Assembly: GCF_023716485.1 (NCBI RefSeq)
Contig: NZ_CP092418.1
Location: forward strand, 851,001-915,000
DNA from: Microbulbifer variabilis
GTDB lineage: Bacteria > Pseudomonadota > Gammaproteobacteria > Pseudomonadales > Cellvibrionaceae
Length of the DNA stretch: 64,000 nucleotides
Direction of reading: 5' to 3'
This document shows positions 1 through 64,000 of this stretch, in pieces (the first letter of the stretch is position 1; each line of letters opens with the position of its first letter). Position numbers and translations under genes: made by a program. The notes under the pieces are model-generated. The model had not been told where the DNA came from. It searched no databases and saw only the letters and a list, made by a program, of their open reading frames with translations.

Positions 1-481
1 CCACCTGCTCACAAGTGTGATGCGCATAATAGCGCCGCAGTATTTTCTGGTCATCGCAGTAATTGGGATACATTCCGCGGGCTGCCTGGAATAGGTTTTG
101 TAGCGCTTTATTTTTTCCAATAAATATTCCCGTGGAAAAAACATGTTCGTTAGGAAAGAATTTTTTTTCAAAATACCCCTGAACACCATCGTGGCGGTAG
201 TCATTGGAAAAAATAATATCTTTGCCAAAGGAGTGAAAGTTTTTTTCGAGCAGGCGTACTGACGGTAATATCAATGAGTCGAAACCGTCGAGATAGCAGA
301 TTATGTCCTCCTCAGGCAGCGTTTGAAAAAAAGGAAGCAAAATATCCATTTTGGATGAGAAGTCTTTCCAGGGGTGATCGCGCCCAAGAATGGTAAGTGA
401 TACGCCATTGCGTCTGGCGGATTCCTGGAGTACGGGAAACATTCTTTCCGAGTGGGTGGCAATGGTGGCGATATGCAACAT
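1..481 (-). CDS. PLOD-like glycosyltransferase domain protein (partial, cut by window edge)
   Basis: The open frame runs from ATG at 481 leftward off the window, giving the first 160 residues without a stop. The N-terminus (MLHIATIATHSERMFPVLQES) leads into VSLTILGRDHPWKDFSSKMD, then a CYLDGFDSLIL segment holding a DxxD/DxD-type sugar-nucleotide and metal-binding motif, and later FSTGIFIGKN. This order resembles the glycosyltransferase domain of lysyl hydroxylases/procollagen glycosyltransferases (PLOD-type), which occurs in scattered bacteria and large viruses. It would transfer a sugar to a protein or glycan acceptor that cannot be told from here. No signal peptide is visible, so a cytoplasmic location is likely. 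The start has no clear ribosome-binding site. The family call is from remembered motifs. Confidence 0.6.
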   Translation of the reverse strand, partial: MLHIATIATHSERMFPVLQESARRNGVSLTILGRDHPWKDFSSKMDILLPFFQTLPEEDIICYLDGFDSLILPSVRLLEKNFHSFGKDIIFSNDYRHDGVQGYFEKKFFPNEHVFSTGIFIGKNKALQNLFQAARGMYPNYCDDQKILRRYYAHHTCEQV

Positions 482-520
482 TTTTTAGGAGAAACCCCTG
501 CGCCTACAACTTTCTAAGCC

Positions 521-538
521 GGCAAAGGTTTCTTTGCC
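521..538. repeat. Perfect short inverted repeat upstream of the glycosyltransferase gene
   Basis: GGCAAAG and CTTTGCC form a 7-bp perfect stem around a GTTT tetraloop, about 40 bases upstream of the minus-strand glycosyltransferase start. It could be an operator or a leader-RNA hairpin. No T-run follows on either strand, so it does not look like a terminator. Function unknown. Confidence 0.35.
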
Positions 539-679
539 ACCTGTGAGAAGTCTAGCCGACCCTTTTATCTGAAGTGACAGGTCTGTACAACTCGGGGGCT
601 GCTCTTGTCTCGATACGTCTATACATTATTTGGCGAGTGGCAGTGCTTGCCGGATTTCTTTTAATTAGACGAGCGTGTA

Positions 680-1060
680 ATGAGAGGCGCCAGAAGAAGC
701 TGGATAATCAATGTCTGCATCGCGATTGATCAGCTCGGTAATGCTATTGCCGGGGGCAATCCCGATGCCACTATCTCTGGTCGTTGCGGTTATTTTTCAC
801 GAGTGCAGGAGACACGTTTACGCCGTTATTGGCGGATTTTGGAATGGGTGATCAATTTTACCTTTATCCCCATCGATGGGCCGGATCATTGCTACCGGTC
901 TTATCTGTGGGATCGCGCAGAAAAGCATGAAGAGGGCAGTGACTTTATGCGTGTGCTGCTGGGGGTGATCGTGATTTTTTTCTGCATGCCTCTCTGTCTG
1001 TTTACCTGGCTTTATGTATTGGTTTTCCCCAGTGCCCGCTGGAAAAAGGAAGAGCCATAG
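680..1060 (+). CDS. Small hypothetical protein with a C-terminal membrane segment
   Basis: A 126-residue protein. Its N-terminal part (INVCIAIDQLGNAIAGGNPDATIS, then an Arg-rich stretch, then PIDGPDHCYRSY) resembles a widespread family of short uncharacterised proteins found in proteobacterial genomes and prophages, which share an ALDQLxNA-GG-x-DxT-S core and a Cys near the middle (DHC). Residues about 91-116 form one strongly hydrophobic segment, followed by a basic and acidic tail, so it is probably a single-pass inner-membrane protein. The upstream ribosome-binding site is weak. It stands alone between the glycosyltransferase and the RND efflux genes, and no function can be assigned. The antisense frame over the same bases is less convincing. 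Confidence 0.6.
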   Translation: MRGARRSWIINVCIAIDQLGNAIAGGNPDATISGRCGYFSRVQETRLRRYWRILEWVINFTFIPIDGPDHCYRSYLWDRAEKHEEGSDFMRVLLGVIVIFFCMPLCLFTWLYVLVFPSARWKKEEP

Positions 1061-1061
1061 C

Positions 1062-1096
1062 AAAAAAAGCCCCCGAGCAGAGCGCAGCGGGGGCTT
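1062..1096 (-). terminator. Rho-independent terminator of the RND efflux operon
   Basis: Read on the minus strand, an 8-bp GC-rich stem (AGCCCCCG/CGGGGGCT, loop of 12) is followed by a run of seven T. It begins 18 bases past the stop codon of the RND permease, so it ends the adaptor-permease transcript. It also lies just after the stop of the plus-strand gene ending at 1060, but lacks a T-run in that direction. Confidence 0.85.
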
Positions 1097-1113
1097 GAAG
1101 TTGGGGGTTATTT

Positions 1114-4100
1114 CTAGCTATGCGCCGGTTGTTCCATTGAATCCTGAATCAGTGCTGGTTCATTAGTTTTTGTTGTGTTGGACAAGCTGCCACCGGCAAG
1201 TTTGCGCAGCGCAACATAAAACACTGGGGTCAGGAACAAGCCAAACAGGGTTACGCCAATCATGCCGGTAAATACGGTAATACCCATGGCGTTGCGCACT
1301 TCGGCGCCAGCGCCGCTGGCCAGCACCAGGGGCACCACGCCGGCAATAAAGGCTACGGAAGTCATAATGATCGGACGCAAACGCAGGCGGCAGGCCTCCA
1401 AGGCTGCCTCTACGGTACCCTTGCCGTCCATTTCCAGCTCGCGGGCAAACTCCACAATCAGAATGGCGTTTTTACAGGCGAGCCCCATTAATACAACCAG
1501 CCCTACCTGAACAAATACATTGTTGTCGCCGCCAGTAGCCCAAACACCGAGTAGTGCAGCCAACAGACACATGGGCACGATCAGAATAACCGCCAGCGGC
1601 ATTACCCAGCTCTCATAGAGTGCGGCGAGTACCAGGAATACCAGCAGTACTGCGAGAGGGAAGACCACCATAGCGGCGTTGCCCTGGTTAACCTGCTGGA
1701 AGCTGAGGTCGGTCCATTGGATCTGCATACCCGGAGGCAGGGCCTGGTAGGCTACCTGCTCAACCGCCGCCAGTGCTTCAGAGGAAGACAGCATGCTGGG
1801 ATCGGATTGCCCCATCAGGTCGGCTGCGGGATAGCCGTTGTAACGGATGACCGGGTCGGGCCCATAGCTTTGGCGCAGGGTCACCATGGTGCTGATGGGC
1901 ACCATCTCCCCATTCATATTGCGGGTGTAGAGATTGTCGAGATCCTGCACTTCATCGCGGAAAGGCGCATCTGCCTGGGCAACCACCTGGTAGGTGCGAC
2001 CGAACAGGTTGAAGTCGTTGATATACATGGAGCCGAAATACAGCTGCAGGGTGCCGAACAGGTCGTCCATACGCACGCCCTGGGCTTTGGCCTGTAGGCG
2101 GTCTACCTCGGCGTCCATCTGCGGCACATTGGCCTGGTAGGAGCTGAAGGGATAGCTGAGGCCGCTGGCTTGGCTCAAGGCCCCAGCCAGCATATTGGTG
2201 GCATTTTGCAGCTCACCGTAGCCGGCACCACGGCGGTCCTGGACATAGAGGGAGTAACCGGAGCCTGCGCCCAGCCCGAAGATGGGTGGTGGCATGAAGG
2301 TCATGGCGAAGCCTTCCTTGATCTGGGAGAGCTTGCCGTTTAGCTCCGCGGCGATTTCGGTGGCACTGCGTTCGCGCACATCGAAGTCGTCGAATAGGAT
2401 AAATACCGTGCCCACGTTGGGGGTATTGGTGCCTTGTAGGGCGTTAAAGCCGACAAAAGCCGCCGCGTTGGCAACGCCCTCTGTTTCCAGAGCCAATTCA
2501 CTCACGCGGCGCGCAACTTCTTCAGTGCGATCCAGGGAGGCTCCTTCCGGCAGGCGGATACTGCCCACCAGGTAAGTCTTATCCTGAACCGGAATAAAGC
2601 CTCCGGGCACCTGTTGGAACAGGGCGAAGGTACCGCCGAGCAATATCAGGTAGACCCCAAATACGATACCGCGGCGTTTGAGGCTGTGGCCCACCACCCG
2701 CTGGTAGCGTTCAGAGTTGCGCTGGAAGAAGCGGTTGAACGGGCGGAATAACCAGCCGAACAGGCGCTCGATAATGCGCGCGGGCATATCCGGCTTGGCA
2801 CCGTGGGGCTTCAGCAGGGTAGCCGCCAGGGCCGGGGACAGGGTCAGGGAGTTGATCGCGGAGATAATGGTGGCGATGGCAATAGTGGTGGCGAACTGGC
2901 GGTAGAACTGGCCTGTGATGCCGTCCAGGAAGGCCATGGGCACAAACACTGCACAGAGCACCATACTGATGGCGACAATCGGACCGCTCACCTCGCGCAT
3001 GGCCTGGTGGGCAGCGGCTAAGGGTGTCAGTCCCTCCTCGATATTCCGCTCGACGTTTTCCACCACCACGATGGCGTCATCCACCACGATACCGATGGCC
3101 AGTACCATGGCGAACAGGGTCAGGGTGTTGATCGAGAAGCCCAACATCAGTAGCACCGCAAAGGTACCAACAATGGATACCGGCACGGCCAAGAGTGGAA
3201 TCAGGGAGGCGCGCCAGGTCTGCAGGAACAGGATAACCACCAGCACTACCAACAATACCGCCTCAAGCAGGGTCTTGATCACAGAGCTGATGGAAGTGCT
3301 GACAAATACGGTTGGGTCGTAGGCAACTTTCCACTCCAGGCCTTCGGGGAACTGCTCTCCCAGTTCCGCCATCTTCTCGCGTACTGCAGCGGAGACTTCC
3401 AGGGAGTTGGAGCCCGGGGACTGGAAGATCGGAATGGCGACCGCCTGGCGGCCGTTTAGTAAGGCGCGTAGAGAGTCTTGGGATGAGGCCAGTTCAACCC
3501 GCGCCACGTCACGCAATCGGGTGATTTCACCATCGCTGCCGGTCTTCAGTACCACATTGCCAAACTCTTCTTCGCTTTGCAGGCGGCCCTTGGCGTTGAT
3601 AGAGATCAGGAAATCAGAGCCATTGGGCATCGGCGAGGCGCCGATCTGTCCGGCCGACACCTGCACATTTTGCTCACGCACTGAGCTGACGATATCCGCT
3701 GCAGTCACGCCCAGGGCCGCCGCTTTTTGCGGGTCTACCCACAGGCGCATGGCATAGTCCCCGGAGCCAAAGACGGCGGCGAGGCCCACACCGGGAATAC
3801 GCGACAGCTCATCACGGATATGCAATACCGCATAGTTGCGAATATAGGTGGCATCAAGGCTGTCGTCTGGAGAGATCAGATGCACCGCCATCATCAGGTT
3901 GGGCGACTGCTTCTGCGTGGTTACCCCCTGGCGGCGTACGTCTTCCGGTAGACGGGGTAGTGCCTGGGATACCCGGTTTTGTACCTGAACCTGGGCCTGG
4001 TCTGGGTCGGTGCCCAGTTTAAAAGTGACATTCAAAGTGAGGGTGCCGTCACTGCCGGCCACCGACTTCATATAGATCATGTTTTCCACACCATTGATGG

Positions 4101-4308
4101 CTTCTTCCAGTGGTGTGGCAACAGTTTCGGATATCGTCTTGGGGTTGGCACCAGGGTAGCGGGCACTTACTTGCACGCTGGGCGGTACAACCTCAGGATA
4201 TTCACTGACTGGTAATGACGGGATGCTAATCAATCCCACTACAAAAATAATGATCGACAGCACCGAGGCAAAGATGGGCCTGTCGACAAAGAAACGGGAA
4301 AAATTCAT
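1114..4308 (-). CDS. RND multidrug efflux permease, HAE1 family (MexF/OqxB-like)
   Basis: A 1064-residue inner-membrane proton/drug antiporter, the usual length for AcrB-type pumps. The start MNFSRFFVDRPIFASVLS is the typical RND N-terminal helix. The proton-relay motif GIVVDDAIVVVEN places Asp410 and Asp411 in TM4, and the matching TM10 lysine lies in GLACKNAILIVEF. Periplasmic porter loops contain ISEYPEVVPP-like and GVTTQKQSPN-like stretches close to MexF and OqxB, which export chloramphenicol, quinolones and similar compounds. The real substrates here are unknown. It lies 110 bases downstream of its adaptor gene and ends at a strong terminator. A ribosome-binding site (AGGTAG) precedes ATG 4308. 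No TolC/OprN-type channel is encoded beside it, so a channel from elsewhere in the genome must be recruited. Confidence 0.95.
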   Translation of the reverse strand: MNFSRFFVDRPIFASVLSIIIFVVGLISIPSLPVSEYPEVVPPSVQVSARYPGANPKTISETVATPLEEAINGVENMIYMKSVAGSDGTLTLNVTFKLGTDPDQAQVQVQNRVSQALPRLPEDVRRQGVTTQKQSPNLMMAVHLISPDDSLDATYIRNYAVLHIRDELSRIPGVGLAAVFGSGDYAMRLWVDPQKAAALGVTAADIVSSVREQNVQVSAGQIGASPMPNGSDFLISINAKGRLQSEEEFGNVVLKTGSDGEITRLRDVARVELASSQDSLRALLNGRQAVAIPIFQSPGSNSLEVSAAVREKMAELGEQFPEGLEWKVAYDPTVFVSTSISSVIKTLLEAVLLVVLVVILFLQTWRASLIPLLAVPVSIVGTFAVLLMLGFSINTLTLFAMVLAIGIVVDDAIVVVENVERNIEEGLTPLAAAHQAMREVSGPIVAISMVLCAVFVPMAFLDGITGQFYRQFATTIAIATIISAINSLTLSPALAATLLKPHGAKPDMPARIIERLFGWLFRPFNRFFQRNSERYQRVVGHSLKRRGIVFGVYLILLGGTFALFQQVPGGFIPVQDKTYLVGSIRLPEGASLDRTEEVARRVSELALETEGVANAAAFVGFNALQGTNTPNVGTVFILFDDFDVRERSATEIAAELNGKLSQIKEGFAMTFMPPPIFGLGAGSGYSLYVQDRRGAGYGELQNATNMLAGALSQASGLSYPFSSYQANVPQMDAEVDRLQAKAQGVRMDDLFGTLQLYFGSMYINDFNLFGRTYQVVAQADAPFRDEVQDLDNLYTRNMNGEMVPISTMVTLRQSYGPDPVIRYNGYPAADLMGQSDPSMLSSSEALAAVEQVAYQALPPGMQIQWTDLSFQQVNQGNAAMVVFPLAVLLVFLVLAALYESWVMPLAVILIVPMCLLAALLGVWATGGDNNVFVQVGLVVLMGLACKNAILIVEFARELEMDGKGTVEAALEACRLRLRPIIMTSVAFIAGVVPLVLASGAGAEVRNAMGITVFTGMIGVTLFGLFLTPVFYVALRKLAGGSLSNTTKTNEPALIQDSMEQPAHS

Positions 4309-4418
4309 ACGCTGCTACCTGGGAAGCGGCTTTCAGGCCGCTCGGATTCCATTGATAGGATTCGTTGGGCGTTCGGTGCCCTAAACTCGGTGTCCAAAAG
4401 TAGTGGAAACACCTAGGC

Positions 4419-5561
4419 TCAGTGTCCGGCGGCCTGAGCGCTACTGCCTTGACCCTGCTGGGCGATCATCTCGGGTGCGACCGGCATGCCGGGGAAGAAG
4501 ATCTTCTGGAGGCCGTTGACTACAATTCGTTCGCCAGTTTGAAGGCCGCTACGGATTACCGTGCGCTCCCCCTGCCGTGGGCCCAATTCTACCGGGCGAC
4601 GTTCCGTCAAGCTCTCCTGCGTGACCACATAGACATAGCGGCGATCCTGGTCGGTGAGTACTGCCTTGCTATCGATCAGTACTGCCTGGGCCATTTCTTC
4701 GATAGGCATTTCCACGCGGGCGAACTGCCCTGGCTTAAATGTGCCTTCGGGGTTGGAGACTACAGCTCGGAACTGGATAGTGCCGGTGTGGCTGTTGAGG
4801 CGGTTGTCGATAAAATCCAACTGACCTTTATGCGGGTAGCCGTGTTCGCCTGCTAAGCCGATATGAACTGGGGGCCTGGCATCGCTGTTAAGTAGGTTGC
4901 GACTGGCGGCAAAAGTCTGCTCGTCACTTTCGAAATACACGTACATGGGATCTACAGACACGAGGGTGGTCAGCAGGGTTGTATCCGCGTTGGCGAGATT
5001 GCCGCGGGTTATCTGGGCGCGGCTAACACGGCCACTAATAGGGGCTGTCACCTCGGTGTATTGCAGGTTGAGGCGCGCATTTTCCACAGTGGCTTCGGCG
5101 GCATTCAGGGCTGCGTGCTTGGCATCCCGCGCGGCGATGCGGCGGTCGTATTCTTCTCGCGAGATGGCTTTACTGTCGAGCAGCTGCTGGGCGCGGCGGG
5201 CCTGCTTCGTATTGAATGCCAGTTCGCTGCGTACCCGCTGTAAATCCGCTTCAGCGGCACGCAGTTTGGCTTTGTAGGGGCGCTGATCGATAGTGAATAG
5301 CACATCACCTCGCTCTACCAGGGCGCCTTCAGTGAAAGATACCAGGTCGATATACCCGCTGACACGGGGGCGTAGTTCGACGGTCTCCGGAGCGACAACG
5401 CGGCCGGTAAAACTGCGCCACAAAGTGGTTGCCTCGGTGCTAACCTGGGCAACTTCTACGGCCGGAGGGGGCGGTTGCTGCCCAGTGGGCTCTTCGCTAC
5501 CGCAGCCAGCCAGGACCAGTGCGGAGAGGCCGAACAGTGTGGCGGTAAGTTTCTTCACCAT
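4419..5561 (-). CDS. RND efflux periplasmic adaptor lipoprotein (MexE/OqxA-like)
   Basis: A 380-residue membrane-fusion protein that joins the RND permease to an outer-membrane channel. The N-terminus carries a lipoprotein signal with lipobox LAGC (Cys20), so it should be acylated and anchored in the inner membrane facing the periplasm. Next come a lipoyl/barrel-sandwich half (VSGYIDLVSFTEGALVERGDVLF), an alpha-hairpin (about residues 95-160, many Ala, Arg and Gln), the second lipoyl half (TAPISGRVSRAQITRGNLA) and beta-barrel segments ending in GLQTGERIVVNGLQKI. It is first in a two-gene operon with the permease at 1114-4308 and is transcribed away from the AraC-family gene at 5939. Confidence 0.93.
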   Translation of the reverse strand: MVKKLTATLFGLSALVLAGCGSEEPTGQQPPPPAVEVAQVSTEATTLWRSFTGRVVAPETVELRPRVSGYIDLVSFTEGALVERGDVLFTIDQRPYKAKLRAAEADLQRVRSELAFNTKQARRAQQLLDSKAISREEYDRRIAARDAKHAALNAAEATVENARLNLQYTEVTAPISGRVSRAQITRGNLANADTTLLTTLVSVDPMYVYFESDEQTFAASRNLLNSDARPPVHIGLAGEHGYPHKGQLDFIDNRLNSHTGTIQFRAVVSNPEGTFKPGQFARVEMPIEEMAQAVLIDSKAVLTDQDRRYVYVVTQESLTERRPVELGPRQGERTVIRSGLQTGERIVVNGLQKIFFPGMPVAPEMIAQQGQGSSAQAAGH

Positions 5562-5938
5562 AACGCGTGTACTCCCTTTGCTTCGGAAGAGAGGGGCTGT
5601 TTGGCACTCCTCTCAGTTGGGAGGCAACTTTAATAGGGCGCAATAGGGGGGCGGTATCCGGTAACTATGGCTTGATTGCCTATTTCTATTTTTCTCAGTG
5701 AGGTGACAGTCTGAGAAAGACCTTTAAGTCAATCAATTAGTACTGTATATATAACTAGGTTTGCGAATCACTAATGAATTTATCACGGCTTTATACGGTA
5801 GGAGATTACAGTAAGTTATCTATTGCTGCACAGTAATTGCCCAATCCTGCAAAATCCTGCGAGAGTTGCCTAAAACTCCGTATACTGTCAGCCACCTTGT
5901 TTGATGCCGCCCAGGGCACGCGGGCGCGAGGAAAAACT
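5562..5938. promoter_or_regulatory. Divergent control region between RND operon and AraC-type regulator, with a 28-bp dyad
   Basis: A 377-base AT-rich region with no gene. It holds a perfect inverted repeat, TTTCTCAG (5691-5698) and CTGAGAAA (5711-5718), separated by 12 bases. The geometry suits a dimeric regulator, with the flanking AraC-family protein as the obvious candidate. Near the AraC start there is a direct repeat, AATCCTGC (5842-5849 region) and AATCCTGC (5853-5860 region), and a TATACT -10-like element at 5881-5886. A good -35 could not be placed. Binding is inferred only from symmetry and position. Confidence 0.45.
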
Positions 5939-6901
5939 ATGAGCAGTGAAGAGAGAGCGGTAGCAGAAGTCATTCCGGCGGAACTGGAGTCGACCAGGCA
6001 AAAACTGATCCAAACCCTGATGCGCCAGGCACCGGAGCAAGGCTTGACGGAGACTGAACTGGATGGCTTGGCCTTGATTCGCTGCAATGAACCGCTCGCC
6101 TGTGCCTCGTCAGTCTATACGCCTTCACTGAACTTTATTATCCAGGGCAACAAAACCCTGGAGTTGGGGGATAGGGAAATTTCCTATATGCCCCTCAGTT
6201 ATGTCGCAACTTCTGTACATTTGCCGATTTTGGGGCGAGTAGAGCGGGCCTCCAAGGATGTCCCCTTTCTTGGGGTAAAGTTGATTATTGACCCCAAAGA
6301 GGTGGCAGACCTGGTCCTGGAGCTAGGAGATAAGGCTCCCGGCATTGAAGCTGGTTATGATTGCCCGGAGGTCAGCTGCGGCCTCTGTGTAACACAGATG
6401 GATCAGGGCATCCTCGATGCGGTGAGCCGCTTAGTGCACTTGGCAGGAAATCCTATAGATGCGCAAATACTGGCGCCCATGGCGAGGCGGGAGATTATCT
6501 ATCGGGCTCTGATGGGTGAGATCGGTGCGCGTATGCGCAAGTTTGCCATGGCGGACAGCCAGGCTAACCGGGTATCGCGGGTGATAGAGGTGCTCAAAGA
6601 CCGCTTCTCCGAGCCCCTGCGTATCAGCGATCTGGCTGAACAAGCCAATATGAGCGAGTCCTCTCTATATCACAGCTTCAAGCAGATAACCCGAATGTCG
6701 CCACTGCAGTTCCAAAAGAAACTGCGTCTGCATGAGGCGCGCCGCCTGATGCTCTCAGAGGGGTTGGAAGCAGCTTCCGCCAGTTACCGGGTGGGCTACG
6801 AAAGTCCCTCCCATTTCAGCCGTGAATACAGCCGCATGTTCGGCCTACCGCCTCGCGCCGATGTCAGCAAGCTGCGCGGTGAGCTGCGGGTGCCGGCTTA
6901 G
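5939..6901 (+). CDS. AraC-family transcriptional regulator
   Basis: A 320-residue cytoplasmic regulator. The start at ATG 5939 is preferred because GAGGA lies just upstream. A longer frame from TTG at 5837 would add 34 residues with no similarity to the family and would run through the promoter-like repeats. The N-terminal half (residues about 15-190) looks like the AraC_N ligand-sensing cupin domain (SSVYTPSLNFIIQGNKTLELG). The C-terminal 100 residues carry two helix-turn-helix motifs (LRISDLAEQANMSESSLYHSF and a second ending in YESPSHFSREYSRMFG), typical of AraC/XylS proteins. Divergent orientation from the MexEF-like pair suggests it regulates that pump. This is an inference from position. 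Confidence 0.88.
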   Translation: MSSEERAVAEVIPAELESTRQKLIQTLMRQAPEQGLTETELDGLALIRCNEPLACASSVYTPSLNFIIQGNKTLELGDREISYMPLSYVATSVHLPILGRVERASKDVPFLGVKLIIDPKEVADLVLELGDKAPGIEAGYDCPEVSCGLCVTQMDQGILDAVSRLVHLAGNPIDAQILAPMARREIIYRALMGEIGARMRKFAMADSQANRVSRVIEVLKDRFSEPLRISDLAEQANMSESSLYHSFKQITRMSPLQFQKKLRLHEARRLMLSEGLEAASASYRVGYESPSHFSREYSRMFGLPPRADVSKLRGELRVPA

Positions 6902-7182
6902 TCTGAAGTGGCATTGCCCTGTTTGAGAACAAACAGGCTACACCAGCCCTCGGGGCTGATATCGCCCTCCACTACTATGCAGGCATTGGGTGGTGTAAAT
7001 AGCTGGCAGTCCACACACTTCTTGCCATCTTTCGGTGTGTCCTGGTAATTGACCGATTCCTTGGTCGCCTTGATTTGGGCGTTGGCCCGATCAGTGGCGA
7101 TTATGCTAACCGGAAGAATCGCCAGGGCACCGCCGGATAACTTAAGGAACCTTCTGCGGGAAATATTCTGATGTTTTTCCAT
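6898..7182 (-). CDS. High-potential iron-sulfur protein (HiPIP)
   Basis: From ATG 7182 the protein has 94 residues. SRRRFLK followed by a hydrophobic stretch is a twin-arginine signal, consistent with export of a folded [4Fe-4S] protein to the periplasm. Four cysteines, Cys56-x2-Cys59, Cys68 and Cys81, sit in a YQDTPKDGKKCVDC...NACIVVEG...GWCSLF layout diagnostic of HiPIPs, small soluble electron carriers between periplasmic or membrane redox partners. An upstream TTG (7197) would add five residues in front of the signal, so ATG is preferred. Its stop overlaps the convergent AraC-family stop by 4 bases. No obvious redox partner lies nearby. Confidence 0.92.
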   Translation of the reverse strand: MEKHQNISRRRFLKLSGGALAILPVSIIATDRANAQIKATKESVNYQDTPKDGKKCVDCQLFTPPNACIVVEGDISPEGWCSLFVLKQGNATSD

Positions 7183-7310
7183 TGGCAAAATTTCCAAAAC
7201 GCTTTGCTTTAGTCTTCAGAATTTCAGAGTAGCTCGGTTTGGAATTTCTGCAGGGGGGGTTGTATTGCTGCAGAAAGGAAACGAAATGAGAAGAAATCTT
7301 ATTCGCTTAT

Positions 7311-7337
7311 AAAAAAGGCGGCCATCTGGCCGCCTTC
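7311..7337 (-). terminator. Rho-independent terminator of the M6 peptidase gene
   Basis: On the minus strand a stem AAGGCGGCC/GGCCGCCTT with a four-base loop is followed by a T-rich tract. It starts about 20 bases beyond the stop codon of the peptidase at 7359. Confidence 0.88.
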
Positions 7338-7358
7338 CAGATTTATCTCAAAACAGAA

Positions 7359-9677
7359 TTACTTCTGAGAGATAAGGATTTTACCTACCGACTTGTCTCT
7401 GCTCTGCGTGACTACGCGAACTTTCAAACCGTAAGGGGTAATCGCGCGGCCAGCATCGGGGATCTCATCGCTGCTGAAGCTTCTGCGATCGTTGAATACC
7501 CGATGGGGACGGTTGTGGATATCGGTCATGGTGATGCCGTAATCTTCCAGAAGATCCAGTGTCAGCCGCTGGGCCCAGTCGACACCAAATGTGGCATCGT
7601 GGATCTGGTAGCGAGTAGATGCAACGGAGTCATCGCTCCACTTCAGAACCTGCTGATCTGCATCGACTACGCCGAGGAAGCCATTACCGGGGTGGACACC
7701 TACCCAGTTGTTTTCATAGCTGGTGTCCGCATACCAAATCAGGAGACCCTCGTTATAGGTCAGCATTTGGCCGGCCACATTTATGTGTGCCAGGCCTTGG
7801 TCTACACCGCGGTGGGTACGCCATTCCAACAGGTAGTAGTGGTCGTGGAGGTTGTAGCCGGGGTGGCGGCTGAAACCGGTCAGGCTGAAGTTGCCGTCGC
7901 TCTCCGCATCATCGAAGAGGGTGGCTTGGCCGTCGACATTGATGGTGATGTCATCGGCAAACAGGCCGGGGTTGGCTTCATAGGCATCGGTAATATAGGC
8001 GATGGACAGGTTGAACTGTTGGCCAGCGTAGGCACTCAGGTCAAATTCGGCATCGACCCAACCACTGGAGCTGCCGGTAATACCGAAGCCCGGGTTTTGC
8101 CCATTGGGGCTGGTCTCGGTGGTAATGTTACCGGGTATAGAGACGAAGCCCTCACCCAGGTCAACCATAACCGCACCGTAATCCCAATCCTGCTCAATGT
8201 CATACCAGGCCTTGAAGGTCAGGCTTGCGCTCTGAGCATCGGTCAGGTCGACAGGGATTACCATGGAGTTTTGAAGGTTGTTGTCACTGCCACTGAAATA
8301 GGCGTATTCACCGCTGGTTGGTACGGTCACGACCACTTCCTTTTTGGGAAGGTCGATACGGATCGCATCGTTGTTGGTGCCCTTGTGTACCGCCTCGTCA
8401 AGCAGGAGCGGGATGCCGCGGCGGGGAATATCTTGCAGGGCGATGGTCTCACCGTGCAGCCAATTGCCGCCGTGGTTGGTTTGCAAATACTCCTTTGCCC
8501 AAGCAGAGAAACCCGTGGGTTCTGAGCCCGGGATAACACCGGCCCAGCTGCCGCTGGACATGATTGACCAGGAGGAGACGGGTTCACCGCGGCCGGAACC
8601 ATCGGTGTCGTACTCGTCGGGTAGACCCAGGTCATGGCCGTACTCGTGACTGACAACACCTGCTGCTGCGTCGGCAGGCTGTACTGTGTAGTCGTAGGCC
8701 GCCATGGTGCCGCCCCAGTAATCCACTGACGCGGTAGTTCCCTCAATAGAGAAAACATCGCCGAGATTCCAGCGGTGCGCCCAGATCGCGTCTTCTCCCA
8801 GCTGGCCGCCACCAGCTTCTTCCCCCACTGAGGAATGGAAGATCATAATGTGGTCCACCAAGCCGTCGGCTTCCCAATAGTTGCCATCCCCATCCAGGTC
8901 GTAGCGGTCTTCGATATCGAAGTCAGCGAGGTTAACGCTGGGATCTGCTGCGGCAGCCTGCAGTGCTTCACGCACCAAAGCACGGGCATCGCCGTTTTCA
9001 TTGTTACCATAGAAAGCTGCTGGCTGACTGGCAGTGTACCAACCTACTACTGCACCTTCGACGGAGTAGCTATTGCCGGATTGTTGCCAGTAGAACTGTT
9101 GCATAGACAGTAGGTTTTCACCCTGGGGGCCAGTAAAGCCCTGTTGGGAGAACAGCAGATCTGCATAGTGTTGTGCGGCATAGTCCTCGTAGTACATATC
9201 CGTTTCCCCTGGCTCAATGCTGTTGTGGGGGAAATCTGGGAAGTCCATCAAGATTGCGAGAACCTTCGCGGTACGCATTTCACCTTCATAGTTTTCGAGC
9301 TGAATGGGTGCCGGTGCATGGCCGATGCCATGGAAGCGCCCCTTGCCTTTACCACGCCCTAATCTGGGATGCTTGCCGCCACGGGCATGCTTCATCATTT
9401 GTACCGTTTCACTGGACAAATCCTGGGCCAGGTTCTGGCTTTTACTGGCACGTTCTTTCAGAAACTGGTGTAGAGTGCGCTCGGCTTCGCCAATGGATGC
9501 ATTTTTACTAATTCGGCCTGAGCGCTTGAGCATGTCGATCAGCTTGGCTTCGTTGGCGATTACCAGGTCGAACTGATTGCCACCTTGTAGCTGAGGTGAG
9601 GGTGCAGCGTAACTGCTCGCAGCCATCAGGCTGAGAGCAAGCGCGCTGACGGGCAGCAGACTATTTACTTTTAGCAT
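7359..9677 (-). CDS. Secreted M6-family metallopeptidase (immune inhibitor A type)
   Basis: A 772-residue secreted protease. The N-terminus has a Sec signal peptide ending near SSYAA (about residue 24), and a basic, probably removable propeptide follows up to about residue 125. The catalytic zinc site is HEYGH at 344-348 followed by GLPD, the HExxHxxGxxD form typical of M6 peptidases. A DLDGDGNYWEADG stretch (260-272) looks like a calcium-binding loop, and the region after about residue 460 resembles the jelly-roll, immune-inhibitor-type C-terminal modules (VWYDIEQDWDYG-like segments). Family members degrade host or environmental proteins outside the cell. AAGGGA precedes ATG 9677. It is monocistronic, with its own terminator. 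Confidence 0.93.
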   Translation of the reverse strand: MLKVNSLLPVSALALSLMAASSYAAPSPQLQGGNQFDLVIANEAKLIDMLKRSGRISKNASIGEAERTLHQFLKERASKSQNLAQDLSSETVQMMKHARGGKHPRLGRGKGKGRFHGIGHAPAPIQLENYEGEMRTAKVLAILMDFPDFPHNSIEPGETDMYYEDYAAQHYADLLFSQQGFTGPQGENLLSMQQFYWQQSGNSYSVEGAVVGWYTASQPAAFYGNNENGDARALVREALQAAAADPSVNLADFDIEDRYDLDGDGNYWEADGLVDHIMIFHSSVGEEAGGGQLGEDAIWAHRWNLGDVFSIEGTTASVDYWGGTMAAYDYTVQPADAAAGVVSHEYGHDLGLPDEYDTDGSGRGEPVSSWSIMSSGSWAGVIPGSEPTGFSAWAKEYLQTNHGGNWLHGETIALQDIPRRGIPLLLDEAVHKGTNNDAIRIDLPKKEVVVTVPTSGEYAYFSGSDNNLQNSMVIPVDLTDAQSASLTFKAWYDIEQDWDYGAVMVDLGEGFVSIPGNITTETSPNGQNPGFGITGSSSGWVDAEFDLSAYAGQQFNLSIAYITDAYEANPGLFADDITINVDGQATLFDDAESDGNFSLTGFSRHPGYNLHDHYYLLEWRTHRGVDQGLAHINVAGQMLTYNEGLLIWYADTSYENNWVGVHPGNGFLGVVDADQQVLKWSDDSVASTRYQIHDATFGVDWAQRLTLDLLEDYGITMTDIHNRPHRVFNDRRSFSSDEIPDAGRAITPYGLKVRVVTQSRDKSVGKILISQK

Positions 9678-9986
9678 TGATCCCTTCTTTCATTTTTGTT
9701 TTAACAAAGAGCTCGGGAGATTTTTATAAATTTTAAGGGCACTTTGCCGGTGCATTACCCGAACCTTAAGGGCCGGCTGAACTATTCAGTAGCCCCATGT
9801 TGTTCAACGAAGTAAGAGGGAAGAGCCACAGCACTTTTTTTGTGATGGACTTGGTATTTTTTTACTCGGTTATTTACGTTGCTTTGCACTGAGATAGTGG
9901 GTGCACACTCTGGAATTATTTTTTTATCTTAATCCTTCTTGGAAGGCTTAATTTCTATTTTAATTGTTTAATTTAAATTTTTGCTA
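9678..9986. other. Intergenic region upstream of the M6 peptidase, with a hairpin after the histidine kinase gene
   Basis: A 309-base AT-rich stretch without a gene. An imperfect hairpin, TTAA-t-CCTTC-ttg-GAAGG-c-TTAA (9929-9951), lies about 36 bases past the histidine kinase stop and may help end that transcript, though no minus-strand T-run follows. The promoter of the peptidase must lie here. A TATAAA element close to the start on the minus strand is possible, but no clear -35 was found. Confidence 0.4.
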
Positions 9987-11309
9987 TTAAGTTTCTTGCT
10001 CCCAGGGTAGCCATAGTGAGATTTGCAAGCCGCCACCGTTTCGGTTCATTAACTGAATGTGCCCTCCGTGTGCATCGACAATTTCTCTACAGAGGGCGAG
10101 GCCCAGGCCCACTCCCTGTTCTTTGGTGGAGAAAAATGGCAGCAGCGCTTGTTGCAACACTTTTTCACTCATGCCGCAACCACGGTCGGCAATAACCAGT
10201 TGTTGACCCAGGCCATCAGTGTGAATCGACAGTTCGATATCATTACTGCCGGAGCCTGCTTCACGGGAATTTTTGATTAAATTTAGTAGAGCTTGCTCAA
10301 TTTGTACCGGATCAAAGTAGCCTGGTCGCTCTGGTAGTTCACCTTTTAAAATAAATTCCTGTAAGGGGGCTATGCGTTCTACAAGTTCTTGCCAGCTGAC
10401 TAGTTCACAGCTTGGTGGGGGTAATTTGGCAAAGCTGGCATAGCCTTGGGTGAACTCAGTCAGGTGTTTGCAGCGCTCGGCAATAATATCGAACACCTTT
10501 CCAAGCGCTGCGGCTTTATCCGGTTTGGCGATCAGCATTTTTCCTGAGTGGGCCAGGGAGGAGATGGGGGCGAGGGAATTATTTAATTCATGGCTAATCA
10601 GGCGAATCACTTTTCTCCATACCTCTACTTCCGCCTTGGTGAGCTCCTTTGTCATCTCGCGCATAACAATCAGGCGGTGCTTGTGGGCGTTGAGTACAAA
10701 TGTGCTGTTGCCAATATGCATGGAGTGGCTGCCATATTTATCCGTGTAATTAAACAGGCCGTTATCCCAATTTTGTATGGCGCTGGCAATTTCTTTCGGG
10801 CTGTTGGGCAGCAACTTTTGCAACAGTAAACCCTGAATAGGTTTCCCGCCATTGAGTAACTTTTTAGCGCTACTGTTGGAATAAATAATATGATCACTCT
10901 GGTCCACCAGGATCAAAGCCTGGGTAGAGCTTTGTATTACTGTATCCAGAAGTAATTCCCGCTGATAAATATGGGCGCGTTCGCGTCTGAGGTGTTCGCC
11001 GATATCATTGTATAAATTCGTGATCTTGCTCAGTTCAGTATCCCGGGGAGAGACCAGTGAAATAGAAAAGTCACCATCGCGAAAGTTGAGCAATCCACCC
11101 TGTAGGGATTTCAGGGTGGAGGTCAGGGGCTTTAGTGCCAGACGTATCAGGCTGATAAGAGTACAAATTCCCAGGATAAGGCCCAGGGTCCAGGAGAGAC
11201 GGGCGTCCAAACCAATAAGGCTTAATAACCACGGCAGGCCGGCGGCGATGGCTAGAGCCAATATGGAGAAGGCGAGGATACGGCCTTCCAGAGAGAAATA
11301 TTTCGACAT
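9987..11309 (-). CDS. Membrane sensor histidine kinase partnered with the NtrC-type regulator
   Basis: A 440-residue kinase with two N-terminal membrane helices (about 10-32 and 38-58), a HAMP-like linker, a PAS-like domain (about 120-215, ALILVDQSDHIIYSN), the phosphoacceptor His240 in SHELNNSLAPIS, the N box LLNLIKNSREA, and G boxes IADRGCGM and GVGLGLALCREIVDAHGG. The layout resembles NtrY/NtrB-type kinases. It should autophosphorylate and pass phosphate to Asp53 of the adjacent regulator. ATG 11309 overlaps the regulator stop (TGATG), a sign of translational coupling. A TTG one codon upstream is the alternative start. Almost no loop separates the two helices, so the sensor probably detects a membrane or cytoplasmic cue. 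That last point is inferred. Confidence 0.92.
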   Translation of the reverse strand: MSKYFSLEGRILAFSILALAIAAGLPWLLSLIGLDARLSWTLGLILGICTLISLIRLALKPLTSTLKSLQGGLLNFRDGDFSISLVSPRDTELSKITNLYNDIGEHLRRERAHIYQRELLLDTVIQSSTQALILVDQSDHIIYSNSSAKKLLNGGKPIQGLLLQKLLPNSPKEIASAIQNWDNGLFNYTDKYGSHSMHIGNSTFVLNAHKHRLIVMREMTKELTKAEVEVWRKVIRLISHELNNSLAPISSLAHSGKMLIAKPDKAAALGKVFDIIAERCKHLTEFTQGYASFAKLPPPSCELVSWQELVERIAPLQEFILKGELPERPGYFDPVQIEQALLNLIKNSREAGSGSNDIELSIHTDGLGQQLVIADRGCGMSEKVLQQALLPFFSTKEQGVGLGLALCREIVDAHGGHIQLMNRNGGGLQISLWLPWEQET

Positions 11310-12661
11310 CAATAGGGAATACCGTGTTTGTCCAGTCGGCGATACAGTGCCTGACGGCTCATGCCCAGTTCCCTGGCAGCTTGGGCGATAATGCCATTAC
11401 AGCTGGCCAGCGTTTGCTGTAGGAGTTCGCGGCTGGGCTCGAAATGTACTTCGGCTCTGTCTATTGAGGCCTGTTTCGGCAGGGCAAGCAGTGCTTCATC
11501 TATCGTATCTCCACGGCAGAGAACCGAAGCGCGTTGCATCACGTTTTGCAGTTCACGCACATTGCCGGGCCACTGATAGCGGGTTAGGGCGGTCAACGCT
11601 TGGGGGGAGAGTTTTTTTGAACTGCCGTTATCCTGTAAAAAATTCATGGCCAACGGGGCTATATCCTCGGGGCGTTCACACAGAGGGGGCAGGCGCAACT
11701 CAATCACATTCAGGCGGTAGAACAGGTCCTGGCGAAAGCTGCCATTAGTGATGGCCTGGGGCAGATCGCTATTGGTGGCACTGATCACCCGAACCTTAAC
11801 CTTGCGGGTTTGACTGCTACCGAGCCGCTGGAACTCGCCGGTTTGCAGTACGCGCAATAACTTCACCTGCCCACTGGCAGAAAGTTCGCCGATCTCATCG
11901 AGAAAGAGGGTGCCGCCATCGGCGGCCTCGAAACGTCCTTCACGGGCCTTATTACCAGCGCCGGTATAGGCGCCTGGCTCGGCACCAAATAGTTCTGCTT
12001 CCATCAGCTCTTCCGGTAGGGCGCCCACATTGATCTTTACAAAAGGTTCGTCACGTAGCATGGAATTGGCCTGCACAATTTCGGCAATTTTTTCCTTGCC
12101 GGCTCCATTGGGCCCTGTAATTAGAACTGGTACATCAGATTTGGCCACCTGCGTGGCCATCTCTAGCAGTTGTTGCATTTTATCGCTGCGGTAGATGATC
12201 TCGCGCAAGTCGAATTTATCCTGTAATTCACTGCGGGCATCGATGGCCTTTTGCTGGGAAGCTCGTTGCCGTTTTTGCAATTCACCGAGTTCAAGAAGAT
12301 TATTGATGGTGGAAATCAGCTTGTTATCGTCCCAGGGTTTGCCCAGATAATCGGCAGCACCGGCGCGGACCAGCTCCACGGCCATTTCCAATTGCGTCCA
12401 GGCGGTCAAAAGAATGATGGGTAGATCTGGGTTAATTTCGCGAATGGCAAAAAACAATTCGCGCCCCTCCTCACCAGAGGTAGTATCCGCGGTGAAGTTC
12501 ATATCTTGGATCACCAGGCTGATATCCCGGTTTTCCCGCAACAGCTGCAGACCTGCCTGGGGGGTAATGGCGCAGAGAGGCTGTAGGTCGTGCAGTGACA
12601 ACAATATTTCTAGGGCTGAGACGATACCGCTGTTATCGTCGATAATGAGTATTTTATCCAT
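11309..12661 (-). CDS. Sigma-54-dependent response regulator (NtrC family)
   Basis: A 450-residue three-domain activator. The receiver domain has the acidic pair in IIDDN, phosphoacceptor Asp53 in VIQDMNF and the conserved Lys in LGKPW. The AAA+ domain has Walker A GPNGAGKE (183-190, a variant of GESGTGKE), the sigma-54 contact loop in the form GAYTGA (230-235) and Walker B TLFLDEI. The C-terminus ends in a Fis-type helix-turn-helix (IIAQAARELGMSRQALYRRL). Phosphorylated hexamers would drive open-complex formation at -24/-12 promoters. The perfect sigma-54 promoter at 18120-18135 heads the exporter operon just upstream, the likely target. The kinase gene follows with a one-base overlap. Confidence 0.95.
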   Translation of the reverse strand: MDKILIIDDNSGIVSALEILLSLHDLQPLCAITPQAGLQLLRENRDISLVIQDMNFTADTTSGEEGRELFFAIREINPDLPIILLTAWTQLEMAVELVRAGAADYLGKPWDDNKLISTINNLLELGELQKRQRASQQKAIDARSELQDKFDLREIIYRSDKMQQLLEMATQVAKSDVPVLITGPNGAGKEKIAEIVQANSMLRDEPFVKINVGALPEELMEAELFGAEPGAYTGAGNKAREGRFEAADGGTLFLDEIGELSASGQVKLLRVLQTGEFQRLGSSQTRKVKVRVISATNSDLPQAITNGSFRQDLFYRLNVIELRLPPLCERPEDIAPLAMNFLQDNGSSKKLSPQALTALTRYQWPGNVRELQNVMQRASVLCRGDTIDEALLALPKQASIDRAEVHFEPSRELLQQTLASCNGIIAQAARELGMSRQALYRRLDKHGIPY

Positions 12662-12775
12662 AGGGCCAAGAGCCAGCTTGTAAGCTGAACATTATGCAAT
12701 GAGTGGGTATTAAGGGGGAACTGCAGCTAGGGCAATATGTGCCCCAGCGGAAGGCGTTCACCAAAGTATTAGGAG

Positions 12776-13309
12776 TTATTGACTATTGTTGGCAGGTTGG
12801 TGATCAAAGCTCAGCACCCTGGCGAGCTTCCATTGCCCATCTACCTTTTGCCAGAGATGGGTAAATTGTCCACTTTCACGCAGTACTTCTTTGTTGTTGG
12901 CGTGAATACCATAAAAATTATGCGTTCCGGTTTGGACCGCGCCATAGTTGTTGATTGGGAATATCTTTACGCTTTTAGCAATTAACTCGCGGCGTGCCTT
13001 GATATCGCTGCCGGATTTTTGTCGTTCACACATACCGCTAATACCATCGAGAAACTCTTGTGCGGAGCTTGCCGTTTTTCCCCATTTATCGTGGTACATT
13101 TCCAAGTCTTCGGTTATAAGCTGGCTCAGTTTGTCGATGTCACAGCTGTTGAAAACTGCATCAAACAGTTGTGAATCCACAGCTGTGATTTCTTGTTCTA
13201 ATTCCTTCGTGGCTTGAGGGCCGGCAACGACTGGGTGCTGCTCGGCAAGTGCTGTGGACATGAAAAGCGATATAGCTGTAAAACCTACAGCTCCAAAATA
13301 ATTGCGCAT
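12776..13309 (-). CDS. Secreted NTF2-like (DUF4440/SnoaL-type) small protein
   Basis: A 177-residue protein with a clear Sec signal (MRNYFGAVGFTAISLFMSTALAEQ), so it should be periplasmic or secreted. The mature part (QEITAVDSQLFDAVFNSCDIDKLSQLITEDLEMYHD... and FTHLWQKVDGQWKLARVLSFDHQ) has the spacing of a DUF4440 NTF2-fold domain: an alpha-helical start, a conserved D/H cavity region and a terminal W-x-hydrophobic strand. Such folds bind small ligands or act as non-metal isomerases and hydrolases, and no catalytic assignment is possible here. It sits between the last exporter permease and the response regulator, in the same direction, which suggests a part in the exporter's job or in signal sensing. 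Confidence 0.8.
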   Translation of the reverse strand: MRNYFGAVGFTAISLFMSTALAEQHPVVAGPQATKELEQEITAVDSQLFDAVFNSCDIDKLSQLITEDLEMYHDKWGKTASSAQEFLDGISGMCERQKSGSDIKARRELIAKSVKIFPINNYGAVQTGTHNFYGIHANNKEVLRESGQFTHLWQKVDGQWKLARVLSFDHQPANNSQ

Positions 13310-13339
13310 AAAAAATCCTTCTATGTTTTCTCAAGAATA

Positions 13340-13367
13340 GTGGTCAGGCTATTAAGAGGCTGACCAC
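13340..13367 (-). terminator. Hairpin between the exporter permeases and the NTF2-like gene
   Basis: GTGGTCAG (13340-13347) pairs perfectly with CTGACCAC (13360-13367) around a 12-base loop, 13 bases beyond the stop of the second permease on the minus strand. The following minus-strand bases are only moderately T-rich. It could be a partial terminator or an mRNA-stabilising hairpin that reduces expression of the downstream genes. Confidence 0.5.
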
Positions 13368-13379
13368 CAAGTCCAATCT

Positions 13380-14588
13380 TTATACACTTCGTGTTGCAGT
13401 CGCCGGGGAAATATTGGCAGCGCGCAGTGCTGGTGCTAGAGCTGCAGCAAGGCTGACAACCAGTACCAATAGAGCGCAGATAGTGAGTGGCAGCAGGGTT
13501 AATACCGGCTGGGAGTAATCGCGCACCATATATTGGTTGGCGATTAAGGCTGCGGCACTGCCCAGGGCAATACCAGTAGCGGCAATCAGGCTGTTTTCAA
13601 TCAGAAAATAACGGCTGATATTACTGCGGGTTGCACCTAGTGCACGCCTTACGCCAATTTGTTTGGCCCGTTGATTAATCCAGAAGATTGTCAGGCCGAC
13701 AATTCCCAGTGCTACGATAAAGCTGAGGGTGGCTGCAACAATAGATAACACTTTTACCATTAAGTTATCGCCTGCATAACTGCGAGCGACATATTCTGAG
13801 AGAACTCTGGTTCTTATAACTCTTTGAGGATCCCTTTCTGACAGTTTCTCTACTAAGGTCTTCAATACTTCATCGCGCTTTCCCGGCTCGGCACGTACTA
13901 AATAATTGACGTCCTGAGTATTTCTGACAATGGGGAAAAAAGCCACATTGCCTGCTTTTGGCCAATCCACCCAAGCGCCCAGATGCCGTTCGACAATACC
14001 AATAATTTCTATTGGATGGGAAGTGTTGCCATCATAGAGGGGTTTTCCAATAGGATCTTGGTCTGGGTAAATTTTATCCGCGAATTGCTGGGTAATAACT
14101 GCGACATTGATATCCCGATTTTCACTGGGATCAAAATATTGCATTTCAGCACTGGTAAAGTTTCGCCCCGCCACTAATTTTAGGCCCAGAGTATTGATAA
14201 AGTTTGGGTCTGTATTGTAACGGTTAGAGACCTCTCCACCGATTTCCTGATTAGGTTGATTGTAAAAAGTGCCCGCGGAACCTGACCGGGATAAAGGTAC
14301 TTGATTGGTAACCGTTGCATCTTGGACGAAAGGCAGTTTTCGCAGTAACTCTAAATCAGAAGATACAGCTCCAATCATATCGTAGTTATTAGGGATCGCC
14401 ATTACGTTGATGGCTATGATTTCCTCTACGGCTATACCAGTAGGTCTTTCTATTTTTGCAATGCGGTCTTTTACGATAACAGCCGTGTTGCTGATGATTG
14501 CCAGTGTCAATGCAAGCTGCAGAGCAATCAGCATGGCAGGAACTTTGTTACGCCAGAGGGCGGATAACATGGGTTTTAATTCAAGCAT
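13380..14588 (-). CDS. FtsX-family ABC transporter permease, second subunit
   Basis: A 402-residue MacB-like permease: one N-terminal membrane helix (about 15-38), a large periplasmic MacB_PCD domain (about 40-270), then three C-terminal helices of the FtsX domain, including the conserved VRRALGATRSNISRYFLIEN coupling segment that contacts the ATPase. MacB-type transporters do not carry substrate through the membrane. They use ATP-driven periplasmic movements to push substrates out through an adaptor and outer channel, or act on lipoproteins. AAGGACGAG precedes ATG 14588, and only 10 bases separate it from the first permease. Together with that permease it would form a heterodimer. Confidence 0.93.
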   Translation of the reverse strand: MLELKPMLSALWRNKVPAMLIALQLALTLAIISNTAVIVKDRIAKIERPTGIAVEEIIAINVMAIPNNYDMIGAVSSDLELLRKLPFVQDATVTNQVPLSRSGSAGTFYNQPNQEIGGEVSNRYNTDPNFINTLGLKLVAGRNFTSAEMQYFDPSENRDINVAVITQQFADKIYPDQDPIGKPLYDGNTSHPIEIIGIVERHLGAWVDWPKAGNVAFFPIVRNTQDVNYLVRAEPGKRDEVLKTLVEKLSERDPQRVIRTRVLSEYVARSYAGDNLMVKVLSIVAATLSFIVALGIVGLTIFWINQRAKQIGVRRALGATRSNISRYFLIENSLIAATGIALGSAAALIANQYMVRDYSQPVLTLLPLTICALLVLVVSLAAALAPALRAANISPATATRSV

Positions 14589-14598
14589 GACTCGTCCT

Positions 14599-15921
14599 TT
14601 ACTGGGTTTTCAGGTAAATGGATGGATTAGTGCGACTGATACGCCAAGCTGGGTAAAGTCCTGCCAGCAGGCTTGCGATCAGGGCAAGCCCGATGGCGGC
14701 TATTACCATTATCCAATCCATCTTGGCCACTGTATCCAGTTGTCCCATAGCCAAATAACGGATTCCACTGATGCCCATAAAAGCAAGTAAAATACCAACT
14801 ATCCCACCGAGAATACCGATGGTAGAGCTTTCAATGAGGTGTTGTGTGAAGATGGCATTGCGGCTGGCACCAAGCGCCCGGCGCACACCCGCTTCGGGTG
14901 CTTTGCGCAGAAACTTGGCTAGTAGCAGAGCTACCGCGTTGATAACGCAAACCAACAGAAAAGCCAGAGATACCCAGCCCAATATACGATTGTCATCGCT
15001 GAGAACTTCGTTAAGAACTAGCCACTCGGAAGGTTTACTCAGGGCAAACTTTAATGGTCTCTCGAAGCGCCCTTGGTCCTTTTGTCCTTGAATATACGCG
15101 GTTAGGAAGTTTTCGTACTCAGCTTTCTGTTCGCTATCGCGGAGTTCAACCCAAAATTGAATCCAGACGCTCTCACTTTGTAGGAAACCCTCGTAGCCTT
15201 CTCCCTCTCCTTCTCCACTATTACCCCAGCCATTAGTGTTCCCCCAGCTGTAAATTTCCAGCTTGCGGTGGAGGCCAAAAGGCACGAAAAGGGATTCAAC
15301 TTTTGCAAAGGAACTGTTGTTTACATCGTAAACTTTGGGTGAGGGTTCCCAGGTATCAATAACGCCAATGACTGTAAAAGGCTGGCTATTTAATATAACG
15401 GTTTCGCCAACGCTGTTTTTTCCCGAGAATAATTTTTCATTAGTGGCCTTGGAGATTATTACCACTTGCGAGGGGGAGTTATCAGCTGCTTGTTCCCAGG
15501 TTCCTCCATAGATAAAAGGAACATCGAACAGGGCGAAGAAATCGCGAGTGGTTACGCGGATATCGGCGGTATAAGGTCGGATCGCTGAATCTTCCAGCTC
15601 CACGGTGAAACCATAGCGGTGCATGGCCACCTGGTGAGTGGGGATATCGGAGCGTAGCAGGGCCTGAGTGTCTCTATAAGTTAGCTGCCAGGGAATTTCA
15701 TTGGTGGTATTTGCGGCTTCATTAACATCCCAGCCATCGAGCTGTACTGCGAAAAGTACGTCATCTTTATGCTTGAGAGCATTTTTTGACATCGTGTAGT
15801 TCAAAGTAAGCACTGTCATGGAGGCACCAACACCCACCGCGATGGCCGCGACCATCAGTGCACTTAATATCGGTGTACTGCGCAGGCTGCGCAGAGCCAG
15901 GGAAATATAGTATCCAATCAT
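14599..15921 (-). CDS. FtsX-family ABC transporter permease, first subunit
   Basis: A 440-residue MacB-like permease. ATG 15921 is chosen because AAGGAG lies just upstream and the protein then begins MIGYYISLALRSLRSTP, the normal family N-terminus. A longer frame would overlap the ATPase gene. It has one N-terminal helix, a periplasmic domain of about 270 residues (with the Gly/Glu-rich stretch GWGNSGEGEGEGYEG, unusual for the family), and three C-terminal helices with VRRALGASRNAIFTQHLIESS as the ATPase-coupling segment. It differs enough from the second permease to suggest an old duplication and an obligate heterodimer. Confidence 0.93.
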   Translation of the reverse strand: MIGYYISLALRSLRSTPILSALMVAAIAVGVGASMTVLTLNYTMSKNALKHKDDVLFAVQLDGWDVNEAANTTNEIPWQLTYRDTQALLRSDIPTHQVAMHRYGFTVELEDSAIRPYTADIRVTTRDFFALFDVPFIYGGTWEQAADNSPSQVVIISKATNEKLFSGKNSVGETVILNSQPFTVIGVIDTWEPSPKVYDVNNSSFAKVESLFVPFGLHRKLEIYSWGNTNGWGNSGEGEGEGYEGFLQSESVWIQFWVELRDSEQKAEYENFLTAYIQGQKDQGRFERPLKFALSKPSEWLVLNEVLSDDNRILGWVSLAFLLVCVINAVALLLAKFLRKAPEAGVRRALGASRNAIFTQHLIESSTIGILGGIVGILLAFMGISGIRYLAMGQLDTVAKMDWIMVIAAIGLALIASLLAGLYPAWRISRTNPSIYLKTQ

Positions 15922-15934
15922 TACTGCAGGCTCC

Positions 15935-16636
15935 TTAAGCAGTAGCGGCTTCAGGTTGCTCGGTGACCGGGCGCAGATCACATACTTGCCCATCCACAAT
16001 CTGAATATTGCGATGCGCGCGGCGGGCCAGCTCGGGGTCGTGGGTGACCATCACGATAGTAGTGCCCCATTCATTGATAAACTCCAGAAGCTCCATAACC
16101 TGGCGCGCCATCAGGGAGTCGAGATTTCCGGTGGGCTCGTCCGCGAGCAGGAAGCGCGGTTCGCCGGCCAGGGCACGGGCGATGGCGATACGCTGCTGCT
16201 GACCACCGGACAGCTGTGCTGGAAGGTGCTTGGCTCGGGCAGATAGACCTACTTGTTCCAGAACTTTTTCGATGCGTTTACGGCGCTCTTTAGCATTAAA
16301 GCCGCGATAGCGCAGAGGCACATCGATATTGTCGAATAGGTTGAGATCTGGAATCAGGTTGAATCCCTGAAAAATAAAACCGATTTTCTCGTTGCGCAGG
16401 AGGGAGCGCTGGCGGTCATTCAGGTTGCTGACATCTTCACCGTCCAGCAAATATTGGCCACCGGTTGGGGTTTCTAGTAGCCCTGCGATATTGAGAAAGG
16501 TGGTTTTACCGGAGCCGCTTGGACCGGTGACAGAGACAAATTCCCCTTCCTTTACTTCCAGGCTGAAGTCACGCAGGGCGTGGGTTTCTATGGTGTCTGT
16601 ACGGAAACTCTTGCGGACGTTATGCATTTTAAGCAT
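15935..16636 (-). CDS. ABC transporter ATPase (MacB/LolD type)
   Basis: A 233-residue nucleotide-binding subunit with Walker A GPSGSGKT (38-45), Q-loop FIFQGFNL, signature LSGGQQQR (from 142), Walker B FLLADEPTGNLDS (from 162) and the H-loop MVTHD. This is the usual size and motif set of stand-alone MacB/LolD-type ATPases. AAGGAA precedes ATG 16636. It is 97 bases downstream of the adaptor gene and 13 bases upstream of the first permease, so the four form one exporter operon. Cytoplasmic, bound to the permease dimer. Confidence 0.96.
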   Translation of the reverse strand: MLKMHNVRKSFRTDTIETHALRDFSLEVKEGEFVSVTGPSGSGKTTFLNIAGLLETPTGGQYLLDGEDVSNLNDRQRSLLRNEKIGFIFQGFNLIPDLNLFDNIDVPLRYRGFNAKERRKRIEKVLEQVGLSARAKHLPAQLSGGQQQRIAIARALAGEPRFLLADEPTGNLDSLMARQVMELLEFINEWGTTIVMVTHDPELARRAHRNIQIVDGQVCDLRPVTEQPEAATA

Positions 16637-16733
16637 GGCGATATTCCTTGTTTATCACTGAATTTTTTAAATCTTTAATGAATCGCGGAAGCTGAGTGGG
16701 TGTAGCTTGCGCGTGCCGAATGTCTTGTTTGAC

Positions 16734-18026
16734 CTATTCTTTCAGGGCAATCAGCTGCGCCGTATCCAATCCTTCGGAGGCGGAAATAATGATTTGATCG
16801 CCCTCTTGCAGGCCGGAAACAATTTCCACTTGCTTCAATCCCAGCGCGCCGACTTGAATGGCAACGCGCTCTGCCTGTTGTTGATCGTTGAGACGGAATG
16901 CAAAGCGGCCGCCGCTCTGATCCAGAAAGCCTCCACGTTTTACCAGCAACACATCATTGCGGTTCTCCAGCAGTACGCGAGCGGTGAGGCGCAGGTTCTG
17001 GCGCAGGTTTTGGGGCTGTCCCTCGCTAAAGCGCACCCGGGCGATGACTTGGCTGTCGATGACTTCAGGGGATATCGCGGTGATTTCGCCGGGCAGTTCC
17101 CGCCCTCCAAGGTTGATGGCCACGGCCATATTCAGACCCAGGTCGTCGGCGTAGTTTTCTGGCACGGCGGCTTCCAATTCGAAACTGGTGAGATCCACTA
17201 CAGTGATCAGCGGTGAATTAGCGGGCACTGCACTGCGTTGGGTGACGGCGAGACTGCCGACAGTGCCATTCACTGGAGAGAGGATCTGCAGCTCGCGCAC
17301 ACGGCGCTCCAACTCCTCCACTTGCAGTTGTTGTTGTGATAGCTGCAGCTCCAGAGTCTGGGTTTCAAAGGTGAGGGACTCTTTCTCCAGCTCTGCATTT
17401 TGTACGGCCTGTTGGTATTCCAGCTGGGCGCGGGCCATTTCATCCTTGCTGCGCTCAAAGTCGAGCAGGGAGATAATCTGTTTCTCCATCGAGAGTTCGG
17501 AGCGCTTTAACTCCCTCTTAGCTGCAGTGAGATCGACTTTGGCCAGGTCGGCTTTTTGCTTGTTCTCCATCTGTTGGCGCTTGGCCTGGATTTTCTGCCG
17601 TTGCAGCTGCACACCGAGCTGGTTCAGTTGCGCCTTTTCCTGGGCCAGTTGGTTGGACAGCTCTGGGCTGTCGACGCTGGCGAGGATCTGACCGGCCTTT
17701 ACGGTATCTCCGGCTTTCACGGAAAACTTCACGATACCTTGAGCGGGGCTGAACAGGGTGGGGCTGTTGGCGGCGACGACTTTGCCTTGAACCACCAGGT
17801 CGCGCACTAGATCACCGCGCTCCACTTGGGCGATATTGATCCTTGATAGAGATAGGGTGTTATCCACGGAGCTGGTGCTATGCCAGGCGCTGATACCCCA
17901 GGTGAGGAAAGCGGTGGCCAGGCCGAGGCCGAGGGTACTCTTAATTACTTTTGGATTCTTCCACAGCGGCACGGCTTCGATTTTTGTATCTTGCCTGGAA
18001 GTGTCTCTGATCATCTCGCTTTCCAT
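16734..18026 (-). CDS. HlyD/MacA-type periplasmic adaptor of the ABC exporter
   Basis: A 430-residue adaptor with one N-terminal membrane anchor (about 30-48, LGLGLATAFLTWGISAW), a first lipoyl half (SPAQGIVKFSVKAGDTVKAGQIL), a very long Gln/Glu/Lys-rich coiled-coil hairpin (about 115-240), the second lipoyl half (ILSPVNGTVGSLAV) and beta-barrel and membrane-proximal domains ending in GLQEGDQIIISASEGL. The hairpin is long enough to reach an outer-membrane TolC-type channel, which is not encoded here. First gene of the exporter operon, preceded by a sigma-54 promoter. A start four codons later (MIRDTS) is possible. Confidence 0.92.
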   Translation of the reverse strand: MESEMIRDTSRQDTKIEAVPLWKNPKVIKSTLGLGLATAFLTWGISAWHSTSSVDNTLSLSRINIAQVERGDLVRDLVVQGKVVAANSPTLFSPAQGIVKFSVKAGDTVKAGQILASVDSPELSNQLAQEKAQLNQLGVQLQRQKIQAKRQQMENKQKADLAKVDLTAAKRELKRSELSMEKQIISLLDFERSKDEMARAQLEYQQAVQNAELEKESLTFETQTLELQLSQQQLQVEELERRVRELQILSPVNGTVGSLAVTQRSAVPANSPLITVVDLTSFELEAAVPENYADDLGLNMAVAINLGGRELPGEITAISPEVIDSQVIARVRFSEGQPQNLRQNLRLTARVLLENRNDVLLVKRGGFLDQSGGRFAFRLNDQQQAERVAIQVGALGLKQVEIVSGLQEGDQIIISASEGLDTAQLIALKE

Positions 18027-18119
18027 TACTCTCTAATTGGGGCTTTTGCTTTTCCAACTTGGATGCAAAAAATTTTCTATTCGGATGCAAATCAAAAAAA
18101 CTGGTTTTGCCGGGTATTC

Positions 18120-18135
18120 AGCAAGGGCTGTGCCA
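18120..18135 (-). promoter_or_regulatory. Sigma-54 (-24/-12) promoter of the ABC exporter operon
   Basis: The minus strand reads TGGCACAGCCCTTGCT, a complete match to the sigma-54 consensus TGGCAC-N5-TTGCW with exact spacing. Transcription should start near 18110, leaving a leader of about 85 bases before the adaptor ATG at 18026. The same locus encodes an NtrC-family activator (11309-12661), so positive autoregulation is a natural inference. Confidence 0.88.
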
Positions 18136-18210
18136 ACTTTGAAATAACTGTTAACTCATTGAAAAATAAGGATTTTTTGAGTTATTGGTAGTGCGGGGCT
18201 TTTTCGGGGG

Positions 18211-18246
18211 TGTCCGCAAAAAGTGTCCGCTGTCCGCTTTGTCCGC
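18211..18246. repeat. Four TGTCCGC direct repeats, candidate enhancer sites
   Basis: TGTCCGC occurs at 18211-18217, 18224-18230, 18231-18237 and 18240-18246. This cluster lies about 75-110 bases upstream of the -24 box at 18135, the normal distance for NtrC-type enhancer sites. The uneven spacing (13, 7, 9) and direct rather than inverted arrangement are unusual. It also lies 165 bases ahead of the divergent SulP gene, so that gene could be the one controlled. The rest of the 384-base gap 18027-18410 holds no gene. Confidence 0.5.
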
Positions 18247-18410
18247 TAGTGCTAAGGGGCCGGGGAAGATGAATAAAGCTAGGGCTGGGGAGACTGAAGG
18301 CGAAGGTCTATCCGCTGAATCTTTGGTCTGTAGTGGGGGTTTATGCGGGGGGACTGTGCATGTGGTAGAGTGCGCGGCCTTTTTTTGATCAATTCAAATT
18401 TATTGCGTTT

Positions 18411-19916
18411 ATGTTCCTTCCATCGCTGCTCTCATCGACCAAAGCCGACTGGTTCGGCAATATACGTCGCGACGTTCTCGCAGGCCTGGTAGTGGCCCTG
18501 GCTCTTATTCCAGAGGCGATCGCCTTCTCTATTATTGCGGGGGTGGACCCCAGGGTTGGACTCTACGCCTCCTTCTGTATTGCCGTGGTGATCGCCTTTG
18601 TGGGTGGCCGGCCGGGTATGATTTCCGCGGCCACGGGTGCCATGGCACTGCTGATGGTGACGCTGGTGAAGGAGCACGGCTTGCAGTATCTGCTGGCGGC
18701 GACGCTGCTCACCGGGGTACTGCAGATTATTGCCGGTTACCTCAAGCTGGGCAGCCTGATGAGCTTTGTGTCCCGGGCGGTGGTGACCGGGTTTGTGAAC
18801 GCCCTGGCCATTCTGATATTTATGGCGCAGATGCCCGAGTTGATCGGTGGCACCTGGGAGGTCTACGCCATGACCGCAGCGGGCCTGGGGATTATTTATC
18901 TTTTTCCCTATATTCCGGTGATTGGTAAAGCGGTGCCCTCACCGCTGGTGTGTATCCTACTGCTCACCGCAGTGGCCGTAACCATGGGGCTGGATATCCG
19001 TACCGTCGGCGATATGGGTGAACTGCCGGATACTCTGCCGATCTTCCTCTGGCCCGAAGTACCGCTGAATTTTGAAACCCTGCAGATTATCTTCCCTTAT
19101 TCCGCTGGCCTGGCTGTGGTCGGTCTGCTGGAGTCTCTGATGACGGCAACCATTGTCGACGACCTGACCGATACCAACAGCGATAAAAACCGCGAGTGTA
19201 AGGGGCAGGGGATTGCCAATATCGCTGCCGGCTCCCTCGGTGGTATGGCCGGTTGCGCCATGATTGGCCAGTCGGTAATCAACGTGAAGTCTGGCGGTCG
19301 CGGTAGACTCTCGACCCTGGTAGCCGGTATTGGCCTATTGACCCTGGTGGTGTTCCTCAGTGACTGGGTGGCGGTGATCCCTATGGCGGCCCTGGTGGCG
19401 GTCATGATCATGGTCTCTATCGGCACCTTTGATTGGAGCTCCATTCGCAACCTGAAACACTATCCGCTCTCCACCAATTTGGTCATGCTGGCCACTGTGA
19501 TTGTGGTAGTGTGGACCCATAACCTAGCTTATGGTGTGTTTGTTGGGGTGTTGCTGGCCGCGCTATTTTTTGCCAACAAAGTCAGCCACTTTATGTATGT
19601 AAGCAGTAAACTGGACGAGGCGCAGAGTCGTCGAACCTATAAAGTGATTGGGCAGGTTTTCTTTAATTCCGCCGATAAATTCACCGCATCATTCAACTTC
19701 AAAGAAGTCGTGGATACGGTAGTGATCGACCTCAGCCGCGCACATTTCTGGGATATCTCCGCGGTGAACGCCCTAGACAAAGTTGTGCTGAAATTCCGTC
19801 GTGAGGGCGCCCAGGTAGAGCTGGTGGGACTTAACCAAGCCAGTGAGACAATCGTCGACCGGTTCGGCGTACATGATAAACCCGAGGAAATTGAACGGGT
19901 TCTTGGAGGACATTGA
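18411..19916 (+). CDS. SulP-family inorganic anion transporter with STAS domain
   Basis: A 501-residue membrane protein of the SLC26/SulP family. The first 390 residues contain about 11-14 membrane segments with the family stretch [35 protein letters not shown], and the last 100 ([20 protein letters not shown]...[22 protein letters not shown]) form a STAS domain. Bacterial members carry bicarbonate, sulfate or dicarboxylates, and the substrate cannot be fixed here. The stop overlaps the start of the universal stress protein gene (TGATG), so the two are translationally coupled. Such SulP-USP pairs recur in marine bacteria and fit regulated bicarbonate or anion uptake. ATG 18411 has no strong ribosome-binding site. 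Confidence 0.92.
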
Positions 19917-20818
19917 TGGCCGTAAGCAACAGCGACAATAACAATAACTCCTTTAGTAATGGTGCTACACCGCCGCTGATACTCTCCTGTATCGACGGCT
20001 CCCATTACACCGGCGCAGTCTGTGATTATTCGGCCTGGCTGGCCGATAGCCTGGGTGCGCCACTAAAGCTGTTGCATAACATCGAACGCAGTGAGGTCCC
20101 TGCGGTAACGGACTTCACCGGTAGCATCGGCCTCGGCAGCCAGGAAGAGTTACTGGAAGAGCTGACCGCGCTGGAGCAACAGCGCGCGCAGTTGCTGGTA
20201 AAACAGGGCAAACTGATGTTGCAGGCCGCGCGTACTCGCGTTGAGGCTGCTGGAGTGGGGCAGGTAATGAGCTGCCAGCGCCACGACAGCTTGCCCGAGT
20301 CCGTGGTGGAGCTTGAGGATTCGATTCGTGTGCTGGTGCTCGGTATTCGCGGTGAAGAGCACGCGGATTCTGACCAGGGCCTGGGTGCGCAATTGGAGAC
20401 GGTGGTGCGTGCCCTGCACAAGCCGATTCTGGTGGTTAACCGGGAATTCCAGCCACCCAAGCGCATTATGCTCGCTTACGATGGTAGCGAAGCCGCGTGC
20501 AAGGCCCTGTCGCTGGTGGCAGAGAGCCCTCTGTTCCGGCAGATGTCCTGCCATCTGGTAAATGTGGGACCTGCGGACGTGGCGGAGAAACTGCTGGCGC
20601 AGGCCAGCGCTGAGCTGGATACTGCGGGGCTGGCGGTTACAGCCAGCCACCTGGAGGGCAATCCGGTTGAAGCTTTGATTGCCTATCAGTCAGAACACCA
20701 GATTGACCTCACAGTGATGGGGGCCTTCAGCCACAATCGCCTGCGTGACCTGTTAATGGGGAGCATCACCGCCAAGATGCTGCTAAAAACCCGGCAACCC
20801 CTGCTGCTGTTGCGTTGA
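19916..20818 (+). CDS. Tandem-domain universal stress protein
   Basis: A 300-residue cytoplasmic protein with two UspA domains (about 18-165 and 178-300). The second ends in MGAFSHNRLRDLLMGSITAKMLLKTRQPLLLLR, which holds the G-x2-x9-G(S/T) ATP-binding-type pattern (MGSITAKML). ATG 19916 is chosen over the TTG one codon earlier because GGAGG sits 8 bases upstream and the ATG overlaps the SulP stop. Coupled expression with the anion transporter suggests that it modulates transporter activity or responds to the same stress. Confidence 0.92.
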   Translation: MAVSNSDNNNNSFSNGATPPLILSCIDGSHYTGAVCDYSAWLADSLGAPLKLLHNIERSEVPAVTDFTGSIGLGSQEELLEELTALEQQRAQLLVKQGKLMLQAARTRVEAAGVGQVMSCQRHDSLPESVVELEDSIRVLVLGIRGEEHADSDQGLGAQLETVVRALHKPILVVNREFQPPKRIMLAYDGSEAACKALSLVAESPLFRQMSCHLVNVGPADVAEKLLAQASAELDTAGLAVTASHLEGNPVEALIAYQSEHQIDLTVMGAFSHNRLRDLLMGSITAKMLLKTRQPLLLLR

Positions 20819-20843
20819 TCATTGAAGCTCTGGGGTTGCGGCC

Positions 20844-22508
20844 TCAGAGTGCTAACGCTGCCTCCCTGGGGCTGGTGAACCAGCGCAGTGCTTCGGCATC
20901 TGCAGGCAGTGTTAATTCGCAGTAATGCGCCTCCGGCCGAGCTCGGCATAGCTCCTCCTCCGCGATAGCAAGGTAGTCGCTCAGGGTCCTTAGCGGTTGA
21001 GGCTCCTCTTCTTCGTTTATTGCCCCTGCGAAAAAATCCATCTCTGCCAAGCTGACAACTGGGCCGAGTTTTTCTTGCTGGAAGCGCCAGACTCCATGAG
21101 CCGTGTCGAAGGCGTAATAGGGCAGCAGCCTCCAGCCGTGCTGTGCGACCAGGGCAACTGCCTCTAGCAAGTATTCAAAGGTGTCTTCGTCGATAAAATA
21201 ATTGAAATTCAGGCGCACCCAGCCGGGCCGTAGTAGTTTTTGCCCCTTTAGAATCTGTTCTTCCAGAGCGCGGCTGTGCTCCATATCGATGCCGAGCAGT
21301 GCGTGCCCATAGGGGCCGGCACAGGAGCAGCCACCGCGGGCCTGGATACCAAACAGATCATTGAGCAGTGCCACAACAAAACCGTAGTGCAAGTCCTTGC
21401 CCTGCCAGAGAATACGCAGTGAAGCGATGGAAAGGCGAGGTGCCTGCAGGTTACCGAGAATTTCGATATTTTCTTCACGGGACCAGCGCTGCAGCGCTCG
21501 GTTGATAAACTGCTCTTCGCGTCTGGCAATTTCTTCTGTGCCCACCATCCCCTGCAGTTTGAAGACCATGCCGGCGCGAATAGACTCAACAATGGCGGGT
21601 GTGCCGCCCTCCTCACAGCGCTCCGGGTCCTCCAGGTAGCGGTGATCTTGCGGGGTGACATAGAGTACTGTGCCTCCGCCGGGAGTCGCCGGTACAGAGT
21701 TTTTTAACAGCCGCTCGTGTACCACCAGAATACCGGGGCTACCCGGCCCGCCGACGAATTTATGCGGTGAAATAAAGACCGCATCTTTATTTGCCTTGTC
21801 CCCAACTGCACACATGTCGATCCCCACATAGGGCGCGGCAGCCGCATAGTCCCAGAAGGACAGAGCGCCGTAGCGGTGTAGCAGTTGGGTGACGGCCGCT
21901 ACGTCGGTTTTAATGCCGGTTACATTGGAGGCAGCGGAAAAACTGCCAATCTTCACGGGTCGCTCGGCGTAAGTGTGCAACATGGATTCCAGACCGTTTA
22001 GATCCAGCCCGCCTTGGCGATTCAGGGGAATAGAAACCAGTTCGACGATGCTTTCCCGCCAGGGCAATTCATTGGAATGGTGCTCGTAGGGTCCGATAAA
22101 AACCACCGGCCGTTGTTGCGGAGGGATTTGCTCCAGTAGCTGGTGTCGCTTATCCAGGTCAGCCGGCAAACGGATGTTGAGGATATCGATCAGTTTGTTG
22201 ATCGCAGCGGTGGCGCCAGAGCCACAAAAAATGACCTTGTGTTCGGGGCTTGCATTGACCGCCCGGCGAATTTCTTCCCGTGCTTCCTCGCGCAGCGAAC
22301 TAATCTGTGCACCGGTAAAGGAACTCTCGCTGTGGGTATTAGCGTAGTAGGGCAGTACCTGCTGACGGATGGCATCTTCGATAAACGTCAATGAACGACC
22401 GGAAGCGGTGTAATCGGCATAAACCAAAGGCCTAGGTCCAAAAGGAGTAGGAATCGGTGTGCGATCGCCGATAACAGATTCACGGATGTGCTTGATAAGA
22501 GTGGTCAT
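20844..22508 (-). CDS. Class V PLP-dependent aminotransferase / cysteine desulfurase-like protein
   Basis: A 554-residue fold-type I PLP enzyme, longer than typical cysteine desulfurases (about 400), with an extra C-terminal region of about 120 residues. Visible landmarks are YADYTASGRSLTFIEDAI near the N-terminus, FCGSGATAAINKLIDIL (PLP phosphate site), SFSAASNVTGIKTDV, and the PLP lysine in FISPHKFVGGPGSPG. Reaction unknown: family members remove sulfur from cysteine or transfer amino groups. A Cys-rich stretch (GGCSCAGPYGHALLG) resembles the mobile catalytic-cysteine loop of desulfurases. GGGAAGAG precedes ATG 22508. It is divergent from an Lrp-type regulator and convergent with the stress protein gene. 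Confidence 0.85.
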   Translation of the reverse strand: MTTLIKHIRESVIGDRTPIPTPFGPRPLVYADYTASGRSLTFIEDAIRQQVLPYYANTHSESSFTGAQISSLREEAREEIRRAVNASPEHKVIFCGSGATAAINKLIDILNIRLPADLDKRHQLLEQIPPQQRPVVFIGPYEHHSNELPWRESIVELVSIPLNRQGGLDLNGLESMLHTYAERPVKIGSFSAASNVTGIKTDVAAVTQLLHRYGALSFWDYAAAAPYVGIDMCAVGDKANKDAVFISPHKFVGGPGSPGILVVHERLLKNSVPATPGGGTVLYVTPQDHRYLEDPERCEEGGTPAIVESIRAGMVFKLQGMVGTEEIARREEQFINRALQRWSREENIEILGNLQAPRLSIASLRILWQGKDLHYGFVVALLNDLFGIQARGGCSCAGPYGHALLGIDMEHSRALEEQILKGQKLLRPGWVRLNFNYFIDEDTFEYLLEAVALVAQHGWRLLPYYAFDTAHGVWRFQQEKLGPVVSLAEMDFFAGAINEEEEPQPLRTLSDYLAIAEEELCRARPEAHYCELTLPADAEALRWFTSPREAALAL

Positions 22509-22694
22509 GATTCTCTTCCCTGTTTTATAGGGGCACTCTAGGGCTTTGGGAGTGAAACAATGTGCCTATTTATGTGGTTTTTCAGCTCATCACCGAAACG
22601 TTGTGCCGTAACTTGAAGATTTTAGATTCTTTGTGTTGAATTCTGTTGAATAAGTGAGACGATGGGCCATTTGATGGTCGGTGTGGGGACAGGT

Positions 22695-23171
22695 ATGGCA
22701 GCAGTACTTAACCGGCAGGACAAACAAATTCTCGAGTTATTGCAGCGGGATGCGACACTCTCTGTGGGGGATATTGCCGAGCAGGTGGGGCTATCAAAAT
22801 CCGCCTGTTGGCGGCGTATTAACAAGCTGGAGGAGGAGGGTGTGATTGCCGAACGGGTGACACTGCTGAACCCGCAGAAACTCAATCTGCCACTGACCGT
22901 ATATATTTCCATTCGAACCAATCAGCACAATGATCATTGGGCTGCTCAGTTCGGTGAGTTGGTGCAAGGCATCGCCGAGATATTGGAGGTGCACCGTATG
23001 AGTGGGGACCTTGATTACCTGATCAAGGCGGTGGTTACCGATATGCCCGGTTACGACCGCCTTTACAAGGCGCTGATTAAAGCTGACCTATTCGATGTCA
23101 GTTCCAGTTTTGTGATGGAGACCATGAAACAGACTACCCGCCTGCCACTGACTTACGCGGGTACAGGCTGA
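22695..23171 (+). CDS. Lrp/AsnC-family transcriptional regulator
   Basis: From ATG 22695 (GGGGA just upstream) the protein has 158 residues, the family norm. The upstream ATGs at 22662 and 22674 would add a non-conserved tail. The N-terminal helix-turn-helix (NRQDKQILELLQRDATLSVGDIAEQVGLSKSACWRRINKLEEEGVI) is followed by the RAM ligand-binding domain (VYISIRTNQHNDHWAAQFGELVQGIAEILEVHRMSGDLDYLIKAVVTDMPGYDRLY). Such proteins sense amino acids. The divergent aminotransferase gene, 186 bases away, is the likely target. The stop lies four bases from the convergent YjdF-like gene. Confidence 0.93.
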   Translation: MAAVLNRQDKQILELLQRDATLSVGDIAEQVGLSKSACWRRINKLEEEGVIAERVTLLNPQKLNLPLTVYISIRTNQHNDHWAAQFGELVQGIAEILEVHRMSGDLDYLIKAVVTDMPGYDRLYKALIKADLFDVSSSFVMETMKQTTRLPLTYAGTG

Positions 23172-23175
23172 CGGA

Positions 23176-23886
23176 TTAGTGGCTGTGCCGGTTGCGCCAC
23201 CATTGCAGGAACTTGGCTTCTCCTCTGGCCCTGTCCCCTTCAGGAACCCGCATACTATTGAGTATTTCTTTCCAAGTATTGGAGTTCAGCCACAGGTTTA
23301 GAGCTAGGACAATCAACATAGCGACTATGGCGCCCAGGCCCGCCAGCAACATATCCTTCTGCGCATCCCAAATATCCCCCTGTGAACCGAGAAAGGCGAT
23401 GCCCAATTCCGGGGAAACTGTGCGCGCCGCTTGCCACTCGATAATTTCATAAATGGAGGACAGGGCGAAGGTGACATCTACCGGAAAGAAGTAAGCCCAG
23501 AAACCGCGCAAACCGGCGAGGCGGATCAATATCTCTCGTACCGGGTAGGCCAGTAATAAGCCAAAACTAAAATGCACCAACCGGTCGTACATATTGCGCT
23601 CGCTGCCGAGCCACTCTCCCATGGAGAAACCGAATGGTACCTCCGCGTAGGTGTAGTGGGAGCCGATTACATGCAGGCACATAAACAGGGTGATTAGCGT
23701 GTAGGAAACCCTGGATAGAGGAAATACCCGGGCGCTGAGTAAAATAACGGGAAGGGCTGCAAAGACCAGGTAGTTTTCCAGCAACCAGTCATCCGGATGT
23801 AGGGGCTGCCAGGCGGACCAACCCCAAGTAAAGGCGAAAACGCTCAGTAGTACCAAGCGGTACCAGTGTTGGCGAAGGGTGGACAT
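23176..23886 (-). CDS. YjdF-like inner-membrane protein (DUF2238)
   Basis: From ATG 23886 the protein has 236 residues with six predicted membrane helices. Landmarks such as HYTYAEVPFG, RNMYDRLVHFSFGLLLAYPVREI and the acidic EIIEW/DIWDAQKDM motifs match DUF2238, the family of E. coli YjdF. The conserved acidic and aromatic residues inside helices suggest a transporter-like or enzymatic role, but no activity is established. An upstream in-frame start at 23931 would add 15 residues without clear similarity. It stands alone. Confidence 0.88.
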   Translation of the reverse strand: MSTLRQHWYRLVLLSVFAFTWGWSAWQPLHPDDWLLENYLVFAALPVILLSARVFPLSRVSYTLITLFMCLHVIGSHYTYAEVPFGFSMGEWLGSERNMYDRLVHFSFGLLLAYPVREILIRLAGLRGFWAYFFPVDVTFALSSIYEIIEWQAARTVSPELGIAFLGSQGDIWDAQKDMLLAGLGAIVAMLIVLALNLWLNSNTWKEILNSMRVPEGDRARGEAKFLQWWRNRHSH

Positions 23887-23983
23887 AACTGCAGAAACCC
23901 CATTACAGACAAGGTATATCCGCGCCAGCATACACGATTGCTTATCTCCGTGGGTTATATCGGATTACTGCCTCCATCCCTGG

Positions 23984-24556
23984 CTAGTGCAAAGCTGCAC
24001 GGTAGGGCAGTGCCTCAGTGATTTGCGCTTCCTCATCCAGTAGATGGCAAAGGCGGTTTTTGATTGTATGACTAGGAAAGTATTCCAGTGCCAACTCTAA
24101 AAAGAGTTCATGGTGGCGGGCTTCGCTCTCGGTGATTACCCGATAAAAAGTTTTCAACGGCCCCTCTGGTAGCGCTTCGGCCACTAGGCCAAAGCGCTCG
24201 CAACCGCGCGCCTCAATAATGGCTGCGGTGAGCAAGCGATCCATCAAGTATTCATCAGGGCCGCGGCGGATTAACTGTCGCAGGGCGTGGATATAGGGAT
24301 CTTTCTCGTCCGCTGCTTGGTAGATACCTCGTTCGTGCATGATTTTGATGACCTGACGAAAATGGTTCATTTCCTCCAATGCCAGGTTCACCATGGCTTC
24401 CACCAACAGAGGTTTGTCCGGGTAGTGGGAGAACATGGAGACGGCCATGCCAGAGGCCTTCTTTTCGGCTGCGGCGTGATCCTGTAGAAAACGATTGAAA
24501 TCTTTGAGCACTACCTCTGCCCAGGCCCTCGGAGTTTTAAAGCGTAGTTGCAACAT
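23984..24556 (-). CDS. miaE: tRNA-(ms2io6A)-hydroxylase, MiaE type
   Basis: From ATG 24556 (MLQLRFKTPRAWAEVVL) the protein has 190 residues. It has a ferritin-like four-helix di-iron fold: EKKASGMAVSMFSHYPDK, LEEMNHFRQVIKIMHERG (E-x2-H ligand pair), IIEARGCERF and ITESEARHHELFLELA supply the carboxylate and histidine ligands. MiaE hydroxylates the isopentenyl group of ms2i6A at position 37 of tRNAs that read U-starting codons, using O2. A longer frame to 24697 would run into the thioesterase gene and is not preferred. A TATAAT box sits 29-34 bases upstream of the chosen ATG. Confidence 0.9.
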   Translation of the reverse strand: MLQLRFKTPRAWAEVVLKDFNRFLQDHAAAEKKASGMAVSMFSHYPDKPLLVEAMVNLALEEMNHFRQVIKIMHERGIYQAADEKDPYIHALRQLIRRGPDEYLMDRLLTAAIIEARGCERFGLVAEALPEGPLKTFYRVITESEARHHELFLELALEYFPSHTIKNRLCHLLDEEAQITEALPYRAALH

Positions 24557-24584
24557 GGTGGATAACGGCAGTGACAAAATGGTT

Positions 24585-24590
24585 ATTATA
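24585..24590 (-). promoter_or_regulatory. Probable -10 element ahead of miaE
   Basis: A perfect TATAAT on the minus strand, placing the start of transcription near 24578 and supporting the ATG at 24556. The -35 region (AAAGCT at the 17-base spacing) is poor. It lies within the short gap between miaE and the thioesterase stop. Confidence 0.4.
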
Positions 24591-24632
24591 CCGCCATCCA
24601 CAGGAATAGCTTTCTGGGGATTAAAGAGCGCT

Positions 24633-25061
24633 TTAGCCGGCCAATCGACGCTCGCGAAGCTCCCGCTCACGCCGCGTAGCGATACGTGCCTGCTCAAGGG
24701 TCATTCCGGCCTTGGCGTGAGGTGTGGGTTTGCCGTTGGCATCCAGTGCCACGAAAACAATCTGTTCCACCTGCACAATGAGTTGCTGGGTCTGCTTGTT
24801 GCGTACTTCGCAGTGCACGGTCAGGGAGGTCTGACCAATACCAACCACTTCAAAGCCGAATTCCACGACATCGCCGCAGCAGGCTGAACTAACAAAGTCA
24901 ATCTCTGACATCAGCTTGGTGACCAGCATGGGCGTGCCCATCTGACAGCCAGCAAAAATGGCGGCCTCTTCATCAATCCAGGCGAGCAGCTGACCGCCAA
25001 ACAGGCGCTGTGCGGGATTCAGATCGCAGGGTTTGACACAGTGACGGGAGTAATATTTCAC
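24633..25061 (-). CDS. Acyl-CoA thioesterase, hotdog fold (YciA-like)
   Basis: A 142-residue single-hotdog protein. NPAQRLFGGQLLAWIDEEAAIFA holds the catalytic Asp/Glu helix of the YciA/BACH-type acyl-CoA thioesterases, and SEIDFVSSACCGDVVEFGFEVVGIGQTSLTVHCEV is the conserved beta-sheet region. These enzymes hydrolyse acyl-CoA to free fatty acid and CoA in the cytoplasm and act as multimers. The C-terminus is Arg-rich (IATRRERELRERR). It is upstream of miaE in the same direction, about 76 bases before miaE's ATG. Chain-length preference cannot be told. Confidence 0.88.
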   Translation of the reverse strand: MKYYSRHCVKPCDLNPAQRLFGGQLLAWIDEEAAIFAGCQMGTPMLVTKLMSEIDFVSSACCGDVVEFGFEVVGIGQTSLTVHCEVRNKQTQQLIVQVEQIVFVALDANGKPTPHAKAGMTLEQARIATRRERELRERRLAG

Positions 25062-25541
25062 GCTGACCTTCCTAACTTACTTTGGGTTTAACGCTCGACG
25101 GGTAAGTAATTGCGCAGTGGCTATTCGGATTGGATGCTTCCAGTATTCAAACCGATAGCTTTCGCATATGGAGTGTTCTGCACACAGCGTGCCAAGCCTG
25201 AGAAAGTCTAGCTGAGCTTTTCAGGTGGAATGTGTGCCATAACAAGAGATTTAAGCCGTATATCCGGCGTGAAATTAATCCTGATGCGCAAAAATAGTGC
25301 AAAAAGTCACTTTAGGGGTGTTTGGCCACTTTGGCCGCTATTGGGGAGGTTCTGGACAGTGTGGCTGTTAGAAGGGAAAAGGGGCTATGGGACTCCTAGG
25401 CCACAACCATTAGAATGACCTATCAGTGTGACTCAGGCGTCGATGCGCAGGGTTTGCAGCACCGTTTTCCCCGATGCGTGTTCCGCGTATCTGTGATCAC
25501 ATAACCACGATTCCCCAAGTGCATAGGGAGAGACTGTTAGG
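25062..25541. promoter_or_regulatory. Intergenic region upstream of fabV with a 10-bp palindrome
   Basis: A 480-base gap. The only clear symmetrical element is TGTGATCACA at 25492-25501, about 41 bases before the fabV ATG, where an operator would overlap the promoter or leader. It lacks the 6-base spacer of a CRP site. A 62-codon frame at 25230-25418 has no coding character. The rest shows nothing recognised. Confidence 0.35.
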
Positions 25542-26720
25542 ATGATTATCCAGCCGAAAGTTCGCGGATTCATTTGTACCAATGCCCACCCGCAGGGCTG
25601 TGCTGCCAACGTGCGTGAGCAGATTGACTACATCAAGTCGCAGCCAGCGATCGAAAATGGTCCAAAGCGTGTCCTGGTCGTGGGTGCTTCCACCGGTTAC
25701 GGATTGGCCTCGCGGATTACTGCCGCTTTTGGCAGTGGCGCCGATACCTTGGGGGTGTTTTTCGAGAAACCGCCCACGGAGAAGCGCACAGCCTCCGCTG
25801 GATACTATAACTCCGCGGCTTTTGAGGCCGAGGCGCATAAGGCCGGCCTTTATGCTAAGAGTATCAATGGCGATGCTTTTTCCGACACAGTAAAAGCCCA
25901 GGCTGTTGAAATGATTAAAGAGGACTTGGGGCAAGTAGACCTTGTAGTCTACAGTCTCGCCTCACCTCGCCGTACAGATCCCAAGACCGGTGAACTCTAC
26001 AGCTCCGTATTAAAGCCCATCGGTGAATCCTATACCGCCAAAAACCTGAATACTGACAAACTGGAAATTTCTGATATCACTGTCGACCCCGCCAGCGAGG
26101 AAGAGATTGCCAACACCGTGAAGGTGATGGGCGGTGAAGACTGGGAGCTATGGATGCAGGCCCTGGGCGAAGCTGGGGTTCTGGCCGATAACTGCAAGAC
26201 AGTGGCTTACACCTATATCGGTGAAAAGCTCACCTGGCCGATTTATGGCCACGCCACCATCGGCAAGGCCAAGGAAGACCTGGATCGCGCCGCCAAGGCG
26301 ATTACCGAGAGCGGTAAGGCAAACGCTAATGTTGCGGTGCTCAAGGCTCTGGTTACCCAGTCCAGCTCCGCGATCCCGGTAATGCCGCTCTATATCTCCC
26401 TGGTCTACAAGGTGATGAAAGAAGAGGGTACTCACGAGGGTTGTATTGAGCAGTTGTATCGTCTTTACACCGAAGGGCTCTATACCGATACGCCCCGCCT
26501 CGATGAAGAGAACCGCCTACGTATGGACGATAAAGAGCTGCGCCCAGAGACCCAGGCTAAGATTGAAAACCTGTGGCCTCAGGTAACGGCGGAAAATTTG
26601 TTTGAGTTGACTGATTACAGCGGCTATCAGGCGGATTTTCTCAAGCTGTTTGGTTTTGGCACTGAGAGTGTTGACTATGAGGCGGATACCAGCCCATTGG
26701 TAGAGGCGGAGTTCCGTTGA
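25542..26720 (+). CDS. fabV: Enoyl-ACP reductase FabV
   Basis: A 392-residue NADH-dependent trans-2-enoyl-ACP reductase, the last step of each round of fatty-acid elongation. The N-terminus [20 protein letters not shown] is characteristic. [16 protein letters not shown] is the NAD-binding loop, [13 protein letters not shown] follows, and the catalytic pair is Tyr235 and Lys244 ([11 protein letters not shown], the Y-x8-K spacing of FabV). FabV lacks the FabI triclosan pocket, so it usually gives intrinsic tolerance to triclosan. AGGGAG precedes the ATG. It is followed by a terminator. Whether a second reductase exists elsewhere is unknown. Confidence 0.97.
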
Positions 26721-26726
26721 TTTTTG

Positions 26727-26785
26727 CGGGGCTCAAGTTAGAGCCCCTATCCACGGGGAGTTGTGTCGCTACTCCCTTTTATTTT
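26727..26785 (+). terminator. Double hairpin terminator after fabV
   Basis: A first stem GGGGCT/AGCCCC (26728-26747) is followed by GGGAGT/ACTCCC (26756-26776) and a T-rich tail TTTTATTTT. The second hairpin is a good rho-independent terminator. The first may back it up. Confidence 0.8.
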
Positions 26786-26905
26786 GCCTCACCGTTAAGG
26801 TTTGCATGGCATTTTCTCTCATTCCCTAATTACTTCTTCACCTCCCTGTTTTCTACCTGCGGCGAGGGGGCATAATTCCCTTTTTGTTTTTGCGGGGAGG
26901 ACTTC

Positions 26906-27949
26906 ATGGAATACCGCCAGCTCGGTACCAGCAATCTCAATGTGAGCCAGATCTGCCTGGGCACCATGACTTTTGGCGAGCAAAATAGCGCCGATGATGC
27001 CGCCGAACAGCTGAATTATGCCCTCGAGCAAGGGGTGAATTTTATTGATTGCGCCGAAATGTACCCGGTGCCACCTCGGCCAGAGACCCAGGGGCGGACG
27101 GAAGAGTTTATCGGCAGGTGGCTCTCGGCCCGCGGTGGGCGCGACAAGGTGATTATCGCCACCAAGGTAGCCGGGCGTGGGGAGGCAAACTCCGGCGTTG
27201 GGCATCTGCGCTCGGGCCCGCGGCTGAACCGTGCGCAGATACTGGAGGCCTGTGACCAATCCCTCAAACGGCTAGCTACCGATTATATCGACCTATACCA
27301 GGTGCATTGGCCTGAGCGCCTGACCAATTTTTTTGGCCGTCTCGGCTATCAGCACGGAGGGGATGATGGCATCGCTATTGCCGAGACTCTCGATGCCTTG
27401 GAGGAGCTGGTCAAGGTGGGTAAGGTGCGCCACATTGGCATTTCCAATGAGACCCCTTGGGGTATGCATGAGTATCTAAGGGAGTCGGTGATTTTAGGCA
27501 AGCCGCGCATCGTCTCGATCCAAAATCCCTACAACCTTTTGAACCGTACTTTTGAGATTGGTTGTGCCGAGATGTCCCTGCGCGAGCGATGTGGATTATT
27601 GGCTTACTCGCCACTGGCCTTTGGGGTCCTCTCCGGGAAGTATCTGGGAGGGGAAAAGCCCGTCGGCGCACGCTTGACACTATATGATCGCTTCCAGCGC
27701 TATACGGGGGGGCGCACTGGTGCAGCTACCGAGGCCTATGTGAAATTGGCGCATCAATTTGATCTAAACCCCGCACAGATGGCCCTGGCCTTCGTCAATC
27801 AGCAACCGTTTGTGACCTCTAATATTATCGGCGCCACAACCATGGAGCAGTTGCGCCAAAATATTGCCAGCCTTGATTTGAAGCTCGATGAGGAAGTGCT
27901 GGCCGCAATTGAGGCAATCCATAGCGAAAACCCTAACCCTGCACCTTAG
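26906..27949 (+). CDS. Aldo/keto reductase, Tas-like
   Basis: A 347-residue NADPH-dependent reductase with a (beta/alpha)8 barrel. Family landmarks are MEYRQLGTSNLNVSQICLGTMTFGEQN, the catalytic Asp and Tyr in FIDCAEMYPVP, the Lys in IIATKVAG, the His in YQVHWPER, and the cofactor segments GISNETPWG and IIGATTMEQLRQNI. Length and the PVPPRPETQGRTEEFIG insert fit the Tas subgroup of E. coli. The substrate is unknown. It is a separate transcription unit with a GGGAGG ribosome-binding site. Confidence 0.93.
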   Translation: MEYRQLGTSNLNVSQICLGTMTFGEQNSADDAAEQLNYALEQGVNFIDCAEMYPVPPRPETQGRTEEFIGRWLSARGGRDKVIIATKVAGRGEANSGVGHLRSGPRLNRAQILEACDQSLKRLATDYIDLYQVHWPERLTNFFGRLGYQHGGDDGIAIAETLDALEELVKVGKVRHIGISNETPWGMHEYLRESVILGKPRIVSIQNPYNLLNRTFEIGCAEMSLRERCGLLAYSPLAFGVLSGKYLGGEKPVGARLTLYDRFQRYTGGRTGAATEAYVKLAHQFDLNPAQMALAFVNQQPFVTSNIIGATTMEQLRQNIASLDLKLDEEVLAAIEAIHSENPNPAP

Positions 27950-28022
27950 AGCGCGGGTGGAGATATCTATAATTGGGAGAGAAAATTGCGTAACCGGTAA
28001 GGGAAAATTTTAGGGAGCTTTT

Positions 28023-28256
28023 ATGGAGACCACCGGGCATCACACTCTCAATGATTTGTTCGCCCAGCTGGGGCTGGCTTCAGAAGATGCGGAAATACAT
28101 GAGTTTCTGATCACTCATTACCTGCATCGGCATGAGAAATTGTCCGCAGCATCTTTCTGGACCGAGGGGCAGCGACAATTTCTCGAGAGTGCCATAGAAG
28201 AAGATTCTGACTGGTGCGTCGCAGTCGATGAGCTGGACTCACTGCTGCGTCATTAA
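28023..28256 (+). CDS. DUF2789 family small protein
   Basis: A 77-residue acidic protein, METTGHHTLNDLFAQLGL through ASFWTEGQRQFLESAIEEDSDWCVAVDELDSLLRH. The HxLxxLFAQLGL start, the FW motif and the final D-W-x3-VD-LD-LLR pattern match DUF2789, a family of short proteins common in Pseudomonas and relatives and of unknown function. AGGGAGC precedes the ATG. It lies between the reductase and the lipid A acyltransferase genes and may be cotranscribed with the former. Confidence 0.9.
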   Translation: METTGHHTLNDLFAQLGLASEDAEIHEFLITHYLHRHEKLSAASFWTEGQRQFLESAIEEDSDWCVAVDELDSLLRH

Positions 28257-28369
28257 TCCGCCGTGTCACTGGCCAGTTGTCCACCCCTGCGCCGTATCCC
28301 ATAGGTTATACTACGCCGAATTCAACCGATTAAGCCGGGGGAACTCCCCCGGCCGCGTAGCGATACCCG

Positions 28370-29335
28370 ATGGAAAAACCTCGTTTTCGAGCGGCCCTGC
28401 TGCACCCCCGATATTGGCCGACCTGGTTGTTGTTCGGTCTTTGGTTCCTGGTGGCTCAACTGCCCTATCGCTGGCAGCTGGCAATGGGACGCAGTTTTGG
28501 CCGAGCAATGCTCAGAATGGCCAAGAGCCGCCGCACCATAGCCGAGCGCAACCTGGCCCTGTGTTTTCCCGAGCTCGGTGATACCGAGCGGGCAAACTTA
28601 CTTATCCGCAATTTTGAATCCAGTGGCATCGCGTTAATGGAAACCGGTATGGCCTGGTTTCGCTCAGCGCGCTGGTTGCGAAAGCGATGTACTTTCGAGG
28701 GCCTTGAGCAGTTACAGCAAATCCAGTCTCAGGGGCAGGGTGTGTTGTTGATGGCCATGCACTTCACCACTCTGGAGATGGGGGCGGCCCTGATGGGTAT
28801 GAGTATTACCCTGGATGGCATGTACCGGCCCCATAAAAATCCGGTTTATGACTATATGCAACGCAAAGGACGCGAGCGCCATACAGGCGGTGGCAGCGTT
28901 TATCAGCGTAAGGATGTGCGTGGAGTATTGCGCGCCCTGCAACATGGTCGGGCGGTCTGGTATGCTCCGGATCAGGACTATGGGATTAAGCAGGGTGTTT
29001 TTGCGCCTTTGTTTGGTGTACCTGCAGCGACCGTCACAGGGACTTCGCGATTTGCCCGTGTGGGGCGCGCTAGGGTTGTGCCTTACGTGCTTACCCGCCT
29101 GGATGACAATTCCGGTTATCGCCTCAAGGTGTACGATCCCATCGATGAAATTCCTTCCGGTGATGAACTACAGGACGCGATTCTGGTCAACCGCTTCATC
29201 GAAGCGCGTATCCGCGAGGCGCCCGAGCAGTATATGTGGGTTCACCGCCGCTTTAAGACCCGTCCAGAGGGCGCAACCAATGTCTATGAAGGTGTGCGCA
29301 AGAAGAAAAAGAAGCGCAGGAAGGTAGCGAGCTAG
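28370..29335 (+). CDS. LpxL/HtrB-type lipid A acyltransferase
   Basis: A 321-residue membrane-bound acyltransferase. One N-terminal membrane helix (about 17-35) is followed by the lysophospholipid acyltransferase fold. His131 and Glu136 in MHFTTLEMG form the HX4(D/E) catalytic motif, DGMYRPHKNPVYDYM is the substrate loop, and VWYAPDQDYGIKQGVFAPLFG and MWVHRRFKTRP complete the LpxL/LpxM signature. It adds a secondary acyl chain (usually laurate or myristate) to Kdo2-lipid IVA on the cytoplasmic face of the inner membrane. The C-terminal tail is very Lys/Arg-rich. LpxL is slightly preferred over LpxM, a choice that motif reading cannot fully settle. Confidence 0.9.
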   Translation: MEKPRFRAALLHPRYWPTWLLFGLWFLVAQLPYRWQLAMGRSFGRAMLRMAKSRRTIAERNLALCFPELGDTERANLLIRNFESSGIALMETGMAWFRSARWLRKRCTFEGLEQLQQIQSQGQGVLLMAMHFTTLEMGAALMGMSITLDGMYRPHKNPVYDYMQRKGRERHTGGGSVYQRKDVRGVLRALQHGRAVWYAPDQDYGIKQGVFAPLFGVPAATVTGTSRFARVGRARVVPYVLTRLDDNSGYRLKVYDPIDEIPSGDELQDAILVNRFIEARIREAPEQYMWVHRRFKTRPEGATNVYEGVRKKKKKRRKVAS

Positions 29336-29427
29336 TGGCACTGGCATAGATTCTGCGCCCTAAGTAACATACCAGTTCGACTTTGGCGGTGCTATTCCAG
29401 GCCGAGCGCAATAAATAAGGAGAGAGG

Positions 29428-30303
29428 ATGTTTACCGGCAGTATGGTGGCCCTGGTCACCCCAATGTTTGCAGACGGAAGCTTGGACTGGGACAGTTTAC
29501 GTAACCTAGTTGACTGGCATATTGAACAGGGTACACGTGCACTGGTGGCCGTGGGTACCACAGGAGAGTCCGCAACCCTCGACGTTAATGAGCATGTTGA
29601 GATTATCCGTCGGGTTGTGGATCAGGTCGCGGGGCGTATTCCGGTAATTGCCGGTACTGGCGCCAACTCTACCGCAGAGGCGATCGATCTAACTGAAGGT
29701 GCCGCCCGCTGTGGTGCCGATGCCTGTCTGTTGGTGACGCCCTATTACAACAAGCCGAGCCAAGAAGGTTTATATCAACATCACCGCGCTATCGCCAAGG
29801 CTGTGCCGATTCCTCAGATTCTATACAACGTGCCTGGTCGCACTGCCGTCGATATGTTGCCAGAGACAGTTCAGCGCCTGGCATCAATTGGTAATATCGT
29901 TGGGATTAAAGAGGCCACCGGTGACCTGGAGCGCGCTAAAGTTTTATTGGATACCTTGCCAGAGGGCTTTGCACTCTACTCCGGTGATGATAGTACTGCC
30001 ATGGAACTGATGTTGATGGGCGGCCAAGGTAATATCAGTGTCACTGCCAATGTGGCCCCAGCGGCAGTGGCTCAGATGTGTGAGGCCGCACTGGCTGGAG
30101 ACGCCGTGACTGCACGGGCAATAGACCAGCGTATTCAAATATTGCACAAAGTTTTGTTTTTGGAGTCCAACCCGATACCGGTGAAGTGGGCTTTGCGGGA
30201 GATGGGCCGTATTGATGGTGGCATCCGCCTGCCGCTGACCAGTCTGTCGCCCGAGCATCATGCTACAGTGCGCGAGGCTCTGCGCAGTGCCGGCGTACTA
30301 TAA
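29428..30303 (+). CDS. dapA: 4-hydroxy-tetrahydrodipicolinate synthase
   Basis: A 291-residue class I aldolase that condenses pyruvate and aspartate semialdehyde, the first committed step to lysine and meso-diaminopimelate. The Schiff-base Lys161 is in GIKEATGD, Tyr133 in LYNVPGRT, Arg138 in the same segment, and Thr44-Thr45 in GTTGES, all at positions matching the E. coli enzyme. AGGAGAG precedes the ATG. The bamC gene follows 34 bases later, the usual arrangement in Pseudomonas-related bacteria. Confidence 0.98.
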
Positions 30304-30337
30304 ACCTGCGAATCGTGAATTAACCAGGAAAGCTTTA

Positions 30338-31531
30338 ATGAACAAATTGACCGTTGGAGTCGCGCTTTGTATTTCTAGTCTCAGCCTGGCGGGTTGTGGT
30401 GTGTTCGGCAACGATGGCTATTTTCGCGATCGCAGTAACGATTACCAGCAGGCGGACAGCCTGGCGCCGCTGCAGATTCCAGAGGGTATCAACGCCAAAC
30501 ACCAGGAAGAACTCTACGAGATTCCACAGATCGCCGGAAATGGCTTAGAGGATGGGGACTTTGAAGTGCCGCGTCCACAGGCACTATCGGTCAATGCGGG
30601 GCTGGAGCGGGTAAAAATTCAGAAGCTGGGCAACAGCCGCTGGGTATTGATTTCCCAACCCCCCGAAGAGGTTTGGCCCCAGCTGCACTATTTCCTGCGC
30701 ACTTCCGGGCTGACCGTGGAGATGTCTGACGCCAGTGCCGGTATTATGGAAACCGCCTGGATGACATTTAACGAGAGCCCCGATACCAAGGATAAATATC
30801 GCCTGCAGATAGAGACTGGTGTTCAGCCGGACACCACTGAGGTCCACGTGCGCCACTTATCTGTTGCGGTGGATGCTCCTGTGGGGGGAACGGTCAACTG
30901 GCCGCAACTCTCAAGTAGCCCGGAGCGCGAGGGGTGGATGATCGATGAGATGTCAACTGCCCTGGCCACAGATGCCTCCGGTGCTTCGGCCTCTCTGGTG
31001 GCCCAGGCTATAGGTGGTAGCTCTGTAAAGGTGCAACTGCGTGAACCCGTAGGTCACGAACCCTATATTTCCATGGGGCTCGAGATGGAACGTGCTTGGG
31101 CTACCGTTGCCCACGCTGTGAATGCCGGCGCTTATCGCTTGCATCGCGAGGATTCCGATATCGGTCTTTTCTACGTTACCTACGATGAAGAGCGCGAGTT
31201 GGCGGAGAGTGAAGAGGATGATGGTGGTTGGTTCTCCTGGGGTAAGAAGTCCAAGCAGGACGATGAACTGGCCGAAAATGCCGACCAGATAACCCTGCAG
31301 CAGATCCTTGCCGGTATCGATACCTCTGAGGGTAGTGAGCCTGCGCTGTTCAAGGAAATCAAAGGCTTGGGTGTCGGCTCAATTCCTGAGGGCGGCTTCC
31401 CCGGCTACTTAATTGTGATTCGGGGTGGTGACGATGAGATCGAAGTGCGTATCCGCGATACCCGCGGTCAGCCTCTCTCGCGCAACAAGGCCTCCCAGCT
31501 ACTGCTCTCTATTCAGCAGAACCTGATTTAA
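30338..31531 (+). CDS. bamC: Outer-membrane assembly lipoprotein BamC
   Basis: From ATG 30338 (CAGGAAAG upstream) the product has 397 residues and a lipobox LAGC with Cys20. The unstructured N-terminal segment (DRSNDYQQADSLAPLQIPEGI...EELYEIPQI) that binds BamD is visible, followed by two helix-grip domains (RWVLISQPPEEVWPQLHYFLRTSGL and MERAWATVAHAVNAGAYRL). BamC is an accessory lipoprotein of the BAM complex that inserts beta-barrel proteins into the outer membrane. A longer frame starting inside dapA is not used. An acidic insert (ESEEDDGGWFSWGKKSKQDDELAEN) lies between the second domain and the C-terminus. Confidence 0.9.
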   Translation: MNKLTVGVALCISSLSLAGCGVFGNDGYFRDRSNDYQQADSLAPLQIPEGINAKHQEELYEIPQIAGNGLEDGDFEVPRPQALSVNAGLERVKIQKLGNSRWVLISQPPEEVWPQLHYFLRTSGLTVEMSDASAGIMETAWMTFNESPDTKDKYRLQIETGVQPDTTEVHVRHLSVAVDAPVGGTVNWPQLSSSPEREGWMIDEMSTALATDASGASASLVAQAIGGSSVKVQLREPVGHEPYISMGLEMERAWATVAHAVNAGAYRLHREDSDIGLFYVTYDEERELAESEEDDGGWFSWGKKSKQDDELAENADQITLQQILAGIDTSEGSEPALFKEIKGLGVGSIPEGGFPGYLIVIRGGDDEIEVRIRDTRGQPLSRNKASQLLLSIQQNLI

Positions 31532-31533
31532 TA

Positions 31534-32307
31534 ATGGGTCTGCGCTTCGCCTCACTGGGAAGCGGCAGTAAAGGAAACGGTACATTGGTCGCCGGTGGCG
31601 ACCAATGTCTGTTAGTGGACTGCGGCTTTACCATCAAGGAAACCGAGCGACGTATGTCTCGGCTCGGTATGTCTCCGGCTGACCTCGCTGCGATACTGGT
31701 AACCCACGAGCACAGCGACCATCTCTCCGGTGTCGCTCCGCTTGCGCGCAAGTATGGCTTGCCGATTTACCTGACTCCTGGGACTCTTCGCGCTCGTGAT
31801 ATCGGCAAGTTACCACAAGTGCACTTGATTGAAGGGCATCAGCCTTTCCTTATTGGGGATATTCAGGTGACACCTGTCGCCGTGCCGCACGATGCCAGAG
31901 AAGCTGCACAGTATGTATTCCGCAGCCGAGGGAGTAGTTTGGGCTTATTGACCGACCTGGGCACAGTAACGCCCCATGTGGAATCCCATTTTGCAGGTTG
32001 CGATGCACTGGTTCTGGAAGCCAACCACGATCCACAGATGCTGGCCCAGGGGCCCTACCCCCCCTCTCTGAAACGGCGTGTAGGTGGTGCCTATGGGCAC
32101 CTGAGTAACCAGCAGGCTGCGGGATTTTTACAGCGTGTGGGTTATGAACAGCTGCAGCATCTGGTGGTCGCCCATATTAGCGAAAAAAACAATACTCTCG
32201 AACTTGCTCGTTCGGCTCTGGCAGAAATGGTGGAGAGTGTCGAGAACTGCATTTTTGCCTGTCAGCAGGAAGGGTTTGACTGGCTCACCGTTGAAGCCCG
32301 AGAGTAA
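31534..32307 (+). CDS. MBL-fold metal-dependent hydrolase (YycJ/WalJ-like)
   Basis: A 257-residue metallo-beta-lactamase-fold protein. It starts MGLRFASLGSGSKGNGTLV, the metal site is THEHSDHLSG (HxHxDH), further ligands are in AVPHDA and NHDPQML, and the C-terminal segment LQHLVVAHISEKNN is typical of YycJ-like hydrolases, reported to act as 5'-3' exonucleases or in cell-wall and DNA-repair roles. Only two bases separate it from bamC, so it is cotranscribed. In Pseudomonas the same gene lies between bamC and purC. purC is absent here. Confidence 0.92.
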   Translation: MGLRFASLGSGSKGNGTLVAGGDQCLLVDCGFTIKETERRMSRLGMSPADLAAILVTHEHSDHLSGVAPLARKYGLPIYLTPGTLRARDIGKLPQVHLIEGHQPFLIGDIQVTPVAVPHDAREAAQYVFRSRGSSLGLLTDLGTVTPHVESHFAGCDALVLEANHDPQMLAQGPYPPSLKRRVGGAYGHLSNQQAAGFLQRVGYEQLQHLVVAHISEKNNTLELARSALAEMVESVENCIFACQQEGFDWLTVEARE

Positions 32308-32413
32308 TCGGCACTCGGGTGTCACCTAAATTTCCTCTCAGAAAATAGTGATAACTCACAGGCCCAAGGGCGCTGCGGTCAGTGCTAGCGGTTGTTTAAA
32401 GGATAGAGACTGG

Positions 32414-33238
32414 ATGGAAACCTTACTTATTTACTTGTTAGTGGGGGCTGCGGCAGGGACTATTGCCGGCCTCTTTGGGGTGGGCGGTGGTTTAATTATC
32501 GTGCCGGCCCTAGTGCTGGTTTTTACTGCCATGGGTATCTCCCCGGATATCCTTACTCATATGGCGGTGGGGACATCTCTCGCAACCATCATCATTACTT
32601 CTATCAGCTCAGTGCGCGCACATAATAAAAAAGGTGCGGTGGACTGGCGCTTGTTCGGAATGATGACTCCGGGGATTCTTATTGGCTCCTGGCTTGGCGG
32701 AATGACAGCAGATTGGTTGTCTGGGGCCTGGTTACAGCTGTTAATCGGTGTCTTTGCCATCGTTATTGCCATTCGCATGTGGCTGAGTGGCTTGCGGCAC
32801 AGTGGGGCGGAAGAGGGCGCCGGTATTTTACCGGCAGCCCCCATATTAGCTGGCGCAGGTGCAGTGATTGGTTGGGTTTCGGCAATCTTTGGCATTGGTG
32901 GTGGTTCGCTCACAGTGCCATTTCTGTCCCGTTGCAAGGTGCGGATGCAGAGAGCCGTTGCTACATCCGCAGCTTGCGGTTTGCCCATCGCCATTGCGGG
33001 AGCTCTCAGCTTTGCGGTGCAGGGTTGGGGCAACACTCTACTGCCAGGCTGGAGCAGTGGATTTATCTACTGGCCTGCCTTTTTGGGGATTGTTGCGACC
33101 AGTACGATCTTCGCTCGCTTCGGCGCTAATCTGGCCCACCGCCTACCGGCAAAGTGGTTGAAACATGGATTTGCAGTGTTGCTCTGCGTTATCGGTGGAC
33201 GTTTCATTTGGCTGAATAGCGGCTTACTGGCTCTGTGA
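32414..33238 (+). CDS. TauE/SafE-family permease, first copy
   Basis: From ATG 32414 the protein has 274 residues and about eight membrane segments. Two repeated motifs mark the family: AGTIAGLFGVGGGLIIVPALVLVF near the N-terminus and AIFGIGGGSLTVPFLS in the middle. Members export or import sulfite, sulfonates, sulfoacetate and similar organosulfur anions. The substrate here is unknown. A closely similar gene follows at 33367-34197, a recent tandem duplication. A longer frame from 32348 would add 22 residues without similarity. Confidence 0.92.
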   Translation: METLLIYLLVGAAAGTIAGLFGVGGGLIIVPALVLVFTAMGISPDILTHMAVGTSLATIIITSISSVRAHNKKGAVDWRLFGMMTPGILIGSWLGGMTADWLSGAWLQLLIGVFAIVIAIRMWLSGLRHSGAEEGAGILPAAPILAGAGAVIGWVSAIFGIGGGSLTVPFLSRCKVRMQRAVATSAACGLPIAIAGALSFAVQGWGNTLLPGWSSGFIYWPAFLGIVATSTIFARFGANLAHRLPAKWLKHGFAVLLCVIGGRFIWLNSGLLAL

Positions 33239-33366
33239 AGTAAGGTTGCTCAGGTCATATTGATCTGAGCTTTTTGGCAAAGCGCAGTTAGGGGGTGAGT
33301 GCTTTGTACCTTCTCTGTTGCCCACAACCCATCCTAGTCCCACAGGGGTGGCTAAACTGAAGCAAC

Positions 33367-34197
33367 ATGGAAATGTTGCTTATTTATTTGTTACTCGGTG
33401 CTGTTGCAGGTACCGCGGCAGGCCTCTTGGGGATTGGTGGGGGGCTGATTATTGTTCCTGCTCTGGTACTGATCTTTTCCGCGACGGGTATTTCTCCCGA
33501 AGTGTTGACCCATATGGCTGTGGGTACCTCTCTAGCAACCATTGTTATTACTTCAATAAGCTCGGTATGGGCTCACAATGCTAAGGGCGCCGTCGACTGG
33601 CATCTATTTTGGGTTATGACCCCTGGGATACTTGTGGGATCTTGGTTGGGCGGCGTGACTGCGGACCTATTACCTGGAGCCTGGCTACAACTCCTGATCG
33701 GTGTCTTCGCCATAATTATGGCTGTGCGTATGGGCGTGAGTGGCTTACGCGCAGCCTCCCAGAAGGAGAGTGATGACCGCTTACCTGGTTCACTCCCGCT
33801 GATTTGTTCGGGGGGGGTAATTGGTTGGCTTGCGGCCATTTTTGGTATTGGCGGGGGGGCGTTGATTGTCCCCTATCTGTCGCACTTTGCTGTCAAAATG
33901 CAGCGGGCAGTGGGTACCTCAGCGGCTTTTGGTTTGCCTATTGCCATCTCTGGTTCGCTGAGCTTTGTTGTTCAGGGGTGGGGTAATAAGTTATTGCCGG
34001 ACTGGAGCAGTGGTTACATCTATTGGCCGGCTTTTTTAGGGATTGTTCTTACCAGCGTGCTCTTTGCCAAGCTTGGAGCTAACCTGGCGCATAAGATATC
34101 TGCCAAGCGATTGAAACTTTGCTTTGCCTTATTGCTCTGCATTATCGGCATTCGATTTATTTGGCAGAACTTCAATTTATTAGTTGGGCTGAGCTAA
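33367..34197 (+). CDS. TauE/SafE-family permease, second copy
   Basis: A 276-residue paralogue of the preceding permease. By eye most positions match, including AGTAAGLLGIGGGLIIVPALVLIF, LTHMAVGTSLATIVITSISSV, the MTPGILVGSWLGG segment and FGIGGGALIVPYLS. The differences cluster in the central loop (ASQKESDDRLPGSLP). The two may form a heteromeric or dose-increased transporter, or may have diverged in substrate. The gap of 128 bases between them holds no recognised signal. A terminator follows the second copy. Confidence 0.92.
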   Translation: MEMLLIYLLLGAVAGTAAGLLGIGGGLIIVPALVLIFSATGISPEVLTHMAVGTSLATIVITSISSVWAHNAKGAVDWHLFWVMTPGILVGSWLGGVTADLLPGAWLQLLIGVFAIIMAVRMGVSGLRAASQKESDDRLPGSLPLICSGGVIGWLAAIFGIGGGALIVPYLSHFAVKMQRAVGTSAAFGLPIAISGSLSFVVQGWGNKLLPDWSSGYIYWPAFLGIVLTSVLFAKLGANLAHKISAKRLKLCFALLLCIIGIRFIWQNFNLLVGLS

Positions 34198-34289
34198 AGC
34201 TACTGACTGCGTATTGATTGCCTGGCTCGGCGCCAATTAGGTTCGCCGTGCTTTATATTTATCCCTGCGAGGCGGGAGGCCAAAAATAA

Positions 34290-34317
34290 AAAGGCCGCTG
34301 TAAAACAGCGGCCTTTT
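34290..34317. terminator. Bidirectional terminator between TauE permease and POT transporter
   Basis: A perfect stem AAAGGCCGCTGT/ACAGCGGCCTTT with a three-base loop has A-rich sequence before it and TTTT after it, so it can end both the plus-strand permease transcript and the minus-strand transporter transcript. Confidence 0.88.
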
Positions 34318-34336
34318 AATGCTATGGTGGTTCTTC

Positions 34337-36118
34337 TTATCGGATACCACACATGCCTTTTTTCAGCAGCGGTGAGATAACTATCATCAATGCACCGACA
34401 CCCAGGCCCCACCACATCAGATACTCATACAGGTTGGTATAAGTCGCCAGAGTGGAGGCGAGATCAGTTGCTCCATCCTGGGGAACAGCTGCCATCTTAC
34501 CGATACGGGTTGCAACGGTTTCTGACAGGGCTGTTGCCAGGAACCAAGTGCCCATACTCACACTGACCACTTTGCCAATGGACAGCTTGGTCACGGCGGA
34601 CAGACCAACAGGGGAGAGGCACAGCTCACCAGAGGTGTGCAACAGGTAGGCGAGCACCAGCCAGATCATTGCTACTTTACCGGCCTCTGTGGGGTATGCA
34701 GCACCTAGCACCAAGGCGCCGAAGCCCAAGCCAGCTTGGATAATGCCCAAACCGAATTTCACCGGTGTACTTGGCTCCCATCCGCGCTTGCCCAGCCAAA
34801 CCCACAGGGTGGCGAAGGGAATGGCCAGCAGCATGATAAAGCCTGCGTTGAGTGAGCCAAACATGGAGGCGCGTACTTCACCGTCGCCGATGGAGCGGTC
34901 CAGTACACGGTCTGCATACAGGGTCATAGAACCTGCGGACTGTTCGAACAATGCCCAGAAGACGATAGTAGAGGTAATAAGGACCATCAGTACAACGGTG
35001 CGTGAGAACTCCTCACTATAGTGGCGGACAAAGCCGTAACCAATAAAGGCTACCAGAGCCAGCAACATGCCGCCCAACCACAGGTCGTCGCCATTGAAGG
35101 CCCAAATCAGGCCAAGGCCGGCAGACAGAGCGGCCATACCAATGGCGACAACATCTTTACTCTTATTGTCTTTGTACAGCATGGAGAACAGGATCAGGCC
35201 GACGATTGCGACGATCAAGAGGCTGTTCTGAGCCAGGTGCACCATGGGCTCACTCTGTACCAGGTACCAAACCAAACCAAGAGACAGGATGGCGCCGAGG
35301 TAAACAGCCCACTCTTTATTGATCGGACCAAGCGCCTTTTCTTTCAGTACTTCCGGACGGCTCGGTTCTGCCAGGCCGTCAAGGTACTTTTGGCCCCAAA
35401 CAAAGGTGATCAGGCCGAAGACCATACCGATACCGGCAAGACCAAATCCATAGCCCCAACCGTAAGTTTCTCCCAGCCAACCGCACAGCAGGGTAGCAAT
35501 AAAGGAGCCTACGTTGATGCCCATATAAAAGATGGTAAAGCCGGCATCGCGGCGGGAATCATTTTTCGGATAGAGTTGGCCGACAATGGTGGAAATATTG
35601 GGCTTTAAGAAGCCGACTCCCACGGTGATCAGTGCCAGGGCCATAAAGAAGACTTTGAGGGCCACCACATCCTGAATAATTACGTTTTCAGTCAGGGTGG
35701 TCCCTGCCGCAATCACGCTGCCATCATTCAAAGTAATGGCTTCTGAAAGAACTGTACCTGCCGCATAGGAGATAGCCTGATGGCCTTCCACAGCCATTAA
35801 CAAGTGGCCTAGACACAGCAGTACACCGCCAAATAGTACGGCCTTGCGCATACCCAGGTAGCGGTCAGCCAGTAGGCCACCGATCAGGGGCAGGGCGTAT
35901 ACCAAGCCAGCATAGGCGCCGAGTACGTCGTAACCCGCGCTATCGGTAAAAAGGTGATACTTGGTGAGGTAGAGTAGGAGCAAGTACTTCATCCCATAGA
36001 AGGAGAATCGCTCCCACAGCTCTGTAGCAAAACAGATATAGAGCCCTTTCGGGTGGCCGAGCAATTCGCCCGAGCTCGGAGAGGCCGCCGTTGTGACGTC
36101 CGCGACATTAGAAGACAT
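34337..36118 (-). CDS. POT/PTR2-family proton-dependent peptide transporter
   Basis: From ATG 36118 (AGAGGA upstream) the protein has 593 residues and about 14 membrane helices. The family motif ExxER appears as ELWERFSFYGMKYLLLLYL, and the PTR2 signature is in FTIFYMGINVGSFIATLLCGWLGE. HTSGELCLSPVGLSAVTKL is the conserved C-terminal signature. It imports di- and tripeptides with protons. Between helices 3 and 4 there is an insert (ISYAAGTVLSEAITLNDGSVIAAGTTLTENVIIQDV), longer than in DtpA-type members. A second POT gene lies at 58104. An ATG 16 codons upstream is less likely. Confidence 0.95.
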   Translation of the reverse strand: MSSNVADVTTAASPSSGELLGHPKGLYICFATELWERFSFYGMKYLLLLYLTKYHLFTDSAGYDVLGAYAGLVYALPLIGGLLADRYLGMRKAVLFGGVLLCLGHLLMAVEGHQAISYAAGTVLSEAITLNDGSVIAAGTTLTENVIIQDVVALKVFFMALALITVGVGFLKPNISTIVGQLYPKNDSRRDAGFTIFYMGINVGSFIATLLCGWLGETYGWGYGFGLAGIGMVFGLITFVWGQKYLDGLAEPSRPEVLKEKALGPINKEWAVYLGAILSLGLVWYLVQSEPMVHLAQNSLLIVAIVGLILFSMLYKDNKSKDVVAIGMAALSAGLGLIWAFNGDDLWLGGMLLALVAFIGYGFVRHYSEEFSRTVVLMVLITSTIVFWALFEQSAGSMTLYADRVLDRSIGDGEVRASMFGSLNAGFIMLLAIPFATLWVWLGKRGWEPSTPVKFGLGIIQAGLGFGALVLGAAYPTEAGKVAMIWLVLAYLLHTSGELCLSPVGLSAVTKLSIGKVVSVSMGTWFLATALSETVATRIGKMAAVPQDGATDLASTLATYTNLYEYLMWWGLGVGALMIVISPLLKKGMCGIR

Positions 36119-36358
36119 AGAAGTTCCTCTGTCTGAAATAGTTATTGGGGAACCTCCGCTAGCCACTCTCCCGGATAAGGGGCGGGATTCATTGGGCTGC
36201 TTCCAGAGCTTCCAGTACAGCCGACAGAGTTTACCAGCTGTCTAAATTACAGGCGAACCGTTGTGGAACAATTTAGAGAAATGGTAATCAGGTGCTTCCA
36301 TTGCAGCGTGATAAGTGGTAAATCCTGCGTAACATGGAATTTTAAGGGGAAAATAACA

Positions 36359-37492
36359 ATGAAAACCCTATTGCTGCTAAGTCTGCTCCTGTTCTTGAGT
36401 GCATGTGCGAGGCTACCGTCTGGTCATATTCAGCCAATTGACTTGGAAGATGCCTTGAGCGGTGAGGCTTTGCTGGGCAGAACGGTCTCCATGGAGGAGT
36501 TGCCGCAAGAAGATCTTCTGGGGTTAGACCCAGAGATACGCGCTTATTTGAAAGAGTTAGCTCCAAATGCCAGCCCGCAAAGTCGTTTGGCAGCCCTGAT
36601 ACGGGCCTTTGAGCTGCGCGACTTCACTGTGGAGTATGATGAAAGCGCTACCTTAACAGCCATGGAAACCTATCGGCTGGCACGGGGTAACTGCTTAGCC
36701 TTCACTCTGATGATGGTGGCGATGGCCAGGGAATTAGGGGCTGAGGCTTCCTTCAATCAGGTAGAAGTGCCTCCCGTCTGGAGCCACGATGAGGCTGAGA
36801 CCTTCGTCGTTTACAGACATGTGAATATGGTATCGGAAAGCTCCCGCGGTCGTCGTGTAGTCGACTTCAACCTTGCCGTTTATGACCCTGCTTACGATCA
36901 GCACATCCTGGATGACACGACGGTTTTTGCTCTCTTCTACAGTAATCGCGGAGTTGAGTTGATGCGTGAAGGGGAGAGAGAGCAAGCCTTTTTATATCTG
37001 CGCAAGGCTCTGGAGCTGCGTCCACAAAGGAGTGATTTATGGGCCAACTTGGGAGCCTTGTACAGCCACTTCGGTTTTCTAACCGAGGCGCAGCAAAGTT
37101 ACCAGCAAGCCTTACATTTAAAAAGCAGCAACCTCGTTGCAATCAGCAATCTGGAGCGTCTCTACCGATACAACGGCCAGCAAGCACTTGCCGATGAATA
37201 CGCCAAGCGTGCCCGCTACCACCGGGGACGTAATCCCTATTATCTCTTCTACCAGGCACGGGAGGCCTATGAGCAGGGGGACTTCAAGCGGGCCGAACGC
37301 CGCTTGCGCAGAGCTGTATCGCATTATGAGGGTGATCATCGCTTCCACTTTCTGCTCGGGTTGGCCAGATATCAGCTTGGGGAAATGGCGGCATCAAGGG
37401 AGAGCTTTGAAGAGGCCTTCTCGTTGGTGACTAGTCCCTCAACAGTCAACGCCTATCAGCGAAAATTGCATCTGATAATGCAGAGTGAGTGA
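36359..37492 (+). CDS. Lipoprotein with transglutaminase-like domain and TPR repeats
   Basis: From ATG 36359 (AAGGGGA upstream) the product has 377 residues. The lipobox LSAC gives Cys16, so it is a lipoprotein. Residues about 90-190 resemble a transglutaminase-like fold, with the candidate nucleophile Cys in ARGNCLAFTLMMVAMARELG and His in YRHVNMV followed by an Asp-containing VVDFN. At least two clear TPRs (RGVELMREGEREQAFLYLRKALELRP and LGALYSHFGFLTEAQQSYQQALHL) and further ones follow. Such proteins may process or bind peptides or peptidoglycan at the envelope. Function not established. Divergent from the POT transporter. Confidence 0.85.
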   Translation: MKTLLLLSLLLFLSACARLPSGHIQPIDLEDALSGEALLGRTVSMEELPQEDLLGLDPEIRAYLKELAPNASPQSRLAALIRAFELRDFTVEYDESATLTAMETYRLARGNCLAFTLMMVAMARELGAEASFNQVEVPPVWSHDEAETFVVYRHVNMVSESSRGRRVVDFNLAVYDPAYDQHILDDTTVFALFYSNRGVELMREGEREQAFLYLRKALELRPQRSDLWANLGALYSHFGFLTEAQQSYQQALHLKSSNLVAISNLERLYRYNGQQALADEYAKRARYHRGRNPYYLFYQAREAYEQGDFKRAERRLRRAVSHYEGDHRFHFLLGLARYQLGEMAASRESFEEAFSLVTSPSTVNAYQRKLHLIMQSE

Positions 37493-37565
37493 GGGTTTTT
37501 GTTACTTGTAATTAAGTGTTAAGTACAAGGGCGTACTAAAATTCAATGCTAAATTGCTAAATAAA

Positions 37566-37596
37566 GAAAGGGGCCAGATTGGCCCCTTTCTTATTT
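37566..37596. terminator. Bidirectional terminator between TPR lipoprotein and TonB receptor 1
   Basis: GAAAGGGGCC pairs with GGCCCCTTTC around a five-base loop, with T-rich sequence on the plus side and A-rich on the other, so both convergent genes (ending at 37492 and 37619) can end here. Confidence 0.88.
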
Positions 37597-37618
37597 ATTG
37601 ACTTGCGAGATTCGCTAA

Positions 37619-40330
37619 TTAGAACTGGTAAGTAACACCAGCCCAGGCATAGCGGCCCTGATAGTCGTAAGTGGCGTTCCAGTTGCTACCAGAAGTAGTG
37701 GCTGGCTCACGGTCAGTTACGTTATCAATACCGGCAGTCAAACGCATAGCCTCGTTCACATCCCAGCCGGCCTTCAGGTTCAGGTAGGTGTGAGAAGGCA
37801 TGTCCAGATAAGGGCTGTGACCGTCGCCAATATACTGAACGTCAGCACCGAAGTCCCAGTTATCGGCATACCAGGTTGCACTGGCAAGGCCACGCCACTT
37901 GGTGTATGCATCACCAGTTGTACCAATGTAATCTACGTTATCTGTAGTTTGTTTGGTTTGGGAGTCGTATACATCGTACTCAAGCAAGTGTGTTGCTTGA
38001 GCACGCAAAGCCAGCTTGCCAGTATCGTAGTGGAAGTTCTGGACGATATCGATATCTATACCACTGGTATTGATTTCGCCAATATTCTGCAGAGAGCCTT
38101 CCAGGTGGACAATTTGACCGGTGCTATCACGTCGTACCAGATCTTCGCTACATGCAGCGGCTATACCTGAGCGATAGCAGTCATCAAGCAGCTGTTGGAG
38201 ATCTGTAGAGGTGATTGCATCTTTGATCTCTACATTGAAGTAGTCCAAAGTAATGGACAAATCTTCAGTAAAGGCCGGAGTCCAGACAACACCTGCGGTA
38301 AAGCTGGTAGATTCTTCCGGCTGTAGGTCCTGATTTCCGCCGATATTGGTAGCGATCTGGTTACCTGCCTGTAGGAAGCTGGAACTGAGATCGCCGCAGT
38401 GGTCTCCTTGTCCCTTAGTGTTGCTTTTACTGGTGTCACAGGGGTCAATTAGAGTTTCGTAGCTTTGTGCGGTGCCGCTATAAAGTTCATAAATGCCCGG
38501 TGCACGGAAGGCCGTGGACAAGCTGGAACGGAAGCGCAGATTTTCAGTTGGTGCATAAACTGCGCCTAACTTGTAGGTTGCTTGACCACCAAAAGTATCG
38601 TAGTCAGAGTAACGCACAGCTGCATCAACAGATAATTCGTCTGCGTACTTAGCACCAGATAAGATCGGCAGGTTGAACTCAGCAAATACCTCGGTAACTG
38701 CAAAGTCGCCAGAAGTAGCATCCTGCTGATTGCTGTAGGTCGCGCCACTTTGGGTTTCAGCACTTGGATTGAACTCACCAGATTCTTTACGGTATTCAAT
38801 GCCACTAGCAAAACCTAAAGCACCACCTTGAAATTGAATTGCTTCAATATCACCAGTTAAGCTGGCGCCAAAATTGAGCATTTCATATTCATTATCTTCA
38901 CGGTCGGTGTAGCTGATGTAATCGATGACTTCATCACTCATTCCACCGAGGAGCTGAATATTTTCTTCAGCAATACCGCTCGTGCCATCAAGGATCTGCT
39001 GCATCAGCGTTTTATTGATGGAGTTACCAACAGTATTCTCCCCTTCGTTCTTGCCGTAGCTCACGAAAGTATCCCAGCCCCAGCCATTAGCTAGGTCGCC
39101 GCGAAGGCCGCCAAGAATACGATAGGTTTCTGTCTGCTGTTCAGAGTCTCGGGTGCCACCTGCAACCGGACGCAAGCGAACATCGGTTAGTCCTGCTTGC
39201 CAAGAGTCACCATGAGATGCCTCCGGTTCACTAGGCTCCAGATCTTTCGGGCTGCCCTGAGACTTCCACTCAGCAAGCGCGGCGTTATAGGCGGCCAATT
39301 CAATTTGATAGGCGTCCTCAGCTTCCTGCCAAGCATCAGCAAGTTGGGCCTGAACTTCGGCAGGTAAGTTATCAGAAGTTATTTTTAGCCCATTGCTATT
39401 GTACATGGGCTGGGCTGCCAGCTGCTGATTGGTAGTCTTGCTGGTATAGGAACCCTCACCATAAAATTCAATTGCATCTGTAATGGAGAAGGTACCGCTG
39501 CCAGTAAAACTGGTGCGCTCCATGGCTCCGGATAGCCACATGTACTGGCCGATATCATAGTAGGAGAAGGCCCCTAATGTCTTCCCATCACTATCTACAC
39601 CAAATTTACCATAGTCGGTATAGATGTTGCCGGTTGGTGACATGGAGCTTTCTAATCCAGCCCAGTCACGGTCTTTAAATGTGATTTCATCGCGTTTGCT
39701 ATGGGTAATGTTACCGATAAATTGCCCGCGATCGAATTCTTTACCGAAGGTAATAGACAGCTCACCATTCTCACCGCCGCCGGCTTCAGTGGCACCTGCA
39801 CGGGCGTTAATGCGAACACCGTCGAAAGAATCTTTTAGAACAACGTTGATTACACCGGCAACCGCATCAGAGCCGTATACAGCGGAGGCTCCGTCGGTAA
39901 GAACTTCGATGCGGTCGATCATATCAACCGGGATATTGTTCATATCTACGGCAGAAGCGACACCAGAGCTAGAAGATACGAAACGGCGACCATTAACCAG
40001 CACTAGGGTACGGGCAGAACCCAGGTTACGCAGGTCCACAAATGACAGACCAGCACCACCGTTGTTGTCGTTGGCATTGATACCTGTTGTTCCCATGGAT
40101 GGCAGCTGGTTGAGCAGCTCATCAATGGTGCCTACACCAGAGCGCTGGATAGCTTCAGAGTCAACCAGGGTAATGGGGCCGGTAGTGGATAGTGGGTCAC
40201 GAGCAATGCGGGAACCAGTAACAACTACTTCCTCAACCTCTGGTCCGGGAATAGATTCCTGGGCGAAAACGCCAGAGCTGGCGATGGTGCCCAGTGCTGC
40301 AATGGCAACGCTCAGTTTGGTCTTGATCAT
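37619..40330 (-). CDS. TonB-dependent receptor 1
   Basis: A 903-residue outer-membrane receptor. Signal peptide to about residue 23 (VFAQ), a short TonB-box-like EEVVVTGSR (33-41), the plug domain (about 48-170, with VDLRNLGSARTLVLVNGRRF and VEVLTDGASAVYGSDAVAGVINVVL-like text) and a 22-strand barrel ending in an aromatic final residue (GVTYQF). Two Cys pairs (DPCDTS...DHCGD; DDCYRSGIAAACSED) lie in loops. An unusual Ala/Glu/Gln-rich insert covers about residues 322-376. Substrate unknown. Position between a POT peptide transporter and sister receptors hints at peptides or another polymer fragment. It has no STN domain, so it should not signal. AAGG precedes ATG 40330. Confidence 0.93.
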   Translation of the reverse strand: MIKTKLSVAIAALGTIASSGVFAQESIPGPEVEEVVVTGSRIARDPLSTTGPITLVDSEAIQRSGVGTIDELLNQLPSMGTTGINANDNNGGAGLSFVDLRNLGSARTLVLVNGRRFVSSSSGVASAVDMNNIPVDMIDRIEVLTDGASAVYGSDAVAGVINVVLKDSFDGVRINARAGATEAGGGENGELSITFGKEFDRGQFIGNITHSKRDEITFKDRDWAGLESSMSPTGNIYTDYGKFGVDSDGKTLGAFSYYDIGQYMWLSGAMERTSFTGSGTFSITDAIEFYGEGSYTSKTTNQQLAAQPMYNSNGLKITSDNLPAEVQAQLADAWQEAEDAYQIELAAYNAALAEWKSQGSPKDLEPSEPEASHGDSWQAGLTDVRLRPVAGGTRDSEQQTETYRILGGLRGDLANGWGWDTFVSYGKNEGENTVGNSINKTLMQQILDGTSGIAEENIQLLGGMSDEVIDYISYTDREDNEYEMLNFGASLTGDIEAIQFQGGALGFASGIEYRKESGEFNPSAETQSGATYSNQQDATSGDFAVTEVFAEFNLPILSGAKYADELSVDAAVRYSDYDTFGGQATYKLGAVYAPTENLRFRSSLSTAFRAPGIYELYSGTAQSYETLIDPCDTSKSNTKGQGDHCGDLSSSFLQAGNQIATNIGGNQDLQPEESTSFTAGVVWTPAFTEDLSITLDYFNVEIKDAITSTDLQQLLDDCYRSGIAAACSEDLVRRDSTGQIVHLEGSLQNIGEINTSGIDIDIVQNFHYDTGKLALRAQATHLLEYDVYDSQTKQTTDNVDYIGTTGDAYTKWRGLASATWYADNWDFGADVQYIGDGHSPYLDMPSHTYLNLKAGWDVNEAMRLTAGIDNVTDREPATTSGSNWNATYDYQGRYAWAGVTYQF

Positions 40331-40857
40331 AGTGGAACCTTTTTATACTTAAGGTGCTTTTATGGCTATAAGTTTTAATTAAGATAACCTGTCAAATATG
40401 ACTTTAAATGAAAATCCTGCAATATGGAACTATTGTGACAGCTTACTAGTCCGATTTAGCATGAATTGACAGCATCAGCCACTGATCATTTTGGCTGAAT
40501 TTTGATCTTGTTAGGCTCGATATATCGCTTTGTGGTTGTTTTTTGTAAGTTCGTTGCTCTCCCTGGCTTATCGCTAATAAATTAATTTTTTTAAGATTAA
40601 TCTTGACCAGCCAGATGTAAGTCATGTTTGTGTAAGTACATTACATTGTTAATTGAGGTTGGCAGGTGGCTAGCTAAGTTCTGTTTTGTTCAGTTAGTGG
40701 GTTTAGGGAGGGGGCTTTCATCTAGATGAGTGGTGATGCAGCAGTTTACTAGTTGAGTGGCTAACTGGTACATGTGGAAAAAAAAAGCCCCGCAAAAGCG
40801 GGGCTTTTCATCTAAGCCTTGGGGGCTTAGTACTAACTGTACACAGTTATCAGGAAA
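40331..40857. promoter_or_regulatory. Region between TonB receptors 1 and 2, with a likely promoter of receptor 1
   Basis: A 527-base AT-rich gap without a gene. On the minus strand TTGACA (40390-40395) and TTATAG (40366-40371) are 18 bases apart and would start a leader of about 30 bases before receptor 1's ATG. The other end (40781-40808) holds the terminator of receptor 2. No operator was recognised, although the room between the two elements leaves space for one. Confidence 0.5.
40781..40808 (-). terminator. Terminator of TonB receptor 2
   Basis: Stem AAAAGCCCCGC (40783-40793) / GCGGGGCTTTT (40798-40808) with a four-base loop. The minus strand continues in a long T-run. It lies about 50 bases beyond the receptor 2 stop. 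Confidence 0.9.
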
Positions 40858-43851
40858 TTAGAATTCCTGAGAGAGGCGCAGATAGTAGGAACGGCCGAAC
40901 AAGCGGTAGACGGAGGGGTCAGTGCTTGCGTTGAAGCCTGCATCAATATACGGAGGTTCTTCGTTGGTCAGGTTAGTGATACCGAAAGAAACGCGTGTAT
41001 TAGTTTGGGAGAAGTTATACGAAGCCGCTAAGTCGTGATACAGCTGGTAGTCAATTTTCTGGGTGTAATCAGAGTATGAAGCATCCGCTTTAATACCGCT
41101 GATGTATTCACCTAGATAAGAGACTGAAAGGTCATTCCAGTACCAGTTTACGGCATAGTTAGCTTTGTCTTCTGCGTAGGTCTCTGAATCGGAGTTCATT
41201 GTACCAACGTAGTCTTCGGTATCTGCTCCAGCAAAGGCCACACGGCTGTTTTCCAGCTGGCGAACCCACAGTAAAGAGGTTTCGAAGCGGCCAAAGTCTG
41301 TATCGAAGCCGTAGCGAATCTCAGTATCTACACCCTTTGCAGTCAGAGAGGCCACATTGAGGTAGGTATCTTCAAGGTATGCAATGCTGTAATCATTATT
41401 GCGGACAATCAATGAGCAAGCATCGGAGTTTCCGTTCTGATAGCAATCATCCAGAATGAACTGAGCGCCAAGATTATCGATCATGTCGTCGAGTTCGGTC
41501 TGCCAGTAATCCAGGGTAAGAGACATATCACCGTAGGGGAGTTCAGGCGTCCATACAAAACCAACGGTAAATGTATCACCAGTTTCTGGATCGAGGTTCT
41601 CGTTGCCACCTACACGCGCCAGTACTTGAGTGTCAGTCTGAGGTGCGGTTTGGGCACAGCCGGGAGACTTACCAACATTGGCAGAGTTACAAGGGTCATC
41701 ATATGAGGGGAAGGAGTCGGTTACGCCGCGGTAGAGTTCTATGATACTTGGAGCACGGAATACTTCACCCTGAGTGGCTCGGAATTTTAGACCATCGATA
41801 ATCTGAGCTTCCAGGCCAACTTGATAAACAGTGTTAGCGCCGAAGGTGCTGTAGTCATCCCAGCGAACCCCTAAGGTCATGTCGAGAGACTGAGTACCAT
41901 TGTCGTACAGAGGGGCAAAGAATTCTGCAAACAAGGAGTTAACATTGTAACCACCTTCAGTTCCGGCCCCAGTATTACCTGTTACTTCATCAGCTACTTT
42001 CGCTGAATCTGGCTGGTAGGCGTAATGTTCGCGACGATACTCATAACCAAATGCGGAGCCCAAGGTACCTGCTGGCAGTTCGAACAAATCGCCAGTAATT
42101 GAGGCCATGAATTGATCTTGCTCGGTAGTGGTCTTGTCGACGACTACAGTGCCCACATACGCTAGCATCTCGTCAGTGAGTGAGCCAGCACCACCAAACA
42201 AATCGATTGGTACACAGCCCTCAATCAGAGTTTGTGGGTTGTTAATATCTGTATAGCATTCTGGAGTCCCATCTCCGTCAAGGTCGGCGGAAGGACCCAT
42301 TGCTTTAGATAGATTAGGCCCATAAAACTGACCAAAATCCTGATCTGATCGTTGGCGGTATCCCTTGTTGTAGCTAACTTCCCAGTCCCACTCTTGGATA
42401 GAGCCGGTCAGGCCAGCGATGGCTTGGAATTGAGAAATTTCCTGCTCGAAACGACGGTCGGATTCAACTACCCGGCGGCGAGCATCGATAATGGGCATGT
42501 CAAAAGGATTGTAAAAGTTATCCTCAGAGATTCCGATATAGGATGAGGCTTCAACCTCACGGCCGGCACTTTGGTCGTCAGTGTAAACCCAGTTTGGATC
42601 GTCATCGGTACCAACATTCACTTCGCGAAGTGGGTTTCCGGTGAGAGGGTCAACTAGAGTATAGAAGCCATTGTAGCCTGGATCGCCGCCTGAAGCGTAA
42701 GGTTGAGGAGCAAGCTGCTGTGCTGAAGTGCGTAGATTTGCGCGGAACTCAGAGTAGAACTTGACGTTATCTGTAAGATCGAAGTTAGCTTCAGTAAAGA
42801 TATTCACTCGCTCATAAGGAGTCTGAATATAGTTTACCGGGGCATAATTATAGCTACGGCCGTCAAACTCAACGACGCCATTGCCCGCATTCATAAATAC
42901 GTCGGCATGATCAAAGGTAGGATTACCTTGGGAGGCTACAAACTTGCTGTTTGCAACAAGATCGCCATCATCGTTAGTTATGTAATTAATATTTCCTGCG
43001 TGATCCACTAATCGAGCTGTATTAGCGGTACCATCCCCATTGAGGTCAAAGAATCTCTGAGTCAAATTGCCTCGCTGCAGGCGACCTTCAGGGATACGGG
43101 AGGAGCCAAGGGGGAAGCCACTGGTTGCCCCATTTGCCTCAAACTCGTCACCATCCAGAATGTAGTATGAATTCTGGAAGTAATCCCAGGGTACATCTGA
43201 CTGGTAAATTTCTTTCTGCTTAACGTACTCAGCCCCGAAGACTACGTTGCCGCCATCAAATGACTTGCCGGCAAGGAAGCTAAAGGACTGCTGACCACCA
43301 GCATCAGCTTCAAATGAGTCAGAGGACTGAATGTCGAGTTGAACCCCTTCAAAGTCCTTTTTGGTGATAATGTTGACAACACCGGCAACGGCGTCAGCGC
43401 CATAGGCTGCAGATGCACCATCTTTGAGGATTTCAACACGCTCGATCATCGCCGCAGGGATGGTTTGGTAGTCACCACCATCAACGGTGCGCTTGCCATT
43501 AACCAGGGTTAAAGTGCGAACTACGCCCAGGCCTCTCAGGTCAACGTTTACTGCACCAGAACCGCCATTGTTAGTGGTAGTACCAATTGGGGAGCCAGAC
43601 ATGGCGGGCAAGCGTTGTAGCAGGTCGCCAACGTCAGTAATGCCGGTAGCCTGCATATCTTCTGCAGTAAGTACAGTAACCGGGCTGGAGCTGTCCAGGT
43701 CAGCACGCTTAATGCGCGATCCGGTTACGATTACTTCTTCTACCATTTCCGCGTCTTCTTGGGCGAAAGCTGGCATAGTCGGAACCATGATCGCTGCCAC
43801 GGTGAGGCCCAGCGCCCCTTTTACGGCTGCGGATAGGAGGTTCTTTTTCAT
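40858..43851 (-). CDS. TonB-dependent receptor 2
   Basis: From ATG 43851 (AGAGGATTGACA upstream) the protein has 997 residues. Signal peptide MKKNLLSAAVKGALGLTVAAIM...AFAQ, TonB-box-like EEVIVTGSR, plug domain (VDLRGLGVVRTLTLVNGKRTVDGG, VEILKDGASAAYGADAVAGVVNIITKKDFEG), then the barrel ending in YLRLSQEF. Cysteine pairs (CNSANVGKSPGC; DDCYQNGNSDAC; CYTDINNPQTLIEGC) suggest disulfides in extracellular loops. A calcium-like loop, DLDGDGTPE, is also present. Same subfamily as receptor 1 but longer loops. No STN domain. The substrate is unknown. An ATG 25 codons upstream is not preferred because it precedes the signal peptide. Confidence 0.93.
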   Translation of the reverse strand: MKKNLLSAAVKGALGLTVAAIMVPTMPAFAQEDAEMVEEVIVTGSRIKRADLDSSSPVTVLTAEDMQATGITDVGDLLQRLPAMSGSPIGTTTNNGGSGAVNVDLRGLGVVRTLTLVNGKRTVDGGDYQTIPAAMIERVEILKDGASAAYGADAVAGVVNIITKKDFEGVQLDIQSSDSFEADAGGQQSFSFLAGKSFDGGNVVFGAEYVKQKEIYQSDVPWDYFQNSYYILDGDEFEANGATSGFPLGSSRIPEGRLQRGNLTQRFFDLNGDGTANTARLVDHAGNINYITNDDGDLVANSKFVASQGNPTFDHADVFMNAGNGVVEFDGRSYNYAPVNYIQTPYERVNIFTEANFDLTDNVKFYSEFRANLRTSAQQLAPQPYASGGDPGYNGFYTLVDPLTGNPLREVNVGTDDDPNWVYTDDQSAGREVEASSYIGISEDNFYNPFDMPIIDARRRVVESDRRFEQEISQFQAIAGLTGSIQEWDWEVSYNKGYRQRSDQDFGQFYGPNLSKAMGPSADLDGDGTPECYTDINNPQTLIEGCVPIDLFGGAGSLTDEMLAYVGTVVVDKTTTEQDQFMASITGDLFELPAGTLGSAFGYEYRREHYAYQPDSAKVADEVTGNTGAGTEGGYNVNSLFAEFFAPLYDNGTQSLDMTLGVRWDDYSTFGANTVYQVGLEAQIIDGLKFRATQGEVFRAPSIIELYRGVTDSFPSYDDPCNSANVGKSPGCAQTAPQTDTQVLARVGGNENLDPETGDTFTVGFVWTPELPYGDMSLTLDYWQTELDDMIDNLGAQFILDDCYQNGNSDACSLIVRNNDYSIAYLEDTYLNVASLTAKGVDTEIRYGFDTDFGRFETSLLWVRQLENSRVAFAGADTEDYVGTMNSDSETYAEDKANYAVNWYWNDLSVSYLGEYISGIKADASYSDYTQKIDYQLYHDLAASYNFSQTNTRVSFGITNLTNEEPPYIDAGFNASTDPSVYRLFGRSYYLRLSQEF

Positions 43852-44188
43852 TGTCAATCCTCTCTTGATCGTTGGATTTATAGTCTTTTGCCATGAATGG
43901 CGATCGTTAGAAACGGGTACCCCCAAGTAGCCGCTTCTCTCCCAACATACTCAAAGACGGTTGGCATCAAGAACCCCTCCATAAAAATCACATTTTTTTT
44001 CCAATAATTCGCAATGTCAGTTTTGCCAGGTTGTACGGGCGTTTTCAATTGACTTCAGCGAGAGAGGTAATCCGTATCTATGGGGGGATGTTGAAGCTAG
44101 ATGGAGGTTAAGTGCAGCTTTTTAGGGGGGTGAGATATGGACAGTTAGGAGGAGAGCGATTTTTTGTATGTAGGCTTGACTTGTTAGC
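43852..44188. other. Gap between TonB receptors 2 and 3
   Basis: A 337-base region that must contain the receptor 2 promoter. A CTGACA-like -35 (near 44018) is possible, but no matching -10 could be placed. No clear terminator for receptor 3 and no repeat was recognised. Confidence 0.3.
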
Positions 44189-47098
44189 TTATAAACTGAA
44201 TGAGAAACTGCTATACCAGTACCGTCCAGTCAGGTCGTAAGTGCGGTGGTCAAAGTTATTTTCTGTCGCCGTTACAGCAAGAGGAGGTGGGGTGTTAAGC
44301 AGGTTGTTGACTCCTATTGAGAATCGAAATCTGCTAGAGGGGTTGAAGGCGAGTTGTGCATCATGGCTAAACCAGCTGCCTATATCGTTGGTGACGATTC
44401 TATCGTTCAGAGCGTAGGTTTCCTTAGTGCGACCGACGAAATGTACGGTGTAGCCAGCTTTCCAGCGGTTGCTGCTCCAATAAATCCCCGCATTGGCTTT
44501 AAATTCTGGCAGTGAGCCTGCCCCGCCAGTTGTGATGTCTACAAAAGTGCCTGACAGTTCTTCTTCAGGCAGTCCTGCGGCTCCCTGGTTGAGGTAGTCC
44601 AGCATATGGCTTATGTTCATAGCCAGCTTGAACTGCCCATGCTCATCCTCGGGTAGATCGTAGCGAAGCGCAACATCGTAACCACGGATGGTTCTGCGGC
44701 CTTTATTGATTCTTGTTGCGAGAATTTTGGTGATTTCACCTTGCTCGTCTCTCAATACTCTATCGCTGAATAGCCCAGCATAGGCATTTTGCTCAACCAG
44801 GAACTGAGGGTTACTGCCAATGACATCTTCCTGTTGAATGTTAAAAAATTCGACTGCAGAGCTTAACCCTTCTATATGCTCTGGTGTCCAGGCAAGGCTA
44901 GCTGTAAGGGTTTTTGAAGTTTCAGGCGTGAGGTTGGGGTTGCCTCCAAACTCGGTAAGATACTGAATTCGTGCGCTGTCTGATTGCCCTGGGCAGCCAG
45001 TTAAAGTGCTTGCGCTCTTACTGGTACAGGGGTCAAAGATAAACTCCTGACTTTGATAGCCCTGTTGATACATATCAGTAAGAGTGGGGGCCCTGAAACC
45101 GCTGGCATAGCTGACCCGTAGATTTAAGTCTTCCAAAACCTGCCAGCGTATGGCGAGCTTGGGGTTGTAGGTATTACCAAAGTCGCTATAGCTGGATAAG
45201 CGGACGGCCCCATCGAGCCAGAGTTTTTCTTCCTGAATTGGGATTGAGACCTCGGCGAAAGTTTCTTTAATGGTGCGTGAGCCTCGAGTCGCTCCTGGGG
45301 AGTGCCCACCAATATAGGAAAGGCCGTTTAGGTCATTCGAGTCGCTGGTCAGAGTTTCATGTCTAATCTCGAATCCTGCTGCCGCTAAAATTTCTCCGGC
45401 TCTGGTTTCCCCTAGGGATCCGTCTGAGATAAAGGTGAGAGATTCCATTCTCGTGCGGCTGTTGGTAGTGCTTGTTCCTCGAATAAACTCCAGCTGTTCC
45501 TGAGGGATGCTGCCGCTGGGGCCGAGGAGATTGATAGGGGTGCAGTCGTTGCTTGAATTGCAGCTGGTGGGCCCCTTCAAGCCTTGAGAGAGCGCTAGGG
45601 GGTTAATAAGGTTGCTGAGTTTTTCAGATTTTTTTGCCCTTTGCAGGGAGGTATTCAGTTCCCAATGCCACTGGTTGTAGACCCCTTTGATTCCTGTATT
45701 GAGTCTCCAGGTGGCTGTGCGGTTTTTTTGAATGCGTGGACCTAGTTCCGTAATGCGCTTCCTAACATCTGTAATTGTTTGGTTAAAGGGGTTGTAGATG
45801 TTATCTGCTGCTATTGTCAAATCACCGTTATCGAAGCGTGTGAAGACTGGGGAGGGTGCTTTGGTCGACTCTGCAGAGGTATGTAGACCCATTGCCTCGG
45901 CAAATACAAGGAGGTTGTCTGAAAGGTCAAAATTAGCAGATAGGTAAGCAGAGTTACTTTTGAGTGGAGTGACGGCAGAGGTGTAGTCGTTATAGTTGTA
46001 GCGATCCTCTAGGGACCAGTCCCGATAATTATTGGAGGTTTGGCTGGTCAGAGTGGCACCGTTATCAAGCGCGATAAATCCTTCGGGGGTGGCTGATGAG
46101 CGTTTATCTGTGCCACCAAAATTTCGGCTGTCTGCAGACTCAGATAAGTTGCGGTCGCGGCTCATTATTGAGCCTTGGGTGTATTGTGCCAGGTTGAGCA
46201 TGATATGACCCCGCTCGCCGTGTCTCCCCCAGGTTAAATGGTGGGATTCGGTTTCGCGATCGCCAGCACCTGATTGCCCATAGTAGTTATCTATAGATAG
46301 GCCCTCGAAGTCCTTGCGGAGGATAATGTTGATCACTCCAGCAATGGCATCCGATCCATAAACTGCAGAAGCCCCGTCTTTTAGGATTTCGACACGCTCG
46401 ACTAAAGATAAAGGAATTGTGTTGAGGTCAGTAGCCTCTCCGTTGTAACCATCCCCAATTATGCGGCGGCCGTTGATCAAGACCAGTGTGTTGCTGGCAG
46501 GAAGGTAACGGAGAGAGACGGTGGCTGTGCCGTCATCCTGTTGGCTGACTGAGGTACTGGTGGAATTTCCCGAAATGGCTGGGAGAAACTTGAGTACATC
46601 GGCAACAGTTTGCGCTCCGGTAAGTTCAAGCTGCTCCCGGGTTAGTCTGTCGATAGGAGCATAGCCGTCTAGCTGATAATGGCGCAAATGGCTGCCGGTA
46701 AGGCTTTGGCCGGTAACTGTGATTTCTTCAGGTGCTTTGCTGGGGTGCTGTTCAGATCGAGGCGGTGACTCCTTATTTGGAGTCACCGCGAAGGAGGTCG
46801 GGCCTATACGGTGATAGGAAAATGGAAGGCCTTCTAGTAGTTGTTCAATTGTTGCTTCAAATGGGTTTTGCCCTGTACTCAGTGTCTGCTTAGGTAGTTG
46901 ATATAACGAAGCTGAGGAGGCTGGTACCAGAATAGAGACTTGGCACTGCCTTCCCAAAGAAATGAGGGCCTCTGGCAGAGAGCTCGCTGGAAGCTCGATT
47001 CTGGGCTTTGGGCACAGTGCATCGGCCGCACTATTTGCCGACAGCATGAGTGCTAAAAAAGCTGTAACCCAGTGCTTTACCGTCAAGAAATTGCCCAT
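44189..47098 (-). CDS. TonB-dependent receptor 3 with N-terminal signalling (STN) domain
   Basis: A 969-residue outer-membrane receptor of the FecA type. After a signal peptide (to about residue 26) comes an STN domain (about 30-105, IELPASSLPEALISLGRQCQVSILV...TSFAVTP), then a TonB-box-like EEITVTGQS, a plug domain (VSLRYLPASNTLVLINGRRI, VEILKDGASAVYGSDAIAGVINIILRKDFEG) and a barrel ending in SSFSFSL. The STN domain should contact the neighbouring FecR to switch on the ECF sigma factor when ligand binds. Conserved plug motifs and the Cys pair in DPCTSKSASTLTGC link it to receptors 1 and 2. Ligand unknown. It follows fecR by 112 bases. Confidence 0.93.
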   Translation of the reverse strand: MGNFLTVKHWVTAFLALMLSANSAADALCPKPRIELPASSLPEALISLGRQCQVSILVPASSASLYQLPKQTLSTGQNPFEATIEQLLEGLPFSYHRIGPTSFAVTPNKESPPRSEQHPSKAPEEITVTGQSLTGSHLRHYQLDGYAPIDRLTREQLELTGAQTVADVLKFLPAISGNSTSTSVSQQDDGTATVSLRYLPASNTLVLINGRRIIGDGYNGEATDLNTIPLSLVERVEILKDGASAVYGSDAIAGVINIILRKDFEGLSIDNYYGQSGAGDRETESHHLTWGRHGERGHIMLNLAQYTQGSIMSRDRNLSESADSRNFGGTDKRSSATPEGFIALDNGATLTSQTSNNYRDWSLEDRYNYNDYTSAVTPLKSNSAYLSANFDLSDNLLVFAEAMGLHTSAESTKAPSPVFTRFDNGDLTIAADNIYNPFNQTITDVRKRITELGPRIQKNRTATWRLNTGIKGVYNQWHWELNTSLQRAKKSEKLSNLINPLALSQGLKGPTSCNSSNDCTPINLLGPSGSIPQEQLEFIRGTSTTNSRTRMESLTFISDGSLGETRAGEILAAAGFEIRHETLTSDSNDLNGLSYIGGHSPGATRGSRTIKETFAEVSIPIQEEKLWLDGAVRLSSYSDFGNTYNPKLAIRWQVLEDLNLRVSYASGFRAPTLTDMYQQGYQSQEFIFDPCTSKSASTLTGCPGQSDSARIQYLTEFGGNPNLTPETSKTLTASLAWTPEHIEGLSSAVEFFNIQQEDVIGSNPQFLVEQNAYAGLFSDRVLRDEQGEITKILATRINKGRRTIRGYDVALRYDLPEDEHGQFKLAMNISHMLDYLNQGAAGLPEEELSGTFVDITTGGAGSLPEFKANAGIYWSSNRWKAGYTVHFVGRTKETYALNDRIVTNDIGSWFSHDAQLAFNPSSRFRFSIGVNNLLNTPPPLAVTATENNFDHRTYDLTGRYWYSSFSFSL

Positions 47099-47210
47099 TT
47101 TTATTGCGCCCAGCAGTTTGAATTTAACTGAGCGGGTGTATCTATTGTGTTTGTGGGCGGGGAGTTGGTTATTTGCTTAATAAACGACCGCCATTTGAGA
47201 CGGTTATAAC

Positions 47211-48254
47211 CTAGTTGTGCTTGGGAGACAAGATAGTCAGGTTGTTGTTACTGCGGTCCTGCTGAAGGTCCAGGGCCGTGGTAATGGCTTCGAGTGTGTT
47301 ATCTGGGTCGGATATGGCAAAAGTACCAGATACTAGGCGCCCCTCGATTTGTGGTGCAGCGACAACAGGGGTGGCTAAGTAGCGGTTTAGCTCTTGCAAG
47401 GCCTCTTTGAGGGGAGTTCTTTCAAATACCAGGATACCGCGAGTCCAATCTGTCGCCTCTTCCGGTGAGGTGCGCTGGACTTGGGTGAGGCCTTGGTCAG
47501 ATACGCTGACCTTTTGGTTCTTGATTAGCGTAACGGAGTCGGGGGTTAGGCCTGGTGTTTTCTCTGTTTCACTGACAGAGACTTTACCTTCGGTGACCGA
47601 TACTCGGGTATTCTTTGGGTTCAGCTCTACATTAAATTCGGTTCCCAGTACACGGATACTTGCACTGCCTGCGGCAACGGTGAAAGGGCGGGCAGTTTGG
47701 CGAGCGACGTCAAAAAAGGCCTCTCCACGAAGGAGTTGCGTTTGTCTTTCCTTGCGGCTAAAGCTGACGCGAAATTCACTATTAGAGTTCAGCTTTACTT
47801 CGGACCCATCAGGCAGGCTGATGGTGCGAATCTCACCTAGCTGGGTGATATAAATTTGTTGATCAGTCTTGCTGTTTCCTAGCCATTGCAGGCCAACCCA
47901 GACAGCGAGGAATACACCACAGGTGGCGAGTCCGCCACCGATGAACCATTGCGGTAGTCCCCAATGAATAGGTTGTACTCTTTTCTTTTCTTGAGTTTTT
48001 CCATTTTGGGTGTGGGGGCTGGGTACACTCTCAGGGAACAGTTGATCGATTGGCATATGGGCGAGGGCACCCAGGTCGCCCCAGAGCTCGACCACCTCAT
48101 CGAAAGCCTGGCGATGAGCTTCAGAAGCTGACAGCCAGGCTTCGAATTCATGCTTTTCCGCGCTACTCATGGCCTCTGAGCGTAAGCGAGCAACCCAAGC
48201 ACAGGCCTGGTCCAGGCTCTCATTGCTTGTTTGACTTTGGGGGTTGCTGTTCAT
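47211..48254 (-). CDS. FecR-type anti-sigma regulator
   Basis: A 347-residue single-pass membrane protein. The N-terminal cytoplasmic DUF4880 part (ACAWVARLRSEAMSSAEKHEFEAWLSASEAHRQAFDEVVELWGDL) binds the sigma factor. One membrane helix follows (about 100-125, WFIGGGLATCGVFLAVWVGLQWL), then the periplasmic FecR domain (RTISLPDGSEVKLNSNSEFRVSF, GEAFFDVARQTARPFTVAAGSASIRVLGTEFNVE) and a C-terminal domain contacting the STN of the receptor. Order on the minus strand is sigma, FecR, receptor, the classical arrangement of transmembrane signalling systems. The start has only a weak ribosome-binding site. Confidence 0.93.
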   Translation of the reverse strand: MNSNPQSQTSNESLDQACAWVARLRSEAMSSAEKHEFEAWLSASEAHRQAFDEVVELWGDLGALAHMPIDQLFPESVPSPHTQNGKTQEKKRVQPIHWGLPQWFIGGGLATCGVFLAVWVGLQWLGNSKTDQQIYITQLGEIRTISLPDGSEVKLNSNSEFRVSFSRKERQTQLLRGEAFFDVARQTARPFTVAAGSASIRVLGTEFNVELNPKNTRVSVTEGKVSVSETEKTPGLTPDSVTLIKNQKVSVSDQGLTQVQRTSPEEATDWTRGILVFERTPLKEALQELNRYLATPVVAAPQIEGRLVSGTFAISDPDNTLEAITTALDLQQDRSNNNLTILSPKHN

Positions 48255-48543
48255 ATTTGCTCTGGTAGTTAAGGGTTAAATAACGCTTTAAGAGTGGGAC
48301 TTTGGTCTCAAAATTCAGTGCATCTTACTCAAAACTGCCCGACTTTTGCGATGCCGGTGAAGGTAAAGATCTTCCTACAGAATAATCGCAACGCAACTGC
48401 CTCATGTAGCAGCAAATAATTCTGAAAGTGCCTCACTTTTTAGGTTTTGTCAGGATTTAAGCTCCACTCATGCACACTGAGACGGCTGAGAAGGTGCCCC
48501 CCTCAACAAAAATTAGTGAGGAGGCTGAATGGAAGCTTCGGGT

Positions 48544-49071
48544 TTACGGGGAGGAATCCACTTTGCGCCGGCAGGCCTTTAGTGCCTGTAGAATATATTT
48601 CTCCACACTGCTCACTGAGATGTTCATTTCATGGGCGATTTCGCTATAAGAGAGTCCGCGAGTTCTATGTAGCAGAAAGGCTTGTCGGCACTTCAGTGGC
48701 AGTTTATCCATTGCCTCATAGATGGACTGTAACTGTTGGCGTGCAGCGAGAACCCGTTCTGGGGACTGGTGATCGGTATGGTCGTTACCGTGAGTCTCCC
48801 CCTCTAATGAGACTTGCTGGTTGAGGTACTCCACATGCAGCTTGCCTCGACGTAGTTGGTCAACAGCCAGATTGTTTGCGATTTGGTAGAGATAGGCGCG
48901 AGGGTTTTCCAACTCCTTTTCATCGCTGAGTTTTTGTAGGCGCAGGTAGGCATGCTGAGCAATATCCTCGGCATCGTCTGGGCTTTTGACAATACGTGCG
49001 ACAAAGCGCACCAAGGCTTGGCCGTGCTCGGCAAATAGCCTCTCCAGAAGTGTCTTCCTGGCTTTATTCAT
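48544..49071 (-). CDS. FecI-type ECF sigma factor
   Basis: A 175-residue sigma factor with region 2 (MNKARKTLLERLFAEHGQALVRFVARIVKSPDDAEDIAQHAYLRLQKL, with the -10-binding NPRAYLYQIANNLAVDQLRR) and region 4 (LPLKCRQAFLLHRTRGLSYSEIAHEMNISVSSVEKYILQALKACRR, the -35-binding helix-turn-helix). The match with FecI-like ECF factors is strong. It should be held by the FecR at 47211-48254 and freed when receptor 3 binds its ligand. The 289-base gap to FecR contains no gene, and a promoter recognised by this factor could lie there. GGGGAAAGC precedes the ATG. Confidence 0.94.
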   Translation of the reverse strand: MNKARKTLLERLFAEHGQALVRFVARIVKSPDDAEDIAQHAYLRLQKLSDEKELENPRAYLYQIANNLAVDQLRRGKLHVEYLNQQVSLEGETHGNDHTDHQSPERVLAARQQLQSIYEAMDKLPLKCRQAFLLHRTRGLSYSEIAHEMNISVSSVEKYILQALKACRRKVDSSP

Positions 49072-49237
49072 TGCGTATTGCTTTCCCCGTCCCAGGCTCG
49101 CTTTATCGTTGTGAATTGTTTGTTCTTAGTGCGAGCTGGCGCAGTTATATCACAAGGTTGGCTTGGGCTACGAGTGGCGCGAAACGATCTCTTGGGATGA
49201 TAGCCTGCTATTCGCTATGCCTCGTCGTCTATGCCGG

Positions 49238-49243
49238 TATAAT
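49238..49243 (+). promoter_or_regulatory. Probable -10 element of dnaX
   Basis: A TATAAT hexamer about 64 bases before the dnaX ATG, with no recognisable -35 at 17 bases. The leader then contains GGCGCC-rich sequence. In Pseudomonas relatives the 4.5S RNA gene may lie just upstream of dnaX, but its conserved core was not found here. Confidence 0.35.
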
Positions 49244-49306
49244 GGCGCCCGCGCCAAAGGCGCTGAGATATAAGTTGGCAGAGGTGTGCCGAGCACCGGA
49301 GACTGG

Positions 49307-51301
49307 ATGAGCTATCAAGTACTGGCACGTAAATGGCGCCCGCGTCTTTTTAAGGAGATGGTGGGACAGGAGCACGTGCTTCAGGCACTTATCAATGCCT
49401 TGGATAACGGCCGGCTGCACCACGCCTACCTGTTTGCCGGTACTCGGGGAGTGGGAAAGACCACAATTGCCCGCATTCTGGCCAAATGCCTGAACTGTGA
49501 GGAGGGTGTCAGCTCAGAGCCCTGCGGACATTGCAATGCCTGCAATGAGATAGCCGATGGCCGTTTTGTCGATCTGATTGAGGTGGATGCGGCATCCCGC
49601 ACTAAGGTGGAGGATACCCGGGAGCTGCTGGAAAATGTCCAGTATGCTCCGACCAGGGGTCGCTACAAGGTCTATTTGATCGACGAAGTGCATATGCTCT
49701 CGAACAGTTCCTTCAATGCCCTGCTGAAGACCCTGGAGGAGCCGCCGCCCCATGTAAAATTCCTGCTCGCTACCACAGACCCACAGAAGCTGCCAGTAAC
49801 TGTGTTGTCCCGCTGCTTGCAGTTCAAGCTTAAGAATATGAGCCCCGAGCGGATTGTCGAGCATCTGCGCTTTGTACTGGGGGAGGAACAGGTGCCTTTT
49901 GAAGAGGGCGCCCTTTGGCAGCTAGGCCGCGCGGCAGACGGCAGTATGCGCGATGGTATGAGTCTCACCGACCAGGCTATCGCTTTTGGCGGTGGCAAAA
50001 TCAGCGAAGCCGAAGTGCGTGGCATGCTCGGTAGCATCGATACCGGCTTGGTGTGGAAACTGCTACATGCCTTGGCAGAAGAAGATGCGGCGACGTTGTT
50101 TGCTACTGTCGCTGAGCTGGCTCAACAGGCTCCAGACTTTGGCGCCACCCTGGCAGAGCTCTCCGATAACTTACATCGTCTGGCGGTCGCCCAGATTTTG
50201 CCCCAGTCGATAGATAACGCCCTGGGCGATGGTGAGCGGCTACGACAGCTTGCCAGTCGTATAGCCCCAGAGAATATACAGCTCTACTATCAAATGACCC
50301 TGCACGCTCGCCGTGACCTGCCCCTGGCCCCAGATCCCCGTAGTGGCTTTGAAATGGCGCTGTTGCGCATGCTGGCGTTCCGTCCGCAGGGCGTAGCGAC
50401 AATTCCAAGGGCAGAACTGCCTGAAACAACTGCTAGTGCACAAACTCAGACGGCTCCTAGAGAACAGGCGCCTATCGAGCAGGAGAATGCCGCCGAAAAA
50501 AAGTCTGAAGTTGTGGTGCCTCAGCACTCTGAGAGTGCCGAGGCTGTGCCAACTCCAGGGCCTCATGCCGAAGCGATAGCGGCTGCGCAGAATGAAAGCC
50601 CGGTTCAGAACTCGGTGCCGGCAAGAGGGGATATGCTTCCTAAACTTGAAGAACCCGCGCCCCAGCAGCCTCCATACCATGCAGAACAAGCCAGCGAGTT
50701 AGTACTGGGTGCCCAGACTGCAATAGTTGAGCGGCCACTAGAGGTACCCAGCGCGCAGCCCTCTGGCTCGCGGGAGGGGGTTCTAGCTGAACTTCGCCAA
50801 CGCGTAGCGGAAGTCGAGGCCTCCCCCCCTGCGCTAGAAAACCAGGCCCCCACGAGAACGGAAGCGGTTGCTCAGGTTGCTGAAGCGCCGCCGGCACGCT
50901 TTGATGCCCTTACATCAGGTAGCTGGCCGGCACTCTATAAGCAGTTGGGCATCAGCGGCATATTGCACTCGATCGCGCAGCATCTGGAGCTAGTGGGGCG
51001 CCAGGACAATATACTTTCCTTTACCCTGGACGAATCTTTTAGCAGTCTTTATGACGAGGTGCATCAGCGGCGCCTGGGGGACTTACTGGGAGACTTTTTC
51101 CAGCAGCCGGTTATTGCACAGATTCAGGTGGGGCAGGTACAAGGCAGTACGCCGGCACGTTTGGCTGCGGCGACTCGCGATGCGCGCCTAGCAGCAGCGC
51201 GGGATGCCCTTACCTCAGACCCCCTGGTTCAGGAACTTCAGTCCGAGCTGGGCGCTGAGTTAGTGTCAGATACTGTTGAATCCCTGGCGAAGGCGAATTG
51301 A
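49307..51301 (+). CDS. dnaX: DNA polymerase III subunits gamma/tau
   Basis: From ATG 49307 the full-length tau product has 664 residues. It loads the beta clamp and couples the replicative polymerase to helicase. Walker A is GTRGVGKT (45-52), zinc ligands are Cys64, Cys73, Cys76 and Cys79, the arginine-finger SRC motif is in TVLSRCLQF, and the C-terminal tau domain (from about residue 540, SGSWPALYKQLGISGILHSIAQHLELV) binds the polymerase alpha subunit. The middle (about 370-530) is a disordered Pro/Glu/Ala-rich linker. A programmed -1 frameshift signal at 50497-50503 should make a shorter gamma protein of about 400 residues. ybaB and recR follow directly. Confidence 0.97.
   Translation: MSYQVLARKWRPRLFKEMVGQEHVLQALINALDNGRLHHAYLFAGTRGVGKTTIARILAKCLNCEEGVSSEPCGHCNACNEIADGRFVDLIEVDAASRTKVEDTRELLENVQYAPTRGRYKVYLIDEVHMLSNSSFNALLKTLEEPPPHVKFLLATTDPQKLPVTVLSRCLQFKLKNMSPERIVEHLRFVLGEEQVPFEEGALWQLGRAADGSMRDGMSLTDQAIAFGGGKISEAEVRGMLGSIDTGLVWKLLHALAEEDAATLFATVAELAQQAPDFGATLAELSDNLHRLAVAQILPQSIDNALGDGERLRQLASRIAPENIQLYYQMTLHARRDLPLAPDPRSGFEMALLRMLAFRPQGVATIPRAELPETTASAQTQTAPREQAPIEQENAAEKKSEVVVPQHSESAEAVPTPGPHAEAIAAAQNESPVQNSVPARGDMLPKLEEPAPQQPPYHAEQASELVLGAQTAIVERPLEVPSAQPSGSREGVLAELRQRVAEVEASPPALENQAPTRTEAVAQVAEAPPARFDALTSGSWPALYKQLGISGILHSIAQHLELVGRQDNILSFTLDESFSSLYDEVHQRRLGDLLGDFFQQPVIAQIQVGQVQGSTPARLAAATRDARLAAARDALTSDPLVQELQSELGAELVSDTVESLAKAN
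50481..50544 (+). promoter_or_regulatory. dnaX programmed -1 frameshift signal
   Basis: The slippery heptamer A AAA AAG (50497-50503) is read in frame as GAA AAA AAG. Slippage by -1 gives GTC then TGA (506-508), ending gamma at about 400 residues. A Shine-Dalgarno-like AGGAG (50481-50485) lies 11 bases upstream, and a strong stem-loop (GCCTC-a-GCACTC, loop TGA, GAGTGC-c-GAGGC, 50518-50544) begins 14 bases downstream. All three parts mirror the E. coli dnaX cassette. The spacer to the hairpin is longer than usual. Confidence 0.85.
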
Positions 51302-51362
51302 TAGAGTTTTTGGTTACCCGGCGTCTAACCGGGCTCACACATAATAGAGATAGAGGTTATCT

Positions 51363-51707
51363 ATGAAAGGTTTGGGCGATCTGATGCAACAGGCCCAGAA
51401 AATGCAGGCCGACATGCAGGAAAAAATGCAGAAGGTACAGCAGGAGTTAAATGAGCTACGGGTGTGCGGTGAATCCGGCGCGGGTATGGTTAAGGTCACC
51501 ATGAATGGCCGGCACGATGTTATCTCTGTGGAAATCGACCCTTCCCTGCTGTCCGAAGACAAAGAGATGTTGGAAGATCTTTTGGCCGCGGCAGTGAACG
51601 ATGCTGTGCGCCGAGCTGAGGAGAAGGCCCAGGAGTTACAAAAGCAGCAGGTGGGCAACCTCGCTTCTGGCATGAATCTGCCGGAAGGCTTCAAGTTTCC
51701 ATTTTAA
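51363..51707 (+). CDS. ybaB: YbaB/EbfC nucleoid-associated protein
   Basis: A 114-residue small DNA-binding protein. It starts [34 protein letters not shown], a Met/Gln-rich helix typical of YbaB, then a beta strand region ([52 protein letters not shown]). It forms tweezer-like dimers that bind DNA, with proposed roles in nucleoid structure or RecR-linked repair. It sits between dnaX and recR, the conserved position in gammaproteobacteria, with AGAGGTT upstream of the ATG. Confidence 0.96.
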
Positions 51708-51735
51708 GGGGCAGAGCCCGGTTGTTTAGCCTTAT

Positions 51736-52344
51736 ATGTTTAGTCCCTTAATCGAAGAGTTGATTCGCGCGCTGCGTTGCCTGCCCAGTGTGGGCCCCAA
51801 GTCGGCCCAGCGCATGGCGATGTACTTGTTGGAAAAGGATCGCGACGCTGCAGAATTACTGGCGCGCAGCCTGGCGCAGGCTGTGGAGAAGGTCGGACGT
51901 TGTCAGCAGTGCCGTACATTGACCGAAGAAGCCGTATGCACTCTGTGCAACAACAGCCGACGCGAACAAACCTCTCTCTGTGTTGTTGAAACTCCCGCCG
52001 ACGTGCTGGCGATTGAGCAGGCTGGTAACTACCATGGCCGCTATTTTGTGCTGCACGGTCACCTGTCTCCGATTGACGGTATCGGCCCCGCGGATCTTGG
52101 TATGGACCTACTGGAGCGCAGGTTGGCCAGTGAGCCATTACAGGAGTTGATTGTCGCCACCAATCCCACAGTAGAGGGGGAGGCGACAGCCCAGTACATC
52201 GCCGAGCGCGCCAAAGCGCAGGGAGTGACTGTCAGTCGTATCGCCCATGGCGTTCCCATCGGCGGTGAGCTGGAATATATCGACGGCGGTACCCTGGCGC
52301 ACGCCTTCAATAGTCGCACCGCCTTCTTCCCCCCAGCAGAGTAA
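51736..52344 (+). CDS. recR: Recombination protein RecR
   Basis: A 202-residue protein of the RecFOR repair pathway, which loads RecA onto gapped single-stranded DNA. It has an N-terminal helix-hairpin-helix ([17 protein letters not shown]), a zinc finger with Cys56, Cys59, Cys68 and Cys71 ([16 protein letters not shown]) and a Toprim domain ([39 protein letters not shown]). Length and motifs are normal. It starts 28 bases after ybaB, and the next gene, rnd, begins 5 bases after its stop. Confidence 0.98.
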
Positions 52345-52349
52345 TACCG

Positions 52350-53480
52350 ATGGTTGAAATAGATACTACTCCACGCTGGGTGGACTCCTGCGAGCAGTTG
52401 GCGGCTTTGTGCGCACAGTGGCGACAGCAGCGCGCTGTGGCTCTGGATACCGAGTTTATGCGCAGTCGCACCTTTTATCCTCAGCCGGCCCTAGTACAGG
52501 TTGGGGATGGCAGGCACTGCTACCTCATCGATAATCTCGCCATTGAAGACCTGCAACCTTTGCGTGATCTGCTGCTGGATACGGCTGTTACAAAAATCAT
52601 GCACAGCTGCAGCGAGGATTTGGAGACTCTGGAGCGTCTGCTGGGGGTGATCCCCGAGCCCATTTTTGATACTCAGATCGCCGCGGCGATTAGTGGTATG
52701 GGGGCAGGCCTCGGTTACGCCGCTACCGTGCGCGAGCTATTGAGTATTGAACTGCCGAAGAGCGAGACCCGCTCGGATTGGTTGCAGCGCCCTCTCAGTG
52801 ATGCCCAGAAAACCTACGCCGCACTCGATGTGGCTTGGCTACCGGTTCTCTATGGTGCCTTGCTAAAGCGGTTGCAGGAGCAGCAGCGGGAAACTTGGCT
52901 AGTAGAAGACTGCGCAACTTTGGTGGCAACTGCGCGAAGCCCGCAACCCCCTGAGTTCTATTACCAGAAAGTGAAAGGTGCCTGGCGCCTGCGCGGCAAA
53001 CATTTGGCCGTGTTACAGGACCTTTGTACTTGGCGGGAATGTGAGGCGCGAACCCGAAATATGCCGCGCAACCACCTGCTCAAGGAAAATCTCTGTATGA
53101 CCATGGCCCAGCAGTTGCCGCGGCATAAAGGCGCCTTGAGCCAGGCTGGCCTCGAGGGCCGTGCCCTGCGAGAACACGGTGATAGGTTGTTGCAGTTGAT
53201 TTCCCGCGCTCTGGAGCGCAGCGATTTACCGACGCGTTTACCGCAGCCGCTCAACCGACAACAGGGGGAGTTACTGAAGTTACTGCGTAAAGAGGTCGCG
53301 AGTATTGCAGAGCGTGAAAATCTGCCTGCAGAAATCCTAATTCGCAAAAAAGAGTTGGAAGCCCTGGTCCTTGCTCGCGACCCCCAGTTGCAAGGGCGTC
53401 TCTGTGGTTGGCGCGCCGAAGTGGTTGGTCGGCCCCTGCTTAAAGCTCTGCGACATTTACGCAAAGAGGAAATGAAGTGA
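52350..53480 (+). CDS. rnd: Ribonuclease D
   Basis: A 376-residue 3'-5' exoribonuclease that trims tRNA and other small RNA 3' ends. The DEDD exonuclease motif I is ALDTEFMRSRTFYPQPALVQVG (Asp33, Glu35), motif II includes MHSCSEDLETLERLLG and motif III has TYAALDVAWLPVLY. The C-terminal HRDC domains are seen in ERENLPAEILIRKKELEALVLAR. Last codons overlap the next start (GTGA), so it is cotranslated with ycgL. In an operon with recR upstream. Confidence 0.96.
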   Translation: MVEIDTTPRWVDSCEQLAALCAQWRQQRAVALDTEFMRSRTFYPQPALVQVGDGRHCYLIDNLAIEDLQPLRDLLLDTAVTKIMHSCSEDLETLERLLGVIPEPIFDTQIAAAISGMGAGLGYAATVRELLSIELPKSETRSDWLQRPLSDAQKTYAALDVAWLPVLYGALLKRLQEQQRETWLVEDCATLVATARSPQPPEFYYQKVKGAWRLRGKHLAVLQDLCTWRECEARTRNMPRNHLLKENLCMTMAQQLPRHKGALSQAGLEGRALREHGDRLLQLISRALERSDLPTRLPQPLNRQQGELLKLLRKEVASIAERENLPAEILIRKKELEALVLARDPQLQGRLCGWRAEVVGRPLLKALRHLRKEEMK

Positions 53481-53764
53481 AAGTCTTGTGTGATATTTAT
53501 CGCAGTCCCAAAAAAGAAGAAATGTATTTGTACGTCGATAAGCGTGAGGGGACTGCGCGGGTACCTAAAAATTTATTGGAGTTGTTTGGCAGCCCCCAGC
53601 ACGTCACTACCATGCTAATGACTCCAGAGCGCAAACTTGCGCGTGCAAATGCCGACAAAGTCCTGCAAGAGGTACGTGTGCAAGGTTACTATTTGCAGAT
53701 GCCGCCGGTGGCCGATTCTGAAATGCGTGAGATCGCATTGAAAAACAGCAAACTGCAACGCTGA
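53477..53764 (+). CDS. ycgL: YcgL domain protein
   Basis: A 95-residue protein with the YcgL fold (KVLCDIYRSPKKEEMYLYVDKREGTARVPKNLLELFGSPQHVTTMLM, then a positively charged helix). It starts with GTG at 53477, which overlaps the rnd stop codon (GTGA) and has a GAGGA ribosome-binding site 7 bases upstream. YcgL is a short, conserved gammaproteobacterial protein of unknown activity that is usually found beside rnd or minD. The coupling suggests a role in RNA metabolism. Confident family call, function unknown. Confidence 0.92.
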   Translation: MKVLCDIYRSPKKEEMYLYVDKREGTARVPKNLLELFGSPQHVTTMLMTPERKLARANADKVLQEVRVQGYYLQMPPVADSEMREIALKNSKLQR

Positions 53765-53773
53765 GTTAGATTA

Positions 53774-54223
53774 ATGGCACAATTGCCTTTTTGGCGACGT
53801 AAAACTCTAGCGCAAATGAGTGAACCTGAATGGGAAGCTCTGTGTGATGGTTGTGGGCGCTGCTGCCTGCACAGCCTGGAAGATGAGGAAACTGGTGAGC
53901 TTTACAACACCAATGTCGCCTGCCGTTTGCTGGATACAGACTCCTGTCGCTGTAGCCAGTATTCAAGGCGAAAAGAATTGGTGCCTGGATGTGTGCAGTT
54001 GCGGGTAGAGGATATAGACCAATACACCTGGCTTCCGAGCACCTGTGCCTACCGTCGCTTGGCCGAAGGGCACCCTTTGCCGGAGTGGCATCCGCTTGTG
54101 AGTGGAGATAGCCAGTCTGTACACAAAGCGGGTATGTCTGTGCGCGGCAGTGTCATCAGTGAGGAGCTGGTTCACCCGGACGATATGGAGGAGCACATCG
54201 TCACCTGGGTGGAAGCCGGTTGA
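53774..54223 (+). CDS. ycgN: YcgN-family cysteine cluster protein
   Basis: A 149-residue protein of the UPF0260/YcgN family, with the cysteine-rich core EALCDGCGRCCLHSLEDEETGELYNTNVACRLLDTDSCRC that suggests a metal (zinc or iron-sulfur) centre. It follows ycgL by 10 bases in the same operon. The C-terminal half (WLPSTCAYRRLAEGHPLPEWHPLVSG) is also well conserved in the family. Its biochemical role is not established. Confidence 0.93.
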   Translation: MAQLPFWRRKTLAQMSEPEWEALCDGCGRCCLHSLEDEETGELYNTNVACRLLDTDSCRCSQYSRRKELVPGCVQLRVEDIDQYTWLPSTCAYRRLAEGHPLPEWHPLVSGDSQSVHKAGMSVRGSVISEELVHPDDMEEHIVTWVEAG

Positions 54224-54282
54224 GCTAGTGAGGCATAGTCACTAGTTCCTGAACTGGGCGGGAAACATAGAGTAAATAAAAA

Positions 54283-54663
54283 ATGTCTGAAGATTTTCAA
54301 CTTGCCTGGTTGGTATATACCGGCTCGACACTGGTTTTACTAGCTGCCGGCTGGTGGTTTATGCGCAATTGGCGCTGGAGCTGGCTGCGCCGCACCTTGT
54401 TATTGGTCTTGGCTGGTGTACTACTGCTGCCGGTAAAAATACCGGTGGCCGAGTCAGTAGCCATGCCCGTACTACCCCTGTATCTCTACCAGGTATTATT
54501 TGAAGAAAATGGGGCTGCACCGGAAGTGACAGCAAATTTGGTATTTGCTGCAGGTGGTGCTTTAGCGGTGATGATTGTGTGGGGACTGGTTTCGCTATTA
54601 TCTAAGTTTCGTCGCAGTCGCCGCCGTCGTTTCGACGAAGACCCATACTTCAAGGAACAGTAA
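54283..54663 (+). CDS. Small integral membrane protein, uncharacterised
   Basis: A 126-residue protein with three hydrophobic segments (about 8-27, 35-54 and 85-106) and a C-terminal tail rich in Arg (FRRSRRRRFDEDPYFKEQ). It is cotranscribed with or follows ycgN by 59 bases. Such genes are often found near the MoxR/VWA genes further on. The topology with a basic cytoplasmic tail is typical of accessory membrane proteins. No domain recognised. Confidence 0.7.
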   Translation: MSEDFQLAWLVYTGSTLVLLAAGWWFMRNWRWSWLRRTLLLVLAGVLLLPVKIPVAESVAMPVLPLYLYQVLFEENGAAPEVTANLVFAAGGALAVMIVWGLVSLLSKFRRSRRRRFDEDPYFKEQ

Positions 54664-55027
54664 CGGGATTTTTCATCCAGATCTTCCCTCATCACAGGGC
54701 TCATCGCAACTGGGCCCACTCACTTTTCTCCCCTTGCTTATCAAAGGCGTTCCTTCCTTTCTCTAGCCTCTCTGTGGATGGTGACAGCTGCTATATCTAT
54801 TAGGCTGCTTACGCACTTGGCGTGAGGCCAGACGAGCCGGCTTACTGATAAAGACCAATAAACAAGCCCCTGTTGGGAAATCATGGATTGTATTTCCTGA
54901 ATATCCCAGTGGAGAGGGTTACTTATTGGTAAGCCAGACTCACGACAGATAAAGTTTATAAATTGCCCTTGGCGTAGATTTTCGCCCATTGTTATGGCGC
55001 AGGTTGCCAGATGGCTGAGGAACCCTG
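54664..55027. other. Gap before the winged-helix membrane protein
   Basis: A 364-base region with no convincing gene. The minus-strand frame at 54741-54989 lacks any recognisable feature or ribosome-binding site. It presumably holds the promoter of the gene at 55028. No RNA gene or repeat was recognised. Confidence 0.4.
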
Positions 55028-55708
55028 ATGCTCGACCACCTGCTGATTCTCACTGCAGTAATGCTGGTATCGGGCATTCTCGGTGGGCTGGTGAACTATT
55101 ATCAAATGCTGTTTACGGAGGAGGATCCCGCCGGCCTTGCTCGCTGCCTGATTATGGGATTATGTGGTGCCTTAATGGTGCCAATCTTCCTGAAGTTTAC
55201 CCAAAGCGATTTACTGATCGAAATCCAAGGCGACCCTTCACGGCTTTTGATTTTTACCGGTTATTGTCTGCTTGCCGCTATAGCTTCCCGCATGTTCGTG
55301 TTTAATGCTGCGCGTCGCCAGCTGCGCGATGCCAGTATCGCCCGTGCTCGAGTGGAAAATATGGAGCAGGAACTGCGCACTATGCAATTGGAAATGATGC
55401 CTTTGCTGGAACATGAGATAGAAGGGGATCTGGAGCAGGGGCCGGTGCTGGATTTCAACCAAATTCGCAAGCTGGACGACAATGCCCTGCAGGTACTCAA
55501 TCTGCTAAATGACGGTGAGTGTGTATTCCGCTCCCTAAGTGGTATGGTGCAAGATAGTGGTATGGAGACCAATTCTATTGCCCGTGCCCTTAACAGCCTG
55601 CTTGTATTAGAAATGGTGGGCAAAATCCACAGTCACCTGGGGATTCGCTGGTATATCACCGGTAAGGGGCGCCAAGTAGTACACCGCCGCAGCACTCAGA
55701 TGGCTTGA
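55028..55708 (+). CDS. Membrane-anchored winged-helix protein (YEATS-associated helix type)
   Basis: A 226-residue protein. Residues 1-95 hold three membrane helices (about 4-24, 38-58 and 73-93; LVNYYQMLFTEEDPAGLARCLIMGLCGALMVPIFLKF). The arrangement resembles what I recall as the YEATS-associated helix-containing family. A coiled-coil-like segment (about 96-128, ARVENMEQELRTMQLEMMPLLEHEIE) follows, and a C-terminal winged helix (about 145-222, LDDNALQVLNLLNDGECVFRSLSGMVQDSGMETNSIARALNSLLVLEMVGK...GIRWYITGKGRQVV) resembling MarR-type DNA-binding domains. It may act as a membrane-tethered transcription factor, or the fold may serve protein contacts. It lies ahead of the MoxR/VWA pair. Confidence 0.7.
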   Translation: MLDHLLILTAVMLVSGILGGLVNYYQMLFTEEDPAGLARCLIMGLCGALMVPIFLKFTQSDLLIEIQGDPSRLLIFTGYCLLAAIASRMFVFNAARRQLRDASIARARVENMEQELRTMQLEMMPLLEHEIEGDLEQGPVLDFNQIRKLDDNALQVLNLLNDGECVFRSLSGMVQDSGMETNSIARALNSLLVLEMVGKIHSHLGIRWYITGKGRQVVHRRSTQMA

Positions 55709-55849
55709 GCCATAGTCGATAACCCCCTTCATTTAGTCTCTACTCGGGCTGGTCATCCAATTTGATCGTTCCCGCCTCGCCACCCGCCCCGCTGTTCAAT
55801 TATCATTCGCTAAATCTGAAGATAGCGTGATGACAGGATTGGAGTAAGC

Positions 55850-56695
55850 ATGAAATTTACCGGTACCGATAGCTATGTAGCTACCGAAGACCTGCAGATG
55901 GCGGTGAACGCAGCCGTCACCTTACAGCGCCCTTTGTTGATCAAAGGCGAACCGGGCACCGGCAAAACACTGCTCGCGGAACAGGTTGCCGAGAGCCTTG
56001 GAATGAAATTGATCCAATGGCATATCAAATCTACCACTAAGGCCCAGCAGGGACTTTATGAGTACGATGCGGTATCCCGCCTGCGCGACTCCCAGTTGGG
56101 GGTGGATAAGGTTCACAATATTGCCAATTACATCAAGCGCGGCAAGCTGTGGGAATCCTTTGCTGCGGAAGAGCGTGTGGTACTGCTGATCGATGAGATT
56201 GACAAAGCGGATATCGAATTCCCCAACGACTTGTTGGTGGAGCTGGATCGAATGGAATTCTTCGTTTACGAAACCGGAGAAACTATCAAGGCCAAGCACC
56301 GCCCCATTGTCATTATTACTTCGAATAATGAAAAAGAACTGCCGGATGCCTTCCTGCGCCGCTGCTTCTTTCATTACATCAGCTTTCCCGACCGCGATAC
56401 CATGCGCAAAATTGTCGATGTCCATTACCCGGAAATTAAAGGGCAACTGGTCGCAGAAGCGATGGATATTTTCTTCCAGTTGCGCGAAGTACCGGGTTTA
56501 AAGAAGAAGCCTTCCACCTCAGAGCTGATTGATTGGTTGAAGTTGTTGATGGCCGATGATATTCCGGAAGAAGTACTCAAGAATCGCGATAACAGCAGTG
56601 CCATTCCTCCACTGTATGGCGCCTTGCTGAAAAATGAGCAAGATGTGCATATGCTCGAACGCCTGGCGTTTATGGCACGTCGTGACAACCGCTGA
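55850..56695 (+). CDS. MoxR-type AAA+ ATPase
   Basis: A 281-residue AAA+ protein with Walker A GEPGTGKT (about 37-44) and Walker B VVLLIDEIDKADIEF, sensor 1 ITSNNEKELPDAFLRRC and arginine-finger region. It belongs to the MoxR/CoxD-type ATPases, which act as chaperones with VWA-domain partners, inserting metals or activating substrates. The VWA gene 100 bases downstream is the natural partner. The actual client is unknown. ATG 55850 follows GGAGTAAGC. Confidence 0.94.
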   Translation: MKFTGTDSYVATEDLQMAVNAAVTLQRPLLIKGEPGTGKTLLAEQVAESLGMKLIQWHIKSTTKAQQGLYEYDAVSRLRDSQLGVDKVHNIANYIKRGKLWESFAAEERVVLLIDEIDKADIEFPNDLLVELDRMEFFVYETGETIKAKHRPIVIITSNNEKELPDAFLRRCFFHYISFPDRDTMRKIVDVHYPEIKGQLVAEAMDIFFQLREVPGLKKKPSTSELIDWLKLLMADDIPEEVLKNRDNSSAIPPLYGALLKNEQDVHMLERLAFMARRDNR

Positions 56696-56795
56696 GCAAG
56701 CCTTGTTGCCTTTCATTAGGGGTAAACTTCTGCCCCTGATGATGTTCCGCTCGGTACCACTGAGCATTTTTTCCCATTGCTGACTGCGAATTACT

Positions 56796-57977
56796 ATGCT
56801 GATTGGCTTTTTCCTGAATTTACGTCGCTATAAATTACCGGTATCCATCACCGAGTTGTTGGCCTTGCTGGAGGCTTTACAACAGCGCCTGGTTTTTGCA
56901 GATCTGGAGGAATTTTATTTCCTCGCTCGTGTCTGTCTGGTGAAGGATGAAAAACATTTCGATAAGTTCGACCGCGCTTTCGAGGCCTATTTCAAAGATT
57001 TGGAAACCCTCGACGATATCGTTGAGCAAATGATCCCGGAAGACTGGCTCAGAGCGGAATTTCTCAAGCAATTAAGCGAAGAGGAAAAGGCTAAAGTCCA
57101 AAGCCTGGGTGGTTTGGAAAAGTTGCTGGAGGAGTTCAAAAAGCGTCTCGAAGAGCAGAAAAAGCGCCACAGTGGCGGCAATCGCTGGATAGGTACCGGT
57201 GGCACCAGCCCCTTTGGTAACAGTGGCTATCACCCGGGTGGTATTCGGGTGGGAGGGCAGGGGCGTAATCGCTCGGCATCCAAGGTTTGGGAGAAGCGCC
57301 AATTTAAAAACCTGGATGACAGTATCAGCCTGGGAACCCGCAATATCCAAGTGGCTCTGCGCAAGTTGCGTAAATTTGCCCGCACTGGCGCAGCAGAAGA
57401 GCTGGATTTGAATAACACCATTTCTTCCACTGCGCGCAATGCGGGTTTGTTGGATATTAAGATGGTGCCAGAGCGGCACAACGCAATAAAAGTACTGATT
57501 TTTTTCGATGTGGGCGGTTCTATGGACCCCTATGTGCGCGTGTGTGAAGAGTTATTCTCTGCCTGCCGCTCGGAATTTAAGCACTTGGAGTATTTTTATT
57601 TTCACAACTTTGTCTATGAACATGTGTGGAAAGACAACCAGCGGCGCTATAGCGAGAATACGTCTCTGTTGGAAGTACTGCGTACCTATGGCAAGGACTA
57701 CAAGGTTATCTTTGTCGGTGATGCCTCTATGGCACCCTACGAAATTACCAGCCGTTTCGGCAGTGTTGAGCATATGAATGAAGAGCCGGGTGCAGCCTGG
57801 ATGGAACGTATCACCGATATTTACCACAATCTGATCTGGCTAAATCCGGTTGATGAGGAGTATTGGCAGTTTACGCCCAGTATCGGCATGACCCAGCGTC
57901 TAGTGGATGGCCATATGTATCCGATGACCCTTGAGGGATTGGATCGGGCGATTGCCTATTTAGTCAAAGGCCGCTAA
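56796..57977 (+). CDS. VWA domain protein (CoxE-like)
   Basis: A 393-residue protein. The N-terminal half (about 1-190) is helical, and a Gly-rich linker (about 125-160, GGNRWIGTGGTSPFGNSGYHPGG) precedes the VWA-like CoxE domain. The metal-dependent adhesion site is in KVLIFFDVGGSMDPYVRV (D-x-G-x-S-M, with Gly replacing the first Ser of DxSxS, a substitution common in this subfamily). It is the partner of the MoxR ATPase at 55850-56695. Such pairs act in protein maturation or stress responses. Cytoplasmic, with no signal peptide. Confidence 0.93.
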   Translation: MLIGFFLNLRRYKLPVSITELLALLEALQQRLVFADLEEFYFLARVCLVKDEKHFDKFDRAFEAYFKDLETLDDIVEQMIPEDWLRAEFLKQLSEEEKAKVQSLGGLEKLLEEFKKRLEEQKKRHSGGNRWIGTGGTSPFGNSGYHPGGIRVGGQGRNRSASKVWEKRQFKNLDDSISLGTRNIQVALRKLRKFARTGAAEELDLNNTISSTARNAGLLDIKMVPERHNAIKVLIFFDVGGSMDPYVRVCEELFSACRSEFKHLEYFYFHNFVYEHVWKDNQRRYSENTSLLEVLRTYGKDYKVIFVGDASMAPYEITSRFGSVEHMNEEPGAAWMERITDIYHNLIWLNPVDEEYWQFTPSIGMTQRLVDGHMYPMTLEGLDRAIAYLVKGR

Positions 57978-58103
57978 TAGCGGCGTCAATGAAGGTTCCT
58001 TGCAAGAAGCTCTAATCTAAGGAGTTTTGGGCAAGGAATTATCCGCAGGCGGCACACTCCTGTGCCGAACTACCCGATAGATAATTTTAGAGTTAATCAA
58101 GTA

Positions 58104-59597
58104 CTACTCTTTATTACCGCTGAAGTGTTTGGGTGGCGTTCCCTCGTGATCAGCAGTAATACTGATTTCTTCTCTGGTGGTTTCGCCCACTGTAACATGC
58201 ACCTCTTCTGCACCGTGCATCCAATCCACTAGTTTTTCACGAATCAAATATAGAATAAAACCGGCCACTATGGCAGTTAGTGCGACACCGCCGAAAGTGG
58301 CGAGTGGTCCAGAAACCCCCACTAATTTACCGATCTCTGCTGCCCCTTTGTTGGCGATGCCAATAAAGGCAAACCAGAGTCCCATCATCAGGGATAAATA
58401 ACGCAGGGGAGATAATTTGGTCACCACAGAAAGTCCGATAGGTGACAGGCAAAGTTCACCAATGGTGTGAAAAATGTAGGCGAAAATCAGCCACCAGATG
58501 CTTGCTTTAATGGTCTCGGAGTCGCCGATTTGTAGTGCCGCGCCGCACATAGAGAGAAAACCGATTCCGAGAAAAGCTAACCCCAAGCTGAATTTAGCCG
58601 GTGAACTCGGCTCGCGATCTCCCATACCTACCCAGATAGAGGCCATAATCGGTGCGAGGATAATAATAAACAAGGGATTGACCATTTGTAGCCAGCTGGC
58701 AGGAATTTCCCATCCAAAGATATTCAGGTCGGTGCGGTACTTGGCAAATAGATTCATTGACCCGGCAGCTTGCTCAAAACCAGCCCAAAAAACCACGATA
58801 AACACACCCAGAACCAGAATGACTTTAATGCGATCCCGCTCTTCCTGTGTGAGGGGGCGGTGTTTATTTTCCTCCTCGTCTTTTTTATTTTTCAGTTCCA
58901 GATGAGCGGAGGGTTCTACGCCTATTTCTCCCAAGTAGCGTTTGGCTTGAGTCATTTGCAGAATCAGGCCCAGCAACATACCAATGCCTGCAACAATAAA
59001 GGCGAGCTGGTAGTCCACCTTTTCCCCAATCCAGCCTACGACCAAATAACCGAGAATTGAGCCCAGGTTGATCCCCATATAGAAAATAGTAAATGCGGTA
59101 TCGCGGCGGTGGTCCCCCTCTTCGTAGAGATCCCCGACCATAGTGGAGATGTTCGGTTTAAAGAAACCATTGCCGATAATCAGTAGGGCCAGCCCCAGCC
59201 ACAGCATGTAAATCTCACTACCGTCTGGTAGCCAGGTATGAGGAAAACCCAGGGAGAATTGCCCCAGCATCATCAGGGTACCGCCAAACATGATACAGTG
59301 GCGCTGCCCCCAGCGGTTGTCAGCCATCCAGCCACCGATAATGGGGGTCAGGTACACCAACATGGCGTACCAGCCCAGATAGCTCAGGGCTTTGGACTGC
59401 AATTCAGTATCGGTGAGCTGTTCCCAGCCGAAGACTGCGGCAGTGGCAGTGGAAGTCAGGTAAAAGACAAAAATACCGCGCATGCCGTAGTAGCTGAGAC
59501 GTTCCCACATCTCGGTGCCAAATAGCAGAAACAACCCTTTGGGGTGGCCAAACAGCTGTCCGGCGCTGGCGGGGGGCTTGGGCTTGATCTCTTGCAT
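58104..59597 (-). CDS. POT/PTR2-family peptide transporter, second copy
   Basis: A 497-residue transporter with about 12-14 helices, more compact than the first copy at 34337. It has EMWERLSYYGMRGIFVFYL (ExxER motif), TAFTIFYMGINLGSILGYLVVGWIGE and FHTIGELCLSPIGLSVVTKLSP. It should import di- and tripeptides with protons. Divergence from the first copy suggests different peptide preference or regulation. It is divergent from hrpA and convergent with the VWA gene. The start has no clear ribosome-binding site. Confidence 0.95.
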   Translation of the reverse strand: MQEIKPKPPASAGQLFGHPKGLFLLFGTEMWERLSYYGMRGIFVFYLTSTATAAVFGWEQLTDTELQSKALSYLGWYAMLVYLTPIIGGWMADNRWGQRHCIMFGGTLMMLGQFSLGFPHTWLPDGSEIYMLWLGLALLIIGNGFFKPNISTMVGDLYEEGDHRRDTAFTIFYMGINLGSILGYLVVGWIGEKVDYQLAFIVAGIGMLLGLILQMTQAKRYLGEIGVEPSAHLELKNKKDEEENKHRPLTQEERDRIKVILVLGVFIVVFWAGFEQAAGSMNLFAKYRTDLNIFGWEIPASWLQMVNPLFIIILAPIMASIWVGMGDREPSSPAKFSLGLAFLGIGFLSMCGAALQIGDSETIKASIWWLIFAYIFHTIGELCLSPIGLSVVTKLSPLRYLSLMMGLWFAFIGIANKGAAEIGKLVGVSGPLATFGGVALTAIVAGFILYLIREKLVDWMHGAEEVHVTVGETTREEISITADHEGTPPKHFSGNKE

Positions 59598-59764
59598 AGT
59601 ACTGCTCGCAAGGTGTGACCCTAAGGCGCAGCACTGCCACCAAAAGCAGTGCGCCTGTGAAAAAAATTACTATCTGGACCAGTATAGTTGAGCGCCACCA
59701 AGGGATTTTCTGCCCCTTAGCAAAGTGCGGGTATAATCTCCCGTTTACCAATTCTGTATGAATT

Positions 59765-62700
59765 ATGAGTCACACCGAAGCAGATAAAAGCCTGGCCGCT
59801 TTACAGGCCCGAATCTCCGGCTGTATGGGACGGGACCGCTACCAGCTGTATCGAACGGTTAAAAATGTGCGCCGGCGCCAGAAAGAGGGCAAGCCGGTCG
59901 ATCGTATGTTAGCCCAGCTGGAACAGCAGCTGCAGGTTTCACAGTCTTTGGCAGAAGAGCGCCAGGGCAAATTGCCCGAAGTGCAGTGGCCGGAGTCGTT
60001 GCCGGTGGTGGCGCGGCGTGAGGAAATCGCCGAGCTGATCGAAAAGCATCAGGTTGTTGTTATCGCTGGTGAAACCGGCTCCGGTAAAACCACCCAGTTA
60101 CCCAAAATCTGCCTGTCCCTGGGGCGGGGTATTTATGGCCAGATTGGGCATACACAGCCACGTAGAATCGCCGCGCGCACTGTAGCCAATCGAATTGCTG
60201 AAGAATTGCAGCAACCTTTGGGGGAATCAGTCGGTTACCAAGTGCGTTTTACCGACCACAGCACTGAGCACACTCATGTCAAATTGATGACTGATGGTAT
60301 TCTGCTGGCTGAAATTCAGCGCGATCCACTATTGAATAAATACGATACGTTGATTATCGACGAGGCCCATGAACGCAGCCTCAATATTGATTTTCTACTG
60401 GGCTATTTAAAAACCATTCTGCCCAAGCGCCCAGATTTAAAACTGATTATTACCTCAGCTACGATTGATCTAGAAAAATTCTCTCAGCACTTTGATGACG
60501 CACCGATTATCGAAGTATCCGGTCGCACCTACCCGGTGGAAATTCACTATCGCCCGACGGCAGATAGCAATGCCGACCTCAACGAGCAGGTTGTCGCAGC
60601 AGTTGAAGAGTTACTGCATGAGGAAAAGTCCAGCAGCCGGCGCGGCGGGGACATCCTGGTATTTATGAGTGGTGAACGGGAAATCCGCGAGTGTGCCAAG
60701 GCTTTGCGGGATGCGCAGATTGCTCAGTTAGAGATACTGCCCTTATATGCGCGGTTAAGTCTGGCAGAACAGGCTAAGGTCTTTCACGGCCATAAAGGTC
60801 GCCGTATTGTGCTGGCCACCAATGTGGCGGAGACCTCCATTACGGTGCCGGGTATTCGCTATGTGATTGACCCGGGTACTGCGCGTGTCAGCCGTTACAG
60901 CTATCGCAGTAAAATCCAACGATTGCCCATAGAGCCGGTTTCACAGGCCAGTGCCAACCAGCGCGCTGGCCGCTGTGGTCGTGTCAGTGCCGGTGTCTGT
61001 GTGCGCTTGTACGAAGAGCGGGACTTTGCACAGCGCGCAGAATTTACCGATGCGGAAATTCTGCGCACCAACCTGGCAGCGGTAATCCTGCAAATGTTGC
61101 AGCTGCGTATCGGCGATATCCGTGAGTTTCCCTTTGTCGATCCGCCCGATCCGCGCCTGATCAATGACGGCTATAAATTGTTGCAGGAATTACAGGCCGT
61201 CGATGACCAGGGCAGAGTAACCAAACTGGGCCGCGCACTTTCACGTTTGCCGCTGGACCCACGATTGAGTCGAATGTTGCTGGCCGGTGCGGACAATGGC
61301 AGTGCGCGCGAATTATTAATTATTGTCGCCGCCCTGGCCGTGCAGGACCCGCGCGAACGCCCGGCGGAAAAGCGCCAAGCGGCGGATGAAAAGCACCGAC
61401 AGTGGCAGCATGAGCAATCGGATTTTCTATCCTTTGTGCAGCTATGGGATGCCTTCGAGACTCAGCGCCAGGAACTGAGCCAAAACCAGCTGCGCAAATG
61501 GTGCCAGAAAAACTTCTTATCCTGGCTGCGAATGCGTGAGTGGAGAGATATTCACCACCAATTGCGTGTGGCTTGCCGGGACCTCGAAGTCAAAGAAAAC
61601 AAAGAACCTGCGGAGTACGAGGCAATACACCGGGCCATTGTCGTGGGTTTACTCGGTAATATTGGCGCTCGAGATGAGAATAAGGAATTTATCGGTTGTC
61701 GTAATCGTCGCTTCCATATTTTCCCCGGCTCCGGCCAGTTTAAAAAACCTCCGCGCTGGGTGGTTTCCGCTCAGTTATTAGAGACCAGCCGCTTGTTTGC
61801 CCACACTGTTGCGAAAATAGAACCGGACTGGGTGTTGGCTGCGTCTAAGCACCTGGTAAAACGCAATTATTTTGAGCCCCACTACGATGTCCGCTCTGGG
61901 CAAGTAATGGCTTTTGAAAAAGTCTCTCTGTACGGCTTGGTACTGGTAGAAAAACGCCGTATTCCCTATGGCAAGTTGGACCCGCAAATCGCCCGGGAAG
62001 TATTTATTCGCCAAGCATTAGTGGAACAGCGTTATCGTGGCAAGGGTCGTTTTTATAAGCACTACACTGACCTGTTGAAATCCCTGGAAGAGTTGGAAGC
62101 CAAGTCCCGTCGCCGGGATATTTTGGTGGACGATGAAGTGGTTTATCGCTTTTTCGATGAGCTAGTTCCCGCAGATGTCATCAACCTGGCCGGGTTTGAG
62201 CATTGGCGCAAGAAAGCTGAAGCCAGTGATCCGCAGTTGCTGTTTGTCCCCCGTGAGTTGTTGATGCAGCAGAGTGCTGATCACGTGGGTGAGGCGCAAT
62301 TCCCTAACGAACTGCAGGCTGGGGGTATTGTTTACCCACTCCGTTATCACTTCGAGCCCGGCAGTGTAGATGATGGCGTCAGTATCCAGGTGCCCGTTGG
62401 GGCGTTACATCAGGTGCCTGCCGCTCGACTCTCCTGGTTGGTGCCTGGAATTTTACGAGATAAATGTATCGCGCTAATAAAAGCCCTGCCGAAACAGTGG
62501 CGCAAATACTTTGTACCGGTACCGGCGGCTGTGGATAAGGCCCTGCCGCGACTGCGCGCAGACAATACTCCCCTATGTCAGTCGCTGGCCTTGGAGCTGC
62601 AACGTCAGACCGCTCAGAAGCTACCTGAAGATGCCTGGGAATCTGCGGAACATTCCTTGGAAGATTTCTACCGCTTTAATATTCAGGTGTTGGATGAGTC

Positions 62701-63679
62701 AGGAAAATTGCTGGATCAGGATCGCGATCTCTCGCTATTGCAGGCACGCTATCGCGACCGGGTACAGCAGGGACTGGCAAATGCAGGCGATAGCTTCGAG
62801 CGGGATGATATTACCAGCTGGGATTTTGGTGAACTGCCGGAAACTCATACCCTCGATCAGGGAGGGCTCAAGGTGCGCGCCTATCCGGCGCTCGTAGAAG
62901 CTAAGGAAAGTGTTTCCCTGAAATTGCTGGATAATCCCGCTGAAGCGCGTCGCCTGAGTCGTGCTGGGATCTGCCGCCTGGCTCTGTTGCACTTGCCCGA
63001 GAAGGTGAAATATCTACGTAAAGAGCTGTTGCGTGGCAAAGAGTTGGGGCTTTCCGCCGCAGATCTGGGCCGCCGCGAAGAAGTGGCAGACGATATTCTG
63101 ATGGCCGCCGCGCGTGAAGTCTTCTGGGGAGATGAAAACTGGCCACGCAGTGAAGCTGAGTTTCTATCTGCACTGGAGAAAGAGGGTGATTTGGTGGGAG
63201 TGGCCCAGGAAATTGGCGACCTTTTGGTCAAAGCCCTGGGGCAATTGGTCCCCCTGCGCAAGCAGATCAAACAGCAAAAGAACCTGGCAGTCGCTATGGC
63301 GGTGGGGGATATCCAGCAACAATTGGCAGGACTTTTCTACCGGGGTGTCTTGTTTGATACCCCTCTGCAATGGTTGCGCCAGTATGGCCGTTATCTCAAG
63401 GCGATTTCTGTGCGTCTGGAAAAGGCGGCCCTCGATCCAAACCGCGACCGCAAGTTGCAAGTGGAGTACCACAAGGCTGCCGAGTCTTTCGATAATCAGA
63501 TTGAGAAGTTTTCGAGGAGAGAGCTGGCTTCAGAGCCTGCGCTGGTAGAGTATCGCTGGATGCTTGAGGAATTCCGTGTGAGCCTGTTTGCACAGACGTT
63601 AAAGACTCTGATGCCGATCTCTGCCAAGCGCCTGCACAAAGTTTGGATAGAAATTGATGGCATGGAGCTGCTCGGTTGA
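59765..63679 (+). CDS. hrpA: ATP-dependent RNA helicase HrpA
   Basis: A 1304-residue DEAH-box helicase. Walker A GETGSGKTTQLP (about residue 103 onward), DEAH in LIIDEAHERS, motif III ITSATID, motif V LATNVAETSITVPGIRYVIDPG and motif VI QRAGRCGR. HA2, OB and the HrpA-specific C-terminal domains follow, as expected for a protein of this length (E. coli HrpA is 1300). It unwinds RNA, rescues stalled ribosomes and affects mRNA processing. Ends before an uninteresting hairpin-like region. Alternative starts inside are not needed. Confidence 0.97.
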   Translation: MSHTEADKSLAALQARISGCMGRDRYQLYRTVKNVRRRQKEGKPVDRMLAQLEQQLQVSQSLAEERQGKLPEVQWPESLPVVARREEIAELIEKHQVVVIAGETGSGKTTQLPKICLSLGRGIYGQIGHTQPRRIAARTVANRIAEELQQPLGESVGYQVRFTDHSTEHTHVKLMTDGILLAEIQRDPLLNKYDTLIIDEAHERSLNIDFLLGYLKTILPKRPDLKLIITSATIDLEKFSQHFDDAPIIEVSGRTYPVEIHYRPTADSNADLNEQVVAAVEELLHEEKSSSRRGGDILVFMSGEREIRECAKALRDAQIAQLEILPLYARLSLAEQAKVFHGHKGRRIVLATNVAETSITVPGIRYVIDPGTARVSRYSYRSKIQRLPIEPVSQASANQRAGRCGRVSAGVCVRLYEERDFAQRAEFTDAEILRTNLAAVILQMLQLRIGDIREFPFVDPPDPRLINDGYKLLQELQAVDDQGRVTKLGRALSRLPLDPRLSRMLLAGADNGSARELLIIVAALAVQDPRERPAEKRQAADEKHRQWQHEQSDFLSFVQLWDAFETQRQELSQNQLRKWCQKNFLSWLRMREWRDIHHQLRVACRDLEVKENKEPAEYEAIHRAIVVGLLGNIGARDENKEFIGCRNRRFHIFPGSGQFKKPPRWVVSAQLLETSRLFAHTVAKIEPDWVLAASKHLVKRNYFEPHYDVRSGQVMAFEKVSLYGLVLVEKRRIPYGKLDPQIAREVFIRQALVEQRYRGKGRFYKHYTDLLKSLEELEAKSRRRDILVDDEVVYRFFDELVPADVINLAGFEHWRKKAEASDPQLLFVPRELLMQQSADHVGEAQFPNELQAGGIVYPLRYHFEPGSVDDGVSIQVPVGALHQVPAARLSWLVPGILRDKCIALIKALPKQWRKYFVPVPAAVDKALPRLRADNTPLCQSLALELQRQTAQKLPEDAWESAEHSLEDFYRFNIQVLDESGKLLDQDRDLSLLQARYRDRVQQGLANAGDSFERDDITSWDFGELPETHTLDQGGLKVRAYPALVEAKESVSLKLLDNPAEARRLSRAGICRLALLHLPEKVKYLRKELLRGKELGLSAADLGRREEVADDILMAAAREVFWGDENWPRSEAEFLSALEKEGDLVGVAQEIGDLLVKALGQLVPLRKQIKQQKNLAVAMAVGDIQQQLAGLFYRGVLFDTPLQWLRQYGRYLKAISVRLEKAALDPNRDRKLQVEYHKAAESFDNQIEKFSRRELASEPALVEYRWMLEEFRVSLFAQTLKTLMPISAKRLHKVWIEIDGMELLG

Positions 63680-63912
63680 GTACTGCTTAGCCACAGTTCA
63701 CAAAAAAATTTGTGGCCTTGTGTAATATTTCCCAAACTGGCCCGACAGATGAATGAGAGTCGGTAAGCATACGCGGCATCATTAAATATGTGATGGCTGT
63801 GAGCCGGTTTCACAATATGACGGTTTTTCAGTGCGCATCATTATACTGTTGCGGGACATAGAAAAAGTCATAGAGAGTTATATTACATTGGGTATTAGTT
63901 AGGAGATTCATT
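63680..63912 (+). promoter_or_regulatory. Region between hrpA and the right-edge peptide gene
   Basis: A 233-base gap. GCCACA...TGTGGC (63690-63715) could form a hairpin after hrpA, but the T-run is short. A TATACT -10-like element lies at 63842-63847 and a ribosome-binding site (AGGAGATT) precedes ATG 63913. A good -35 was not found, so an ECF-type sigma promoter is possible but not shown. Confidence 0.4.
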
Positions 63913-64000
63913 ATGAACAAGAAGCATCTTTCCCCTGTAGCAGCTGCTGTTGGTGCTGCTTTTATTGCAACTGCTGCGATGAATGTATCTGCATCCACCG
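63913..64000 (+). CDS. Secreted peptide precursor, HvfA-like RiPP (partial, cut by window edge)
   Basis: The first 29 codons of a gene running off the right edge. The N-terminus (MNKKHLSPVAAAVGAAF, then IATAAMNVSAST) has a signal-peptide shape with the LSPVAAAVGAAF core seen in HvfA-type precursors (formerly listed as low-complexity or DUF2282-like proteins), which end in repeated EGKCGEGKCG units. In known clusters a DUF692/MNIO enzyme (HvfB), a DUF2063 partner (HvfC) and a DoxX-type protein follow and convert Cys residues to oxazolone/thioamide groups that bind copper. Only the leader is visible here, so the cysteine repeats and the partner genes are not confirmed. A BufA1-type bufferin precursor is the main alternative. 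AGGAG lies 7 bases ahead. Confidence 0.6.
   Translation, partial: MNKKHLSPVAAAVGAAFIATAAMNVSAST

Follow-up and report, generated by a model that had tools for sequence, protein, structure and literature searches.

The right edge of the window, by which we mean the whole 64,000-nt stretch analyzed here (G000:C1:851001-915000 of a single-contig 4.86-Mb Microbulbifer genome), cuts through an open reading frame. Is this fragment the start of a genuine gene, and what would the gene and its neighbors make? The fragment was confirmed to be a genuine gene start, that of mmrA, the first gene of an mmrABC (hvfABC-type) operon. Translation of 63913-63999 gives MNKKHLSPVAAAVGAAFIATAAMNVSAST, with the frame still open where the window ends; in the same genome (L002, C1:913000-932000) it runs past the window to L002:2252 (G000:C1:915251). 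The features of the locus are the following.

59765..63679, + strand: hrpA-type DEAH helicase gene with DUF3418, the upstream neighbor, outside the RiPP system
63680..63912, + strand: hrpA-mmrA intergenic region, presumed regulatory, lacking the GAAC-N17-19-GTC element described below
63842..63847, + strand: TATACT, a presumed -10-like hexamer
63901..63905, + strand: AGGAG, the mmrA ribosome-binding site, 7 nt 5' of the ATG
63913..64000, + strand: 5' part of mmrA (HvfA/MmrA precursor), the first 29 codons plus one base
L002:1914-2252: complete mmrA precursor gene, 112 amino acids
L002:2334-3179: mmrB, MNIO (DUF692) gene, GTG start, 281 amino acids, beginning 81 nt past the mmrA stop codon
L002:3163-3942: mmrC, DUF2063/RRE gene, from the chosen ATG (the listed frame opens at GTG 3046)
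L002, from 4116: mlaA, the next gene after mmrC
L002, from 5054: RssB-like response regulator/phosphatase gene, 3' of mlaA
L002, listed from 6411 and typed from 6438: RssC-like STAS gene

The RssB-like and RssC-like products (region L002:5054-6956) each score under their equivalog cut-off.

The mmrA frame is not a chance one, since GGAG lies no more than 14 nt before the matching ATG in all 46 complete Microbulbifer mmrA genes and 367 protein relatives were found at E ≤ 0.001 among 438 candidates. The earlier note had proposed an HvfA-type precursor from the 29 visible residues and had named a search for Cys repeats beforehand as the test of that idea. Seven EGKCG units follow these residues and hold every Cys of MmrA (positions 60, 70, 80, 90, 95, 105, and 110). 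The Cys units are separated by Lys-rich stretches, and the core repeats appear in the DNA as periods of 15, 30, 45, and 60 nt. By inspection the N-terminus has the look of a Sec-type signal peptide, with a Lys-rich n-region, a hydrophobic core, and a VSA site. MmrA passed the NCBIfam model NF050137 'HvfA family' (43.8 bits, cut-off 19.5) and failed the strict HvfA equivalog NF050188 (35.4 bits, cut-off 95), and Pfam gave no match at E ≤ 0.001. The precursor thus belongs to the HvfA family and lies outside the strict HvfA equivalog.

The prediction of a DUF692 gene within a few kb was borne out by mmrB. Its product matches Pfam PF05114 with 353.8 bits, and its best PDB relative is 3BWW (E 9.9e-74). 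Across 47 sequences, the own one included, 138 of the 281 MmrB residues are invariant, among them the putative metal ligands N173/N174, D216, and H218. These ligands were mapped through the 3BWW alignment and PMC13419390, and by reading of the alignment they would correspond to HvfB N175, D242, and H244, the Ala variants of which are reported as inactive (PMC13419390). The predicted DUF2063 (HvfC) gene was likewise found after the MNIO gene; with its ATG taken at 3163, mmrC overlaps mmrB by 17 nt. MmrC consists of DUF2063 (PF09836) and NGO1945_C (PF22106) domains, passed the HvfC model clearly (330.1 bits, cut-off 142), and has a PDB relative in 3DEE (E 2.5e-12). A DoxX gene, also expected downstream, is missing: mlaA comes after mmrC, and the genome has its five DoxX matches elsewhere. 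The operon does start at the window boundary with hrpA upstream, as had been claimed, but it does not follow directly, since a gap of 233 nt separates the hrpA end at 63679 from mmrA. Overall, the reading in the earlier note is supported. The modification chemistry is now assigned, by analogy with characterized systems, as formation of a 5-thiooxazole.

The operon is not new. Since the genome is that of a Microbulbifer and the operon corresponds to the cluster described in PMC12538549 (Tang et al. 2025), mmrABC here is the already known mmr cluster in another species of the genus, and the nine best relatives among named genomes are all from Microbulbifer. According to the available text of that paper, mmrA-C, with the product bulbicupramide, occurs in all strains of the study, and MmrA of Microbulbifer sp. 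VAAF005 expressed in E. coli lost 4H per Cys and bound Cu(I). The same text calls the thiooxazole assignment tentative and reports that MmrA-C went undetected in proteomes of Microbulbifer whether or not copper had been added. The growth gain in copper, seen in E. coli, was only slight, and the authors are reluctant to ascribe a protective role.

The start codon bears on how these published results may be read. In MmrA of VAAF005, Cys40 and Cys45 are the first two Cys by the published numbering (PMC12538549). In two six-Cys precursors of our survey with the spacing of VAAF005 (L092 and L093) residue 62 is the first Cys and becomes 40 when counted from an internal Met23; the published numbering therefore fits a start at Met23. 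For this reason the published MmrA may lack the signal peptide, as a construct without the first 22 residues would. Met23 is not likely to be the start across the genus, because it is Met in 22 of 46 precursors (Leu, Val, or Ile in the other 24) and GGAG precedes the first ATG in every one of the 46. The precursor of Microbulbifer sp. SSSA002 (P0019), a strain named in PMC12538549, is recorded with the full N-terminus. If the full gene encodes a signal peptide, as is probable, experiments on what its product does should be carried out with the exported form.

All but one of the 48 Microbulbifer species genomes have an mmr ortholog (at least 73% identity), none of these with an internal stop. 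All 47 loci have mmrC and mlaA, and hrpA precedes at 46, the remaining locus (L127) being cut by the contig end inside mmrA. L127 was excluded from the 46 precursors and upstream regions and, because hrpA is missing, from the tree. The genomes also hold twelve further MNIO matches (34-43% identity; 11 of 48 genomes). All 307 Cys in the 46 precursors lie in EGxCG, 293 of them in EGKCG. The number of Cys per precursor is 6 in 21 precursors, 8 in 14, 7 in seven, 4 in two, and 2 and 10 in one each, a wider range than the five to eight given in PMC12538549. Beside a set of 80 loci, nine of them from Microbulbifer, a loose pattern found a precursor at 65 and none at 15.

The region upstream of mmrA was compared at the 46 complete loci. 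TATA[AC]T occurs within the last 180 nt 5' of mmrA at 43 of them, as against a mean of 3.7 and a maximum of 9 of 46 in mononucleotide shuffles, a comparison in which the rows are related. No canonical sigma-70 promoter was found on either strand of L002:1640-4200 (mean of shuffles 2.5), terminator-like sites in this region were at chance level (3 against a mean of 2.4), and Rfam gave no riboswitch or other known RNA at E ≤ 1 in L002:1600-4200. A GAAC-N17-19-GTC element was present in 20 of the 46 upstream regions (mean 1.96 and maximum 8 in 200 shuffles), a count that is not an independent test because the pattern was picked after viewing the sequences and the rows are related. The spacing is N18 in all 20 elements, and 11 continue as GTCTGA. 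In the tree based on the last 190 hrpA residues (47 rows), a single group of 19 rows contains 18 of the 20 element-bearing rows, and the other two fall outside it. Among the upstream regions, the first 17 rows (L083-L099), including that of the window, have no such element. We take the element to resemble sigma-E (RpoE/AlgU) promoters; since many relatives have it, envelope stress is worth trying as an inducer of this 'silent' cluster. The close relatives of the own gene share other blocks at 63680-63912, namely a CACAAAAAAA stretch, TGTAATATT, and CGACA.

Taken together, mmrABC very probably encodes a system that makes a copper-binding peptide. MmrA would be synthesized with a Sec signal peptide and a leader ahead of its C-terminal core of EGKCG units. 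MmrC, with its DUF2063 and RRE domains, would hold the leader while MmrB, as a multi-iron MNIO oxidase, would remove 4H from each Cys to give 5-thiooxazoles. Modified and exported, the peptide would bind Cu(I), most likely to buffer copper in the periplasm and not to scavenge it as a secreted product. This analysis contributes gene content and order, family assignments, the conserved putative ligands, and the conserved Cys motif; that each Cys loses 4H and that Cu(I) is bound was shown by others with a relative's genes in E. coli. Counting against the mechanism are the score of MmrA under the HvfA equivalog cut-off, the lack of DoxX in the locus, and, from PMC12538549, the failure to detect MmrA-C in proteomes and the slightness of the growth gain in copper.

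A different precursor type, a different fate of the peptide, or no function at all could be envisaged instead. The earlier note had left a choice between HvfA and BufA1. A BufA1-type (DUF2282) bufferin would share the enzyme superfamily, and MmrB does reach 271.6 bits with the BufB model; this is under the cut-off of 310, whereas with 443.9 bits MmrB lies far above the HvfB cut-off of 360. HvfA is the right reading because a profile search of the genome gave zero DUF2282 matches and a single MNIO match in total, and both the NF050137 and HvfB models were passed. With EGKCG repeats in the precursor as well, the BufA1 alternative has virtually no weight; as an identity for the precursor it is refuted by the missing DUF2282 match. 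It is also unlikely that the MmrA peptide is cleaved and released as a chalkophore, scavenging copper in the manner of methanobactin. The product is termed chalkophore-like in PMC12538549, and Lys-rich stretches set the Cys units apart, but no protease, exporter, or receptor was found among the seven neighboring products typed against Pfam, and the same paper neither recovered the product from Microbulbifer extracts nor saw a protease gene close by.

Still less probable is that the operon has become a silent relic and no longer serves any function in this species. This would fit the VAAF005 proteome without detected MmrA-C (PMC12538549), the failure to find a canonical sigma-70 promoter in L002:1640-4200, and the loss of the cluster in one genome of the survey. 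Against these stand the intact orthologs in 47 of 48 species genomes, the Gly kept after all 307 Cys, and the extent of invariance in MmrB.

Two genomes, G014 and G037, depart from the pattern and count as one case because they are sisters in the hrpA tree (support 100/99). Their features are the following.

L140:5532-6156: region of G014 with a damaged mmrC remnant, 38% identical to MmrC residues 155-251
L141:2075-4354: bufferin-1 system of G014, in which a DUF2282 precursor stands with an MNIO of the BufB family and a partner that is weakly HvfC-like
L134:2131-2520: mmrA homologue of G037, 129 amino acids; the leader is of the usual kind, and the residues include 2 Cys, 9 Met, and 6 His

G014 has no mmr ortholog: mmrA and mmrB were not found between hrpA and mlaA, and the mmrC remnant has stops in each frame (1, 3, and 4). 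The published conservation, termed 'obligate', does not extend to this genome. The MNIO beside DUF2282 in G014, its only MNIO match, passed the BufB model (376.9 bits, cut-off 310), and the HvfC-like partner gave 35.0 bits (cut-off 142). DUF2282 matches occur in 7 of the 48 genomes, G014 and G037 among them; in the other five it accompanies an mmr cluster of the ordinary kind, so the presence of DUF2282 is not by itself enough to cause mmr loss.

The G037 precursor carries a Met/His-rich array of repeated MQHGEG units. The mmrB and mmrC beside it have open frames, and MmrB reaches 434.9 bits with the HvfB model, above the cut-off of 360. The precursor had no NCBIfam match at E ≤ 0.01 and would therefore escape the family model. 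Since its relative P0122 has ordinary EGKCG/EGNCG units, the array appears to be derived. A search with this precursor gave six proteins, and the array was present in none of the five that were read; the L132 precursor, which matches the sixth (P0044) in its length of 93 amino acids and in the length of its contig (548,841), has no such array. Tentatively, the pair may be abandoning thiooxazoles: the MQHGEG array of G037, in place of most of the modifiable Cys units, would bind Cu(I) unmodified, G014 has lost mmrA and mmrB, and the DUF2282 bufferin-1 precursor carried by both genomes, in G014 beside a BufB-family enzyme, could have assumed the task. We consider this possible, with the balance somewhat against it. 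If true, the chemistry of copper binding would have changed naturally inside a single precursor. The loss in G014 and the Met/His variant in G037 offer natural comparisons for the purpose of thiooxazoles.

Among known systems the locus is closest to mmrABC/bulbicupramide as described in PMC12538549, sharing the genus, the three genes and their order, the Lys-separated EGKCG units, and the lack of a nearby protease. The own MmrA has seven Cys whereas that of VAAF005 has six, and its gene begins 22 codons earlier than the published numbering would imply if the construct of that paper starts at Met23. Bufferins BufA1 and BufA2 (PMC12452194) are described as copper-binding, with an MNIO, a DUF2063 partner, and a signal-peptide precursor, but their precursor family differs, DUF2282 being absent from the own genome. 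The same source counts ca. 2,000 EGKCG precursors, mainly in Pseudomonadota. In hvfABC(X)/oxazolin of nontypeable Haemophilus influenzae (PMC13419390) the HvfB and HvfC families and EGKCG-type repeats recur, and HvfA there has a signal peptide. Unlike the own locus and the published mmr cluster, that system includes a DoxX-like HvfX gene, and the own precursor scores under the HvfA equivalog cut-off (35.4 against 95 bits). A 5-thiooxazole is given for oxazolin in PMC13419390 and PMC13097082. By their description in PMC13097082, fontiphorin (fonABC) and gonophorin, from other organisms, are likewise similar in EGKCG motif, MNIO with DUF2063 partner, and 5-thiooxazole.
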